Source: Lysinibacillus pakistanensis
GTDB taxonomy: Bacteria > Bacillota > Bacilli > Bacillales_A > Planococcaceae
NCBI GenBank assembly: GCA_001312325.1
Contig: BBDJ01000001.1
Location: 1 to 64,000 of the forward strand
Direction of reading: 5' to 3'
Length of the DNA stretch: 64,000 bases
Shown here: positions 1-64,000 of the stretch, piece by piece
Position numbering within the stretch: the first letter of the stretch is position 1
How the letters are laid out: each line of letters opens with the position of its first letter
Position numbers and translations under genes: made by a program
The notes under the pieces: model-generated
What the model saw: the letters and a program-made list of their open reading frames with translations, nothing else
The model's database searches: none
What the model was told of the DNA's origin: nothing

Positions 1-175
1 TTTTCTGCTCCGCCTCGGTACCTTTTTTGCTCGGCTTGCCCTCTTTCCTGCTCCGCTAAATACCTTTTCGCTCGGCTTGCCCTCTTTCCTGCTCCGCTCC
101 GATACCTTTTCGCTCGGCTTGCTCGCTTTTCTGCTCCGCCTCGATACCTTTTTTCTCAACTTGATCTCTTTCCTG
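1..175. repeat. 42-bp tandem repeat tract
   Basis: About four imperfect units of ~42 bp are visible, each with CTGCTCCGC, then ATACCTTTT, then CGCTCGGCTTGC. Unit starts lie near 1, 42, 84 and 126, and the tract decays after ~175 into T/C-rich sequence up to ~285. The period is a multiple of three, so one frame stays open (14-residue period), but the translation is low-complexity and has no ribosome site. A second tract with the same period lies at 45345-45475. The array may begin left of the window. No function is assigned. Confidence 0.7.
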
Positions 176-284
176 CCCCACCCTTTTTCACCCAATCCAC
201 ACATTTTTTTTCTTATCTTTCACTTTTTTTCGCTTGGCTCCCACTTTTTTTACGAGTTCATCGCTACCAACATCTCTGCTTCCC

Positions 285-331
285 TTAACCCAAAAAAAAG
301 TAGCACTTCACAATTCATGAAGTGCTACTTA
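285..331 (-). terminator. Rho-independent terminator of the EAL gene
   Basis: A 12-bp stem (AGTAGCACTTCA paired with TGAAGTGCTACT) with a short loop is followed on the minus strand by eight T residues. It lies just after the stop codon of the minus-strand signalling gene. Confidence 0.85.
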
Positions 332-341
332 ATGACAATTA

Positions 342-2349
342 TTAGCTTACAAAATATTGTTCAACTATGGTTTCTACAGGTAAAGGTTTGTTATATAAAT
401 AGCCTTGCCCCTTTTGACATCGATGGCGCTTGAGGAAATCGACTTGAGATGGTTCCTCGATTCCTTCTGCGATGACCTCTAAGCCAAATTATGAGACATT
501 GAAATAATAGCCTTGATAATGGCCTCGTTCTTATCATCCTTGGCAATGTCAGCAATAAATGATTGATCAATCTTTATAATATCAATCGGATAGCGCTTTA
601 AATAACTCAAAGAGGAATAGCCAGTACCAAAATCATCCACCGATACATAGACACCTAATTGCTTTAATTCGGTTAATATAGAAAATGTTTCATGAACATT
701 GGTCATGGAGCTTTCCGTAATTTCTACTTCGAGTAATTTAGGTGGGACACTATATTTTTTCAGGGCTGCCTCAATTTTTCGGGCAAAATTTTCTTTTCTA
801 AATTGCTTTGGTGAAATATTCACGCAATTCGTACAGGACGATAGCCTTTCATTTGCCACTCTTTTTGATAGCGACATACCTCATCAATTATCCAATCGCC
901 AATTTCAATGATTAAGCCTGATGCCTCTGCAATAGGTATAAATTGCGCAGGTGATACAAAGCCAAATTTACGATTATTCCATCGTAACAATGCCTCAAAA
1001 CTATTGATACTATTATTCGTTAAATCCATTTGCGGCTGTAAATGAATACTTAGCTCATTAAATTCAATAGCACGTCTTAAGTGTGCCTCCATTAATGCCT
1101 CATTAGGAAAAACAGTGATCATATCTTCTCGATAGTAGCGATAGTGTGAACGTCCATGTTCTTTTACAGAAAATAACGCTTTATCCGCTTTACGCACTAG
1201 CGTCTCTAAGTCCTTGCCATCCGCAGGGCTAAGAGAAATACCAATCGATACACTAATAAAATATTCCTGCCCATCAATCATAAACGGCTGTTTGAGAGCA
1301 TCTAATATAGCATTTGCTGTTTTTTCTATTTTATTGATGGTTGCATCTTTTAGAACAAATATGAATTCATCACTGTTATAACGATAAAGAGAGCACTTTG
1401 AGTAGCACAGTTCACGAAGTCTATGACTAAACATGCGCATCAGCTCATCTCCCTTACTTTCACCAAGGGATTCATTAAATTTTTTTAAAGCGATCAATAT
1501 CCACTAAAATAAGTGCTGCTTGTTTACTTTCATGTTTTTTATCATTTAAATGATGAAGCCAATGCTCTTTAAATGCTTTACGGTTCCAAATACCTGTCAG
1601 TTCATCCATTAAGGCTAAATAATAAAAGGATTCTTGATCATTCATAAAGCTATTGGCATCTTTTACAAATAAATGGACACCAATAATTTCACCATTAAAG
1701 TAGGTTGGATGAGTCTTTAAGTAAAAAGGTTCATGACTAAGCAATTGGTCTTTAAACAAACATTTAGGCATACCAAAAGCAGAACCCTCAATAGTTTTTC
1801 CAAATAATAATTTGAATTCATCGCTATACTTACTATCTAATAATGAAAAAAATATTTCGTCCTATCAGGTTGTGATGTCCACTTGATAATCGAGTAGTGG
1901 CGGCAAAGTTTTGATGTATAATACGACCTTGAACATCAGTTGTTAACACAGGACTTACATATTGTTCCACAAATTGTAAATAAGGTGCCACATCATTATG
2001 TGTCTCTCGTAAAATAACTGCAACAACTGATTTTTCTAGATGCTGTACATTGGCTATTAATGTTTTTACTTTGTTCCCTGTACAAATCTCTAGCTTATGA
2101 TCCATATTTAGTTCTTGCTGTAATATTTTTATTACTTGTAGCCAGCATTCCTCTGGAAAAAAAATTCTCGGCTTTGGTGGCATCCACATCCTGTAGCTCA
2201 ATTAATGATGGTAGTTTATCGTTAAAATTAACGATTTCAAATGCTTTTGTATCAACTTTTCTTAAACATACAACTGCATCAAATGGATTAAGCTGTATGA
2301 CTTGGTGATAGTCTGCAAATGGCGCTACACTCTCTTTATATTTTTCCAT
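342..2349 (-). CDS. PAS-GGDEF-EAL cyclic-di-GMP phosphodiesterase (frame-broken)
   Basis: A protein of ~669 aa in three parts: a PAS-like sensor (VQGRIIHQNF region, about residues 130-180), a GGDEF domain, and a C-terminal EAL domain. The GGDEF signature is degenerate (NSDEF), so cyclase activity is doubtful. The EAL half keeps EALLRW, DDFGTGYSSL and the KIDQSF region, so it probably hydrolyses c-di-GMP; the GGDEF part may only bind GTP as a regulator. The last ~45 residues (EVIAEGIEE, GQGYLYNKPL) follow a break near 488. No membrane segment is obvious, so it is likely cytosolic. Start ATG 2349 has GTGAGGG just upstream; GTG 2361 is the alternative. About five single-base breaks split the frame, e.g. 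near 488, 850, 1480, 1800 and 2160, mostly in short homopolymers. Confidence 0.85.
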
Positions 2350-2378
2350 TATATCCCTCACTAAGTAGCGTGTTTGCT

Positions 2379-4535
2379 TTATTCTTCGTCTAGCGTAGGC
2401 TTTAGTGCATCCTTTAAGAACATTTCTTGACTATTAATAGGATCTTCACTTCGATCAAACTCTTTGTAATGATATTTGCCATTAGAATCTTGAATACGTG
2501 CTTTGGCAGTATCCTCAAGTTGTGTATTCATGATGTTAATAATACGAGCTTTTGCTTCACTTGCATATACAGGGAATAAAATTTCTACACGTTTAATCAT
2601 ATTGCGTGTCATCATATCCGCTGAAGATAAATAGACTTTGTTTTCCCCATTATGATGGAACCAATAAATACGGGAATGTTCAAGGAAACGGCCAACAATA
2701 CTCGTTACAGTGATATTGTCACTAATGCCAGGAATTCCAGGTCTAATACAACAAATGCCGCGAATAATTAGCTCCACTTTGACACCTGCAATGGACGCCT
2801 CATATAGCTTCATCATTAAATCTTTATCTGTGAGTGAATTCATTTTTGCACGAATAAAACCATTTCCATACTTCTTATGACAGGCTATTTCCTCATCCAT
2901 TAATCGTATAAATTCATCTCGAATATCAAACGGTGCCACAACTAAATGATTAAAAGTAGGCTTCTCTGTATAGCCGCTTAAATAATTAAAGAAGTTAGTA
3001 GCATCAATACCAAATTCCTTATCTGTCGTTATTATGCCCATATCTGTATAAATTTTTGCAGTAGCATCGTTATAATTTCCTGTACCTAAATGGACAAAGC
3101 GTTCAATTTTTCCGTTACGGCGACTCACAACAAGCGTTATTTTAGAATGTGTTTTTAAATTATTCATACCATAAATAACGAGACAGCCAGCTTGCTCCAG
3201 TTGCTTTGCCCAATGCACATTATTTTCCTCATCAAAACGAGCCTTTAATTCAACTAAAACCGTTACCTGCTTGCCGTTTTCAGCTGCGAGTTTTAATGCC
3301 TGTATAATTGGAGAATTCCCACTTACTCGATACAATGTTTGTTTAATAGCCAAGACATTCGGATTCATTGCCGCCTCTGAGATAAAATCGACAATAGGTG
3401 CAAAGGACTCATATGGATGGTGGAAAAAGATATCCTGCTGCAATGCCTTTTCAAAAATATTTTCATCAGATTGTAGATCTAAAGGAGGTTGCGGGATAAA
3501 ACTCTCATATTCCAGATGCTCTCTACCAACTGCTATGCCCTTTACAAAGGAAAACATAAATGTTAAATCTAATGGTCCGTCAATATGAAAGACATCCGAT
3601 TCCTCTATTTCAAATTCATCTAGCAGATAATTGAGAACTTCTTCGTTCATTTCACCCTCTCGTACTTCTAGGCGACTTCCAACGCCCCATTTACGCTTTT
3701 TCAGCTCTTTCTCAATTTCAACCAGTAAATCCCTTGCCCCTTCTTCATGAATGGTTAAATCAGCATTACGTGTTAAACGGAAAGCCTGTGCTGATTTAAC
3801 ACTATAGCCATAAAAGAGCTTCTCTATATGGGCTACTATCACGTCTTCTAAAAGAACAACTACCGATTCTCCTTCTGCTGAAGGAACTTTAATATAACGA
3901 TCTAATACAGATGGTACCTGTACAATCGCGACTTTTTCTCGACTTTCTAGATCTGTCTCATCTTGCTCCAATAATACAAGTAAATTTAATGTTTTACCAA
4001 GCAATGTTGGGAAAGGACGATAGGCATCTACTGCAACAGGTGTCAGCACAGGAAGATTGTTTCTGCAAACATTTCATTGATGAATGCTTTTTGTGTACTA
4101 TTTAAATCTTTGATGTCTGCAATATGTACATTGTGTTGGGGTAATAAATCATAGATTAAATGTCTGTATACCTCCGTTTGGCGACGCACTAATGCTTGAG
4201 TACGCTCTGCAATTTTAGCAAGTTGCTCTTTCGGTGTTAAACCAGACTTATTTTCAGCCTTATGGAATCCTGCACGTACCTGATCCTGCAAACCTGCTAC
4301 ACGAACCATAAAAAAACTCGTCTAAATTTGAGCTAAAAATGGCTAAAAATTTTAGACGTTCTAGCAGAGGGTTATTAACATCCTCTGCCTCCTCTAAAAC
4401 TCGTTCATTGAAGGCAAGCCAGCTTAATTCACGATTATTATAATATTGAGGCTTGGCAATTTCCTCTAATAATCGACTTTGTGTTTCTGAAACTTCCTCT
4501 TCTAGCTGATTATTCGTCAATTCAGTTGTCATCAT
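2379..4535 (-). CDS. ppk: Polyphosphate kinase 1
   Basis: Makes inorganic polyphosphate from ATP. About 718 aa, the normal PPK1 length, with the N-terminal [12 protein letters not shown] motif, [14 protein letters not shown], the [10 protein letters not shown] catalytic histidine region (residues ~425-435) and a phospholipase-D-like C-terminal half ([14 protein letters not shown]). ATG 4535 overlaps the end of the upstream ppx by ~14 bp, so the two are translationally coupled. Two single-base breaks are seen: an extra T in a run near 4315 (inside DEFFMVRV) and a missing C near 4050 (inside [11 protein letters not shown]). Both sit in conserved motifs that read through perfectly when corrected, which argues for sequence error. 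Identification is firm. Confidence 0.95.
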
Positions 4536-6078
4536 TAATCAACCCTTCTTCAATAAAGTTTATTTTTATTGGTATCTTTAATGCACGTTCAAGATGTTTT
4601 TTTATGTCGATTTGCTTGATATTTTTCGGCAGCAGCATGATTTTTTTACGTATATACCAAGCTGTACATAATCCTCTTCATTGTGCATTTCAATAGCATG
4701 TACAATTCTCCTTTTAGAGACATTCAAAGCATAAATAAATTTTAAAAGTGCACCAAAGTCCCGTATTTTCCGGTATTCCTCACGTCCTAGCCAGTCCTCA
4801 AATGGAGCTGCAAATCGCTGATAATAATCTCGATTTTTATAAGAAGCAAGAAGTGCTAATTTTACGCGTTCCTTGTGATTTAATCCGTCTATAGATTGGT
4901 TTGCTAGTAAATAAAAAGTATGCTGACTTGCAGAGCTTAACTCAATATATTCGCCAATATTGAATACTTTCGCCGCTTTCGTCAATAATTGCAAATCTTT
5001 TGGATTATATTGCAAATATTTTAAATGGCAGCACTCACGATATAATTGATCAGCTAAATGCATTAAATAGTCGACCTCTTCTTCTGTTCGACCATACTGA
5101 CGAGCTAATCTTCTAGCGTTTCCCTCAAATACATTGTATTTATCATATGCACTTGGGTCCGTCTGCAAAATACGTTGAATAGTAAGCCCCTCACGTAAGC
5201 CCTTTTTCGTTAGTTGGAACACTTCACTTCCAGCTACCTCCATTAGAACGCGAAAAACTTCCAAAGCTGGAACTATAATATCTGCTCGATCCGCTGAAAG
5301 CCCATCTAATTGCTTCAAATCATGGAAGCTCAATTCTCCTAAAAATTCACTAAGGTCATCTAAATTTTCCTTTGACATTTCATAGCCATGGACACTTGCA
5401 ATTGGATAGTCGCATTTTTGTTGATGAATTTGAGCAATATTTCGTGCACTTCCACCAATAGCGATAATCGGTAATTCAACGTTTTGAATCCATGGAAGTG
5501 CTTTAAATTGCTCTTTGATAAATGCAATGAGCTCCTTTTTTTTCACTGCTATTAATGATGTCACCTTTAACAAAGCGCTGCTTTAAAGACACTGTACCGA
5601 ATGGGAAACTGTAAGATTTCTGAAGTTCTTTGTTTTCGAATAGTGTAATTTCAGTACTTCCACCGCCAATGTCAATAGTTACAGCAGATTTAGTACCCAT
5701 TGAATGGGCTACAGCAACAAAGCCAAAATAAGCCTCTTCTTCCTCAGATAAAAGGTCTATTTGTATACCTGTTATTGCCTTCATTCGGTCAATAATTTCA
5801 GCTCTGTTCGTAGCTTGGCGTATAGCAGCTGTTGCAGCAGCTTTAACATCAGTTACTTCAAAATCGTCAAGCATTGCTTTAAACGTTAATAACGTTTCGG
5901 TCAATACTTGTATGCCTTCTTCAGACATTTCTCCAGAGGGTTGTAAATAGGTACGTAAACGTGCAACTGTTTTAATATTCCCAAGTTCACGAAGTCCCTC
6001 TTCTTTATCGTATAGATACAGTACTAATCGAATGGTGTTAGAACCAATATCGATAATTGCCGTTTTTAATTCATTCAA
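4522..6078 (-). CDS. ppx: Exopolyphosphatase (Ppx/GppA family)
   Basis: Degrades polyphosphate or pppGpp; sugar-kinase/HSP70-fold enzyme. The N-terminus shows [13 protein letters not shown] (phosphate 1 motif) and [13 protein letters not shown] (phosphate 2 motif, ~residue 137); a helical HD-like C-terminal region follows. About 518 aa. First gene of a two-gene operon with ppk, whose start it overlaps. AAGGAAG precedes the start at 6078. Two breaks occur in A-runs: one extra A at ~5540 (after INSSEK) and one missing A at ~4643. With the second corrected the protein extends past the apparent stop and ends at 4522 with a tail ending INDDN. Confidence 0.93.
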
Positions 6079-6148
6079 ATAATCACTTCCTTAAATGCCT
6101 ACATGCATATGCACAGTCTTATTTTGTTTTTGGCACATTTATCTATAC

Positions 6149-6186
6149 AAAAAAGTCGGACTCCTCTACGGGCATCCGACTTTCTT
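6149..6186 (-). terminator. Terminator downstream of cheV
   Basis: Stem AAAGTCGGA/TCCGACTTT with a 16-nt loop; on the minus strand the stem runs into TTTTTTG. It ends cheV transcription before ppx. Confidence 0.75.
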
Positions 6187-6268
6187 TCAGTTATTAATGA
6201 TACGTTCAGGATACCCATTATTAATATTGTGAAGTACCTTTTTACTCTATCCAATATTGACAGTAAAT

Positions 6269-7172
6269 CTATAAAATCAATTGGTCTACACGTAAAATAA
6301 GCTCAGCAATTTCTGGTTTACTGATTTGATCCTCCGCGCCTACTTTATCACCTTTATGTCGAAGATCATCTGTAATTAAGCTTGAGAAGATAATGACAGG
6401 GAGCTTTTTAAGATCCGGATGTTCCTTGATTTTTCGTGTTAAATGATGCCCATCCATTTGTGGCATTTCAATATCAGTCACCACTAATTGAACATGCTCT
6501 GATACATCGCTTCCACCTTTGACAATGGATTCTAAGTATTCATAGGCATCACGACCATTTTCGAAAAATTCGACATTAACATAGCCTGCTTCGCTCATCG
6601 TATCAAATAATAGCTTCCGTAATAATGGTGAGTCTTCCGCAATCAAAATACGTTTTTCAGAGCGCTCACGTTGACCAAGCTTTTTAACAGATTCTACACT
6701 AATACCTGAATCTGGATTAATGTCCACCATAATTTTTTTCGAAATCTAGTAACAGAATCATCTGCTCATTTTGTTTAATAACACCAATTACTTGTGAGGT
6801 ACCTCCTTGATACATATCTGAAGGTTTCTCAATTTGATTCCATGAAATTCGATGAATCTGTGTAACATTATCAACATGGAATACAACGCGTTGTTTATTA
6901 AATTCTGCAACTATATATTTTTGTTGAGGATTGCGCTCTGAATGTTGAATCCCTAAAACACGAAGCATATCAACTACTGGTAATACCTCTCCTCGTAATT
7001 GAATAATCCCCTCTACATGCGGGTGCGCGTGTGGAATAAATGTTACTGGAATCGGTTGAATAATTTCTTTTACTTTAATAACGTTAATACCAAATTTATT
7101 GTTAGCCACTTCAAATTCAACGATTTCTAGCTCATTTGTGCCACTTTCTAATAATATACCTTTTTGTTCCAA
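6269..7172 (-). CDS. cheV: Chemotaxis coupling protein CheV
   Basis: Couples chemoreceptors to the CheA kinase and takes part in adaptation. About 301 aa: CheW-like domain (residues 15-150, with KEIIQPIPVTFIP and IIQLRGEVLPVVD) followed by a response-regulator receiver domain. The phospho-acceptor is in VVTDIEMPQMDG (~residue 238) and the acidic pocket is ILIAEDSP. The start has the good ribosome site AGGAGCGGGG just upstream. A single extra A in a run near 6725 separates the two domains in frame; removing it restores LLLDFEKIMVDIN. It stands apart from other chemotaxis genes. Confidence 0.93.
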
Positions 7173-7240
7173 AGCAACCCCGCTCCTTTCTGTTCAACTT
7201 CTTTTTATAATTCAATTGTATCATAGGCAATACATTTCTC

Positions 7241-8566
7241 CTACTTGCTATTTCCATTTTTATCATGAACTTTTAAATGTACAAATAGACCGATTACCGT
7301 CATTACAATTAATGTGGAAAGTGCCACCCTACTTGCTAATGTGCCATAGTCTTTCATCCATAATGTAACTGTCCCGTAGACTGCTGGTCCAATGATGGAG
7401 GATACTTTACCTGAAAATGCAAACAACCCAAAAAATTGTCCACGTTTTTCATCTGGAGAAAGTTCAATAATATAGGTTCTTGAGGTAACCCACATTGAGC
7501 CTAAAGATATACCAAACATACTACCAGCAATCCAGAACATCCATTGCGCAGTAGCAAAGACAGCAAATGCTAAAGCGACAATCATTAAGAACGCCACTAA
7601 AGTGATGGCACGCTTTGCTCCGATTGCCTTTGTAATATAACCAAACGCAAGTGAGCCAATAATTGTTGAAACAGTCGATACTAAATATAGAACGATAAAC
7701 TGACCTGATGTAAAGCCGACAATTGTTGTGGCATAAACAGCCATCATAGCAATCGTTGTGGCAATAGCATCATTTAAAAAGAAATAAGCAATCATAAAGG
7801 TGAAAATTGCCTTATATTGCTTCATATCCTTAAAAGTCTGAATAATTTCCCTATAGCCTTCTAGGAACTTTATAGACTTCCGCTGAGTTTTTGGAAACGG
7901 TGTATCTTTATTAATAAAAAAAATAAAGGCAATGAAAATAATAAATACAAAATTGCGGTTGGAATAAATGCTCGATGAAAATCACTGTTTCCTACATACA
8001 AATAAACGAGTAAGCCGAAAATTGTCCCCAAATAACCAATTGCTACACCATAGCCAGAAATAAGAGGCATCTCCTCTTTTGTTCCTAAATCTGCCATCAT
8101 TGAATCATAGAATACTAGACTAGAATTAAAGAAAAATTTTGCAATGACAAAACTAGCTACAACTAAAAATAAACTTAGTGACACACCTGAAAAATTCGTG
8201 GTCGTCTGTAGATTTGCAAAGATCCCCATCATAAAGGTAAAGAATATAGAAATGGATGCAAACCATACGATAAATCTCTTCTTATAGCCTGTATTATCAA
8301 TCCATACGCCAAACAATGGTGAAAACACAACAAGTAAAAAGCTTGCAATGGCATTTGCATAAGAAATAAATGTACTTGCAACTTGCTGCATAACTTCATT
8401 TGTTCCTAAAACCTCATCCATATAAAATGGGAAAAATATTGTATTAATATTTGAAGAAAAAAATTGTATTTGCGAAATCATAAAATGCCCATGAAAGTAT
8501 TGGCAGCGATAAATAAAGTGCAAATTGACTTCTATGTTGTGTGTCTACTGCTGAGCCCCTCTTCAT
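7241..8566 (-). CDS. MFS transporter, UMF1/Atg22-like family
   Basis: Polytopic membrane carrier of ~440 aa. The reconstructed N-terminus contains WAFYDFANTIFSS, the hallmark opening of the UMF1/Atg22-like branch of the major facilitator superfamily, followed by about 12 hydrophobic segments and GVWIDNTGYKKR in the 2-3 loop. The substrate is unknown. ATG 8566 lies 5-6 nt after GGAGGAGGGGG. Frame breaks: one extra T in the run at ~8459 and one missing T near 7920; after correction it runs through KDTPFPKTQRKS into the second half (KQYKAIFTF onward). Confidence 0.85.
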
Positions 8567-8716
8567 AAACCCCCTCCTCCTATTCTCTATAATATTAAAT
8601 TAATTTCTCTCTGTAATAAAAAATACCTTTTGTTAAAAAAAAAATAATATTATTTACAAATTATTATCGACTAGCAAAAAGAATATCCAAGCCCCCTCGC
8701 TTGGATATTCACTCCA

Positions 8717-9055
8717 CTATTCCTCGATATTTACCCACATGGAAGACCATTCTTCAATTGCCTGAAGAACTGGCGCAAGTGCATGCCCTTTTGCTGTTAG
8801 CTCATATTCAATCACTACTGGGGTTGAAGGAATAACTGTCCGTGTGACAATTTGTTCAATCTCTAATTCTTTTAATCTTTCTGTTAACACTCTGCTGCTA
8901 ATTCCTAATTGATTTTTGATAGCTGAGAACCTTTTAGGACCTTCTAATAACTGATAAATAAGCAAGGTGTTCCAGCGATGATTCAATATGGTTAGTGCCC
9001 TTTCAAAGCGTGGACAAATTTTTTTTTGCTCCAATCTACTTGCCTCCATCGTCAT
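8717..9055 (-). CDS. HxlR/DUF24-family winged-helix regulator
   Basis: A 112-aa DNA-binding protein with the family core CPRFERALTILNHRWNTLLI and the recognition-helix region GISSRVLTERLKELE; the single conserved Cys near the N-terminus is the usual thiol or quinone sensor in YodB/CatR-like members. It is transcribed away from the DoxX gene, and an inverted repeat lies over the DoxX promoter, so it probably represses that gene and perhaps itself. The start could be ATG 9055, ATG 9049 or TTG 9034; the TTG has GGAGG eight bases upstream and gives the usual short N-terminus. Confidence 0.88.
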   Translation of the reverse strand: MTMEASRLEQKKICPRFERALTILNHRWNTLLIYQLLEGPKRFSAIKNQLGISSRVLTERLKELEIEQIVTRTVIPSTPVVIEYELTAKGHALAPVLQAIEEWSSMWVNIEE

Positions 9056-9108
9056 TTTTTCTTATTTAACAGTATATCATTTTTTCAAAAGCAGTTTTAA
9101 AAAAATAA

Positions 9109-9153
9109 AACTTAGTTACTTGACAAAAGTTATTTTTAAAAATAAACTAAGTT
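9109..9153 (+). promoter_or_regulatory. DoxX promoter with HxlR-type operator
   Basis: TTGACA at 9120-9125 and TAAACT at 9143-9148 are 17 bp apart. The inverted repeat AACTTAGTT (9109-9117)/AACTAAGTT (9145-9153) brackets the -35 and overlaps the -10. This is a good operator candidate for the divergent HxlR protein. A GAAAGGAGA ribosome site follows at ~9167-9176. Confidence 0.65.
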
Positions 9154-9184
9154 ACGAAATGTAAGCGAAAGGAGATCGTTAAAA

Positions 9185-9625
9185 ATGCAAAATATTGGAT
9201 CAACTATTTTACGTGTCGTACTTGGCATTATTTTTGCAGTTCATGGATATCAAAAATTTCAGGGGGGTATTAGCTTTACAGCTGATTATTTTAGTTCCCT
9301 TGGAATCCCCGGCTTTATGGCTTATGTTGTAGCTATCATCGAATTAGTAGGTGGTGCTGCGATTATTTTAGGCTTGGGTACAAGACTTTTTGGGGCTTTA
9401 TTGACTGCAACAATGGTAGTTGCTATTTTTACAGCGAAGCTTAGTGTTGGTTTTATCGGAGAGAATGGATTGGCAGGCTATGAATTAGACCTAGCTTTAG
9501 GTGCCATTGCTTTATACTTTGCACTTGCCGGAGCATCTAGCTACTCTTTAGATGCGAAACTTTTCAAAAAAAGAGTAATGTTTTCCCCAGCTCTCTATTT
9601 TCTGTGTGGTAGTGAGCAGCTTTAG
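9185..9625 (+). CDS. DoxX-family membrane protein (CatD-like)
   Basis: Four-helix inner-membrane protein of the DoxX family: RVVLGIIFAVHGYQKF at the start, the GGAAIILGLGTRLFGALL helix, then two more hydrophobic segments. In Bacillus subtilis the DoxX protein CatD is controlled by the HxlR-type CatR in catechol or quinone stress; the divergent HxlR gene suggests a similar job here (inference). The natural end is probably close to SLDAKLFKK; the last ~18 residues run into the terminator region and may reflect a small frame error. Confidence 0.85.
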   Translation: MQNIGSTILRVVLGIIFAVHGYQKFQGGISFTADYFSSLGIPGFMAYVVAIIELVGGAAIILGLGTRLFGALLTATMVVAIFTAKLSVGFIGENGLAGYELDLALGAIALYFALAGASSYSLDAKLFKKRVMFSPALYFLCGSEQL

Positions 9626-9629
9626 AAAA

Positions 9630-9664
9630 AGAAAACTCGAAGTACCAATACTTCGGGTTTTCTC
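9630..9664 (+). terminator. Terminator after DoxX (left flank of repeat copy 1)
   Basis: Stem AAAACTCGAAGTA/TACTTCGGGTTTT followed by TCTC. A near-identical hairpin lies on the far side of the adjacent repeat element (10459-10493). Confidence 0.75.
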
Positions 9665-9668
9665 ATAG

Positions 9669-10457
9669 TGTTGAAAAACTAAATAGTCAAGGGACTCTAT
9701 GTGAATATTTAGCCAAAATAAAGGTGATTTCCGTTCCAGGCTACTCGCTTTGTTGCTGACGCTTCGCTTTCGCACAGAGCAAAGCTTCCTGTGGGCGAGC
9801 GACGAGCCGCTTCCTGCGCTGACGCTCCGTGCAGGGTCTCGTCTGTCTCGCTATCCCACGGGAGTCGAGTAGCCTTGCACTCCAATCTGCAATAGTGTAG
9901 AACTTTAAATATTTTCTTCCTTCAAAAGTAAAGTAAAAGCATATTACTCACCATTATTAAATGGATAGAATAGTAGTAAAATTCTATAACTGTCAACCTA
10001 CATTTTGTCCATAAAACTACTTTATAACTAAACATAGAGCCACTTATTACTGTCGCACTGCTTTCGAATAGAAAAATGTAATCAGCTTCTTTTTTTGCGA
10101 AAAATAGTGATGGTTAAGACTTCAATTTATCACTATACATTTATGTGAAATGCCAATGAAAATACTATGAGCAATGGTTGATTGGAGTGTAGAATGAGTG
10201 ACTCCTTGGGGATCACAGCGTCACAGATGAGACCCTGGAGCGAGCAATCGCGAGTGAAGCGGCTCATCGGACGCCCCCAGGAAGCTCTGCTCTGCGCGAA
10301 AGCGAAGCATCAGCGGCAAATGTTTTCTGTAGCGAAAGCAAAGCGACAGATACAAAGCACTCAGTCGGAACGGAGATCAACCCCTCGTTTTGAAAAAGGG
10401 TTATACTTTTTGATTTGTCACCTTGATTTCCTTGACATAATAGTATTTCAACAACAT
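9669..10457. repeat. Foldback repeat element, copy 1 (complete)
   Basis: A ~789-bp element. The ends are imperfect inverted repeats (TGTTGAAAAACTA, then GTCAAGG at the left; the right end reads the same on the other strand). The left arm (9669-~9893) and right arm (~10168-10457) are long, diverged inverted copies of each other; shared landmarks are TCCGTTCC, GCTTCGCTTTCGC, AGCTTCCTG, GAGCCGCTTC, AGGGTCTC and CACTCCAATC. The ~275-bp AT-rich core is conserved in all three copies, has no open frame, and holds a promoter-like pair on the minus strand (TTGACA 9991-9996, TATTCT 9967-9972). The arms are GC-richer than their surroundings. No transposase is present. Confidence 0.85.
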
Positions 10458-10458
10458 G

Positions 10459-10493
10459 AGAAAACCCGAAGTACCTATACTTCGGGTTTTCTA
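10459..10493. terminator. Terminator hairpin, right flank of repeat copy 1
   Basis: Stem GAAAACCCGAAGTA/TACTTCGGGTTTTC, nearly identical to the hairpin at 9630-9664. It would serve the converging minus-strand dehydrogenase gene. Confidence 0.75.
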
Positions 10494-10501
10494 CAATATT
10501 A

Positions 10502-11365
10502 CTAATAAACTTTTAAAAGTGCCTGCGTACCATACCCACCATAGCCCTCTTCAATAAGCTTTTCATACATTTCATAAGCAAGTGTTAAACCTGGTAACGA
10601 TATCCCCATTTTTTTAGATTCATCTAAAGCAATTTTCATGTCCTTGACAAAATGTTTAATATAAAAACCAGGGGCGTAATCATCATTAATCATACGAGGT
10701 GCTAAATTACTTAAAGACCAGGATCCAGCAGCACCAGAAGCAATCGATTGTAATACTGTTGGTAAATCAAGTCCAGCTTTTAAACCATAAGCTAATGATT
10801 CACATACACCAATCATCCCAGAAGCAATAACAATCTGATTACACATTTTAGCATGCTGTCCTGCACCTGCTTCACCTTGATAAACAATATTCTCACCAAA
10901 ATGTTTCATAACTGCTAATACTTTATCAAATGTAGCCTTGCTGCCGCCAACCATAATGGATAATGTACCATTTTGGGCACCAATATCCCCCCCAGAAACA
11001 GGTGCATCTAACGCTTCTACCCCAAGCGTTTGAGCATGAGTAAAAATTTGCTTTGCTAATGTCGGCTCTGAAGTAGTCATATCAATCAAGATATTGCCTG
11101 TTTCAGCAGATTGAAATAATCCATTGTCTCCAAAGTATACTTCCTCTACATCTGAAGGGTATCCAACCATTGTGAAAGCTAAATCCTTATTTTTAAATGC
11201 CTCTGCTGGAGAGCTAGCCCAAGTTGCACCTAATGCTACAAGTGGTTCAGCTTTTTCTTTAGTTCTAGTATAAACCGTTACTTCATGACCATTGTGTAAT
11301 AAATGCTTAACAATACTAGCGCCCATAACACCTGTACCAATAAATGCAATACGTTCTTTTCCCAT
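10502..11365 (-). CDS. ykwC: beta-hydroxyacid dehydrogenase, YkwC-like
   Basis: NAD(P)-dependent 3-hydroxyisobutyrate-dehydrogenase-family enzyme of 287 aa. Rossmann motif FIGTGVMGASIV at the N-terminus, substrate motif DAPVSGGDIGAQNGTLSIMV (~residue 120), catalytic lysine in AGQHAKMCNQ (~170), and GAAGSWSLSNLAPRM. The closest remembered protein is B. subtilis YkwC, which shares these blocks almost word for word. The physiological substrate is not known. Intact frame; AGGAGTCACTAC precedes ATG 11365. Monocistronic, ending at a hairpin shared with the repeat element. Confidence 0.88.
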   Translation of the reverse strand: MGKERIAFIGTGVMGASIVKHLLHNGHEVTVYTRTKEKAEPLVALGATWASSPAEAFKNKDLAFTMVGYPSDVEEVYFGDNGLFQSAETGNILIDMTTSEPTLAKQIFTHAQTLGVEALDAPVSGGDIGAQNGTLSIMVGGSKATFDKVLAVMKHFGENIVYQGEAGAGQHAKMCNQIVIASGMIGVCESLAYGLKAGLDLPTVLQSIASGAAGSWSLSNLAPRMINDDYAPGFYIKHFVKDMKIALDESKKMGISLPGLTLAYEMYEKLIEEGYGGYGTQALLKVY

Positions 11366-11515
11366 ATGTAGTGACTCCTTCTTATTCCATGCTAGCCATC
11401 AATTAAAATGAATGATTAACACTAATTGTTGTCTTTTCAGTGTAGTTGAATAAGTGCAATAATTCAAACTCTTCTTATGACTTATACTAAATGGTTAAAA
11501 AATTATACGAATAAA

Positions 11516-11551
11516 CAAAAAAGAGAGCAAGTGATGGGGTATCACTGCTCT
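11516..11551 (-). terminator. Terminator of the Spo0E-like gene
   Basis: Stem AGAGCA-GTGAT/ATCAC-TGCTCT; the minus-strand 3' side runs into CTTTTTT. It lies ~110 bp after the stop of the small gene at 11659. Confidence 0.65.
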
Positions 11552-11658
11552 AAAGGGGGAAATGAGAATGTTGCTGTGTTCAATTTAAGTATTCCCCGTT
11601 AAATGTTTTTTTAAACATCTTTTTTTAAAGTTTATACTCTGAATACTGGAACATTCTT

Positions 11659-11835
11659 TTATTCTTCTTGATCTTCTTCTTCCTCAAATGCTGTCTGTCT
11701 ATAATAAGTGTTCATTAACTGATCTAATCTGCGACTCAGTTGAATGGTTTTTGCGTTTTGTAACCCGTTTTCTACACCTGAGCGAATCATCATCTCACGA
11801 GTTTGTTCCATTTGTTTCAAGAGTAGATTGACCAT
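11659..11835 (-). CDS. Spo0E-like sporulation regulatory protein
   Basis: A 58-aa protein. The pattern IQLSRRLDQLMNTYY matches the Spo0E-family signature, in which an LSxxLDxLI..Y helix carries the catalytic Asp; members dephosphorylate Spo0A~P and delay sporulation. Two helices can be drawn (residues 3-20 and 28-48), followed by an acidic tail (EEEEDQEE). ATG 11835 has GGAGGG eight bases upstream. It stands alone with its own terminator. The canonical SQELD is SRRLD here, so assignment rests on overall pattern and size. Confidence 0.75.
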   Translation of the reverse strand: MVNLLLKQMEQTREMMIRSGVENGLQNAKTIQLSRRLDQLMNTYYRQTAFEEEEDQEE

Positions 11836-11927
11836 TCATACAACCCTCCACATACAAATAATCATACCATTATTATACATTTATATTTCATTTCTTACAG
11901 CATTAACTTCCGACAATGTTCGACAAA

Positions 11928-12116
11928 TTAACTTCTAGGAATTTCCTGATAAGTGTAAATCACTAGCCCATTTTGTTTGGCCTCACCACGAAAATGTTTG
12001 AATAAAGGGTGTTTTACCAGTACTTCTCGGAATTCATAAAATTGTTCCTTATCAATTTCTATACTGTTAATTTCCCCATTTTGTAATTGTTTAAGCATAT
12101 TTTCGTATTTATCCAT
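11928..12116 (-). CDS. Conserved hypothetical protein, 62 aa
   Basis: I do not recognise a named family. The 62-aa product is helical and charged, with FYEFREVLVKHPLFKHFRGE in the middle and YTYQEIPRS at the end. Codon use and a ribosome site (AAAGGAAT before ATG 12116) support a real gene. It is divergent from the YkvS-like gene; the ~125 bp between them must hold both promoters. Confidence 0.6.
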   Translation of the reverse strand: MDKYENMLKQLQNGEINSIEIDKEQFYEFREVLVKHPLFKHFRGEAKQNGLVIYTYQEIPRS

Positions 12117-12241
12117 TTATTCTATTCCTTTCTTCTAAATCATTTTGTGTAATAAATTATGAATTATTCAAAAAAAGCTTTACGTTTCCCTTTTTTTAAT
12201 GCAAACTGTATATTATTAGTCGATGAAGGAGCTGACTGTCT

Positions 12242-12430
12242 GTGAAAATAGCTGAAGTTGGAAATATTATCGAGTTTAAAAATGGTCTGCAAGGTATTGT
12301 TGAAAAGGTAAATGAAAATTCGGTAATTGTAGATTTAACATACATGGAGAATTTCGATTCTCTAGAGATCGAAGAGAAAACAGTTGTTAACCATAAACGA
12401 TACAAAATTTTATATACTAATGAAGCTTAA
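12242..12430 (+). CDS. ykvS: DUF2187 family protein (YkvS-like)
   Basis: A 62-aa beta-barrel-like small protein: VGNIIEFKNGLQGIVEKV followed by NSVIVDLTYM and TVVNHKRYKIL, the layout of B. subtilis YkvS (DUF2187). The function is unknown in the family. It starts with GTG 12242, ten bases after GAAGGAG. A strong terminator follows. Confidence 0.8.
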   Translation: MKIAEVGNIIEFKNGLQGIVEKVNENSVIVDLTYMENFDSLEIEEKTVVNHKRYKILYTNEA

Positions 12431-12440
12431 TAGTCTGAAT

Positions 12441-12481
12441 AGTCCCTATTTGTCTTTATAGATGATATGGGACTTTTTTTT
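12441..12481 (+). terminator. Terminator after ykvS
   Basis: AGTCCC and GGGACT arms around a ~24-nt loop, followed by nine T residues. Confidence 0.75.
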
Positions 12482-12510
12482 TGATAAAATTAAAGCATGG
12501 AGGTCGAATT

Positions 12511-13127
12511 ATGCTTACAAATTCGAAACAAACAATATTATTTCTCCTTTCTTTATTATTCGTTTATGGCATGCTAGCTTTTACCTTTGCTAATCAAGCA
12601 GTATTTTGGTACTTGTATGCATTTATTTTGCTTGTATGTATTGCAATCTCAATTTTAGCCGGTAAAATCGAAGATCAATTACCTACATGGCAATTCCTAC
12701 TCTTTGGTATTGGATACGGTACAATCACATATGGTATCATTCGCTTTGGTTATTGGCTTGCACCATACATCAATGATTCGTTAGTACAATCTGTTCAAAA
12801 ATTTTTAACAAACTATGGACCACAAAATATTTGGCACTATATTTTACTTGTATTCATTATAGCTATTGGTGAAGAACTATTTTGGCGCGGATATGTTCAA
12901 CAACAGTTAAAACGCTTTATGCGTCCTGCTGTAGCAGTTATTGTAACAGCTATTTTATGTGCCATCTCCATTGCCTTAAGCGGTTTTATGCTTGGTATGG
13001 TTGCCGCACTCATAGCTAGCCTCATATGGGGCTTTTTATATGAATGGCGTAAAAGTATGCCACTTGTTATTGTAGCCATGTAGTTTTTGTACTATTATTA
13101 TTTTTAGTGTTACCTTTAACATCATAA
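12511..13127 (+). CDS. CPBP-family intramembrane metalloprotease
   Basis: About 206 aa with six or so membrane helices and the CPBP (CAAX protease/bacteriocin-processing) motif GEELFWRGYVQ (EExxxR) at ~residue 130, followed by SLIWGFLYEWR. ATG 12511 has GGAGG seven bases upstream, a better start than the in-frame TTG at 12481. A missing C at ~13072 truncates the apparent frame; corrected, the end reads AHVVFVLLLFLVLPL, which supplies the conserved final motif-3 histidine. Such proteins process prenylated or peptide substrates or confer bacteriocin immunity; the substrate here is unknown. Confidence 0.82.
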
Positions 13128-13188
13128 CATTAAAAATTGGAAACATTTTATCTTTACCAACGTTTAATTTAGAAAAGGAGGGCATTTC

Positions 13189-13867
13189 ATGCAAAAAAAA
13201 ATTATTCTCATTACTTGCATTATTACTAACAGCCGTTTTATTTGTAGGATGTAATACTACTGACAAATCAGAGAGTTCAGGTGCTCAAAATAATGAGCCA
13301 TCAAATACTTCCAATGAACAAAAACCATCTGAGGATAACACTGCAGGTGAAGCGCAAGAAACGCCTACATCAAATGATTCAAACACAGATACTTCTACTA
13401 GTCCAAAACAAGAGGTTAAATACGTCCAAAAAGGTGTAGATAAAACTGAAAAGGCAAGTGAATCTAAAAGCGTTGAACAAGGCTATAAAATGCAGCAGCT
13501 ACCAGGATTCACACTTACTCAAGAAGAACCAGGTAAAGATATGCTAGTCTCAAATGAAAATGATGAAGTATTTATGCGTATTGAAACTGTAGATGCTTCT
13601 CAGGCAAACTTTAATGATGTTAAAACTTCTTTGCAAGATCATATGAATGCTGTCGGGGAAACAGTAGCATTAACATCTGAGGAACTTTCAGCATTTAAGA
13701 ATGTAACAAATATCGAAGGCTATGTGGTTGATTTCGATACAGAAAAAGTAGTTGGGGTTGTTTTTGAAAAAGATGGCTTAATTACAAAACTAATAATCCA
13801 TGATAATGATGAATTAGACTTAACAGATGCTATGCTTAATATGGCGGCAACAATTTCAAAACAATAA
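13189..13867 (+). CDS. Putative lipoprotein with low-complexity linker
   Basis: About 225 aa. A start at 13189 after AAAGGAGGG, corrected for one extra A in a nine-A run, gives a classic lipoprotein signal (LLALLLTAVLFVGC, Cys ~20). Then comes a Ser/Asn/Thr/Glu-rich linker of ~70 residues and a globular C-terminal domain (from QQLPGFTLTQEEPG to the end) that I do not recognise. Probably anchored to the outer membrane face. It follows the CPBP gene by ~60 bp and may be cotranscribed. Confidence 0.75.
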
Positions 13868-13875
13868 ATATTAAA

Positions 13876-13920
13876 AAAAAGACTGTAGACGAACTAAAAA
13901 GTTGCCTACAGTCTTTTTGT
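13876..13920 (+). terminator. Terminator after the lipoprotein gene
   Basis: Stem AAGACTGTAG/CTACAGTCTT followed by TTTTG. Confidence 0.8.
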
Positions 13921-13984
13921 TCATAAAAACATCCCAAAGCAATAAAGAACTAAAAAAAATTACTTTTTATCTTTTTTTAAAACT

Positions 13985-14032
13985 AAAAAAATCGATTTGC
14001 ACCGCATTTTTTTTACGGCAAATCGACTTTTT
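13985..14032. terminator. Bidirectional terminator
   Basis: Stem AAATCGATTTGC/GCAAATCGACTT flanked by A-runs on the left and T-runs on the right, serving the converging MarR gene. Confidence 0.75.
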
Positions 14033-14058
14033 CAGTGCCCTTAACAATCGGGTACTTC

Positions 14059-14505
14059 TTAATAAGATAAATCTTTAATGGACAGCCCTAATTTTTTCAA
14101 CAAATTGATGGCTTGATCTTTTTCCTCCACAGATAACACACTCACTAGCTCATGCAAATGACGCTCATGCTTTGGAAATAACTCACTCATAAACGCCTCA
14201 CCCTTCTCAGTAATTTCTGCATAGGTAACACGGCGATCTGCTGGACAAGAGACACGTAATAAATATCCTCTTTTTTCAAGCTTGTCAATGACATACGTAA
14301 TAGACCCACTGGCTAGCAAAATTTTATTGCCAATTTGCTGTAAAGGTTGTCTTCCTTTATGATAAAGAAGCTCTAATACAGCAAATTCAGTAGGATTTAG
14401 TCCATTCTCTTGAAAGAATGAATGAGTTGTCTCATTAATCGCTTTATGTGCACGTGATAATACAATATATAATTTTAAAGATTGCTTTAAATCTTCTGAC
14501 GTCAT
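14059..14505 (-). CDS. mhqR: MarR-family repressor, MhqR-like
   Basis: A 148-aa winged-helix protein. The recognition region ILLASGSITYVIDKLEKRGYL and the wing CPADRRVTYAEITEKG are typical MarR. The specific wording LNPTEFAVLELLYHKGRQPLQQIG resembles B. subtilis MhqR (YkvE), which represses quinone and electrophile detoxification genes through a TATCTCGA-nn-TCGAGATA operator. A perfect copy of that operator is present in this window upstream of the YceI gene (45083-45100), and the YkvS/YkwC-like neighbours recall the ykv-ykw region of B. subtilis. MarR membership is sure; the MhqR assignment is likely but inferred. Confidence 0.78.
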   Translation of the reverse strand: MTSEDLKQSLKLYIVLSRAHKAINETTHSFFQENGLNPTEFAVLELLYHKGRQPLQQIGNKILLASGSITYVIDKLEKRGYLLRVSCPADRRVTYAEITEKGEAFMSELFPKHERHLHELVSVLSVEEKDQAINLLKKLGLSIKDLSY

Positions 14506-14626
14506 ATCCTTTTCCTCTCAATTCGCTCTTTATACATGCCATTATAGCGATTTTAGAAAAGCATTGTCAAAAGCAATATCTAAATTCGTGCATTTTAAAG
14601 CATTTATGCAACCATTTATACTTTCC

Positions 14627-16108
14627 TTATGTTACTAAATAAGCGGAGTCCTTCGACGATACATCCACTGCATCCATTTGATTAAATGTGTAAATAGGAA
14701 ATTGCAGGTGGAAGCATGTCCCCTTCTGTAATTCACTATTCACACCAATTAACCCTTCATGCTCTTCTATCACTTTTTCACGAAAGCAAGGCCTAGTCCT
14801 GTCCCTGTTGATTTAGTCGTGTAAAAAGGCTGGAATAAGTTTTGAAGGGTACTGCTATCCATACCGTTGCCTTCATCTTTAATCATTAGTTCAACCATCG
14901 TGCAGTCAATGACATTCATTTCTATCGTGATTGTTCCACCATTATTCATGGACTCCATCGCATTTTTAATGAGATTCATGAAAACTTGCTTTAAACGATT
15001 TTCATTACCACCAATATAAGCTGCTTGATTAGTAGAAGAAATATATTGAATCATAATATTTTTCATCAAAGCATCCGGAAGCATAAATTCAATCACTTGC
15101 TTCACAATATTGTCCAAATCTAATAATTCCACCTTCATACTTGTTGGCTTGGACAATACTAAAAGCTCGGATAAAATTTGTTCCATCCGTTGTAGCTCAC
15201 TATCAATGACAGATAAATACATTCGCGATTCTTCATCAGCATTCAGCTTTAATAATTCCGTAAAGCCCTTGAGTGAAGTCAATGGATTCCGAATTTCATG
15301 GGCAATGCTTGCTGCCATTTGACCAACCACATTTAAAGCCTGCTGATGCTCAACTTTATGTTGAAGTTGTTTCTTTTCTGTTTCATCATTAATAACTGTG
15401 ATAATAATATTGTTGTATTCATCAAAAACACTAGAGATTTCATAATAACATGTTCTACTAACTTGCGTTTCATCAACAACATGAATACTTGCATGTTTCT
15501 CACCCATTAACTTTGAAAGATAGGATGTAATTTGTCCCTTTTTCATTGTAAATGAGTCAAAAATATGCTGATGTGCTTTATGAAGAAGCTGCGTTTTTTT
15601 CTAATTTTAAATACATTTCTGCATACTTATTGAGCCCAAGAATTATTCCGCTAGCATCACTTACTATGACAGCATATGGTAAGTGATCGTATGCATTGAA
15701 AGACTGTGACCTTTCCTGCTCCTGACTAACATATAACCTATGGGCAACATCATTATTTAATGTTGAAATTTGGGCAACGATTTCCCCTGTATTTGGATCA
15801 TAAAAACATTTGAAGGACATCATCTCAAATTCGTTACCAGCAATACGAATATTAAAGATTTCTTCAGATCTCAGGTCGTTTTGTAGTTGTTTGACAAACT
15901 TCGCCCATTTTAAATTGGATGGCTCGTCCATTGCTAAATAGCCAATATACGTTAAATTCAGGTTAAAAAGTTTTATAGCAGCTTCATTAACGTTTAAAAT
16001 TTTTCCTGCTTTATTCAGAATAAGTGTTGGTGACGAAGTACTTTTCATAAGATTTCCAAAACATTGATTAATATCATTTTGCTTCAACTTTCTCACCGAA
16101 CCTTTCAA
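14627..16108 (-). CDS. PAS-domain sensor histidine kinase (orphan)
   Basis: About 493 aa, no membrane segment. Two or three PAS domains (residues ~20-120, ~135-180 and a third stretch after the break), then the HisKA box HEIRNPLTSLKGFTELL and an ATPase domain with the N box (NLIKNAME), G1 (DEGNGMD) and G2 (GTGLGLAFVKK). This resembles the cytosolic sporulation kinases (KinA/KinE type); no response regulator is adjacent, so it may feed the Spo0 phosphorelay (inference). Breaks: an extra A at ~15600 and a missing A at ~14780; the corrected end lies at 14627. The start is uncertain (TTG 16108 or GTG 16096). Confidence 0.85.
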
Positions 16109-16309
16109 AAGAGTAAAAAAAACCTCTAAATTGAATTTTGAGCCTTTACTATACTTTATGACTGTACGATTCTATTATTACAAAATTTAGTAAATTTAAG
16201 TATTTAAAATTATTTCACGAACCGTTCACAAAATAAATAGGTAAAAAGGATTATATTGTATGATAGCTACTTGACTGTTACAATTAGATGTTGAAAGGAA
16301 GATTATTGA

Positions 16310-18049
16310 ATGAATACTATTTTAACTACTTTAAACGCAAAGTATATTCACACAAATTTAGCATTGCGTTACTTAAAAGGAGCTGCTTTACCAGAATTCA
16401 ATCCAATTATTGCAGAATACACAATTAAAGATCCCGCTTTTAATATTGTATCAGATTTATTTCAAAAAAAACCTGATATTGTAGGATTTAGTTGCTACAT
16501 CTGGAATATTGAAGAAACTATTCATGTTATTAAAATGTTAAAAACTGTCTGCCCCGATGTTAAAATTTTGCTGGGGGGCCTGAAGTTTCTTATGATGTCC
16601 ACTATTGGTTACGTAGGATTGAAGAAATTGATTTTATTATCATGGGTGAAGGCGAGACATCTTTCAAACAATTACTTCATTATTTACATGGAGATATTTC
16701 ATTAGAGGATGTACCAGGGATATGTTATTTAGAGGATGGTAAAGTAAGAATTCACGCTCAGCCTCCAAAGATAGACTTACGAGAATTGCCTAGTCCATTT
16801 CGTTTTGAAGAGGATATTCCACACCTCAGCAAACGAATTCAGTATATTGAAACAAGCAGAGGATGTCCGTTTAGCTGTCAATTTTGCTTATCTTCTATTG
16901 AAGTAGGGGTTCGTTACTTTAACCGTGAAAAAAATAAAAGAAGACATTCGTTTTCTAATGAATAATGGTGCACGTACAATTAAATTTGTTGACCGTACTT
17001 TTAATATTAGTCGTAGCTATGCTATGGAAATGTTTCAATTTTTAATCGATGAGCATAAGCCAGGTGTTGTCTTTCAATTTGAGATTACCGCAGATATTAT
17101 GCGTCCTGAGGTCATCCAATTTTTAAATGATAACGCCCCAAAAGGTTTATTCCGTTTTGAAATAGGCGTACAATCCACAAACGATTTAACAAATACACTC
17201 GTCAAACGCCGTCAAAATTTTGAAAAGCTAAAGCGTACAGTGACCATGGTAAAAGATGGAGGGAAAATTGATCAGCATTTAGATTTAATTGCTGGTCTGC
17301 CTGAAGAGGACTATGGTAGCTTCAGACAAACCTTTAATGATGTTTTTGCAATGAGACCTGAGGAATTACAGCTTGGGTTCCTAAAGCTGCTGCGCGGGAC
17401 AGGGCTTCGCCTTGAAGCTGAAAAATTCGGCTATACTTATGTTGATTTAGCGCCCTATGAGATTTTCTCTAATAATGTCTTAAACTTCGACGATATTGTC
17501 CGTATTAAACATGCCGAGGATGTACTTGAGAAGTATTGGAATGATCATCGTATGGATCATACAGTTGAATATCTAGTAACGGAAGTTTTTGAAACACCTT
17601 TTGATTTCTTCCAAAACTTTGGAACTTATTGGGAATCGAAGGGATGGTCCCGAATTGGTCATCAACTTGAGGATTTATTCCGTCGTTTATTAATGTTTTT
17701 AGAAACGATAGAGGGTGTGAATATAGATATTGTTAAAAGCTTAATGCAACTAGATTATCTGATGGTACAGCAATTCCAGCCTCGCAAATTATGGTGGAAG
17801 GAACGTCCTACTGAAGAACAGCAAAAAGCAATTTACAATGCCTTGCGTGAAAACCCTTCAATAGCGGGCGAAACATTCGCTAATTTCAATTTATCAGAAA
17901 AAGAATTATTTAAACATACACTTGTAGTACCACACCACTTGGATTACCAAAATTTCATAAAAGGCAAAATTGTACAAAAAAACGGCTATCTATTCACATA
18001 TTTCCGTCATGGACAAGCCCCGTACTTTGCGTCCATCCATTCTATATAA
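16310..18049 (+). CDS. B12-binding-domain radical SAM protein (DUF4080 type)
   Basis: About 580 aa. The N-terminal ~140 residues look like a cobalamin-binding fold (LLGGPEVSYDV after correction). The radical SAM cluster motif SRGCPFSCQFC lies at ~residue 185, followed by a TIM-barrel core (GLFRFEIGVQSTN, LDLIAGLPEEDYGSF) and a C-terminal DUF4080-like region with many aromatic residues. The reaction is unknown; relatives carry out methylations or other radical chemistry. GAAAGGAAGA precedes ATG 16310. Breaks: a missing G in the G-run at ~16575 and an extra A at ~16932. Monocistronic with a strong terminator. Confidence 0.85.
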
Positions 18050-18051
18050 TT

Positions 18052-18098
18052 AAAAACGCTAATCCTATAAAATCAACGTTAGGATTGGCGTTTTTCTA
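18052..18098 (+). terminator. Terminator of the radical SAM gene
   Basis: Stem AAAACGCTAATCCTA/TTAGGATTGGCGTTTTT with an 11-nt loop. Confidence 0.85.
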
Positions 18099-18383
18099 TT
18101 CTTAAAGAATTCTTAAATTTCCCAAACCTATTTAAGCTCTTCAAAAGTAACCATAATGAACAGTCAAACAGGAAGTTCACCCCTGTTACTTTATCTTAGT
18201 AATGGTAGCACAAATAACCCAAAAATTCTTAGTGCTAAATTCCTAGCAGAAGAACATAATCATCTTGTAATTAATACCCATTTCGATAATAATACATTCG
18301 GGATAAATAATTTTAAATTTTTTTGACATTTTAACGAAAATTGTTTTTTTAGCGATTTTTCTATTGCCTTTACCAAGTTAAAA

Positions 18384-18438
18384 TGAAACCCGAATACACG
18401 TTAAATATACTTTTTAACGTATACTCAGGTTATGACAA
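18384..18438 (-). terminator. Terminator of ktrB
   Basis: Long imperfect stem (ACCTGAGTATACGTTAAA paired across a 7-nt loop) followed by TTTCATTTT on the minus strand. The ~285 bp before it (18099-18383) hold nothing that I recognise. Confidence 0.6.
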
Positions 18439-18445
18439 AACCCTG

Positions 18446-19820
18446 TTACCCAATAATTACACGTTCCTTTGGATAATGATAGCTTGATTTTTTACCTCTT
18501 CCTCCTCCACCAAGAGTATAAAGGAAGGAAATTAAGCCAACACGACCAACAAACATCAAAATAATAATGATCATTTTGCCGACTATTGATAAATCAGAAG
18601 TAATTCCTAATGACATGCCACATGTACCGAATGCTGAGGTAATTTCAAAAATGATTTGTATCAGTGATGCATGCGGCTCGGTAATAAGTAAAATAATAGT
18701 CGCAACCAAGACCATAAAGAAAGCTAACAAAATAACAACAAACGAGCGAAAGACATCAATTAAATGTATTTCACGTCCAAACACTTGAATATCCTCTCTT
18801 CCTCTTGCAAAGGTAATAAGAAATAGGATCGCCATGGCAAATGTTGTTGTACGTATCCCACCACCAACTGAGCTAGGTGAAGAACCGATAAACATTAGGA
18901 AACTCATAAAAATATCTGTTGCTTCACTAAATGTTGTTACATCATACGTTGTAAGCCCTGCTGAGCGTGTCGAAACCGAATGAAACATAGCAGAAAACAG
19001 CGCCTCATGCCAAGCCATTCCCTTAAATGAATGAAATGATTCAAGCAAAAAAATTACGACAGCACCAACTACAAATAAAATTGCGTACGTAGAGGTAGTA
19101 ATTTTTGTAAATAAACTGAATCGGAAATTTGCGTGACGATTCATTAAAAAAAGTTTTTACTTCTATAAGTACTGGGAAGCCTATTGCGCCAAGGACAATT
19201 AATACCATCGTAATCAATTGAACAAAATAATCGTTATGAAACGGTAGCAAGCTCATTCCTGTAATATCGAAACCACCATTAGTAGTGGCGGAAATAGAAG
19301 CAAAGACACCATGTAGAAAAGCTTCCTCTAACGTATCGAAATAATTCGTAAAGTGTAATGTTAGTATAAATGCACCTACAACCTCAATACCGATTAAGAT
19401 TTTTAATATTTCCCGTATTAATTGAACTACGCCAGATAAATTATATTGGTTATGGTCTATCATAATTAATTGTCGCTCACGCATGCCTATTTTTTTCCCA
19501 ACCAATAACCAAACAAAGGTACCGAGTGACATAATGCCAATGGCTCCAAGCTGCAGAATAACAAGCACCATTACGAGTCCAAAAGTTGTATACGTCTCTG
19601 AAATATTAAATGTTGTTAACCCCGTTACACTTACTGCGCTTACTGCTGTAAACAAGCTATCTAATAACGAAACTTTCACACCTTCTTGATGAACGCCTGG
19701 AAGTCGTAGTAACAGGAAGGAAATGGCTATGGCTATAAAATAATAAGATACTAGTACCTGAAACGGCGTTACAAGCCTATTCGATGATTTTTTCCAAGGC
19801 ACTTTCTTAACTCCTTCCAT
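18446..19820 (-). CDS. ktrB: Potassium uptake channel subunit KtrB/TrkH family
   Basis: Integral membrane K+ translocator, ~458 aa, four MPM repeats with selectivity-loop sequences SAVSVTGLTTF, SATTNGGFDITG, HSVSTRSAGLTTYD and SAFGTCGMSLGIT. The gating subunit KtrA is not adjacent, as in the ktrCD arrangement of Bacillus where the partner lies elsewhere. One extra T in the run near 19150 splits the frame at VKTFLMNRHANF. The start at 19820 follows a GGAAGGAG-like stretch (ATGGAAGGAG at the start itself), so an upstream alternative cannot be excluded. Confidence 0.9.
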
Positions 19821-19861
19821 ACTCTAAACTCGATAGATATTAGTATAGAAAAAAATACGTC

Positions 19862-19895
19862 AAAAAAGAAAGAGGAATAGATATGACTATTCCTC
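19862..19895 (-). terminator. Terminator of the terC-family gene
   Basis: Stem GAGGAATAG/CTATTCCTC followed on the minus strand by TTTCTTTTTT. Confidence 0.75.
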
Positions 19896-19902
19896 AAAAA
19901 AA

Positions 19903-20668
19903 TTAATGTGTATGTTGTTTATTCCTTACACCTACTAAGTAACCAACTAGTGCAATTGCTATTAGTACAACCCAAAAAGTTACCTCCCACGCTGTAGAAT
20001 GAGGGAACTCTACTGGTAAAATACCTACTCTTTCGTGTGATAATGTTAACACAACAAGCTTGACACCTACCCAACCAACAATTAAAAATGCAGCCGTTTC
20101 AAGTGAAGGATAGTCATTTAATACTTTTACAAACCATTGTGCAGCAAATCGCATCATGATAACACCAATAAATCCTCCAAGTAGCATCACTGCAAATTGA
20201 CCTCCATTAATACCACCAATATCAAAATGCCCTAGCTCTGGTAGTGTGACCGCTATAGCTACTGCTGCAAGCATAGAATCAATAGCAAATGCAATATCCG
20301 CAGCCTCCACCTTAAGCACCGTCATCCAGAAACCACTACCTCTTTTTGCTACTTTCTCATTCGTTTCGTCTGTTGAATCCTCTTTATGGCGTAAATCATA
20401 TATATTTTTAGCTGACATGAATAATAAATATGCTGCTCCTAGTGCTTGAATCTGCCAATAATTCACTAGCACTGTAATAATAAAAAGCGCTGAAAATCGG
20501 AAAATTAATGCACCAAATAATCCATAAAATAAAGCCTTTTTTTTGTTGATCACGCGGTAAATGTCTCACCATTACAGCCATTACAACTGCATTATCTGCT
20601 GCTAATAATCCTTCTAAAATAATCAGTACAATAAGTACCCACCCATACTGTAATAAAATTGCTTCCAT
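19903..20668 (-). CDS. TerC-family membrane protein (YkoY/YceF-like metal exporter)
   Basis: About 255 aa with seven or so helices. The N-terminus LEGLLAADNAVVMAVMVRHLP carries the conserved ADNA metal-site motif, and the second half repeats it (KVEAADIAFAIDSMLAA). Members load or export Mn2+. The gene sits directly behind a yybP-ykoY riboswitch, the known Mn2+-responsive switch that controls TerC-type exporters such as YkoY, so regulation and function agree. One extra base in the T-run at ~20537 breaks the frame near DQQKKALFYGLFG. AGAGGAGG precedes ATG 20668. Confidence 0.9.
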
Positions 20669-20726
20669 GTAAGTGCCTCCTCTACCTCTGTATACCCAAA
20701 TTAGTCATTACTATACAGGTACAAAA

Positions 20727-21052
20727 GAAAAGACCTCTGCCCTATGAAAAGGCAAAGGTCTCGCTAAGTAAATCAATTACGCCTTGGCGTAATTGGCGGA
20801 TGTCACGGATTTTCATTTCATCTCACCACCTTTAGAGGTGGGAGTTTTCTGTATCTGCCGCAATGCTTACGCACATAAAACTTTCGATACAAAAAAACAT
20901 TTGCTGAATGAAGATAAATCCCTTCTATCAGAAAATTTCAACTCCAAACTAGAAAGCATAGAGTTATTTACTATCACACCCGATGGTAAATACCATGTCT
21001 TGACGAATGTGAAACCAGCTACAACGCTCGTATCTGTTAGCTACTCCCCTTT
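20727..21052 (-). ncRNA. yybP-ykoY manganese riboswitch with enlarged core insertion
   Basis: On the minus strand the 5' element AAAGGGGAGTAGC (21052-21040) is followed by a helix-flanked CGTCAA (21005-21000), a small hairpin (ATGGTA/TACCAT) and CGGG (20982-20979). The 3' part has TGACATCCG (20805 down) and TTAGCGAGACCTTT (to ~20752). These blocks and their order match the yybP-ykoY consensus. GACCTTTGCC also forms one arm of the terminator hairpin 20730-20760 (followed by T-rich sequence), so P1 formation and termination are mutually exclusive: Mn2+ binding should switch the gene on. About 165 nt of extra sequence separate the two aptamer halves. Confidence 0.82.
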
Positions 21053-21146
21053 GACAAAATGTCGAAGGTGTTCTTCTGTAAAAAAATATTATAGCACTAA
21101 CATGAAAGCGTGGCAAAAAGATCTATCTACTATTTCATCTTCATAG

Positions 21147-21181
21147 CAAAAAAAGATAAAAGACTAATTCTATTTTATCTG
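21147..21181 (-). terminator. Terminator of the SDR gene
   Basis: Stem AGATAAAA/TTTTATCT overlapping the stop codon region, followed by TTTTTTTGC on the minus strand. Confidence 0.7.
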
Positions 21182-22256
21182 AATTTGATAGTTTTTTTCT
21201 TCTTTATGCGCTAAATAGAAATCAATCATTATAGGCATCGTATCTATAAAATCAGGACATGTAATCCCACCCTTTGTCAAAATTGCTACTGCTTCCGTTG
21301 TATCAAAGTGAGCATTCCACGTTAAATAGTCTAACGTTTCCTGCTCTACTCCAAGTTTTTTTTCGAATAAATGGCACTCGCAAGGATACTTTTGCTAGAA
21401 TCAATGGAAATTGTCCCTTAGGAGATTGACTCGTTAATAATTTCACCATTGTCCGGTATACTGCTTGAACAGGATGCGGATTCGGATCTGTTAAATGCAG
21501 GGTTTTCCCTTCAGCACATTTTTCATCAACAAGATACGTTGAAGCATTAATAATATAATCTACTGGAACTACATTAATTGTTGATGTAGATTGACCGATA
21601 TACGGAATAAAGGGTAACCATTTTAATTTATCTACCATATTTAAAAAGAAGTAAGGTCCATCAAATTTGATTGTTTCTCCTGTTTCAGAATGACCACGCA
21701 CAATACCAGGTCGAATAATGGTTAATGGAATTTCTGATTTTAAATCTTCTACACGATGCTCAGCTTCATATTTTGTTTCCTCATAATAGTTTTTAAATGC
21801 AGGAGGACGAACGAGTTCATTTTCTTTTAAAACACCTTCACGTGTACCTGCCACATAGGCTGTACTAAAGTACATATAACGTCTTAAATTTGGAAGACTT
21901 CGAACAAAATCATTGACCATCGTTGTACCATGCACATTTACCTTCCAGGCTATGTCACGTGGGACTGCTAAATCATATATGGCTGCTAGGTGCCAAAGCA
22001 CTTCTATTTGAGGCACTACTTCCTGTACTGTTTGATTTTCTAGTCCAAGATTCGGTAATGTAATATCTCCCTCTACTATACGAATCAAACAATTTGGAAA
22101 CTCCGCAATAATAGAATCTTTTTCAATATTAGCCTTTACTAATTCTCCTGCTAAAACGATAACTACAACTTCCTGTGCCTGATTTTTTCGAAATATCTCC
22201 CTTATCAATTGACTTGAAATGAATCCTGGAAAACCTGTAAAAAAATGAACCCCCAT
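21170..22256 (-). CDS. Extended SDR / acyl reductase-like NAD-binding protein
   Basis: About 361 aa. The N-terminal Rossmann motif is FFTGFPGFISSQLI (TGxxGFxG type), with catalytic YYEETKYEAE (YxxxK) and a male-sterility/thioester-reductase-like layout (VEGDITLPNLGL, WHLAAIYDLAVP, STAYVAG). Probable substrate: a fatty acyl or thioester compound (inference from family). ATG 22256 has GGGGGAGTGAG upstream. An extra A at ~21362 truncates the frame; corrected, the protein ends at 21170 with a helical tail ending NYQIQIK. It lies 18 bp downstream of the RND pump gene and is probably cotranscribed with it. Confidence 0.82.
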
Positions 22257-22274
22257 CTCTCACTCCCCCTGAGC

Positions 22275-25200
22275 CTACCGTATCTTCCGAGTTTCTTTAT
22301 CCATTAAGCTATAAACAGTCGGTACAATATATAATGTCAGCAAAGTCGATGTGACAAGGCCGCCAATAACTGCAATCCCCATGGGCTGATTCATCTCTGT
22401 TCCTTCACCAAAGCCCAGTGCAAGTGGCAGTAAACCTAAAATGGTCGTGAGCGCCGTCATTAAAATTGGGCGAAGTCTATCCTGAGTAGCAAGTAAAATC
22501 GCATCATAGGTCCCCATTCCTTTAGACTTTTGCTGATTAATATAATCTACAAGCACAATTCCATTATTAACGACAATCCCTACAAGGACTAATATACCGA
22601 TAACAGAGGTCACCCCAATAAGCGTATTTGTCATAAACATTGCTATGGCAACACCAATAATCATTAACGGTACCGTAAACATGATTACAAATGGATGCTT
22701 AAATGATTCGAATTGTGCTGCCATTACGATATATACGAGCACTACAGCTAATGCAACGGCTAAAAGCATATCATTGATGGCACTATCATAAAGTTCACGA
22801 TCTCCACTAAAGACTATCTGGGTTTCAGAAGGTAACTTAGCCTTTTGCAATGCTTGGTCGACTTTAGCCGAAATACCGCCTAAAGATTCCTTCGTTTCAT
22901 ACTCCACAAAAAAATGCTACAGCAGCCGCTTGATCAGAACGTCTAATCGATACGGGTCCTTCTTGAACAGCAACAGTAGCTATATCCTCAAGCTTTACAA
23001 ATAAGCCTGCAGGAGAACGTAACTGCATAGATTTTAAAGATTCGATACTATTATTAAAGACATGTCCAAAGCCTGTATAAACCGGTAGTACCGCACCATC
23101 CTCTGCAATGATTTGTGTTGTAAGTTGACCCTTAGTCATTTGATTGACCATTTGTGCTATTTGTGCAGGAACAAATCCGTAATCTTTTGCCCTTTCTCGG
23201 TCCACCTCCACTTGAATTTCTTTTACAGTGTTATCTAAATCTGTGGAGACGTTTGTGACAGCATTTACCTTCAAAAGCTCCTGTTGTACTTTATCGACTG
23301 CACTATGAAGTCGCTGTTCATCAGAATCTGTTAATCTAAATGTTAATGTATTTGGGGATGAGCCAGTTGATGTGGAGACATTAAAGGTGATTTCCGCCTG
23401 TTTACCAAGCTCAGTATGTAAATCTTGCTCAAGCTCCTCAACAAATTCAAAAATTGAACGTTTTCTATCTGCTAAAGGAACTAGCTTTACATAAAGCTCT
23501 GCCTGATTTGCACTTGTTTGTCCCCGAGCCTGTGATTGTTGTGTACCACCGACTAAGCTGACATATACATCCACATCCCTCTCCTGTTTTAGCCGATCTT
23601 CAATTTTCGCAACTATTTTCTCCGTTTCTGATACAGCAACACCCTTCTCTAGATTTACACTAATTGAAGTAAATCCTTCATCGGTCGGTGGTAAAAACTC
23701 TGTACCGATTCGCATAAGACCAAACAGTGCGATGCCAAAGCAGACGATTGTTGAGATAAGGACAAGCATGCGATGTTGCAATACCCAAACAATGGAAGCT
23801 CTATAGTTTTTATATAAGATTGACTCATTACGTTTCTCATAAATGCTAACAGCTTTTATTTTTAAAAGACGGCTTGCAAGCATTGGAACAACCGTTAATG
23901 CAACCACTAAAGATGCAATTAAACTAAAGGAGATGGTTAAGGCAAATTCTGTGAAAATTTGTCCTATTAATCCCTCAATAAACATGACAGGAATAAATAC
24001 CGCAATTGTAGTAAGAGTGGACGCGGTGATAGCAAGTGCTACCTCTTTCGTTCCTTCTTTAGCTGCTACTATAGGCTCTTGCCAATTCCTAGATGACGCT
24101 CAATATTTTCAATCACAACGATGGCATTATCTACAAGCATCCCAATCCCAAGCGCTAATGCTCCCAATGTCATAATATTGAGGGAGAAATTCGCAAAATA
24201 CATTAAAACAAATGTGACAATTACTGAGTATGGAATAGCAATACCTATAATAATAGGACTTTTCACGCTACGTAAAAAGACAAAAAGCACGAACATTGCG
24301 AATAAGCCACCTAATAATAACGAGGATCCAATATTACTAATCGCTAAATCTACATAGTTTCCTTGATCTGTTAGTACATCAGCAACAATGCCCTGATACT
24401 GCTTCTTTGCCAATAATTCATTTAACGCATCTTGAAAGGCCTTCGATACCTCTGCTGTATTCGCACCTGACTCCTGTAAAACAGACATTAATACAGCTGG
24501 ATGGTTATTTGCTCGCGTTGTGGTCATGGATATCTGTTCTACACGTTCAACAGTCGCTACCTCCCCAACTGTCAAGGCTTTACCATCTAATGGATTAACT
24601 GAAACAATTAAATCAGCGATGTCTTCAGGTGTACTTAATGTGCTCAGGATACGTGTAGTTAGCATTTTCCCATCGTTAGTTAACACGGGCTCTCCTGGAA
24701 GAGATACATTGTTCGATTGAATGATTTGTATTATATCCGCTTGCGTTAAGCCTTTTTCAACTAGCTTTGATTCATCTAAAGTTAGTTGAACTTCTTCTAC
24801 AAGCTTACCAGAAACATTTACACTTGCGACTCCTGCTGTTCGACGAAGCTCTTTTTCTAAGTCCTCCGCCAATAATCGTACGTCTACATCATCATTTTCT
24901 GCACGAAGCGAAAGCTGTATAATCGGAAATTGGGATGGGTCAAACTTTAAAAAGCTAGGCTTTTCAGCATCACTCGGTAAGGGGGTCATATCAATTCGCT
25001 GTAAAATATCAAGCTGTACATCTTCTATATTGGTTGACCAATTAAACTCAAGTACAATTAAATTGGATCCTTCTTGTGAGGTAGACTGTAGTTTTTTTAT
25101 ACCTGGTAGGGTTGCAAGCGTTGTTTCTAAAGGCTTGGTTATCTTTTCATTGACTTCTGCTGGACTCGCTCCAGGATAAGAAGTAACAACGACACCTATA

Positions 25201-25328
25201 GGTGGATGTAGCTCAGGTATTAGCGTAATTGGTATTTTTAATAATGAAACCCCACCTAAAATAATGACAAATAGCATCGTAACAATTGTAAAAACTGGTC
25301 TTTTAATTGAAAAATCACTAATGTTCAT
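22275..25328 (-). CDS. swrC: RND-family multidrug efflux pump (SwrC/YerP-like)
   Basis: About 1018 aa inner-membrane proton-driven exporter. FSIKRPVFTIVTMLFVIILG opens the first helix, the porter domain contains YPGASPAEVNEKITKPLE, and the proton-relay helix reads GALALGIGMLVDNAIVVIENIERH. The second half repeats the pattern (LVGIVVNNGIVLVDYINQ, LRPILMTALTTILGLLPLA). In B. subtilis SwrC exports surfactin. No membrane-fusion partner is adjacent, as usual in Gram-positives. GAAGGAG precedes ATG 25328. Breaks near 24065 (after HLGIGK) and 22905 (poly-A). Confidence 0.9.
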
Positions 25329-25587
25329 TTTTTACAAACTCCTTCTCTATCTCTTCCTTCCTATGATAACCGAAAAGGAGAATATTTTATAAATCAGAAA
25401 AACATAAACCTATTTTTGATAATTCTAGTATATTTTACAGATAACTATGTAAGGGTTAGTAATGGCTAGAAGTTACAAAGGATGGTTAATTTTTGTCTAA
25501 AAATATGTCAGCTCAACTTTTAGTGATAAACTACATTTCCTAATACTGTATATATTCTACACATTGCTCTAATTTTCCTTGTAAAAA
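25329..25587. other. Intergenic region upstream of swrC
   Basis: About 260 bp of AT-rich sequence between prfC and swrC. It must carry the swrC promoter on the minus strand. No convincing operator or RNA structure was seen. Confidence 0.4.
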
Positions 25588-25622
25588 AACACGAATCGCA
25601 AAATTGTCGATTCGTGTTAGTA
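25586..25622 (-). terminator. Terminator of prfC
   Basis: Stem AACACGAATCG/CGATTCGTGTT followed by TTTTTT on the minus strand, directly after the prfC stop. Confidence 0.85.
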
Positions 25623-25624
25623 AT

Positions 25625-27202
25625 TTATAAGAGACTATATAGTTTAATGTTTTCGTTTTTATCAGCAAACCAACGCATAGCAAACTCATTTTCAAAGAGG
25701 AAAACAAGATTATCAAAGCGATCTTTTACAAGCATTGAACGCCCTGAAGACATAGACTCCTTTACATCCTCTTCATTTTCAATCCATCGTGCTATTTTCG
25801 AACCAATTGGCTCCATCTTCACTTCAACATTGTATTCGTTTTTCATGCGATGTTCAAAAACCTCAAATTGTAACTGACCAACAGCCCCTAAAATGACTTC
25901 TTCGGTATGCAATGTTTTATAGTATTGAATAGCGCCTTCTTGAACTAATTGCAAAATCCCTTTATGGAATTGCTTTGATTTCATCACGTTTTTCGCTGTT
26001 ACACGCACAAATAACTCAGGAGTAAATTGTGGTAATTTTTCAAAGTGGAATGTTTTCTTTCCACCTACAACAGTGTCCCCAATTTGATATGTCCCAGTAT
26101 CGTATAAACCGATAATATCGCCAGCTACAGCTTCATCTACTGTTTCACGATCATCTGCAAGGAATTGTGTAGATTGTGTCACCTTGAACGATTTACCTGT
26201 ACGAGATAGTGTCATATTCATACCACGTTCAAATTTTCCAGATACAATACGAACAAAAGCAATACGGTCACGATGGGCAGGATTCATATTAGCTTGAATC
26301 TTAAAAATAAAGCCTGAAAATTCCTCATGTTCAACAGGATCAATAAACTGTTCATCTTCAGTAATTCTAGCTGAGGTGTCGGTGCAAATTGTAAATAGGT
26401 TTCAAGGAATGTTTGGACACCAAAGTTCGTTAAAGCAGAGCCAAAGAAAACTGGCGTTAATTCACCACGACGAATCTTTTCCTCAGAATAAGCATTACCC
26501 GCTTCGTCAAGCAGCATAATATCATCCATTGCTTGCGAATAATAAGAAGTCACCTTCATAGGATGCTCAACTGCAAGTTCTCCATTATCATCAATAGGTA
26601 AAAAAACGTTCTTCTTCATCAGTACGGAATTGCTCGATACGTTTATTATAACGATCATAAATACCTAGAAACTCTTTACCCATACCAATTGGCCAGTTCA
26701 TTGGGTAAGCGTGAATGCCCAGTACCTCCTCAAGCTCTTCAATCAGCTCAAGTGGCTCTTTTCCTTGACGGTCCAGTTTATTGATAAAAGTAAAAATTGG
26801 AATACCACGCATTTTACAAACTTTAAAAAGCTTTAAAGTTTGTGCTTCAATCCCTTTCGCAGCATCGACAACCATAACAGCACTATCTACAGCCATTAAT
26901 GTACGATACGTATCCTCTGAGAAATCTTGGTGACCTGGAGTATCTAAGATATTGACACGAGAGCCATTATAATCAAATTGCATTACGGAGGAAGTTACAG
27001 AAATCCCACGCTGCTTTTCAATTTCCATCCAGTCAGATGTTGCAAACTTACCTGTTTTTTTCCCTTTTACTGTACCAGCATCACGAATCGCACCACCGAA
27101 TAGTAAAAGCTTTTCTGTAATTGTCGTTTTCCCAGCATCAGGGTGACTGATAATGGCGAATGTCCGACGCGATACTATATCTTTTTCTAAATTTGAATTC
27201 AT
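25625..27202 (-). CDS. prfC: Peptide chain release factor 3
   Basis: GTPase that recycles RF1/RF2 from the ribosome after termination. About 525 aa. G1 [16 protein letters not shown]3 [13 protein letters not shown]4 FINKLDR, then an EF-Tu-like domain 2 and a C-terminal domain ([38 protein letters not shown]). AAGGAGAATGACGAG precedes ATG 27202. Two frame breaks, in the A/T run near 26610 (after EERFF) and at ~26350, lie in a normally intact housekeeping gene, so sequence error is likely. It lies ~200 bp downstream of murE, the same neighbour relation that I recall in Staphylococcus aureus. Confidence 0.95.
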
Positions 27203-27283
27203 CTCGTCATTCTCCTTTTTTCATACTTACTAATAATAAAAGAAGACTTGCCTTTCATACAAGCTTTTTACATGAATTCCTGA

Positions 27284-27320
27284 AAAAGAAAACCCTTTAG
27301 TGACTACTAAAAGGGTTCCT
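27284..27320 (-). terminator. Terminator of murE
   Basis: Stem AACCCTTTT/AAAAGGGTT followed by TTCTTTTT on the minus strand. Confidence 0.8.
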
Positions 27321-27406
27321 TTAACATTCATCAGTATGCCTAAAATATTGAAATTTGCAGATAATCGTTTTGATAATCTAAAACAAAACCGATAATGGGG
27401 TATCCA

Positions 27407-28888
27407 TTATACGAATTTTAATCGACCCGCTTCAATAGCAATCTCTGCATCGCTATGTGGATATTTTGTATTCTCAATAATCTGGTAATCCTCATGACCT
27501 TTACCAGCAAAAATAATCATATCTCCTGGTTCAGCAATTTCAATAGCATGACGGACTGCCTCTGCACGATCTCCAATACAAGCATAATTTTCATGAAGCA
27601 TCCCTTTGGCAAGGTCACCTGTTATGCTATCGTAGTCTTCGTAGCGTGGATCATCTGTCGTCAAAATCACATATCTGCTGCTGATGCCTTTTCCGCCATC
27701 GCCGGGCGCTTCGATTTATCACGATTACCACCTGTACCTACAAGGAAAATAAGCTTCCCTTTTTTATACGGCTGTGCTGCTGCAATCGCCTTTTCAATTG
27801 CATCTGGAGTATGTGCATAGTCTACAAAAATTTGCACTGGTAAATCTGAGCAAACTTTCTCCATACGTCCTTTTACTGGTGGCAATTGCTCGATCTGCTC
27901 AATAATCGTTTCCATAGAGTAACCTCGACCATAGAAAGCAACCATTGCAGCAAGTACATTGTAAATATTAAATTCACCAAGTAAATTCATTTTTACACGG
28001 AATATACCTTCTGACATTTCGACATCAAAGGAAGTCATGTAATCATGATACTCACAATTAATAGCTCGGAAATCAGCTGTTTCATTTATAAGTCCATATG
28101 TCCATACTGGGAAGGGTGTCATTGCAGCATAGCGCTCTGACCATTCATCGTCAGCATTTAACACCACAAATTTATTTTTTTTCTAAATCTTGTCCAAGTT
28201 GAGAGAATAGTAAACCTTTTGCATGGCCATATTCCTCCATCGTACCATGGAAATCAAGATGATCATGTGTAAGATTTGTAAAAATAGCTACATCATAATC
28301 AACGCCAGCTAAACGCCCTAATGCTAAGCCATGGGAAGAAACCTCCATTGTCATAAGACGACAGCCTTCCATTTTGGCTCGGAAAATCATTTGCTGTGTC
28401 GATAAAGCATCACTTGTCGTATTAGCAGATTCATATAAAATACCATTTAAATTAAAGCCAATTGTTCCAGTTAGTGCAGACTTTTCGCCCATACCATGCA
28501 TAATATTCTGAATAATCCCTGTCACTGATGTTTTGCCATTTGTACCTGTTACTCCAATCATCGTTATATCCTTTGAGGGATAATCAAAGAATTTAGCAGC
28601 AAGTAAGCCAACAGCTCTATCGGTATCTTTCACAATGACCTGTGCTATTGCTTCTCCTAATGGTAATTTACGTTCAGTCACTATTATTGTCGCGCCACCT
28701 TCAACTGCTTTTTGTGCATAGTCATGACCATCCACTGTGTAGCCCTTTATACAAACAAACATGCTATTCGGTTGTACACTTCGAGAATCCACCACAATAT
28801 CACAGACCTGGTCTGGCAACACTCCAATTATTTTTTTCAAAGGTAATGCACTTAACAATTCCTCTGCATACATTTCATAGTCCTCCAA
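27407..28888 (-). CDS. murE: UDP-MurNAc-tripeptide synthetase MurE (probably L-lysine-adding)
   Basis: Adds the third residue of the peptidoglycan stem peptide. About 494 aa; ATP motif GVTGTNGKTSVTGII (~residue 112), MEVSSHGLALGR, FTNLTHDHLDFHGTMEEY, then the ligase C-domain. The specificity motif reads TTDDPRYED (DDPR), not the DNPR usual in diaminopimelate-adding enzymes; with the prfC neighbour this suggests an L-Lys enzyme, as known for Lysinibacillus cell walls. It lies outside any dcw cluster. Breaks at ~28170 (A-run after QDLEKKNK) and ~27668 (missing T before VILTTDDPR). Confidence 0.93.
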
Positions 28889-29207
28889 TCAATCTCAACA
28901 CTCATTTTATCATCCTTTGTTTTTTTCGACAAAAAAATGACAAGATGAATTCCCCCACATTCTATTGAATTTATTTTACTACTTATTTCTCGATAAATAA
29001 AATGTCTCATGAGTCGTTTTTTCAATGAAAACGCTATCATTTCAATATAAAGTTAATAATCCGTCGAAATTAGCCTTTCTTATTAAGAATCGCCATTTAT
29101 CGACAACAATAATTCAAATCAACAAGAAAAATATGGTCATTGGAGGATTGAACAAATAAAGCAGAGAGGTGAGGTGTCTAGATTCTATAATCTGACACCT
29201 CCATCTA
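28889..29207. other. Intergenic region, murE to aldehyde dehydrogenase
   Basis: About 320 bp, AT-rich, upstream of murE. A hairpin (GAGGTGTC/GACACCTC at ~29171-29202) lies just after the dehydrogenase stop but lacks a clear T-run on either strand. No gene with a ribosome site was found. Confidence 0.4.
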
Positions 29208-30596
29208 CTATTTCATAATTGTTCGCACAATCTTAACTTTTTGTTTATAAGGAGGGAAGAGAACGTTCGTTTCCAGTTTTGAAGATTTCTTTAGAATAGA
29301 TTTCGCATGTGTAAAATTTTCAAAGCTAGCCTTTCCATGATAAGCCTTTACTCCTGACGGCCCAACACCACCAAATGGGAGATGTAAATTTCCAACATGT
29401 GTAATTGTATCATTAATGCAACCGCCCCCAAATGGCAGTTCCTCTAAGAAGTACTGGATAGCCTTGTCATGCTCCGAGAAAAAATAGGCGGCTAAAGGCT
29501 TTGGTAATTGACGAATTTGATGAATGACCAGTGGTAAATCATCATACATCATGACAGGTAGGATGGGACCAAATAGTTCATCTTGCATGGAAGGATTTGA
29601 CCACTTCACGTATTCGATAATGGTAGGCTCAACATATAGATCATCACGATCTGTTCTTCCCCCAAATGTTATAGCATCTCGTTCCTCCGTTAAAATTTTC
29701 TGAAGGCGGTCAAATTGTCTTAAACTTACGATACGACCATAATCGGGACTTTTCAATGCATTTTTCCCATAAAAAGAACGAATGGTATCCTTCAATACTT
29801 TCATAAATGGATCATAGACATCTTTATGGACTAGCAGATAATCTGGCGCCACACATGTTTGTCCAGTATTTGTAAATTTCCCCCAAGCAATTCTTTTAGC
29901 CGCCACTTCTAAATTAGCCGTTTGATCGACAATCGCAGGGCTTTTTCCCCCAAGCTCTAAGGCAATTGGTGTTAATCTTTCCGCTGCTGCCTTGGCCACC
30001 ACTTTACCTACTGCCACACTACCTGTAAAAAAAATATAATCAAATGAAGCATGAATTAAGGCAGTTACTTCCTCTTTTTCCCCCTCCACAACTCGAACAT
30101 AAAAGGGATGGAATGTTTCTTCAATTATTTTCTTTACAATTGCCGCCGTATGCACAGATGTTTCTGATGGTTTTATTATTGCTGTATTTCCTCCAACAAT
30201 AGCTCCTACTAATGGCTCCATAACAAGCTGGAATGGATAATTAAATGGACCAATAATTAGGGTTACTCCATACGGCTCTCGGACAATAAAGCTTTTTCCC
30301 ATCTGATATTGTATGGGTGTTTTTACAGCTTCTGGCTCCATCCATTCTTCCACATGCTTCACCATATATGAAATACTATCTAACACAATACCAATTTCCG
30401 TTGCATATGCCTCAAATTCACTTTTTCGCAAATCTAAATATAGCGCATTTAAAATTTCTTTTTCGTATTTTAAAATAGATTTCTTTAGTTTAATTAATTG
30501 TTCTTTTCGAAATTTAGCACTTTTCGTTGCTCTTGAAAAATAAAATTGACGTTGCTCTGTAATCATATTTTCCACATCTTGTGTCGTAAAATTCAT
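29208..30596 (-). CDS. Class 3 aldehyde dehydrogenase (YwdH-like)
   Basis: Oxidises aldehydes to acids with NAD(P)+. 462 aa, intact frame. PFNYPFQLVMEPLVGAI, the catalytic glutamate in LELGGKSPAIVD (~residue 208) and the catalytic cysteine in NTGQTCVAPDYLL (~242). The C-terminal region carries a hydrophobic and basic tail (FPPYKQKVKIVRTIMK). The short class 3 form and wording fit YwdH-type fatty-aldehyde dehydrogenases. Monocistronic. Confidence 0.9.
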   Translation of the reverse strand: MNFTTQDVENMITEQRQFYFSRATKSAKFRKEQLIKLKKSILKYEKEILNALYLDLRKSEFEAYATEIGIVLDSISYMVKHVEEWMEPEAVKTPIQYQMGKSFIVREPYGVTLIIGPFNYPFQLVMEPLVGAIVGGNTAIIKPSETSVHTAAIVKKIIEETFHPFYVRVVEGEKEEVTALIHASFDYIFFTGSVAVGKVVAKAAAERLTPIALELGGKSPAIVDQTANLEVAAKRIAWGKFTNTGQTCVAPDYLLVHKDVYDPFMKVLKDTIRSFYGKNALKSPDYGRIVSLRQFDRLQKILTEERDAITFGGRTDRDDLYVEPTIIEYVKWSNPSMQDELFGPILPVMMYDDLPLVIHQIRQLPKPLAAYFFSEHDKAIQYFLEELPFGGGCINDTITHVGNLHLPFGGVGPSGVKAYHGKASFENFTHAKSILKKSSKLETNVLFPPYKQKVKIVRTIMK

Positions 30597-30802
30597 CTTA
30601 ACGCACCCCTTTTTTTTAAAATGTCATACATAGTTTTTTTCATTTCGAAACAAACTATCATTGTCTATACGATACAACATTGAAGACAAAAATTCCTCTT
30701 TCTAAAGGTGGTGTTAAATGATTTGATGAGTGAGGATGTTTTACTTTTTTTGATTTTTGGAAATATACAACTACATATTTGAAAATTGAAACGGGGGCGT
30801 AG

Positions 30803-30961
30803 ATGAATGACAACAACAGGAACATGGTGGGAGTCCATTTTTTTCAGGACCATTAGCACACGGTATTTGTGAAGAAAAAAATATTGCTATTGCAAGATGA
30901 GGCTTTCTTATATCTCTCTACAACACCGACAGAGAAAGATGATGAGTCTGAAGTAAATTAA
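30803..30961 (+). pseudogene. Small reading frame (53 codons) interrupted by one stop
   Basis: From ATG 30803 the frame runs to TAA 30961, ending LYLSTTPTEKDDESEVN, with a single in-frame TAG at 30854-30856 (codon 18). A strong terminator follows immediately at 30961, which implies that something is transcribed on this strand. The overlapping frame from ATG 30809 begins MTTTGTWWES and could be the true N-terminus joined by a frame error. No family recognised. Confidence 0.35.
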
Positions 30962-31007
30962 AAATAGCGCATTATAGGATTTATTTCCTATAATGCGCTA
31001 TTTTTCG
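30961..31007. terminator. Strong bidirectional terminator
   Basis: Stem AAATAGCGCATTATAGGA/TCCTATAATGCGCTATTT with a short loop and T-runs on both strands. It separates the small plus-strand frame from the converging FMN reductase gene. Confidence 0.85.
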
Positions 31008-31024
31008 TACTTCATACATTTTCT

Positions 31025-31567
31025 TTAATTAACTATCACTAATTGCTGAATTTGCTTTAACTCTACATCTAATCGCTGAATGGCTTCTTCTTCAATTGCA
31101 AAGCCTCCATTCTCAAGTCGAATAATTTGTTGATCCAAAATATATACAGAATGTGCAATAGTTGTCGCCCCTAAAACTGATAAAATGGGTTTTAACGCAT
31201 ATTCTAATGCAAGTAAATGACCAATAGAGCCGCCCACAGCAATCGGCAAAATAAGCTTTCCACGCAATGCCTTTTGTGGTAACAAATCAATATACGTTTT
31301 TAAAATACCTGTATATGAAGCTTTATATATCGGTGTCAAAACTACAATGATGTCCGCCTCTTCTATTTGCTTATTTTCAGAAATAATAGCCTTACTTGTA
31401 AAATTGGCTGTTATCAAATCCTCTGCAGGTAATTCGTATATAAAATTATTATGGACAGCTATCCCCTGTGCTTTAAAATAGTTCTCTACTTTATCATGAA
31501 TTGCCGTTAAACGAGAACTTTTTGAATTACTTCCATTAATAATCACTGCTTTTGTCACCCTGACCAC
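31025..31567 (-). CDS. NADPH-dependent FMN reductase (SsuE-like)
   Basis: Flavodoxin-fold reductase of ~178 aa: INGSNSKSSRLTAIHDKV at the N-terminus binds flavin phosphate, then ADIIVVLTPIYKASYTGILKTYIDLLP, and GGSIGHLLALEYALKPIL. This layout matches SsuE/MsuE reductases that supply FMNH2 to monooxygenases. Start: GTG 31558 fits AAGGGGAG (seven bases upstream) better than GTG 31567. Intact frame. The organosulfur-type ABC transporter and acyl-CoA-dehydrogenase-like gene at 36-41 kb may be functional relatives, but are not linked. Confidence 0.85.
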   Translation of the reverse strand: MVRVTKAVIINGSNSKSSRLTAIHDKVENYFKAQGIAVHNNFIYELPAEDLITANFTSKAIISENKQIEEADIIVVLTPIYKASYTGILKTYIDLLPQKALRGKLILPIAVGGSIGHLLALEYALKPILSVLGATTIAHSVYILDQQIIRLENGGFAIEEEAIQRLDVELKQIQQLVIVN

Positions 31568-31637
31568 TCCCCTTAATAATATCTCCTAACATGTTGACTA
31601 AACTTTTCCTCTATATCGAATGGAAATGACTTAAAAT

Positions 31638-31697
31638 AATAAAAAAGCCTCTATATTACAAAGTGAAAATTCGCTTTGTATTAGAAGCCTCTAGATG
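31638..31697 (-). promoter_or_regulatory. Terminator-like hairpin in the leader of the FMN reductase gene
   Basis: On the minus strand TACAAAG/CTTTGTA forms a hairpin embedded between two copies of AGAGGCTT, the second running into TTTTTT. It lies 80-140 bp before the start codon, so it could be an attenuator, or simply the end of a short upstream transcript. No known riboswitch consensus was recognised. Confidence 0.4.
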
Positions 31698-31783
31698 TCT
31701 AGTCAACTTAAATTAAAATACCTAGTAATCCTATAAATTTAATTTATCACAAAAACCTACAAAGTCAATAGGCTTTTTTTAAC

Positions 31784-31826
31784 AAAAAAATCTACATTCA
31801 TTAATTTTTAATGAATGTAGATTTTA
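31784..31826. terminator. Hairpin, left flank of repeat copy 2
   Basis: Stem AAAATCTACATTCA/TGAATGTAGATTTT with T-rich flanks. A decayed copy of the same hairpin lies on the far side of the element. Confidence 0.7.
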
Positions 31827-31827
31827 G

Positions 31828-32562
31828 TGTTGAAAAACTAAATGGTCAAGGGACTCTTTGTAAACACTACTAAGTCAAATGAAGGGTGATTTCCGTTCCA
31901 GGCTACTCGCTTTGTTGCTGACGCTTCGCTTTCGCACAGTTAAAACATTTGTTGCTGACGCTTCGCTTTCGCACAGAGCAAAGCTTCCTGTGGGCGAGCG
32001 ACGAGCCGCTTCCTGCGCTGGAGGAACGAAGGCTAAGTGCGTCACGTCCTGTGACAACGCCTTCGTGACCAACCTCGTGTTGGCCTCAGTTTCTCGTCTG
32101 TCTCGCTATCCCACGGGAGTCGAGTAGCCTTACACTCCAATCAGCAATAGTGTGGAACTTTAAATATTTTCTTCCCTCAAAAGTAAAGCAAAAGCATATT
32201 ACTCATCATCATTAAATGGATAGAATAGTGGTACAATTCTATAGCTGTCAACCTACATTTTATTTTTATGCATAAAACTAATTTCTAACTTTATATAAAA
32301 TCACTTATTGCAGTTGATAGAAAAATATTATCAGGCTCCATTTGCGCAAATAGTGATGGCTAAGACTTCAATTTATCACCATAAATTTATGTGAAATGCC
32401 AATGAAAATACTATGAGCAATGGTTGATTGGAGTGTAGACTGAGTGATTCCTCGGGGATTCAGCAGGAAAGCACACAGTCGTCAACTCCTCGTATTGAAA
32501 AAGGGCTGTACTTATTAATTTCCCACCTTGATTTCCTTGACAAAATAGTATTTCAACAACAT
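31828..32562. repeat. Foldback repeat element, copy 2
   Basis: About 735 bp, with the same ends as copy 1 (TGTTGAAAAACTAAATGGTCAAGG at the left, CCTTGAC and TTTCAACAACAT at the right). The left arm is longer than in copy 1: it repeats TTGTTGCTGACGCTTCGCTT twice and adds a segment with CACGTCCTGTGACAACGC. The right arm has lost ~130 bp. The AT-rich core with the minus-strand TTGACA...TATTCT pair is conserved. No transposase and no credible coding frame. Confidence 0.85.
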
Positions 32563-32602
32563 GAATCTACATTCATGATTTTTTTAAAGAATATAGATTT
32601 TA
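32563..32602. terminator. Hairpin, right flank of repeat copy 2
   Basis: ATCTACATTC at the left pairs with GAATATAGAT at the right; it resembles the left-flank hairpin and precedes the converging dehydrogenase stop. Confidence 0.55.
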
Positions 32603-32606
32603 TAAG

Positions 32607-33946
32607 TTATTGATGTATAGCTTTATCAAAAATACCTTTTGCCGCATCACCAATATGCTCAGATACGGTTGGATGTGGGAAAATCATTTTTGCAAGCGTA
32701 TGTGCAGTACCACCAGCATTTTTCGTTGCTAAAATTGAATTTAGTATTTCTGTTGCCCCATCAGCGACTACACATGCACCTAAAATATGTCCTTCTTTTT
32801 TTTGTAGCAATTAGCTTCACAAATCCCTCTGTATTTCCCTCCATTAGTGCCTTAGAATTGGAATGAACAGGTATTTTTATAACCGTACATGGCACCTTCA
32901 CCTGATTTTCTAATAAACCAAATGTCGCGATTTCAGGATGTGTATAAACACAACGAGGAATAGCATCTTGGTCAATTAATAACGGTTTATTCCCTAAAAT
33001 ATGATCGATTACATGAATACCCTCTGCACTAGCTGAATGAGCTAGCTGATAGCCACCAACTAAATCACCTATTGCGTAAATATGTGGCTGACTTGTTTCT
33101 AGGTGTTCATTAACAGCAATTAAACGACCATCAAATGCTAGTTCCAATTGCTGAGCTATTTCTGTATTTGGACGTCGACCTGTCGCAAATAAAAGATTTT
33201 CATATGTATAAATTCCTTTAGATGTATGAATTTCATTGTCTTTAAAATGGTTAAATTGAAAATCTGTGACAAGCTCAATTCCAAGCTTTTTCATTTTTTG
33301 TCGAATTAGAGGTCTTGCGTCTGGCTCTTCTGTCTGTAAAATATCCTCACTATGATTCAGCATTGTTACCTTTGTTCCAAGTGGCGCTAAGCTAAATGCC
33401 ATTTCTACTGCAATAACACCGCCACCAATAATAGTTAACTGTTTTGGTAGTTCATCAATACTAAAAAAAAGTATCTGTCGTATAGTATTTAGCTGACTCT
33501 AGACCTTTGAATGGTGGTACAAATGGTTTGCTTCCTGTCGCTAAAATAATATCCGTCGCAGTAAAGATTGCTTTTCCGACAGTTACGGTCATGTCCTTAG
33601 CAACTGAAGCTTCACCGCGGTAAAACGTAATATGATTGCTTAAAATATAACCCTCAATATTGGCCAAAAGTTCTTCAATCAAGGAGTCCTTTCGCTGCAT
33701 TAACCGTGTAAAATTCACATTTACCTTAGATGTTTCAATTCCCCAGTCATTACCACGTTTTATTTCCTGCACAAGCTTACTATGCTCCAGCAAAATCTTT
33801 GAAGGGATACATCCAACATTGTAGCAGGCCCCTCCTACTTTATGACGTTCCACTAAAGCAACTTTCTTGCCACTTTTAGCTGCATAAATAGCTGCCACAT
33901 AGCCACCAGGTCCTGCGCCAATAATTGCAATATCAAATTTTTCCAT
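32607..33946 (-). CDS. Dihydrolipoyl dehydrogenase-like flavoprotein
   Basis: FAD-dependent pyridine nucleotide-disulfide oxidoreductase, ~446 aa. FAD motif AIIGAGPGGYVAAIYAAKSG, redox-active disulfide GGACYNVGCIPSK (the usual motif is GGTCLNVGC), second FAD motif YAIGDLVGGYQLAHSASAEG, and a C-terminal HPTVSE with the catalytic His-Glu pair (PHPTVSE instead of AHPTLSE). No E1/E2 complex gene is next to it. GAGGTGAAATTT precedes ATG 33946. Breaks at ~33465 (A-run after TTDTFF) and ~32805 (A-run in IATKKEGH). Confidence 0.85.
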
Positions 33947-34101
33947 AAATTTCACCTCATGTACCACCATATCACTTACAAAATTTGAATGCAACGGCAT
34001 ATCTTTTGCAGAAAACTTATTAATATTTCCTTTATTAGGACTGTAAGGATAGACGAATTTTTACTGGTGATCAAAGAGTGAGGAATAGGAAAAGTAGTAG
34101 T

Positions 34102-34146
34102 AAAAAAAAGTCCCTCATCTCCTCACTAGAACATGAGAGACTTTAT
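34102..34146 (-). terminator. Terminator of katE
   Basis: Stem AAGTC-CTCAT/ATGAG-GACTT with a 14-nt loop, followed by TTTTTTTT on the minus strand. Confidence 0.7.
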
Positions 34147-34251
34147 TTGAATTAGGAGATAATCGAAAAAAAAGAATCATGCAAATATGATTTACTCGAC
34201 TTAGCGTTCATGTATTGAATAAATAAGTTCTTGTGGATTAATCTCAATATG

Positions 34252-36323
34252 TTAATAAATATTGCGCTGCCAAAAACGTTGCTGGGCAATGGCATCTACA
34301 TATTTTTTTAGCAAAATCTTTATTACCTGTTGCCAGTACAATCCCTGGTCCTACATTTGCATTAGACATATTAAAAAAATGTAGTTCCCGTTGTAGCAAT
34401 ACCAATTGGCTTATAATGTCGATATGATTCGTTCATGTAGTTAACAATATGTGTATTGAACTTTGCCTGATTATTTGCCTTTACACCTACAACGTATAAT
34501 GAATCAAATAATACTGCATCAGTTGTGATAAATGTTTCAGTTGCGGTTAATTGTACTCCATTACTACTAGTCACTACCCCTAACCTATCTGAAATAATAC
34601 TATATCGCACGCCTTGTCTCGTTAAATACTTCAGCACTTCTCCCACCTCATTAGCATCAAAACCATCACCAATTAGAACTCCAACCTTTAGTGTTTGAGG
34701 TACTTTTATAGTATTAGCTTGGCTCAATGCTGGGGAGGATGCTGTAACATTTATTTGTTCACCGGTTGGTCGATTGACACCAACATTATCTGCTATTGTT
34801 GTTGCCATTGCTTTATCCACTCGAACAAACATATTGACGACCTGCTGGCGTACTGATTTACTTTTTACTTTTCCTACCTCAAAGCTAAAGGCTTCAATAA
34901 TATGCTGCTTTTCTGGAGGCGACATACTATTCCAGAACAACCTAGCCTGTGAAAAGTGATCATCAAAGGATTTGCTTCGCGCTCGTGTAATACGCCCTTC
35001 CACCTTTTCCTCATAGTGAACATAGCCGCCCTCCTTTGCTGTAGATGTCGAAGGAGTATTATTTGCCAAAGAGTTTTTATGGTAACTGACCCTTCCTAAA
35101 TTGATGGTTTGTCGACTAAAGCCATTGCGTTGATTGTTGTGAATTGGGCAAACTGGTCGATTAATCGGTATTTCCGCAAAGTTAGGTCCACCTAGGCGTA
35201 TGAGCTGTGTATCTAAATAAGAAAATAGACGCCCCTGTAAAAGTGGATCATTGGTAAAATCTATACCAGGTACTACATTTCCTGGATGGAAGGCGACCTG
35301 TTCTGTTTCAGCAAAAACATTATCCACATTACGATTCAAGGTCATTTTGCCAATTTTTTTTCACAGGCACCATTTCTTCAGGCCAAAGCTTTGTAGCATC
35401 TAAAATATCAAAATCAAACTTAAATTCATCCTCTGGCTCAAGCATCTGCACGCCTAGCTCAAATTCAGGGTAATCGCCAATTTCAATAGCTTCCCATAAA
35501 TCACGTCGTTGAAAATCTGAATCCTTTCCACCGATAATTTGTGCCTCATCCCAAACCAATGAATGAACTCCTAGCACAGGCTTCCAATGAAACTTCACAA
35601 ATCTTGACTTTCCTTTTTCATTGACGAAACGGAATGCATGGACACCGAAGCCCTCCATCATCCGAAAGCTTCTAGGTATTGCTCGATCCGACATAACCCA
35701 CATCACCATATGTGCAATTTCTTGATTATTCGCGACAAAGTCCCAAAATGTATCATGAGCAGAGGCAGCTTGGGGCATATCATTATGAGGCTCTGGTTTT
35801 ACAGCATGAATTAAATCAGGAAATTTAATGGCATCCTGAATAAAAAAGACAGGAATATTATTGCCAACTAAATCATAATTGCCTTCATCAGTGTAAAACT
35901 TCGTGGCAAACCCACGTACATCTCGAGCTGTATCCATCGAGCCGAGACTTCCCACTACTGTCGAAAACCTTACAAAGACAGGCGTTTTTTTTCCAGGTTC
36001 CTGTAAAAACCTTGCCTTTGTATACTCTTTCATCGACTCATACAATTCAAATTCGCCATGAGCAGCAAACCCTCTTGCATGAACAACACGCTCAGGGATA
36101 CGCTCATGATCAAAATGAGTTATTTTTTTTCTCTGAGGTGAAAATCCTCCATTATCGTTGGACCACGTACTCCTGCTTTCAAGGAATCTTCATCATTCGA
36201 AACTTTAAGCCCCTGATTTGTCGTCATCTTTGTTCCATCATTATCGACACGAAATTGCTCTAGCTGCTGATCCTTTGCATTGTCCTCTAAATCTTTGCGT
36301 TGATTCGACTTAGATTTATCCAC
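34252..36323 (-). CDS. katE: Large-subunit catalase KatE
   Basis: Monofunctional heme catalase of the ~690-aa HPII type. Catalytic His in [13 protein letters not shown], distal Asn in [18 protein letters not shown], proximal heme-ligand Tyr in [16 protein letters not shown], and a C-terminal flavodoxin/DJ-1-like domain ([29 protein letters not shown]). It matches the B. subtilis KatE pattern, a general-stress and spore-associated enzyme. Best start GTG 36323, five to six bases after AAAGGGG; further upstream ATGs are in frame. Breaks at ~36125 (after FHLREK), ~35357 and ~34370 (T-runs), plus one at ~34305. Confidence 0.93.
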
Positions 36324-36493
36324 ACAATCCCCTTTCATTTCCATACTCATAATTCTCATATACACTATATGTCTGTTTGGAATAATCATGCTTTCAATTA
36401 CATTCGACAAAGAATGACAAAGCACAGCAGCATTTTTCCTATCAAATGCAAGAAAACCTTGATTGGTCATATGCCTCTCAAGGTTTCTCATTG

Positions 36494-37551
36494 TTATTCT
36501 GCGATTTTTAAAACTTTTGACATTTTCTCAAGCTGTCTAACTGTTGGTGTTAAATTAGCGAAAAATAGGCCTCTCGAAGCTTTCGTGAAGGTGTACTACC
36601 CACGATATAACCAGCAGATCCATTATGCAGCATATTTGCCTGTACTGCTGCCAATGTGGCATAGACTGTCTGTAAGCGAAGCTGACAAATTTCATATAAA
36701 TCCGTTCCACCTACTAGTACGTTTAATTGTAAAGCTTCTTGTAATTGCTGAAGCTCTTTTGCAAGTTCATCCGCCTGAACCTGTAAATACTCATTACAGC
36801 CATTCTGCTTTGCTTTCACTTTTTCAATTCCTTCAATGCATGCCTCCATCACACCAAAGCCTAGTGGTATTTGATACAAGACAAATGTTGGTCGAATCGT
36901 ATCAACAAATAAACTTGCATCATGTGCTATTACATATTCATCAGCTACAAAGACTTTATCAAATTTACAGCTATAAGTGGCACTACCATTTACCCCTAAG
37001 AAATGAACTTTTTCTTTCAGGGTGATTGCTGAATTATTTGTATTGACAAATAGCATTACTTCTTTTCCTTCATAACAAGCAATGGCTCCAAACCAATGAT
37101 TATCAGCCAAGTTGGAAACGGCAGGTAACACACCGTTTAAAACATAGCCACCATCAACACGTTCAGCTGATAAATGAAGCTTTTCTAGACCTGCATAAAA
37201 CTTCATAGGATTCGATAAACCTGTGGCTCCGAGTAACTCTCCACCCTCAAGTAAAGGTAATACTGCTGCACGTAACTCAGAATTGCTCGTTTTACGAATA
37301 TATGTTAATGCAGCAAGGTGGCACCATAGGCAGAATGCAGTTGTCATACAGACCTTTGCCGTTTCTTGTACAATTGTTAGCTCATCAAGAAGTGTACTTT
37401 CTTCATCCTTATGTGTTGATTGGAAAAAGCCTGCTTTTCCAAGGGCAAATAAATATTCCTCCGCATAATAAGCTTCCTCATCAATCTTTTTTACCAACGG
37501 TTTTAATTTTTCATCGATTAAAGCCTGTAAAACTACCGCTTCTTCTGCCAT
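36494..37551 (-). CDS. Acyl-CoA dehydrogenase-like flavoprotein
   Basis: About 352 aa of the acyl-CoA dehydrogenase fold: an N-terminal helical domain, the middle strand region GATGLSNPMKFYAGLE and GGYVLNGVLPAVSNL, then a C-terminal helical domain ending TPTVRQLEKMSKVLKIAE. The wording suits the dehydrogenase/monooxygenase branch that acts on small sulfur or nitrogen compounds, but the catalytic base is not clear. GGAG lies eight bases before ATG 37551. It follows the DUF4242 gene by ~45 bp (operon). A missing T at ~36560 shortens the apparent frame. Confidence 0.75.
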
Positions 37552-37595
37552 GGCTTCCACTCCTATCCTTCACTTATTCTGCTATTTTCTTACTT

Positions 37596-38114
37596 TTACT
37601 TATCTGCTAATTCTGTTAACGATGTAATTGGTGTTTGTACAGCCTCCCGAGCTCGTTTTACTGCCGCTTCATCTGGTGCATCATAGAAGCATAAGCATTT
37701 CGACATATCCTCACAAACATAAGTACGTGAAAAATGTACTTCTGGTACTTCTTCGTAGTGAACTGAATTTTTCTTTTTACGTGCTAAGTATTGATCCATT
37801 GTAATCTCCGCAGGAATTTCCCACTCCACTAAGTAATTCACTACTTCCTGATTTTGCTTTACATCTTCCAGCTCTTTACCGACAAGACGTACTTCCTTCA
37901 CTAAATCAGCTTGTACATGCTGAGCTGTTAATGCCGCAGTTGCTTGTGCTTCTTCATTAGCTTCTACAATGAAGTAAGCGCGGCTGAAATCTTTAGCTAC
38001 CTGCACCTCAATCACTGTCACATCCTGTGAATCACTAATGCGCTCCACTAATGCTGAAAATTGTTCTTTGTTTGTAATTTCATTTACTGTTGATTCTACC
38101 AAATATAAACTCAT
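37596..38114 (-). CDS. DUF4242 family protein
   Basis: About 172 aa. Starts MSLYLVEST at 38114 with CGGAGG seven bases upstream. The C-terminal half (VNYLVEWEIPAEITMDQYLA, then RTYVCEDMSKCLCFYDAPDE) is the ferredoxin-like DUF4242 domain; the first half appears to be a diverged copy of it. The conserved CLCFYDAP segment may bind metal (inference). It leads the operon with the acyl-CoA dehydrogenase-like gene and is divergent from an HxlR regulator. Confidence 0.75.
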   Translation of the reverse strand: MSLYLVESTVNEITNKEQFSALVERISDSQDVTVIEVQVAKDFSRAYFIVEANEEAQATAALTAQHVQADLVKEVRLVGKELEDVKQNQEVVNYLVEWEIPAEITMDQYLARKKKNSVHYEEVPEVHFSRTYVCEDMSKCLCFYDAPDEAAVKRAREAVQTPITSLTELADK

Positions 38115-38153
38115 AGTAAATACCTCCGAATAGTTAGTTTTTTTCTTTATGTG

Positions 38154-38171
38154 AGTTATTTTATTATACTT
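38154..38171 (-). promoter_or_regulatory. Promoter -10/operator-like motif shared with the ABC operon
   Basis: AGTTATTTTATTATACTT; on the minus strand it contains TATAAT as a -10 for the DUF4242 operon. The identical 18-mer recurs at 41307-41324 upstream of the ABC transporter operon, suggesting one regulator for both, plausibly the adjacent HxlR protein. Confidence 0.5.
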
Positions 38172-38241
38172 GCTTAATAAAAACAACTGAATTTACTAAA
38201 AATTATATTTTGTGCTACACTACTGCATGGAGGGAAATTTA

Positions 38242-38669
38242 ATGAAAACACGTTATGACTTACCATGCAATATTGCACAAACTTTAAATATTATCGGTGA
38301 TCGCTGGACTTTACTCATTTTGCACGAGCTTCTAATTGGCCAATCAAATTTTAATGATATTAAATTAAATTTGCCAGGGCTTTCAGCGAATCTCTTATCT
38401 GCACGCTTAAAATCATTGGAAGAGGCTGGATTAGTAGCATCAACTTTACTCAGCACATCCACCTCGCTATGCCTATTCACTAACAGATGCAGGTAAGGCA
38501 TTGGAGCCAATATTTAACGCCATGATTTTATGGGGTAGTGAACATTTAGACCAGTGCTACAAGGAAATTGTTGATGCGAAGACAGGAGAACGTGTAGAGA
38601 TTGGCTATTATGCAAAAAAATTCGGGTGAACGTATTGATACCATTCAAATACGCCCCATTGCAAAATAG
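38242..38669 (+). CDS. HxlR/DUF24-family regulator
   Basis: About 142 aa. Family core YDLPCNIAQTLNIIGDRWTLLIL with one N-terminal cysteine, winged-helix region LPGLSANLLSARLKSLEEAG. ATG 38242 is seven bases after GGAGGG. Two frame breaks: near 38450 (a base lost before YSAHPPRYAYSL) and an extra T at ~38620; corrected, it ends GERIDTIQIRPIAK at 38669. It lies between two minus-strand operons that share a promoter motif and probably controls them. Confidence 0.82.
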
Positions 38670-38699
38670 CTAATTGAATCACTTTTAGCCCCTACATAG

Positions 38700-38734
38700 C
38701 CAGGAATTCTGCCATACCTCGGCAGAATTCTAGC
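38700..38734. terminator. Hairpin between converging HxlR and ABC permease genes
   Basis: Stem GGAATTCTGCC/GGCAGAATTCT with a 7-nt loop; T-runs are weak, so this may be a processing or partial terminator. Confidence 0.5.
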
Positions 38735-38741
38735 AGCTATC

Positions 38742-39499
38742 CTATGCTCCCTGTCCTCCCCAGATTTTTGTCACCCAATTTTCAAAATAGCGGATGGCTT
38801 TGTCTAAAAGTAAGCCAAGTAGACCAATCACAATAATAGCTGCCATGACTAAATCCAAACTAAGTGAATTTCGTGCATCCACTATTAAAAATCCAAGACC
38901 AGATTGTGCACCTACCATTTCACCCGCCACGAGAAATATCCATGCACTACCTAAAGCCATGTGCAAGCCATTTGCAATCATTGGAAAGGCAGCTGGAAAG
39001 ACTATTTTTTTTCAATAAATGGAACTGAGACATTTCAAAATTTGCTGCAACTCGTAGATAAACATTATCCACTTTTTTCACTGCCGACACCGTTGATAGT
39101 AGTACAGGAAAAAACGCAGCAATAAAAATAATTACAATAGCTGGCATATTGCCAATGCCAAACCACAAGACAATAAATGGTGACCATGCAATTGGTGAAA
39201 CAGGGCGTAGCACTTGCACAATTGGATCTAAAATAGACCAAACTTTCGACCACCTACCTAGGAAAAGTCCCAAAATAACTGCTACTACCACTGCTAATAA
39301 ATAACCACTAAAAAAATCGAAATAGACTAATTTGTATATGCTCAAAAATAGAGCCATCCTTAATGATTTCATATAAAGCTGTCAGAACATCTAATGGTGG
39401 AGGAAATAAAGCGGCATCATGTCCCCCAATCACTGTAACTAGTTGCCAGATGCAAAGTAATAGTATTAATCCAAGTAAAATAGGTCCTATTTTTTTCAT
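38742..39499 (-). CDS. ABC transporter permease, NitT/TauT/SsuC type
   Basis: About 252 aa with six helices; binding-protein-dependent permease with an EAA-like loop near KKIVFPAAFPMIANGLHMALGSAW (after correction) and WGLVAGEMVGA-like sequence IFLVAGEMVGAQSGLGF. Third gene of the ATPase-binding protein-permease operon. Two breaks (~39370 and ~39010, in A/T runs). Family transports sulfonates, nitrate, taurine or pyrimidine precursors; substrate not determined. Confidence 0.85.
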
Positions 39500-39511
39500 T
39501 CAACTATCACC

Positions 39512-40466
39512 CTACTTTTCTTCAATCAATGAAGAATCTACAAATTCATCATATGTCGGCGGATTTTCAGATAAGCCCATTTCTATTAGTGAATCTCTTA
39601 AAATCTCATAGGCATCTTTTTCAATTTTTAAATTATTATAAGAGATCCAATGTAACGATAGATCTAATACTTCTTTATTTACTTTTATATACTTCGCCAC
39701 TACCTCATGAGCATGGTCATCATTGGCATTCATCAGCTCACCTGCAGCCGCATAATCCTTTACAAATTGTTTAGCAATATCTTTGTGTTTCTCAATAAAT
39801 GCATTTCGTAATACTAAACCACAGTCAATAGAGTTTGGCCAGATATCTTCAGACTGGAATAAAACCTTTCCTTTTTCAAGTGATACAGAAATCGCACCAA
39901 ATGGCTCTGCAACCACATATCCTGCAATTCGTCCTTCCGCTAAAGCAGCTGGCATTTCCGCTGGAGGAAGCTCCACAACATCCACATCCTGATAATTTAT
40001 CCCAGCGTCCTGAAGCATTCGATACAATAAAATATTATGTGTGGAGTATTTATTTGGAATAGCAAAGCTTTTCCCCTTTAAATCTTCAACCTTTTCAACA
40101 TTAGGTGCCACAACAACTACATTACCATCACGATGACCTAGTGCCACAGCCTTTAAATCGATTCCTTGTTCCTTTGCCTTCATAGCAAGCTGAATTAGCA
40201 CCGATGCTCCATCTATTTTTCCTGTATTTAATGCATCCATTAGCTCTGGCCAAGACCCAAATTTCACCAATTCAATAGCGTAGCCCTCGTATTCTTTGTC
40301 TGTTTGCATGTATAGTGGTGCCGCATGAGTAATAGCAGGTAGCCAATTTTAACGATTTTTTATCATCTACTGTGTTTGAACTGCTATTCTCTTCACTTTT
40401 TCCACAAGCTGATAAAATCAGTAATAAAGTCAATATCAAAAACAACGACAAATATTTCTTCATCAA
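39512..40466 (-). CDS. ABC substrate-binding lipoprotein, NitT/TauT type
   Basis: About 317 aa. Lipoprotein signal LTLLLILSACGKS (Cys ~21), then after correction GYLPAITHAAPLYM, a hallmark of this family, and LVKFGSWPELMDALNTGKID, ALAEGRIAGYVVAEPFGA. Probably captures a small anion outside the cell. The start overlaps the ATPase stop by a few bases; GGAGG lies upstream. Several indels cluster near 40310-40350. Confidence 0.85.
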
Positions 40467-41250
40467 TTTTCCTCCGTATTAAATGTTGTATTCAATCGTG
40501 TCCTGCGGTTGTGTAAAATGGAATTCATTAAAAATGACTTCTCGGAAATGTTGGAATTCCGAATCTGCCCGATCTCTAGGTTGGTACTTCGTACATGTAT
40601 TTCACGATGTATACGCCCAGGGTTGGGACTCATGATAAATATCCGATCTGCCAAATAAATCGCTTCATCAATATCATGTGTTACCAATAAAATCGTTGTT
40701 CGCTCCTCCTTTTGAATGGCAAGAAGCTCATCCTGCAAATAATAACGAGTAAATGTGTCAAGCGCTGCAAATGGTTCATCCATCAAAATTACTTCAGGGT
40801 GTATCGCCAGTGCACGAGCAATTGCTACACGCTGCTGCATTCCTCCTGATAATTCACTCGGTAATGCCGAAAGACGATCTTCTAAACTTACAAGCTTGAG
40901 ATAGTGTTGGGCACGCTGCTGACGCTCTATCTTGGACAATGCCTCCCCTTCTAAAGCCAATTCCACATTTTTTTTGGGCAGATCGCCAAGGAAGTAACCC
41001 ATAATTTTGCATCAGCATAATGCAACGTTTACTTGCCTTAGTTACGATTTGATTATCAAGCAACACTTGTCCAGTTGTTGGTTGTTCAAAGCCACCAACT
41101 AAATTTAAAAGTGTACTTTTACCACAACCACTTTTACCTAAAATGGCAATTATTTCACCCTTTTGAATATCCAATGAAATTTGATTAAGTACTTCTTGTT
41201 CGATAAATTTTTTTACTCACCTGCTGGATAGAAATTAACGGTGCTGTCAT
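40463..41250 (-). CDS. ABC transporter ATP-binding protein, SsuB/TauB type
   Basis: About 262 aa. Walker A GKSGCGKST, Q-loop, signature LSGGMQQRVAIARAL, Walker B VILMDEPFAALD, H-loop VTHDIDEAI. The corrected start is ATG 41250 (MTAPLISIQQVSKKF) after GAGGTGA. First gene of the three-gene operon; an 18-bp promoter motif at 41307 is shared with the DUF4242 operon. Breaks at ~41210 (A-run) and ~40970. Confidence 0.88.
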
Positions 41251-41306
41251 TTGAATCTTGTCACCTCTTTTTATTCTTATAATTTTACTAGGTTTAATAT
41301 GTTTTA

Positions 41307-41324
41307 AGTTATTTTATTATACTT
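41307..41324 (-). promoter_or_regulatory. Promoter -10/operator-like motif, second copy
   Basis: AGTTATTTTATTATACTT, identical to 38154-38171 and placed ~57 bp before the ATPase start. It includes TATAAT on the minus strand. Confidence 0.5.
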
Positions 41325-41393
41325 AGTCCAAAATTACAACCTAATTTTATGAAAAAAAATTGTATTCAGATAATTTAGTAGTGAAAACAAAAA

Positions 41394-41420
41394 AAAGCAG
41401 ATTTTCAAGAAAATCTGCCA
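41394..41420 (-). terminator. Terminator of the rloA-rloB operon
   Basis: Stem GCAGATTTTC/GAAAATCTGC followed by TTTTTTTTG on the minus strand. Confidence 0.8.
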
Positions 41421-41427
41421 TTCTACT

Positions 41428-42005
41428 TTAAAATATGTATTTTATCATTTCATGTATATTGCAATATGGATTGTCACGACTTTGTGTTCCCCGAAAGGCC
41501 ATCATATCTGTGCAATTTTTTTATCGCAATCTCATGACGCAATGCGATGGGTGCAATAACTGACTCGTCCGCCTTATGGCGAAAATAGCGGGAGACACCT
41601 AGGTGCTGCTCCATTTTGTCATTTAATACAGCACGAGGATACTTTTCTGTAATATCGACCTCCTCAAAATGCAAGAGTAGCCATAGTTCAAATGCTTCAT
41701 TTGTGTAAGCGATGTGAATGTTTTTCTCCTCACAAAAATCATTAACTTCCTCTAATTGCCTTTCCGTTAAATCATCCTTATCAAACACAATCCACACCTC
41801 ATCAAAATATTGATAGCTAGAATCTCGATAGGCATGCTGGGCTAGCTTAATTGCTGAACGCTTAACATTTTTTTATTTTGACACTTACCATTTTAGAACG
41901 CTTTAAAATACGCATTTGCTCAAAATAAATGCGCTCTGTTTCACCTTCACAATAAATTAAAATGGTTTTACGCAGTGTTCGATTCCCTTGTTGACGTACT
42001 CTCAC
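41428..42005 (-). CDS. rloB: RloB-like TOPRIM nuclease-type protein
   Basis: About 192 aa. TOPRIM-like acidic motifs are visible: ILIYCEGETERIYFE (glutamate motif, ~residue 20) and EVWIVFDKDDLT (DxD motif, ~residue 75), followed by AYTNEAFELWLLLHFE, the RloB-like wording. It starts with GTG 42005 overlapping the RloA stop (TGA/GTGA), so the two are translationally coupled. Breaks: an extra A at ~41870 and an extra G near 41490; corrected, the tail reads SRDNPYCNIHEMIKYIF. In relatives an AAA ATPase paired with a TOPRIM or RloB partner often acts in phage defence (inference here). Confidence 0.8.
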
Positions 42006-43278
42006 TGCTCAGATACCTCCACTTCACCTAAATATTGATCTGATAAATATTCATTAATAACTGGTGTCGCACCAAACTCCCCTTTTAAATAACGCTTTGC
42101 ATAGGAAATATCTCCACGCTTCTTCTGCAAATCCGCAAAATCAAATAAGGAGTATAGTTCTGATTCATTTTTAAAGCTTTTATTGACAAACCAAATTTGA
42201 TCAGAACGGAGTGGCTGGTCTAGTAAATCAATTTCATGGCTAGTGACAACAAATTGATTGCAGACATTTCTCTTGCTGTTCATGATAGCCATTAAAAATT
42301 CGCAAATGGATACATGAAAGGCTGTATCAAATTCATCGATAAAAATAGTCTTTCCTTTATTGTATGCATCGACCATAACACACGCTAAATGTAGCATTCG
42401 AACAGTTCCCTTTGAATCCATCGTCCAATTAATCGTCTCTGTTCCAATTGGTGAACCTGCTTCATCAAACGATAAATAGTGCAAATCAATATCAACTTCT
42501 TGGATAACTTCGGGTGAGTCAAAATCATAGCCAATAGTATTTTTCTCTCTACGTTCTACTCGTCTAGCTGTTACATCCTGAATAGAAAAATCAGCAATTT
42601 TTAGTAGCTTAATTACCTCTCTCTTAAATGGCTCCTCTTCAAGTTTACGAATAAGAGGGTGACTTGATAACCGATTAGCCTCATCTAAGAACAGAATTTT
42701 ATGTAAAAACCAATCAAATATTTTCGTCGCATCAGGATCATTAAATACATTTAAGACAGACAAAAAGGCGGTATTATTCCTCGTATATTTTGTCAATTCA
42801 AGAGCAGTGTGTTGAGCCGTTTCATATGAATATTCTGCCCCATCCCACTGTCTACTAAAGAGCTGCTCCTTTGTGGACTTCGTTGTCTTCGTGAGACTCT
42901 CATAAAGCACCTGTGTAGCATTATACTGTACCTCATAATCATATAGAATCCCATCTAATAATAATGAAATCATAAACTCAGTTGGCTGCTCTTGCTGTCC
43001 CCCGAGCTTAAATGGTTGGTAGGGCAAGCGAAGTTGTTTAACATTATTAAGGTTTTCGAAATTAAACAATAATGTACGCAACACTTTAATAGCTGTAAAC
43101 AAATTCGATTTTCCACTGCCATTTGGTCCGAAAATAAAGGCACTTTTTACAAGTCGAAAGGCGTCCAGCTGAATAGTATGTGAGTCCTTTAATTTTCGAA
43201 TGCGGCTTCCCGCTACCATTGAAAATAGTGTTTCATCTTTATAACTTAAACAATTTTCACTCTAAAATCTACAAGCAT
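42002..43278 (-). CDS. rloA: RloA-like AAA ATPase (AAA15/21 class)
   Basis: About 425 aa SMC/OLD-like ATPase. Walker A IFGPNGSGKSN (~residue 45), coiled middle region, Walker B-like KTIFIDEFDTAFH (~residue 315) and QFVVTSHEIDLLD. The true start is ATG 43278 (MLVDFRVENCLSYKDETLF) after GGGGG; one G missing near 43255 cuts the apparent frame down to an internal start. It forms a two-gene operon with rloB. Operon closed by a terminator at 41394. Confidence 0.85.
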
Positions 43279-43386
43279 GTGTAAGCCCCCGTTCAATTCC
43301 ACAACATTCCTTTAAAAGATTATTATACTATAGACGTGAAAAAAAGTTAGCTATAAAAGGTGAAACATCGCTTCCTAGTTTAACCA

Positions 43387-43432
43387 AAAAAAATTGTAGA
43401 CAAATAGAGCATGCAATTTTGTCTACAATCAT
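43387..43432 (-). terminator. Terminator of the epimerase gene
   Basis: Stem TTGTAGACAAA/TTTGTCTACAA followed by TTTTTTTTGG on the minus strand. Confidence 0.85.
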
Positions 43433-43449
43433 CTAGTAATATCTAAATT

Positions 43450-44370
43450 TCAATTATTTTTTTCATTTTGGATTGCTAGCAATGTACGCTCTATTCCCTC
43501 TGCAAAGGAAATCTTAGGCTTCCATCCTATTGCATTTGCAAGCTTTTCATTGTTTAAAAACGAATGCTCGATATCACCTTCTCTTGCAGGAGCATATTGT
43601 ATTTCTAATGGATGGTTTAAATGCTGTAGTAATAAAATTACTTGATGAATTGACCATGCCTCATTCGTAGATACATTATAAATTCCTTGTAATTTCGCTT
43701 GAACACCAGCATAAATCGCATCTGCAATATCATCCACATAAACGAAATCACGTGTCTGTTCCCCATCTCCATAAATCGTAAAGGGTTTTCCTTCCATACT
43801 GCTTTTTAGCATACTAGGAATAACAGCTGCCTCTCCCTGCATATATTGCCTTGGACCAAATACATTCGCAAATCTGTAAATTAATGTTGGCAAGCCATAA
43901 TCCTTTTGCCATTTTTCGCAATATGTTTCCCCAATGCTTTTATTTAGCCCATACATAGAAATGGGTTCACTTATATCTGTTTCTTCTAGTGGAGGATAAT
44001 GACTATCTCCATAAACAGCCGCTGACGAAGCAAAAACAAAATGCTTTACCTTATATTTAGACGATAAGAAAAGCATCTGACTAAGCCCAATAATGTTCGT
44101 CAATATATCCTTCACTGGTTCTTGCATTGATTTTTGAACACTGGTTTGCGCTGCACAATGCACAACAACATCAAACGCAATTTCCTTAAAGAAATGCTCA
44201 CACACCTCATCTTCTACATTCAAAAGGTAGGATTTATGTTCAAATTCGACATTGCGTAAATGACCAGTGCTTAAATTATCAATGATATATATATTTGCAC
44301 CTTCATCATAAAATCGCCTCGCCACAGCACTACCAATAAAACCATAGCCACCCGTCACTAACACATTCAT
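43450..44370 (-). CDS. NAD-dependent sugar-nucleotide epimerase (GalE-like)
   Basis: Extended SDR of 306 aa. NAD motif LVTGGYGFIGSAVARRF, catalytic Ser-Tyr-Lys as ASSAAVYGDS and MYGLNKSIGE, substrate loop DGEQTRDFVYVDDIADAI. It likely epimerises UDP-glucose/galactose or the N-acetyl forms for wall polysaccharide. The start is ATG 44370 with GGGGGCGATGGG upstream. Intact frame; single gene. Confidence 0.88.
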   Translation of the reverse strand: MNVLVTGGYGFIGSAVARRFYDEGANIYIIDNLSTGHLRNVEFEHKSYLLNVEDEVCEHFFKEIAFDVVVHCAAQTSVQKSMQEPVKDILTNIIGLSQMLFLSSKYKVKHFVFASSAAVYGDSHYPPLEETDISEPISMYGLNKSIGETYCEKWQKDYGLPTLIYRFANVFGPRQYMQGEAAVIPSMLKSSMEGKPFTIYGDGEQTRDFVYVDDIADAIYAGVQAKLQGIYNVSTNEAWSIHQVILLLQHLNHPLEIQYAPAREGDIEHSFLNNEKLANAIGWKPKISFAEGIERTLLAIQNEKNN

Positions 44371-44477
44371 CCCATCGCCCCCAAAAACAATATGGTGTTT
44401 TATATGCAATTATTGCTAAAAATATGCAAGCAACTTATTTATGGATTATTTTATTTATAGATTTGGGGAACATTGAA

Positions 44478-44521
44478 TCAAAAAAACTGTGTCCAAGTAT
44501 ACTACTCAGACACAGTTTATA
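44478..44521 (-). terminator. Terminator of the YceI gene
   Basis: Stem AAACTGTGTC/GACACAGTTT followed by TTTTG on the minus strand. Confidence 0.8.
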
Positions 44522-44524
44522 AAA

Positions 44525-45053
44525 TTATGCGGGATTAACTTCTAATTCAACTGTCACTTTAATATCTTTACCAACTAGCACGCCACCTGTTTCCAATGCA
44601 GCATTCCAAGTAAGACCAAATTCCTCACGATTAATTGTTGTTTCAGCTTCAAAACCATAGACTTCTTGGCCCCATGGATTTGTCCCTTTTCCATTAAATT
44701 CAGTTTCGAAAGTTACCGGTTTTGTTACATCTTTAATTGTTAAATCACCAGTAAGTGCGTATTGATCAGCTGATTTTTTTAGTAATATTTGTTGATTTAA
44801 ATGTAATCGTTGGATATGTTTCTGTATCAAAGAAATCTGCCGCTTTTAAGTGATTGTCACGATCTTCACTACGTGTATTAATGCTTGTTGCATCAATTGT
44901 GAAGCTAATGTTTGCTGTTGTTAAATCTGCAAGATCTGCTGCTTCAATATCTGCTGTATAGCTATCAAATACACCTTTTACTTTTGATACCATCATGTGC
45001 TTCACTTGAAAATTAATTGCTGAATGTCCTAAATCAATATTCCATTTTGCCAT
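44525..45053 (-). CDS. YceI-family protein (lipocalin-like isoprenoid binder)
   Basis: About 176 aa beta-barrel. WNIDLGHSAINFQVKHMMVSKVKG at the N-terminus, then FFDTETYPTITFKST, LTIKDVTKPVTFE and FGLTWNAALETGGVLVGKDI: complete YceI pattern. No signal peptide, so cytosolic. Family members bind polyprenyl or quinone-like chains, which fits the perfect MhqR (quinone-stress) operator 30 bp upstream. GGAGGAAATTT precedes ATG 45053. One extra T near 44775 breaks the frame. Confidence 0.9.
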
Positions 45054-45082
45054 TTTAAATTTCCTCCAATTGAATTGTTATT

Positions 45083-45100
45083 TATCTCGATTTCGAGATA
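45083..45100 (-). promoter_or_regulatory. Perfect MhqR-type operator upstream of YceI
   Basis: TATCTCGATTTCGAGATA is an 8-2-8 perfect inverted repeat and agrees with the MhqR box consensus TATCTcgaatTCgAGATA described for B. subtilis. It lies 30-47 bp before the YceI start codon. The MarR gene at 14059 is a candidate regulator. Confidence 0.75.
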
Positions 45101-45197
45101 TAAGTTAAAATATGAAGCAACTACATTAATTATGTTACCCAAGAAATTATGGATTAAACATATGTAGTTACCTAATTTGTACATCCTATATCACAAA

Positions 45198-45229
45198 GTT
45201 ACTAAAAGTAATCAATTACTTTATGTAAC
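45198..45229. promoter_or_regulatory. 32-bp palindrome upstream of YceI
   Basis: GTTACTAAAAGTAAT and ATTACTTTATGTAAC are inverted arms (13 of 15 matching) with a 2-bp centre. The shape suits an HxlR/YodB-type dimer site. The surrounding 45100-45300 is otherwise AT-rich without a gene. Confidence 0.45.
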
Positions 45230-45344
45230 CTACTATATATTAATAAATAATTTACGTCAAGTAATTATATTAATTTTTTCTAATACATCATGAATGGTAG
45301 AATTTTTATTAATTGCGTAAAGGAAGTTTCCTGCGCTGGGTGAA

Positions 45345-45475
45345 TTTCTGTAGCTCGAGCGATTTCAGGCTCGACCTGAGCGGCTTTTTCTGGAACCCGA
45401 GCGATTTCGGGCTCGACCTGAGCGACTTTTTCTGGGACCCGAGCAGTTTGACCTGAGCATTTTTATTATTTCTAA
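45345..45475. repeat. 42-bp tandem repeat tract
   Basis: Two full and one partial unit of ~42 bp: CCGAGCGATTTC, GGGCTCGACCTGAGCG, then ACTTTTTCTGG. GC-rich against an AT-rich background. On the minus strand the open frame gives a 14-residue Ser/Lys/Leu repeat, with no good ribosome site. Same period as the tract at 1-175. Confidence 0.65.
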
Positions 45476-45533
45476 AGGATTTCGTCAAACAAAAAGAAGC
45501 TTCCCCCATTTAAATTGAGAAAACTTCTATCTA

Positions 45534-46306
45534 TCAGCGTTTTACTAATTTACCTTGAACAACAAAACGATGATCATCACTTAAGACAGCATCTTTACAT
45601 GTAGATAAAGTTAGTATTTTATCCTCTGGACTAACATCTACATTCATATCAATGACAGATCGTGCTTGAATATCATGTAAAAATGTTTGAAAAGCCTCAT
45701 TGCTATCAAATTCTGTTTCAATATAATAAAAATCAATGGTTGTCTCATAAGCAGCGAAGACTTCAATATCGTATCCTTCATATAATGTGTCTAAGTAAAT
45801 AATAGGAAATTGATCTGCATAGTCCTTCTTTAAATAATTTTTTTAGACTGCCAAACATTGTGTCATTCTTCATCGCATGGCCATACAAAATAGTATTTCG
45901 ATTGATAGCCTGTACATCATTGCGGTAATCCATAAAGACACTCCCCGCACGACTTTCTCTATCTTTAAAATTATGATTTAAATAAAAATCATTGTTGTTA
46001 CTTTGAAGAATGGGGTTATTTAACTTTGTACCATCGATAGAAATCCATCCAACGATATTTTTATTGACAGCAAGCAACTCATCAAATTGTGGTCGAATAG
46101 TATAGGGCGATAGGGGCTCCGCAGTCTTTTCTTCTATAGATACTTTCTCATGAGCAGCCAATGAAGATTCATAAATCGTTTGTACTTCTTCCAGAGATTT
46201 AGAGGTTTCATAATACGTATATAAATACTTCGCTAAAGAAAATCCAGAAAATAGAAATATAGTTAAATATACAATTGTTAATAACTTAGAAGTCCATTTT
46301 TTTCAT
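45534..46306 (-). CDS. srtB: Sortase B
   Basis: Membrane-anchored transpeptidase, ~256 aa. N-terminal TM segment (LLTIVYLTIFLFSGFSLA, after correction), catalytic His in ILYGHAMKND, Cys in LTLSTCKD and Arg in DDHRFVVQGKLV. It anchors the IsdC-like protein, whose sorting motif NPQTS is of the SrtB type. Last gene of the heme operon, 12 bp after the ATPase gene. GTAGGTGA precedes ATG 46306. Breaks at ~46300 (A-run) and ~45845. Confidence 0.9.
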
Positions 46307-46318
46307 GCTGTCACCTAC

Positions 46319-47090
46319 TTAAATACCAAGGGGAACCATATAGAATCCTAGTTGCTTATCCTCGTGAAAAACCGCCTCGACCCCATACACCTCTTTAATA
46401 ACTTCCCTTGTAATCACATCTCTTGGTGCTCCCTCAGCTACTATTTGTCCTGTCTTCATTAATATAATATAGTCGCTATAACGAATTGCCTGATTAATAT
46501 CATGAAGAATCATAACAATTGTGAAGCCATGTTCCTTATTTAATGCTTTTACAAGCTCTAATAATTCAATTTGATAGAAAATATCTAAATAGGTTGTTGG
46601 CTCATCCAAGCATAAAATTTCAGATTGCTGTGCTAAGGCCATGGCAATCCATACTCGCTGACGCTCTCCACCTGATAGTGCCTCTAAATCGGTATTGCGC
46701 TTTTCAAGTAAATTTGTACAAGCAAGTGCCCATTCAATAGCTTTAGCGTCCTCCTCTTGATTTCTTTTCAGTATTGTTTGATATGGAAGACGTCCAAAGC
46801 CTACTAATTTTTCAATTGTTAAATCCTTTGGAATTTCATTTTGCTGATAAACAATAGCTAATTTTTTTAGCAAACTCTTTTGATTTATAATGCAGCAAAT
46901 CCTTGTTTTCTAACGATACATTCCCTGACTTTGGCATATTATTGCGTGACATCACACTTAGTAAAGTTGATTTTCCGCAGCCATTAGGACCTATAATCGT
47001 CGTGATTTTCCCCTTTTGAATCATTGTTGATACACCATCTAAATGATTTCGAGTATTATCATGTGATACGATAATATTTTGTATGTCCAT
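46319..47090 (-). CDS. Heme/siderophore ABC transporter ATP-binding protein
   Basis: About 256 aa of the FecE/FhuC class: Walker A GPNGCGKST, signature LSGGERQRVWIAMAL, Walker B ILCLDEPTTYLD, H-loop LHDINQAI. Energises the neighbouring FecCD permease. Starts 6 bp after the permease stop. One extra T at ~46868 breaks the frame between ISYCLSAK and LAIVYQQNE. Confidence 0.9.
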
Positions 47091-47096
47091 GTTTCG

Positions 47097-48062
47097 TCAC
47101 TCTTTTCGTAATAGGAATATTAAGAACGGCCCACCGATAATTGCCATAATGGTTGAAGCTGGTACTTCAATGGGAGCTACTATTGTACGCCCAATCGTAT
47201 CAGCCACTAATATCAGTAATGCTCCAGCTAATGCTGTAAAGGGAATCAGCACTTTATGATCATGTCCAACTAAACGTCGTGCAATATGTGGTACCAACAA
47301 ACCAACAAATGAAATAACGCCCGCTACGACAACAGAAACTGCTGATAGTAATACTGCTACAGCAGCAATGATTAGTCGAGCACGTGCAACAGGAAAGCCT
47401 AAGCTTTTCGCTGTTTTATCTTGTAAGACAAGGAGATTACACCAACTATACAGCGCGAAAGCTGCTATTAATCCCACAGTACCATATGTAACAATTGTCG
47501 AAACATCTTTCCATGTACGCATCGTTAGGTTAGAGCCAATAACACCCGAGACTGACGTATTTAAAGAGCCACCTAGACTTATAAATGCCTCTGTTAGTCC
47601 TGTAAACATAGCATTAATCGCAATCCCAACTAAAATGAGTTTTAAAGGACTTAACCCTGATTTCCATGACAGCGCAAATACAAGTGCACAGGCAAATGCC
47701 CCACCTATAAAGGCTAATACAGGCGTCATGAAAAATAATGCGGGAAAGAAGGAAATTATAAAGAGCTGTACAAACGCTGTTCCTGAAGATATACCGATAA
47801 CGCCGGCATCTGCTAATGGATTGCGCATCACAGATTGTAACAGGACCCCTGAAACAGATAATGCCGCTCCGGCAAACAGGGCAACGATAATGCGTGGAAA
47901 TCGTAAATCCCGAATAGCTTCCATTTGATTATTTCCATCCTCAAACAATGCCGCAATAAATTCGAAAAAGCCCATCTTAATGCTACCTGTTGTCGCTGCA
48001 TAAACCGCTGAAACAAGTAATAATACAATTACAATTGAAAAACTAACTATTTTTTTTGTCAT
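47097..48062 (-). CDS. isdF: Heme ABC transporter permease (IsdF-like, FecCD family)
   Basis: 321 aa, intact, ~9-10 helices. FecCD signatures: LRFPRIIVALFAGAALSVSG, LLQSVMRNPLADAGVIGISS and ISFVGLLVPHIARRLVGHDH. Imports heme delivered by the IsdE-like lipoprotein. AAGGAAGTCC upstream. Confidence 0.88.
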   Translation of the reverse strand: MTKKIVSFSIVIVLLLVSAVYAATTGSIKMGFFEFIAALFEDGNNQMEAIRDLRFPRIIVALFAGAALSVSGVLLQSVMRNPLADAGVIGISSGTAFVQLFIISFFPALFFMTPVLAFIGGAFACALVFALSWKSGLSPLKLILVGIAINAMFTGLTEAFISLGGSLNTSVSGVIGSNLTMRTWKDVSTIVTYGTVGLIAAFALYSWCNLLVLQDKTAKSLGFPVARARLIIAAVAVLLSAVSVVVAGVISFVGLLVPHIARRLVGHDHKVLIPFTALAGALLILVADTIGRTIVAPIEVPASTIMAIIGGPFLIFLLRKE

Positions 48063-48159
48063 ATTGGACTTCCTTTATCATCTCAAATTCCATCATTTTA
48101 TAAGAAAAGCGCTCTATGACAAGACTATGCTTGTGATACGAGCGGCAAATTCCAGATTG

Positions 48160-49082
48160 CTATTCTCGATAGAAAATTTCCATCAGTTGTCCTAAAGCTT
48201 GTGGTACTTGTAAGGAGGCTGTAGTGCCAAATAATTCCTCCTCTAAATCATAAACCTTGCCATTTTTAACCGCTTTAAAATGCTTCCAAATATCATTTGT
48301 TTTAAATTCCTCATCAAACATTTTACTACTTCGTCAGGCATGCCGTGAGATAAACGTAAAATAATGTCAGGATTACTATTATGGAGATACTCAGTATTTG
48401 ATGCTAAGTATTCAGCGTCCTGTCCTTCCATCACATTAATACCACCAGCACGTTTCACCAGATCGCCCGCATAAGAATTTTCTGTTGCAACTAAATAACT
48501 ACCTGGAATTCCAAGTAAAATGAGGACGCGAGGTCCCTCTTTATTGCCAGCTACATTTTGAACAGCCTCAATATTTTTCTGGAGTTCCTTCACTAATTCT
48601 TCAGCTTGTGCCTCGCGTTTATAGCGTTCTCCAAGTTTTTGAATCTCAGAAAGCATCGTATCTACACTTTGAAAGTTTAAAAAGTTGACTGGAATATTTA
48701 ATTGCTTGAATTTATCTTGTAAATCATACTCTAACGTAGATACCGATAACACATCTGTTGGGTTTAATGATTTCACAATTTCCATATCCGGTTCCATCGC
48801 ATTACCGATAGTTGGTAGTCCATCAAAACGTTTTGCTAATTTCTTCTCCGTTTCTGGTACTGCTATAGCGTCCAACTCAAGCCTATCCATAATTTCTGCA
48901 ATAACAACAGTACCAGCGATGATACGCTGTTCATCCTTCTCAGTAGCCTCTGCAGAAACTTGCTCTTTTTCACTCGAATCTCCCTTATTTTCTTGATTAC
49001 TGCTATCATTACAGCCAACAACTAGTAATAACAATGACATCAAAGCTGCCATTAACAGCAACCATTTCAGTTTCTTTTGCAT
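48160..49082 (-). CDS. isdE: Heme-binding lipoprotein (IsdE-like)
   Basis: About 307 aa class III binding protein. Lipoprotein signal LLLLVVGCNDSS (Cys ~24). Helical backbone and candidate heme ligands: a Met in GNAMEPDMEI and a His in RLSHGMPDEV, which correspond in position to the Met/His pair known for S. aureus IsdE. One indel near 48322 breaks the frame at VVKMFDEEF; corrected, it ends QLMEIFYRE at 48160. Receives heme from the NEAT surface proteins. Confidence 0.87.
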
Positions 49083-49097
49083 ACTGTCATCTCCTAT

Positions 49098-50364
49098 TTA
49101 TTTCTGTTCAGTCACATCTTTTTTTGAATATTTGATACGGCGAGCGAGCAGTAAGCCCGATAAAATACAAACTCCAATAAGCAAGATAACCTTTACTACG
49201 TTTAGCTGTGCAAGCTGCTGATCAGTTTTTGAATCTTGCATTGGTTTTTTTAGTAGTGATTTCTTCCTTTATTTCTGCCTCCTCAGCTCCTTCTTTTACA
49301 TCGTCTTTAGTTGGAGCATCAAATGTACGATCAAATGCTAATTGCTCCTCCTTTGGCATAGTTGGCTGAACTGAAGGCTGGGTTGGCAGAGCTGCTTTGG
49401 ATATGCTCTCCTCTACCATTATTACTGGAGATTGCTTTTCAACTTCTTTATGAACTACCTCTGGTTTCACGCTGTTCACTTGCTCGGAAGGCTTTACTTC
49501 AGAAGGCTTACTGAAAAGTTTGGCAACTTGCTGCTGATCAAACTTTAGATTAACGAAATATTGATGATAATAAGAGAGCTCAGGAATATCAACTTTAACC
49601 CACATACGTATAGGTTGCTCAAAATCATTCACTGCAAATTCAACAATTTTAACATTATCAACAATTGAGACTACCTTTGGTTCTATCTGATTTCCTTGTT
49701 GATCTACAGTAATTCCTGTCACCCATGCTGATTTTAATATTGTCATTTGGGCATAGTATATACCATCTTTTTCTATTATCTTTGCCTGTGGATTTACATA
49801 GGTATTCATTATAGAAGGCTCATTTTTGCCATCTACCAGCAATACATAATTCAATGTCCGTTCCTCAGATACCGTATCTTTCGAAGTAGCTTTTTCGTTA
49901 TCTGTATCTGGAACAGTCTCCTTATTTAGCTGCGTAAGTGTTTGGGCATTTATGTGGAGTTCCTGCGAAAAAGGGAGGAACTCCTCTGTAGTTGTGTATA
50001 CTACACCGTTTACCGTAATTGGCCGATGTATATCTTTGACATCAAACTGAACTAAATTTTCGCGCACAACAGTGGAAGTTATTTCATCATCTAGCTGTTT
50101 CATTTGGATGTCTGTTACAATCCATGGCTTTTCCAGTGTTAGCTCTAGTTTATACTGACCATTCTTTACATCTAGAGTTGCCACTTCGCTAAAAATATTT
50201 TCTCCCAATCCTTCTATAGATGAAAAACTTAGTTCAACTTGATAGCTTCCATTTTCAATTATAGTTTCTTCAGCATTGACCTGAAGCCAATTAAAGGGAG
50301 GGAAAAACATCAGCAAAATAGTGCTGAATAGAAATGCTTGGCATATTTTTTTGTTGCTAATCAC
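49098..50364 (-). CDS. NEAT-domain membrane-anchored surface protein
   Basis: About 422 aa. Signal peptide (residues 1-31), two NEAT domains (~35-140 and ~175-290), a charged Pro/Glu/Lys linker and, after correcting one extra A at ~49248, a C-terminal TM helix (VVKVILLIGVCILSGLLLARR) with a basic tail. The second NEAT ends SYYHQYFVNLKF and keeps the YxxxY heme-tyrosine motif; the first lacks it. Probably passes heme between the surface and the IsdE-like lipoprotein. Confidence 0.85.
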
Positions 50365-50391
50365 TATGAAAATCCCCCCAAATTCTTGAAA

Positions 50392-50440
50392 AGCACAGTA
50401 ACTTCCTTCCTCAAAGAAGTGAGAAAGGAAGTTGCTGTAA
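50392..50440 (-). terminator. Intercistronic hairpin after the NEAT-SLH gene
   Basis: Stem ACAGCAACTTCCTTTCTC/GAG-AAGGAAGTTACTGT, with a weak T stretch (GCTTTTC). It may attenuate transcription so that the NEAT-SLH gene is expressed above the distal genes. Confidence 0.6.
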
Positions 50441-50445
50441 TAGTA

Positions 50446-51938
50446 CTATTTATTCATGTATTGTAATGCACCATTTAAAATTTTTGCCATTTGTGTGCGT
50501 TTTAAAGGACTGTTTGCATTAATCACTGTTTTACCTTTAGCATTGGCAGAGCCAGTCATAATTTTACCTTCATTTAAAAAGGCAAATGCTTTTTTTTGCT
50601 TCTTCGCTTGTTACAGTTGCACCATCAGCATAATAGGATAGGCTTGGGTCACCATAGTTCATTTCTTTCCCTGCAACATGTGCTACAGCACGGTAAATCA
50701 TTACAGCAGCCTGTTGGCGAGTAAGTGTACCATTTGGATTAAAGTTCTCCGCTTTTACAATAATTTTAGCCTCAGCTAAAGCATTGATTGCTTGTTTTCG
50801 TTCAGCGTCAAGTGCGGCTGTATCTTTAAATCCAGCATCTGTTGTTGATGATAAATTTAATGCACGGGCAATCATTAACGCAAATTGAGAGCGTGTAATA
50901 TTGTCGTATGGTTTGAAGTTATCTTGCCCCTTCACAATTCCCTTGCTGTATAATGCTAAGATAGCTTCTTTATTCCCATCATTGCTAATATCTTTAAATG
51001 GATTTACCACTGGCTTCACTGCACCTTCCACAGCAAAGCTAAATTGTACTTGGTGGTTGGTATCATAGTTCACGCCTGGCTCATTCACAACAATACGCAG
51101 TTGAGCATTCACAAGTTTCTTTAAGTCCTTCACTTCAAATGAGTACGTACTTGCTTTTGTTGCTTTGTCTTCACTTACTAAAGTTGCTTCTTTCCCTTCC
51201 ACTGTAAATCCTTTTACATATTGACCTTGCGGGAATGTCATCGTTACGATGTTTTTACCGTCTACTACTGAGATGCCTACTTTAGGTGCAATATATTGCT
51301 TCATCATAGATTCTTCAGAAGTACCGTTTTTGTAAACAGTAATTGCTACATCATTGACTTTAACTTCTTCTTTTACTTCTTCCTTAACTTCTTCTTTTAC
51401 TTCTTCAGTTTTTCCATTTTCCTCTGTAGTCGTTGCTTCTTTATTTTCTACTGCTTTTAAATCAAATTCATACCATTTATCCATCGTACCTTGAGGTGTT
51501 TCAGCTACTACATGAATTTTTGCAGCTAATAACTTATCAGCTACAACTGGGAAACTATATGTAATTGTACCATCTTCATTTTTCACTTCAGTAGCATCTA
51601 CATACTTTTCGCCTTGTTTAGTTTGTAAGCCTGCAATCATTGGCGCAGATTTTGCTACCACTGTTAATTTTGCTTCAAACTTACCATCCTTCTCAACAAT
51701 TGTACCTTGTGTGACAAGATGAGAGCTGATAGCAGGTTGAGCTTCGGTAGTACCTGGTTTAAAGATTTGGAAATTGACAATCTTATCAGCTTTCTCAGCC
51801 TTCGTAATTCCTTCCTTTACTTCCGTGTTTGTCGTAACAACCTCTGCTGCTGATGCAAATGATGGTACTGTTAAAGATGCTGCTAGCAATGAAGCTAGGA
51901 CAATTTTTGTTGCGCGTGATTGACGTTTTTTTAGTCAT
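50446..51938 (-). CDS. S-layer-anchored NEAT protein (2 NEAT + 3 SLH)
   Basis: About 497 aa. Signal peptide (LASLLAASLTVPSFASAA), NEAT 1 (~residues 45-155), an acidic linker with KEEVKEEVKEEV repeats, NEAT 2 (~185-300), then three SLH domains (PFKDISNDGNKEAI, NITRSQFALMIARAL, TLTRQQAAVMIYRAV, SPLKRTQMAKILNGAL) that bind pyruvylated wall polymer. NEAT 2 has NYDTNHQV (YxxxH) in place of YxxxY, and NEAT 1 lacks the first Tyr, so heme binding may differ. Breaks at ~51927 and ~50590 (poly-A). Start ATG 51938 overlaps the IsdC stop (TAATG). Confidence 0.87.
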
Positions 51939-52536
51939 TATTGACCCTCCGTTTTGGATTGTAATTTTTTTTCTATAAAGTAAAAATGCTGATCCCACTA
52001 ATGCAACGATTAAAAGATAGGGTGTTGTATCGCTTGTTTGTGGATTGGGCACTTGACTTTCGGCAGCTGAATTTGTCGAAGCTTTTACATCATTAGTTTT
52101 TGGCGCTGCTGAGCTTCAGTAGATACCGCATCAAAACTAGTGCAACACTATATTCATGGTGATAATTAATATCATCAATATCAATTTTCATTGAAGTCAC
52201 AACAGGTTTCGTTAAATCTTTCACTGTGAATTGCACGATTCGAGTATCTGCTGCCTTATCTTCACTTACTACGGTTGCTCCACCAGGCGGCTGAAATTTA
52301 GTAATCCATTTACTATTTTTTAAGGTAATTTGAACTGTCGCTGTACCATTTTTCACAGTGACCTTTGCTGGTTTTACAAAATAATCATTGGCAATGGATA
52401 CCGAGTTGCTTTCAGGCTTATTGACCTGATATTTTATGGAATGAGTACCGTCAGATAGTTGGGCAGATGCTTGTGGTAACCCTAAATTGAAGGTAAATAC
52501 CATTACTAGCATGACGAACATCATTAATTTCTTCAT
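51938..52536 (-). CDS. isdC: IsdC-like NEAT protein with SrtB sorting signal
   Basis: About 199 aa: signal peptide, one NEAT domain (residues ~27-150) with the heme motif INYHHEYSVALVF (YxxxY kept), then the sorting signal NPQTSDTTPYLLIVALVGSA and a positive tail. NPQTS is of the NPQTN type used by sortase B, which is encoded at the end of this operon. Breaks at ~52140, ~52115 and ~51970. First gene of the operon, behind a Fur box. Confidence 0.88.
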
Positions 52537-52643
52537 GTGCTGAACTCCTCCTTATTGGAATATATTCGTCTAATTTCCACAGAACATTATAATTGAAAAA
52601 ATTTTCGTTCACAATATTCGGATTGAAAGCATTTTCACGTAAA

Positions 52644-52658
52644 CGAAAATTATTCTCA
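52644..52658 (-). promoter_or_regulatory. Fur box of the heme operon
   Basis: TGAGAATAATTTTCG on the minus strand matches the 7-1-7 Fur consensus TGATAATNATTATCA at 12 of 14 positions. It lies ~110 bp upstream of isdC. Iron starvation should derepress the operon. Confidence 0.75.
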
Positions 52659-52750
52659 ATTACACTCCTATTTCCAAGAATAATCGTTGATACCAACGTA
52701 TGTCAACTGCTAAACCAAATTCGTCCTTAATATGTCAAATTTTCTACAAT

Positions 52751-52793
52751 AAAAGGGATATCACGGAAGAATTTGTGATATCCCTTAAACAAT
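52751..52793 (-). terminator. Terminator of the YtaF gene
   Basis: Stem AAGGGATATCAC/GTGATATCCCTT followed by TTATTG on the minus strand. Confidence 0.75.
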
Positions 52794-52813
52794 TCTATTT
52801 AAACAAGTCTCTA

Positions 52814-53383
52814 TTACCCTAAAATTTCCAATACTCCAATCATTATGAGTAACCAGCCTGATATAGCCGCTGAGTATTTACCAATAAAAGTTTTAGTTAG
52901 TAAATTTCCGAAATGGCTGCCGATTGCAACTGTAATAAATGAAAATGTTCCAATTGAAATCACTGTCCAGATGACTGAAATACCGTGAGCACCGATAGCA
53001 ATCCCCCCTGCTAAACAGTTAGCAGATAAGATAAAACCAAGTGTTATTGCTTCTCTAAATGAAATAATATAGTTTTTATCCTCATCAAATAATTCAGGCT
53101 GTTCTGCAATCCCTTGCTGAGAAAAACGATTAGACACTAATGTCCACAATCCAATCGTACAAAGCAATAGACTCCCCAACAAATTTGCGATATGAGGGGA
53201 TATATATTCAACAATCGTCCCCCCCGCTGTTACAGCAACAAATGTGACAATCATTGACATAATAGCAATAACTGCGTTAGATAGGACTGGAATTTTTACC
53301 CGTTTCACACCATAAGCAAGACCTATTCCTAAATTATCTAAATTAGCAGCAATACCAATCAGAATGATGGATATCCAATGCAT
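52814..53383 (-). CDS. ytaF: Sporulation membrane protein YtaF-like (MntP-type fold)
   Basis: About 189 aa with six helices arranged as an internal duplication: IGIAANLDNLGIGLAYGVK in the first half and LGFILSANCLAGGIAIGAHG in the second, the LDN/ SxN pattern of the YtaF/MntP superfamily. In Bacillus YtaF is a sporulation-associated membrane protein of unclear transport role. GAGGAGGCTTAGA precedes ATG 53383. Intact frame. Confidence 0.83.
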   Translation of the reverse strand: MHWISIILIGIAANLDNLGIGLAYGVKRVKIPVLSNAVIAIMSMIVTFVAVTAGGTIVEYISPHIANLLGSLLLCTIGLWTLVSNRFSQQGIAEQPELFDEDKNYIISFREAITLGFILSANCLAGGIAIGAHGISVIWTVISIGTFSFITVAIGSHFGNLLTKTFIGKYSAAISGWLLIMIGVLEILG

Positions 53384-54585
<1,202 letters not shown>

Positions 54586-54619
54586 TTATAGTTGTTTCGC
54601 TAAACAGATATAATCTAAA

Positions 54620-54658
54620 TAAGTCGATTCCCTGTATAAAAAGGAATCGACTTTCTTT
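54620..54658. terminator. Terminator between OpuAC-like and CPBP genes
   Basis: Stem AAGTCGATTCC/GGAATCGACTT followed by TCTTTAATTT. Confidence 0.75.
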
Positions 54659-54696
54659 AATTTGTTTTAAGTCATAATCGTAGTAAGTCGCTCTAA

Positions 54697-55545
54697 TTAT
54701 GTACTTTTCCGTATAAAACGCTTAGCACCTAGTATAACGAGTGAGACAATGATACCCCCAATAACCATCATAATGACACAGATTAAGGCACCGAGTTCAG
54801 GCATTGATCCGTCGTAGGTTATGATTGGTGATACACCGTATTGATGTGGTGAGATGGCAAATCTCATGATTTCTAAATATGCTAGATGAAAACCAATTGA
54901 TGTCCAAAGACTCCCAGTCCATAGACGAAGTAGCTGCAAACATAATCCAAAGCATAGAATTAAAATAATATAACCGATGTTAATGGATACTCCTGGGGTT
55001 AATCCCACAAGTGCTTGAATCAAGGCAACTGCAATAGTAACTAATACAAATAGTAAGGTTTGCAATAAAACTGAAAGCCAAGTGGCGAAGCGAAAACGTA
55101 AGACATCATATAATAATCCTCGTAATCCCAATTCCTCCGGCAAAGCTTCATAAAAGAAAGCAAAAATAATATTGATCAGTAACGGACCATACCACTGATT
55201 AGGGCATGCCAGTCTTCAATGATTAGCCATCCTTGATAACCAGCAATTATGATACCCAATGAAGCCAAGGCAATTGCCAAGAAGACCCCAGTAAAAAAAG
55301 TGATACAGCCTTTTCCATGAATATACCGGGATACTGGGTTTATTACCAGTCATTCGATAGACATGCTGATATAAATACAAAACAATAGGAACGACCAGCC
55401 CACTCATCACAAGACCCTTTATAAAATTTTGAAAATCCCTTGATGCATCAAACAACTGTGCAGAAATATCACCTGAAAGAGAAGCTAGGAATAAACTAAC
55501 AACTAACGTTAACCATCCTATTAATAAAAGTTTTATCCATTTCAT
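54697..55545 (-). CDS. CPBP-family intramembrane metalloprotease
   Basis: About 282 aa, eight or so helices. Motif 1 is EALPEELGLRGLLYD (EExxxR) and the later motif is GFHLAYLEIMRFA with the conserved His. ATG 55545 follows AGGAAATTTATTT. The middle (55140-55320) contains two or more single-base breaks around GNCLGFIGYHNC that obscure ~60 residues. Two palindromes lie just upstream and may be operator sites. The substrate is unknown. Confidence 0.8.
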
Positions 55546-55575
55546 AAATAAATTTCCTTTCCTAAGAACTTTAAT

Positions 55576-55639
55576 GTACATGTACTTTAAAACTTCTGTA
55601 CCTCTGTTCATAATATTGTATATATACTTTATATACAAT
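55576..55639 (-). promoter_or_regulatory. Palindromes upstream of the CPBP gene
   Basis: GTACATGTAC (55576-55585) is a perfect 10-bp palindrome; ATTGTATAT (55615-55623)/ATATACAAT (55631-55639) are inverted arms 7 bp apart. Both lie 30-95 bp before ATG 55545, where a promoter is expected. Regulator unknown. Confidence 0.5.
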
Positions 55640-55699
55640 ATATACATATTTCATGAATTTTGCAAGCTTGTTTTTTTTGAAAATAAAAAAAACATGAGA

Positions 55700-55860
55700 T
55701 TGTTAAAAAAACCCCATGTTCCCATTTTAAAAGATCCATACCACATTCGACTCACTGCTCTATCCGTCATTTCACTCATTCTATCAGCTACATTTACTGC
55801 TCTATCCGCCGATCCTCCGTTTCTATTCTTCACCTCAGCAATTCTATCCATCACTTCTAC
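55700..55860. repeat. Degenerate short repeats with CTCTATCCG / TTCTATC
   Basis: At least five imperfect units of ~24-30 bp each carry TCTATC plus a nearby CACTNCT-like block. On the minus strand the frame stays open with DR-A-like repeats, but it lacks a ribosome site. This resembles the other low-complexity tracts in the window. Function unknown. Confidence 0.45.
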
Positions 55861-55871
55861 ATACGATCAAA

Positions 55872-55923
55872 AAAAAGGACCGCCCTCAAAAGGCATTATT
55901 CATTGCCTTTTGGGACTGTCCCT
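55872..55923 (-). terminator. Terminator of the thermonuclease gene
   Basis: Nested stem AAAAGGCA/TGCCTTTT with outer GGAC/GTCC pairing, followed by eight T on the minus strand. Confidence 0.75.
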
Positions 55924-55936
55924 TGATTGTTAACCT

Positions 55937-56556
55937 TTACTTCAATATTTCCGGATGGAATCCATCTTTTTGGAAGTAATTATCGTGTGACCAAATATTT
56001 AATTTTTCTTGTTCGGCTTCCTGCTGAATATCTCTGAATTCATCCTCAAACGTATTATTTGGTTTATGGATAAAACGTACTGCCGCAAGCCCTTCTTTCA
56101 ATAACGATTCCTGTAATAAAACATCATCCACAAAAACATAGGCTAACAGTCGATCGTAATTGTCCGTTTCTGGCCCTACATCGTAAACTGCCTCTATCTT
56201 TTTAGCGTTTTCTAACAATTTAATCGTATAGTCTCTTGCCTCTTCAGCAAAAGGCTGTGCTTCACCTTTGTTGTAATTCATTTCTGGTGTATCGACCATT
56301 AATAAGCGGATTTTTTTCTTTCTTGCCATTTATTGTCGCCTGAATTGTATCGCCATCGTATGCTTTAATAAAGTCGACTGTAAAACGTTTATTTCCGGTT
56401 TTTTTCTTCAACCTGTTCAATGGAAATGATGCCGTTTTGGTCTGTCGATGTTGCATCCTTTTCATCAGCTGGTGATCTACCAAAAATCATATATAGTGCA
56501 ACAGCTAAAATGATGGTACCACTCGTTATTAACGTTTTTATATCTTGCATCTTCAT
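55937..56556 (-). CDS. Thermonuclease (SNase-like)
   Basis: About 207 aa. N-terminal membrane anchor or signal (LITSGTIILAVALYMIF), a short acidic linker, then the staphylococcal nuclease fold: AYDGDTIQAT (Asp21 region), RLLMVDTPE (Arg35/Asp40/Glu43 region) and YDRLLAYVFVDD (Arg87). All catalytic residues seem present, so a secreted or surface Ca2+-dependent nuclease is likely. Two breaks: near 56400 (A-run after EEKNRK) and near 56318. Start ATG 56556 behind GAGGGACC. Confidence 0.87.
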
Positions 56557-56714
56557 GTTATAGGTCCCTCGCAACTATTCATCTTACATTACACTTTAAG
56601 GAACCTCCCTAAAGTACAACTAGCTCCACTCATTATCTCTAGGAAAACATAAACCCTATCAATTAAAAGTCTCACGTTGCTTCTATTGTAAAATATCAGG
56701 CTTCTACATTCAAG

Positions 56715-58453
56715 CTATGTAGCTGCAACGGCAACCCAATGATTTGGAGATACTTCAACAAGCTGACTATTTTCAATCTCATAGCTTGGTTGTGTTTCTT
56801 CATTTTCAGTGTCCACATATTTTTGCTTTTCGATTGCTGGGTCAGGAATTGGGATGGAGCGCAATAAAGCTTGTGTATAAGGATGTCGAGGATTTGCATA
56901 GAGCTCTTCACTTTCTGCAAGCTCGACAATTTTACCACCATACATGACCGCTACACGATCACTAATATGCTTCACCATAGACAAATCATGGGCAATAAAT
57001 AAGTATGTTAAGCCCAGTCGCTGCTGTAAATCCTTTAACAAATCAACAATTTGCTTTTGTATAGAAACATCCAGAGCTGATAGTGGTTCATCACAAACGA
57101 TAAAGTTAGGCTCCACTGCTAGAGCTCTTGCAATGCCAATACGTTGTCGTTGTCCACCTGAAAATTCATGTGGATAACGCATTGCATGTTCTTTGTTTAA
57201 GCCTACAAGCTCAAGTAATTCCTCGACACGATGTTGTCGTTCTGCATTTGTTTTGACCAGCTTATGAATATCTAATGCCTCCCCAATAATATCAACGACT
57301 TTTTTTTCGGGGGTTTAACGAGGAATATGGATCTTGGAATATAATTTGCATATGACGACGCATTGCCTTTAGCTGTTTCTTCGTTAACCTTGTAATGGGT
57401 ATTCCTTGATATAAGACTTCTCCATATGTAGGCTGATGGAGCTGTAAAATCGTTCGTCCTGTCGTAGATTTGCCTGAGCCTGACTCGCCCACTAATCCCA
57501 ATGTTTCTCCAGTATATATGAAATGATAAATCATTAACTGCCTTTACTGTTTGACCACGACCTAATTCAAATTCCTTTGAAAGATGTGTAACTTCAATTA
57601 ATGGTTTATGTTGATTGCTACTAGTTTGCCAATTTACATGCGGTTTTGGCTGCTTTTTCTCATGGAGTTTTGGTAGAGCATTCAATAGCTTTTTTTGTAT
57701 ATGGATGTTGAGCATTAGAAAAAAATTTCCTCTGTTGTTCCCTGCTCAACAATCTCCCCCTCTTTCATGACAATCAGTCGATCACACATACCAGCCACAA
57801 CGCCTAAATCATGTGTTATCAAAATAATCGAGGTACCCATTTTCTTTTGCATATTGCGCATTAATTTTAAAATTTGCGCTTGAATCGTTACATCAAGTGC
57901 AGTTGTCGGTTCATCTGCTATGAGTAAAGACGGATTACAGCTAATGCCATAGCAATCATGACACGTTGCCTCATCCCTCCCGAAAATTCATGTGGATATT
58001 GCTTATAGCGTTCTTCAGGCTCCCTTATACCTACAAGCTTTAATAGCTCAATTGTTTGTCTATAGGCCTCAGCTTTGAACATTGACTGATGCTTGATTAA
58101 ACTTTCAGCTACTTGTTCCCCAATTCGAATAGTTGGATTTGTGGATGACATAGGATCTTGAAATATCATACTAATATCTTGTCCGCGGATTGCTTCCATT
58201 TGCTTTTCACTTAAAGTGGTTATTTCTTGTCCTTTAAATAAAATACTGCCTGACTTCAAAAATGAAGGGGGGTTGGTAATAAACGCATGATTGAACGAGC
58301 CGTAACACTTTTTCCACTACCTGACTCTCCTACTATTCCGAGCGTTTCACCTTTATTTAGATGAAAGCTAACATCCTTAACTGCTTCAAATTCTGTCTCC
58401 CCTGTCAGAAAGGACACACGAAGATTGTTGATTTCTAGAAGCTTTTCACTCAT
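56715..58453 (-). CDS. Fused double ATP-binding protein of an oligopeptide ABC transporter (DppD-DppF type)
   Basis: About 580 aa containing two ABC ATPases in one chain. Half 1: Walker [10 protein letters not shown] (~residue 40), signature [16 protein letters not shown], Walker [13 protein letters not shown]. Half 2: [38 protein letters not shown]. The junction ([18 protein letters not shown] to [17 protein letters not shown]) is in one frame, so this is a true fusion, as in GsiA/YejF proteins. Each half ends with the oligopeptide-type HPYT motif. ATG 58453 follows GGGTGGATGGA. At least four breaks (near 58257, 57945, 57720, 57530 and 57300). Divergent from the permease genes. Confidence 0.87.
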
Positions 58454-58677
58454 TCCATCCACCCTTTTTAAATTTTGTGATTGACTTAAGTACAAGTATA
58501 ATCCATACTTTACAATACTGATAGGAATTATACAGTATTGTACAAAACATGTCATCCCGTAATTAGTCAGCAGATCAATTCAATTCTAATAACGAGTCAG
58601 CAAGATATTGCATAAACTGATCAGTAATGAAGACTTAATTGCTTTAACCTTACTTAACTTACGTTTGGAGGAAATGC
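58454..58677. promoter_or_regulatory. Divergent promoter region of the oligopeptide transporter
   Basis: About 220 bp between the ATPase gene (minus) and the permease operon (plus). It must hold two promoters. GTATTGTACAAAAC and TACAGTATTGTACA-like blocks repeat near 58530-58548. GGAGG at ~58666-58670 serves the permease start. No confident operator. Confidence 0.4.
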
Positions 58678-60111
58678 ATGGATATATCAAATAATCATTC
58701 AGCAACTACGGAACATGTATTCTTTTTTTACGGTTTTTCAAAAGCTCAAAACTCAAAAACTCTACAATGTATTGCTCTTTCTTTTAAGTATTTTGGTGCA
58801 TCCAATTACATACTATTTCTATCGAAAAGGAAAACAATCACAACATTACAAACATGCTTTTGAACAACGGTGGCTGTACTACGAGGGAAAAGGTTTGTTA
58901 GCAAAATGGCAATCAGCATTTGCAGAGCAAGAATTAGCAAAGGCTACCTTTTTTTCACGAAACTGTATCTGAAAAGGAAATACAGGAAACAGCTTCTAGA
59001 TTGGCTCAAGCAAAAATTCAGCAATTTATTGAGCAGGATTTATTAAAGGAAGGCATAAAGGATCTCTCCTATTTAGAGTATTTTAGTGAGCAACTAAAAA
59101 AATAGAAAATTTCTGACTTTAACGTTTTTACCTGCTGCTTTATTTTATGTAGTACTGCTTTTATTTGCGAATCCATTTCTACAATTCATCATTGAGCGAA
59201 TACTACAAAGCTTCATTGTTATTGTAGGAGTGGCTACACTAGTTTTTACAATTTTGTATTTGTCTCCTTTTGATCCTGCAAGAAATCTATTAGGGGTCGA
59301 GGCAACGGCTGAGCAAATTGCCAATTTCAATCGCATTCACGGCTTAGATCAACCCTATTTCTCTCAGTTGTGGAATGCCTTATCTGGCCTATTCACCTTC
59401 GATTTAGGTACATCCTTTGCAGGGAAAGAAGACATTACTCATAGTATTGCAAATAAATTTCCTATCACACTTGAAATTGCCGTCCTATCATTATTAATGG
59501 CTATTGCTATAGCTATTCCAGTTGGCATTATTTCAGCGGTACGTCCAAATTCCTATTTGGATTATACATTTATGTTCATCGCTTTAATCGGACTATCCAT
59601 ACCGAGCTTCTGGCAGGGATTAATCTTTATTTTAACGTTCGCGTTAAAGCTTCAGTGGTTACCAGCTACATATAATCCCCAAAATTGGTTATCTCTCATT
59701 ATGCCAGTAATTGTTTTGGGTACATCTATTACTGCTTCAATTGCCCGTATGACCAGATCCAGCATGCTTGAGGTTATACATGAGGATTACATTATTACAG
59801 CAAGGGCTAAAGGTTTAAATGAATTTAAAGTCATTTCAAAGCATGCGATTCGTAATGCCATGATTCCTATTATTACAGTGATCGGGCTTCTCTTTGGCGG
59901 CATGTTGGGAGGGGCATCTGTTACAGAAAAGGTTTTTAATATTAGTGGTATTGGTAGCTATATCGTTGACAAACAGTTTATCCCCGATATCCCAGTGATT
60001 CTAGGTGGGGTCGTATACATTGCTATTACAATTTCGATTGTTAACCTTTTTATCGATATTTTGTACGCATTTTTCGATCCACGCATCCCCTCAAAAATGA
60101 AGAAGTCTTAA
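58678..60111 (+). CDS. Oligopeptide ABC permease 1 (DppB-like) with N-terminal extension
   Basis: About 477 aa against ~310 for usual DppB. The canonical part begins near residue 171 (FIIERILQSFIVIVGVATLVF) and includes LSPFDPARNLLGVEAT, DLGTSFAGKED and the EAA loop ARAKGLNEFKVISKHAIRNA. The extension has a TM helix (LYNVLLFLLSILVHPITYYFY), a ~95-residue charged helical region (KHAFEQRWLYYEGKG, EKEIQETASRLAQAKIQQF) and a second TM (FLTLTFLPAALFYVVLLLF). Three breaks (T-run ~58727, T-run ~58950, A-run ~59100) are corrected; all give one continuous frame. GGAGGAAATGC precedes ATG 58678. Confidence 0.8.
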
Positions 60112-60124
60112 AGGGGGAGCATCT

Positions 60125-61620
60125 TTGAAAAACATCTTACATGTCAAACTACTTTTGAAGATTACACAGGAATATGCCAATGCTCATTTTACATTTGTCT
60201 TTTCCTTCCTGTTCTCTTTATTGTTTCTAGCTTATAGCTATGATTTCTCTAGCCAAAGCTTGCGCCAATTGTGTGTGCCATTTTTATAATTTATGCGATT
60301 ACCACCGCTTATGTCGGTTTTCTTACTGTTCGAATCAAACAGAATTTAGCAAAGCTAGGAGATATCCCAAAAAGTACTCGTCTTCTTGGATATCCATTAT
60401 TTTTAACAGTAGCTACGGGCAATATTTTCTCAGCGTCATTTGCATTTATGCTTGTGTCTAAGAAAAAGACAGCTGAATATACCTTTGCTGCGTATGCATT
60501 TATTACACAACTATTCATCATAGGTATTTCAGCACTAAACCTGTTTAAGCCGTATGTGACAGATACCTTTTTACTAGCAATGGGGCTTTTCCTATGCCTT
60601 GCACTCTTTTATATTGTAATGCTAATTTTATGTACCAAATTTGTTACACAAAAATATGCTCCAAAATGGATGCTGTTACCTGGTATATTGCTATTATTTG
60701 CGACTTTTACTGGCAATCTTTTTGCCACATTACTAGGTTATTGCCTTATTCAAAAGGCACGAAAGACAAATCCATCATCGATAGAAAAATGGCAAAACAT
60801 TTGGGAAAAGATTTTGCGTAATACAATGGCTGTTTTCGGGTTATTTTTCATAGTTTTAATGTTTTCATTATCTGTCACAAGCTCGTGGACATTCGACTAT
60901 GATTTGGCTACCGAAAATAACTACGGAGCTTTGTTACAAACACCGTCACTGGAATACCCACTAGGCACAGATAATTATGGTAGAGATTTATTTTCTCGTA
61001 TTATTTTCGGTGCACAAATATCGTTGATTGTTGGCTTTTTCTCAACCATTATTCCAGCACTTATTGGAGGAGTGCTTGGAGCGTTTTCAGGCTTTTATGG
61101 CAAAGCCACAGACAACATCATCATGCGTAGCCTTGATATTTTATATGCGATTCCTGGTATTTTACTAGCTATTGCAATAATTGCTGCGTTTGGAGCCAAT
61201 ACGGTTAATTTAATCATTGCTCTTAGTGTTGGAGCTATTCCTACATACGCTCGTACGATGCGGGCGAATGTTATGCAATTCGCTAATTTTGAATTTGTAG
61301 AATCAGCTAGAGCATTAGGTGCTTCTGATGCTGCAATCATCTTTAAGCATATCGTCCCTAATTCATTAGCACCAATGATTGTTAAAGCAACGCTAACAAT
61401 TGGTGGAGCTGTTATTTCAACAAGTAGTCTAAGCTTTTTAGGGCTTGGCATTGAACCACATATTCCTGAATGGGGCAATATTTTAAAGGTTGGTAGTACG
61501 TACCTGGAAACACATTCCTATGTTGCGATTTTCCCAGGTCTTTGTATTATGCTGCTCGTTCTCTCCTTTAATTTCTTAGGGGATGGATTACGGGATGCTT
61601 TAGATCCAAAAACAAATTAA
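60125..61620 (+). CDS. Oligopeptide ABC permease 2 (DppC-like) with multi-helix N-terminal extension
   Basis: About 498 aa against ~290-300 usually. The canonical DppC part starts near residue 228 (WEKILRNTMAVFGLFFIVLM), with EYPLGTDNYGRDLFSRIIFGAQISL and the EAA loop ESARALGASDAAIIFKHIVPNS. The first ~225 residues form about six extra helices (FTFVFSFLFSLLFLAYSY, AIFIIYAITTAYVGFLTV, YPLFLTVATGNIFSASFAFM and others) that I do not recognise. Start TTG 60125 after GGGGGAG. One frame break at ~60283 (T-run). Confidence 0.8.
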
Positions 61621-61635
61621 GATGGAGGTTCTTAC

Positions 61636-63438
61636 ATGAAGAGATTACTTATATTGTTATTCATAGCAGTATTAGCACTATCCGGCTGTGTTCAAACAAA
61701 AAAAGGACGTAGAAGGCAATAAAGATTCAAAAGGTAAAGGCAGTACTTCAATTGAACTTTTAGGCATGTCCGCTTCTGAAGAGGATATGAATATTGTGCG
61801 AGATCAATTAGTGAAAAATGGCTTTGATGTAAAACTCAACATTCAGCCTGATTATGGTTCATTTTCTGCCCAAAAAGAGGCGGGCAATTACGATTTAGCA
61901 CTTTCTAGCTGGACAACAGTTACAGGAAATCCTGATTATGCTGTACGTGGTTTATTTAAAACGGGTGGCGATTACAGTGTTGTTGCTGACTCGAAATTAG
62001 ATGCTTTAATTGATGAAGCAAGTACATTAACAGGTGATGAAGCTGCAGCAAAATATAAAGAATTAGAACAGCTATTAGTTTTCGATCAGGCCTATATTGC
62101 GCCTTTATATATTTCCAATAAGTATCAAGGAATTTATTCAGAATTAGTAAATCCAAAAACTGTTCTTTTGCCGAAATCACGTGCACAGGTTTGGGAAAGC
62201 ATTGCATTTAATGATGCATCTAAAAATGCCAAAGAACCGTTGATTTTACACCAAACACTAGATTCTTTAACATCACTTGATCCAATTAAAGGTAATGATG
62301 GCTCCATTAATACATTGAATACTAATATGTATGCTCGACTTGTTAACTTAACGGATACAGATGAAGTCGTGTCAGATGGTTCACTATCTTATAACCATGC
62401 AATTGCTGAAGGTAACCAAGAATATTACTTCATTTTACGTGATGATATTCACTTTGCAGCTGTTAAGGATGGTGCTGCCGTTGATACAGGTGAATTGGTG
62501 TCTGGGGAAGATGTTGTATTCTCATTAAATCGTGCAAAAGATTCAACATCAGTACCAGATCACCGTACTTATAGTATCCATGAAAATATTGAATCTGTAG
62601 AAATCGTTTCAGACTTAGCTGAATTACAAAATAAAAAAAGTGGCAGGATCAGATCAATCTATTTTAGATGTCCTTTCTCAAAACCTGCCTGCTTCTGTAA
62701 CAAAATTAGCAAAAGATAAAGGTGCTGTTAAAAATGCAGCAGGTAGTTATCAGGTTGTAAAAGTTACAACACCGACACCATTCCCACAGGTGCTCAATTA
62801 TTTAGCTCACCAATCTGGCGGTATTGTATCTGAGAAACAAGTAACAAGTATCAATACTTATGATGTAGCTAGCTATGATCCAGACAAGGATATCGCATAT
62901 GGTGATCAAGCAACAGTAACAGAGGGTACAGCAACATATAACAATCATTTATATGCAAGCGGACCTTACATTCTTGTGAAGAAAAATGATTATGAAGCAC
63001 AATTTGTGAAAAATCCTGCATACCGTGTTGGTAGTGAATATGAACCAAAAATTGCGAAAATCAATGTTCGCTTCATCGCGGATAATGATAGTGCCCTATC
63101 TGCATTACGTAATGGGGAAATCCATATACTCCAGACAGTACCAGAAACAAAACTGGATATAGTAAAGTCTGATAATAAATTAACTTTAAATACCGCTGAT
63201 AGTAACGCTGTAGCATATTTACAAATGAATACATCAGGACGTGCCGTATCAGATTCAGTGGACTTACGAAAAGCGATACTTTACTCGATCAACCAGGATG
63301 AATTTATAAGCTACTATCAAGGCAATAAAAAAACCCGCTGTATCCACTGTTTCAACTTTAGTTAACACTGGATTAGAGCTTAAGGCTGACAGCGGAAAAG
63401 TAAAAGAATTTTTAAAAGCATATAAAGATGCAAAGTAG
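61636..63438 (+). CDS. Oligopeptide-binding lipoprotein with apparent circular permutation
   Basis: About 600 aa SBP_bac_5-type receptor. Lipoprotein signal FIAVLALSGCVQ (Cys ~17). Segments that normally end the family come first: residues ~35-190 contain SASEEDMNIVRDQLVKNGFD, YDLALSSWTTVTGNPDY, KYKELEQLLVFDQAYIAPLY. Then from ~199 the normal opening follows: LDSLTSLDPIKG, YYFILRDDIHF, GEDVVFSLNRAKD, and then the middle (LYASGPYILVKKNDYEAQFV, ALRNGEIHILQTVPE, VDLRKAILYSINQDEFI), ending KVKEFLKAYKDAK. The total length is normal. Three single-base breaks (~61705, ~62633, ~63333) corrected. GGAGG precedes ATG 61636. Confidence 0.85.
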
Positions 63439-63476
63439 ATTTTTCAGCTATCAACTAAATAAGCTATTTAACTAGC

Positions 63477-63509
63477 TCAAACCCCGTTCTAAATTTAGGA
63501 AGGGGTTTC
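63477..63509. terminator. Terminator of the permease-binding protein operon (left flank of repeat copy 3)
   Basis: Stem AAACCCC/GGGGTTT with partial pairing inside (TTCTAAATTTAGGAA). Repeat copy 3 starts five bases later. Confidence 0.75.
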
Positions 63510-63513
63510 ATAG

Positions 63514-64000
63514 TGTTGAAAAACTAAATGGTCAAGGGACTCTTTGTAAACACTACTAAGTCAAATGAAGATGATTTCCGTTCCAGGCTACTCGCTTTCC
63601 AGTGGGCGAGCGACGAGCCGCTTCCTACGCTGGAGGAACGAAGGCTAAGTGCGTCACGTCCTGTGACAACGCCTTCGTGACCAACATCGTGTTGGCCTCA
63701 GGGTCTCGTCTGTCTCGCTATCCCACGGGAGTCGAGTAGCCTTGCACTCCAATCTGCAATAGTGTAGAACTTTAAATATTTTCTTCCTTCAAAAGTAAAG
63801 TAAAAGCATATTACTCACCATCATTAAATGGATAGAATAGTAGTACAATTCTATAGCTGTCAACCTACATTTTGTGCATAAAACTACTTTGTAACTAAAC
63901 ATAAAATCACTTACTGCTGTCGTATAGAAAAATGTTATCAAAGCTTCATTTTTGGCAAAATAGTGATGGTTCAGACTTCAATTTATCACTATACATTTAT
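63514..64000. repeat. Foldback repeat element, copy 3 (cut by window end)
   Basis: Starts TGTTGAAAAACTAAATGGTCAAGG, as in copy 2, and contains the left arm (including the CACGTCCTGTGACAACGC segment) and the AT-rich core up to TATCACTATACATTTAT. The right arm lies beyond the window. Confidence 0.85.

Follow-up and report, generated by a model that had tools for sequence, protein, structure and literature searches.

A permuted SBP_bac_5 lipoprotein encoded beside extended Dpp-type permeases, very probably a natural circular permutant of the cluster C fold

The cluster C binding proteins (PF00496, SBP_bac_5) include OppA, DppA, GsiB, HbpA/GbpA and SapA. In one of their systems, GsiABCD of Escherichia coli, GsiA is a double ATPase in one chain, and we know of no permease extensions there. 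According to the available parts of two reports, both chain ends of SapA and YejA lie in lobe 1, and lobe 2 spans residues 313–531 of SapA and 287–539 of YejA (PMC8519434, PMC10924461). The accessible text of PMC12136057 describes how DppA holds the amino group of its ligand with an aspartate and the carboxylate with an arginine. In cluster B, a natural circular permutant has been described: TpMglB-2 (Tp0684) of Treponema pallidum, a glucose-binding protein designated 'Type Ic / Cluster Bc', whose homologues occur in treponemes and Gram-positive bacteria, as stated in the available portion of PMC4990184.

We analysed a 64,000-nucleotide stretch of DNA from Lysinibacillus pakistanensis (hereafter the window), which encodes a lipoprotein homologous to the cluster C proteins in both of its two modules. 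It shares with them a lipobox, adjoining Dpp-type permeases, an aspartate of the D436 type and, over residues 188–599, a common predicted fold. Unlike them, it has a swapped chain order and probably ends in lobe 2, its module 2 is longer by about 70 residues and it lacks an R383-type arginine site. Relative to its own cluster it is circularly permuted, and is thus analogous to TpMglB-2 in a different cluster: both are natural permutations of tethered lipoproteins with a bilobed fold, here a predicted one, whereas TpMglB-2, as far as the available text of PMC4990184 goes, belongs to a sugar-binding cluster and is reordered in its N-lobe, and the protein studied here appears to be cut in lobe 2. 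Pfam gave no sign of cluster B homology, since up to an E value of 10 only PF00496 and a sub-threshold lipobox model were matched. An earlier note on this DNA, made from the sequence alone, knew of no described natural example; TpMglB-2 is one such example, and the claim holds for cluster C to the extent that we found no permuted SBP_bac_5 protein in the available text of the open-licence literature searched. In that same literature, TpMglB-2 is the one other natural permutant among binding proteins that we found. The features of the locus are as follows.

61636..63438, plus strand: permuted SBP_bac_5 lipoprotein gene (tblastn of the intact protein P0097, four pieces at 100% identity; positions of A runs)
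61636..61741, plus strand: signal peptide, lipobox cysteine (residue 18) and disordered linker, residues 1–35 (conservation of C18; pLDDT)
61742..62197, plus strand: module 1, residues 36–187, counterpart of the C-terminal portion of ordinary SBP_bac_5 proteins (hhalign; profile matches to the later part of PDB chains)
62198..62233, plus strand: linker, approximately residues 188–199, from the putative ancestral C end to the putative ancestral N end (structure matches begin at model residues 188–201)
62234..63438, plus strand: module 2, residues 200–599, counterpart of the N-terminal portion of ordinary SBP_bac_5 proteins and ending at the ancestral mid-chain helix (hhalign; structure match)
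60125..61620, plus strand: DppC-like permease with a hydrophobic N-terminal extension of about 205 aa and one frame break (tblastn of the intact copy from genome G001; Pfam; hydropathy)
58678..60111, plus strand: DppB-like permease with an N-terminal extension of about 180 aa, frame disturbed inside (tblastn of the intact G001 copy; Pfam)
56718..58555, minus strand: fused double ABC ATPase, divergently transcribed, with several frame breaks (tblastn pieces)

The gene boundaries given in the earlier note, 61636–63438, agree with the tblastn alignment of P0097, an intact protein of 599 aa that aligns from 61636 (residue 1) to 63435 (end of residue 599), with a stop codon directly after. In the window this protein is encoded in four pieces in three frames (P0097 residues 1–23, 22–334, 333–565 and 564–599), each 100% identical; under default scoring the second piece gave 97.2%, as the alignment had overrun the breaks. 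The three frame breaks lie at A7 runs at 61698, 62633 and 63327, which are the sole runs of A or T of six or more within the gene. We take these breaks to be read errors; genuine decay of the window copy may be another explanation. Disrupted frames are also seen in the adjoining genes for the permeases and the ATPase. A second binding-protein-like lipoprotein gene, at 53722–54539, is split across two overlapping frames, which fits the frame errors elsewhere in the window. The SBP copy of G001, the nearest genome compared, is intact, has 599 aa and differs from P0097 at four residues.

The swapped order was visible in the Pfam matches, with SBP_bac_5 positions 279–366 matched at residues 12–95 of the ORF at 61688–62719 and positions 67–235 matched in the following ORF (62640–63365). 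The permuted protein scored 137.7 bits against PF00496 (curated cut-off 32.4) in two stretches, and these do not follow the ordinary N-to-C order of cluster C: the C-terminal part comes first. Profile–profile comparison (hhalign) with eight ordinary paralogues from G001 placed module 1 on positions 400–527 of the 549 in the ordinary profile (probability 97.4) and module 2 on positions 70–380 (probability 99.8). When the mature chain was rotated to start near residue 185, the best single-domain score against the eight-paralogue profile rose from 99.9 to 130.9 bits and the whole-sequence score from 117.6 to 131.6 bits, with a broad peak for starts at 165–205; the best of 20 shuffled controls reached 1.8. 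In leave-one-out controls, seven of the eight ordinary proteins scored best in their native order or within 1.3 bits of it, and the eighth, L009, was uninformative, being flat at 49 bits. A doubling control, weaker than the rotation scan, gave one joined match to the family profile (best three domains each) in only one of the eight doubled ordinary proteins (L001, profile 67–285); matches in the other seven were separate or weak, with almost none in L007 and L009.

Solved structures gave the same picture. The family profile matched 65 PDB sequences, and among the best stretches of 60 of these, profile positions up to about 180 fell on the later part of the chain and those from about 430 on the earlier part. 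In 3tpa, for example, profile 221–341 matched chain residues 21–141, 440–572 matched 182–312 and 55–177 matched 371–494; the pieces were likewise swapped on GsiB (1uqw), which has the ordinary order. The match to 3o6p differed in form, covering residues 92–227 of a 229-residue chain. None of these best stretches covered the whole profile, and so no solved structure of a family member was seen among the 60 of 65 sequences. An ordinary paralogue in genome G253 also carried the pieces in the opposite order, with profile 474–582 followed within 70 bases by 36–177. Circular permutation, as first proposed from the letters of the sequence, is thus borne out by profile–profile alignment, by the rotation scan and by the PDB matches.

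The two modules covered profile positions 400–527 and 70–380 without overlap, in keeping with the view that the protein is rearranged rather than fused or duplicated. A fusion or duplication was rejected, as each segment of the ordinary profile was matched once with good probability in the profile–profile comparison. The earlier description of the total length as normal did not hold: 599 aa exceeds most of the eight ordinary paralogues, six of which have 532–560 aa and the remaining two 605 and 626 aa, and module 2 occupies 383 positions where the ordinary profile has 311, some 70 residues extra. The same absence of overlap, which a clean cut would leave, speaks against a modular chimera, in which the C-terminal part would have been acquired from another SBP_bac_5 gene and put in front, and would not derive from the ancestor of the rest. 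The two modules do partly differ in their best PDB matches (5u4o and 6npo for module 1; 5isu, 3m8u and 1uqw for module 2), as well as in their paralogue rankings, and a similar possibility was raised for TpMglB-2 by its authors (PMC4990184, available text); however, the matches of both modules are weak and rankings at such distance are unreliable. We therefore consider a chimeric origin unlikely and favour a natural circular permutation.

Independent copies bear on whether the order could be an artefact. A contig scan found 325 places encoding a relative, the best 80 of which (62–90% identity) were kept; these are labelled Lysinibacillus, Ureibacillus, Solibacillus, Sporosarcina, Psychrobacillus, Cytobacillus, Paenibacillus and others. 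All 80 loci gave one colinear match of at least 541 residues in a single open frame. A family-profile match over nearly the full length was obtained in at least 62 of the 151 genomes of the taxonomic family, at least 17 of 200 in the class sample and at least 2 of 199 in the phylum sample, tallies that may be lower bounds since 6 to 8 first-look candidates were scored per genome; three of the 62 copies contained one internal stop. In four genomes in which all candidates were scored, the family member reached 611–1016 bits and the next paralogue at most 67.6. A rearrangement introduced by assembly or sequencing inside the gene, with a true protein of ordinary order, might be suspected from the three frame breaks of the window copy and the broken neighbouring genes. 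Set against this, the G001 copy shows the permuted order in one open frame, and the 80 colinear loci together with the 62 family genomes show that the permuted form is not an assembly error. The check for an assembly rearrangement that the earlier note had called for thus came out in favour of the permuted order, which P0097, G001 and the other copies all keep, and an artefact is so improbable that we discount it. For the same reason, an ordinary order masked by frame breaks was rejected.

Protein searches, from which the best 120 of 1431 and the best 120 of 1365 matches were taken (totals that are not counts of permuted proteins), extended the range further. Distant members among the matches listed came from Brachyspira aalborgi (P0220), Roseburia hominis (P0263), Tissierella (P0267) and Proteiniborus (P0237), organism names being those of the source records, and all four are colinear with P0097. 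Outside Bacilli, no members were found in the genomes sampled from the classes of G003 (0 of 1), G012 (0 of 10) and G014 (0 of 22), which shows little as no member is known there. Permuted SBP_bac_5 proteins form a large family filed under generic names, and a change of chain order can hide behind a plain Pfam match. One locus labelled Arthrobacter beigongshangensis (L050) is Bacillales-like, with 67% identity and the four-gene set kept, which suggests mislabelling, contamination or transfer. A family member filed under the oomycete Phytophthora kernoviae (P0050), in which an internal stretch is absent, is most likely bacterial contamination.

Throughout the intact family, the C-terminal approximately 150 residues of a cluster C binding protein directly follow the lipobox, and the N-terminal approximately 400 come next. 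The last segment of the permuted protein is KVKEFLKAYKDAK and the first segment past the anchor is STSIELLGMSASEED; the equivalent stretch is unbroken in the ordinary paralogue L001, so that the cut point named in the earlier note could be located as described. In L001, helix YDPEKAKALLAEAGY leads into strand EIELWAMP, and in the permuted protein the chain ends with KADSGKVKEFLKAYKDAK and strand STSIELLG follows the lipobox linker. The lipobox cysteine C18 is invariant in all 28 alignment rows.

AlphaFold, run with 54 sequences, gave a confident model (mean pLDDT 89.1, pTM 0.85) in which residues 1–34 were below 50 and all ten-residue blocks from 41 to 190 were at least 81. The top Foldseek match was GsiB/YliB (1uqw), and the best 50 structural rows were peptide-, opine-, nickel-, sialic-acid- and similar binding proteins, which we take to be cluster C, aligned over model residues of about 188–599. 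Residues 188–599 aligned to residues 1–355 of OppA (1b52), a match that counts as evidence for the permuted order. Module 1 lay outside the aligned part in the 50 rows shown and gave a poor model when folded alone (pLDDT 63.2, pTM 0.30); its predicted fold rests on the full model together with sequence. The structure matches stop at model residue 599, equivalent to residue 342 of DppA (1dpp) or 355 of OppA (1b52). Read together with the lobe 2 spans of SapA and YejA in the available text, these end points suggest, by comparison across proteins, that the new ends fall midway through lobe 2. In oligopeptide-binding proteins other than YejA the N and C ends are close together (PMC10924461, available part), so that a linker of about 12 residues would be sufficient to join them. 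The lipid anchor would accordingly sit on lobe 2 in place of lobe 1: a different attachment point had been foreseen, and we amend this in that the lobe itself appears to change.

The reading that we hold with considerable confidence is that of a natural circular permutant of the SBP_bac_5 fold, most likely a receptor that is tethered through lobe 2 and serves an ABC importer of its own. On lobe 1, the neighbouring ancestral N and C ends would have been joined through the short linker, and new ends opened in mid-lobe 2, between the helix ending in KVKEFLKAYKDAK and strand STSIELLG, with the signal peptide and lipobox now at the new N end. The resulting Venus-flytrap receptor would catch a small peptide-like ligand and be held to the membrane via lobe 2 instead of lobe 1, and the importer it serves would be made up of the DppB-like and DppC-like permeases with their extensions and of the fused double ATPase.

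The gene neighbourhood is conserved. In G001, a fused ATPase of 613 aa, which carries the Walker A motif and the signature motif twice each, is transcribed divergently from the DppB-like permease (476 aa), the DppC-like permease (498 aa) and, last, the SBP. In the intact copies, OppC_N starts at residue 223 of the DppC-like permease and the Pfam N-domain at residue 167 of the DppB-like permease; neither extension (58678–61620) has a Pfam match above cut-off, and that of DppC is strongly hydrophobic. The window's DppB-like gene is 76.5% identical to the G001 copy over its whole length, a figure that we read as reflecting an out-of-frame stretch. For the ATPase, both permease cores (DppB and DppC) and the DppC extension, the count among the best 80 of 325 loci was 79 each, the one missing locus (L078) being near a contig end. 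The DppB extension was detectable in 77 and undetected in L061 and L087, whose DppB frames are long all the same (526 and 481 aa). Clustering of genes in the 80 loci gave the SBP in 80, the ATPase in 79, each permease in 78 and the next gene family in 12. DppC frames were shorter in L036, L040, L088 and L089, the ATPase frame was short in L036 and the DppB frame was split in L089. The distant member in genome G228, with 40% identity in the SBP, keeps the four-gene set; its DppC extension is shorter, and its DppB extension is unrecognised by sequence, with about 159 residues before the core.

The proposed link between the permuted protein and the extended permeases was supported in the 151 family genomes, where the DppC extension occurred in 62 of 62 SBP-positive genomes and alone in one more, G465. 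By eye, the G465 locus (L115, 3873–8337) has both permeases with their extensions together with a fused ATPase whose Walker A and signature motifs are altered, and no SBP follows; it is probably a decaying copy. It is conceivable, as a tentative proposal, that the permuted receptor forms one co-evolved importer type with the fused ATPase and the two extended permeases, in which the tether is on the opposite lobe and the permeases have gained their additional membrane segments as an adaptation to this geometry. If true, this would amount to a distinct class of peptide-type ABC importer that has not been described so far, with its receptor across Bacillota and Brachyspira. The family offers a natural setting in which to ask whether the choice of anchor-bearing lobe matters for a tethered receptor, how a permuted receptor docks on its permease and whether the permease extensions arose with the permuted receptor.

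The ligand site is partly kept. The aspartate equivalent to D436 is D100, present in all 28 rows and aligned with the second Asp of GDAD in L001, and the TGNPDY motif around this ligand-contact aspartate is nearly invariant. By eye, the PRPY loop of L001, which we take to be the loop holding R383, stands opposite a shorter loop devoid of arginine; with no counterpart of R383, dipeptide binding is doubtful. The altered loop, like the unusual extensions on the permeases, would fit an SBP that has become a sensor or regulatory lipoprotein beside the transporter and is no longer a transport receptor. This we regard as quite improbable, given the near-invariant TGNPDY motif and given that in 79 of the 80 loci the SBP gene follows both permeases and is read in their direction, the exception being near a contig end. 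A putative receptor function remains our preferred reading. Among NCBIfam profiles, those for SapA, NikA, GsiB and Opp-type proteins come nearest, each matched far below its cut-off; the GsiB equivalog NF011942 gave 45.4 bits against a curated cut-off of 594. The ligand is likely small and peptide-like, and glutathione or gamma-glutamyl peptides would be our guess. At one locus only, in G228 (L111, 9534–11543), a gamma-glutamyltranspeptidase gene (PF01019) lies directly downstream of the permuted SBP, a possible clue to the ligand.
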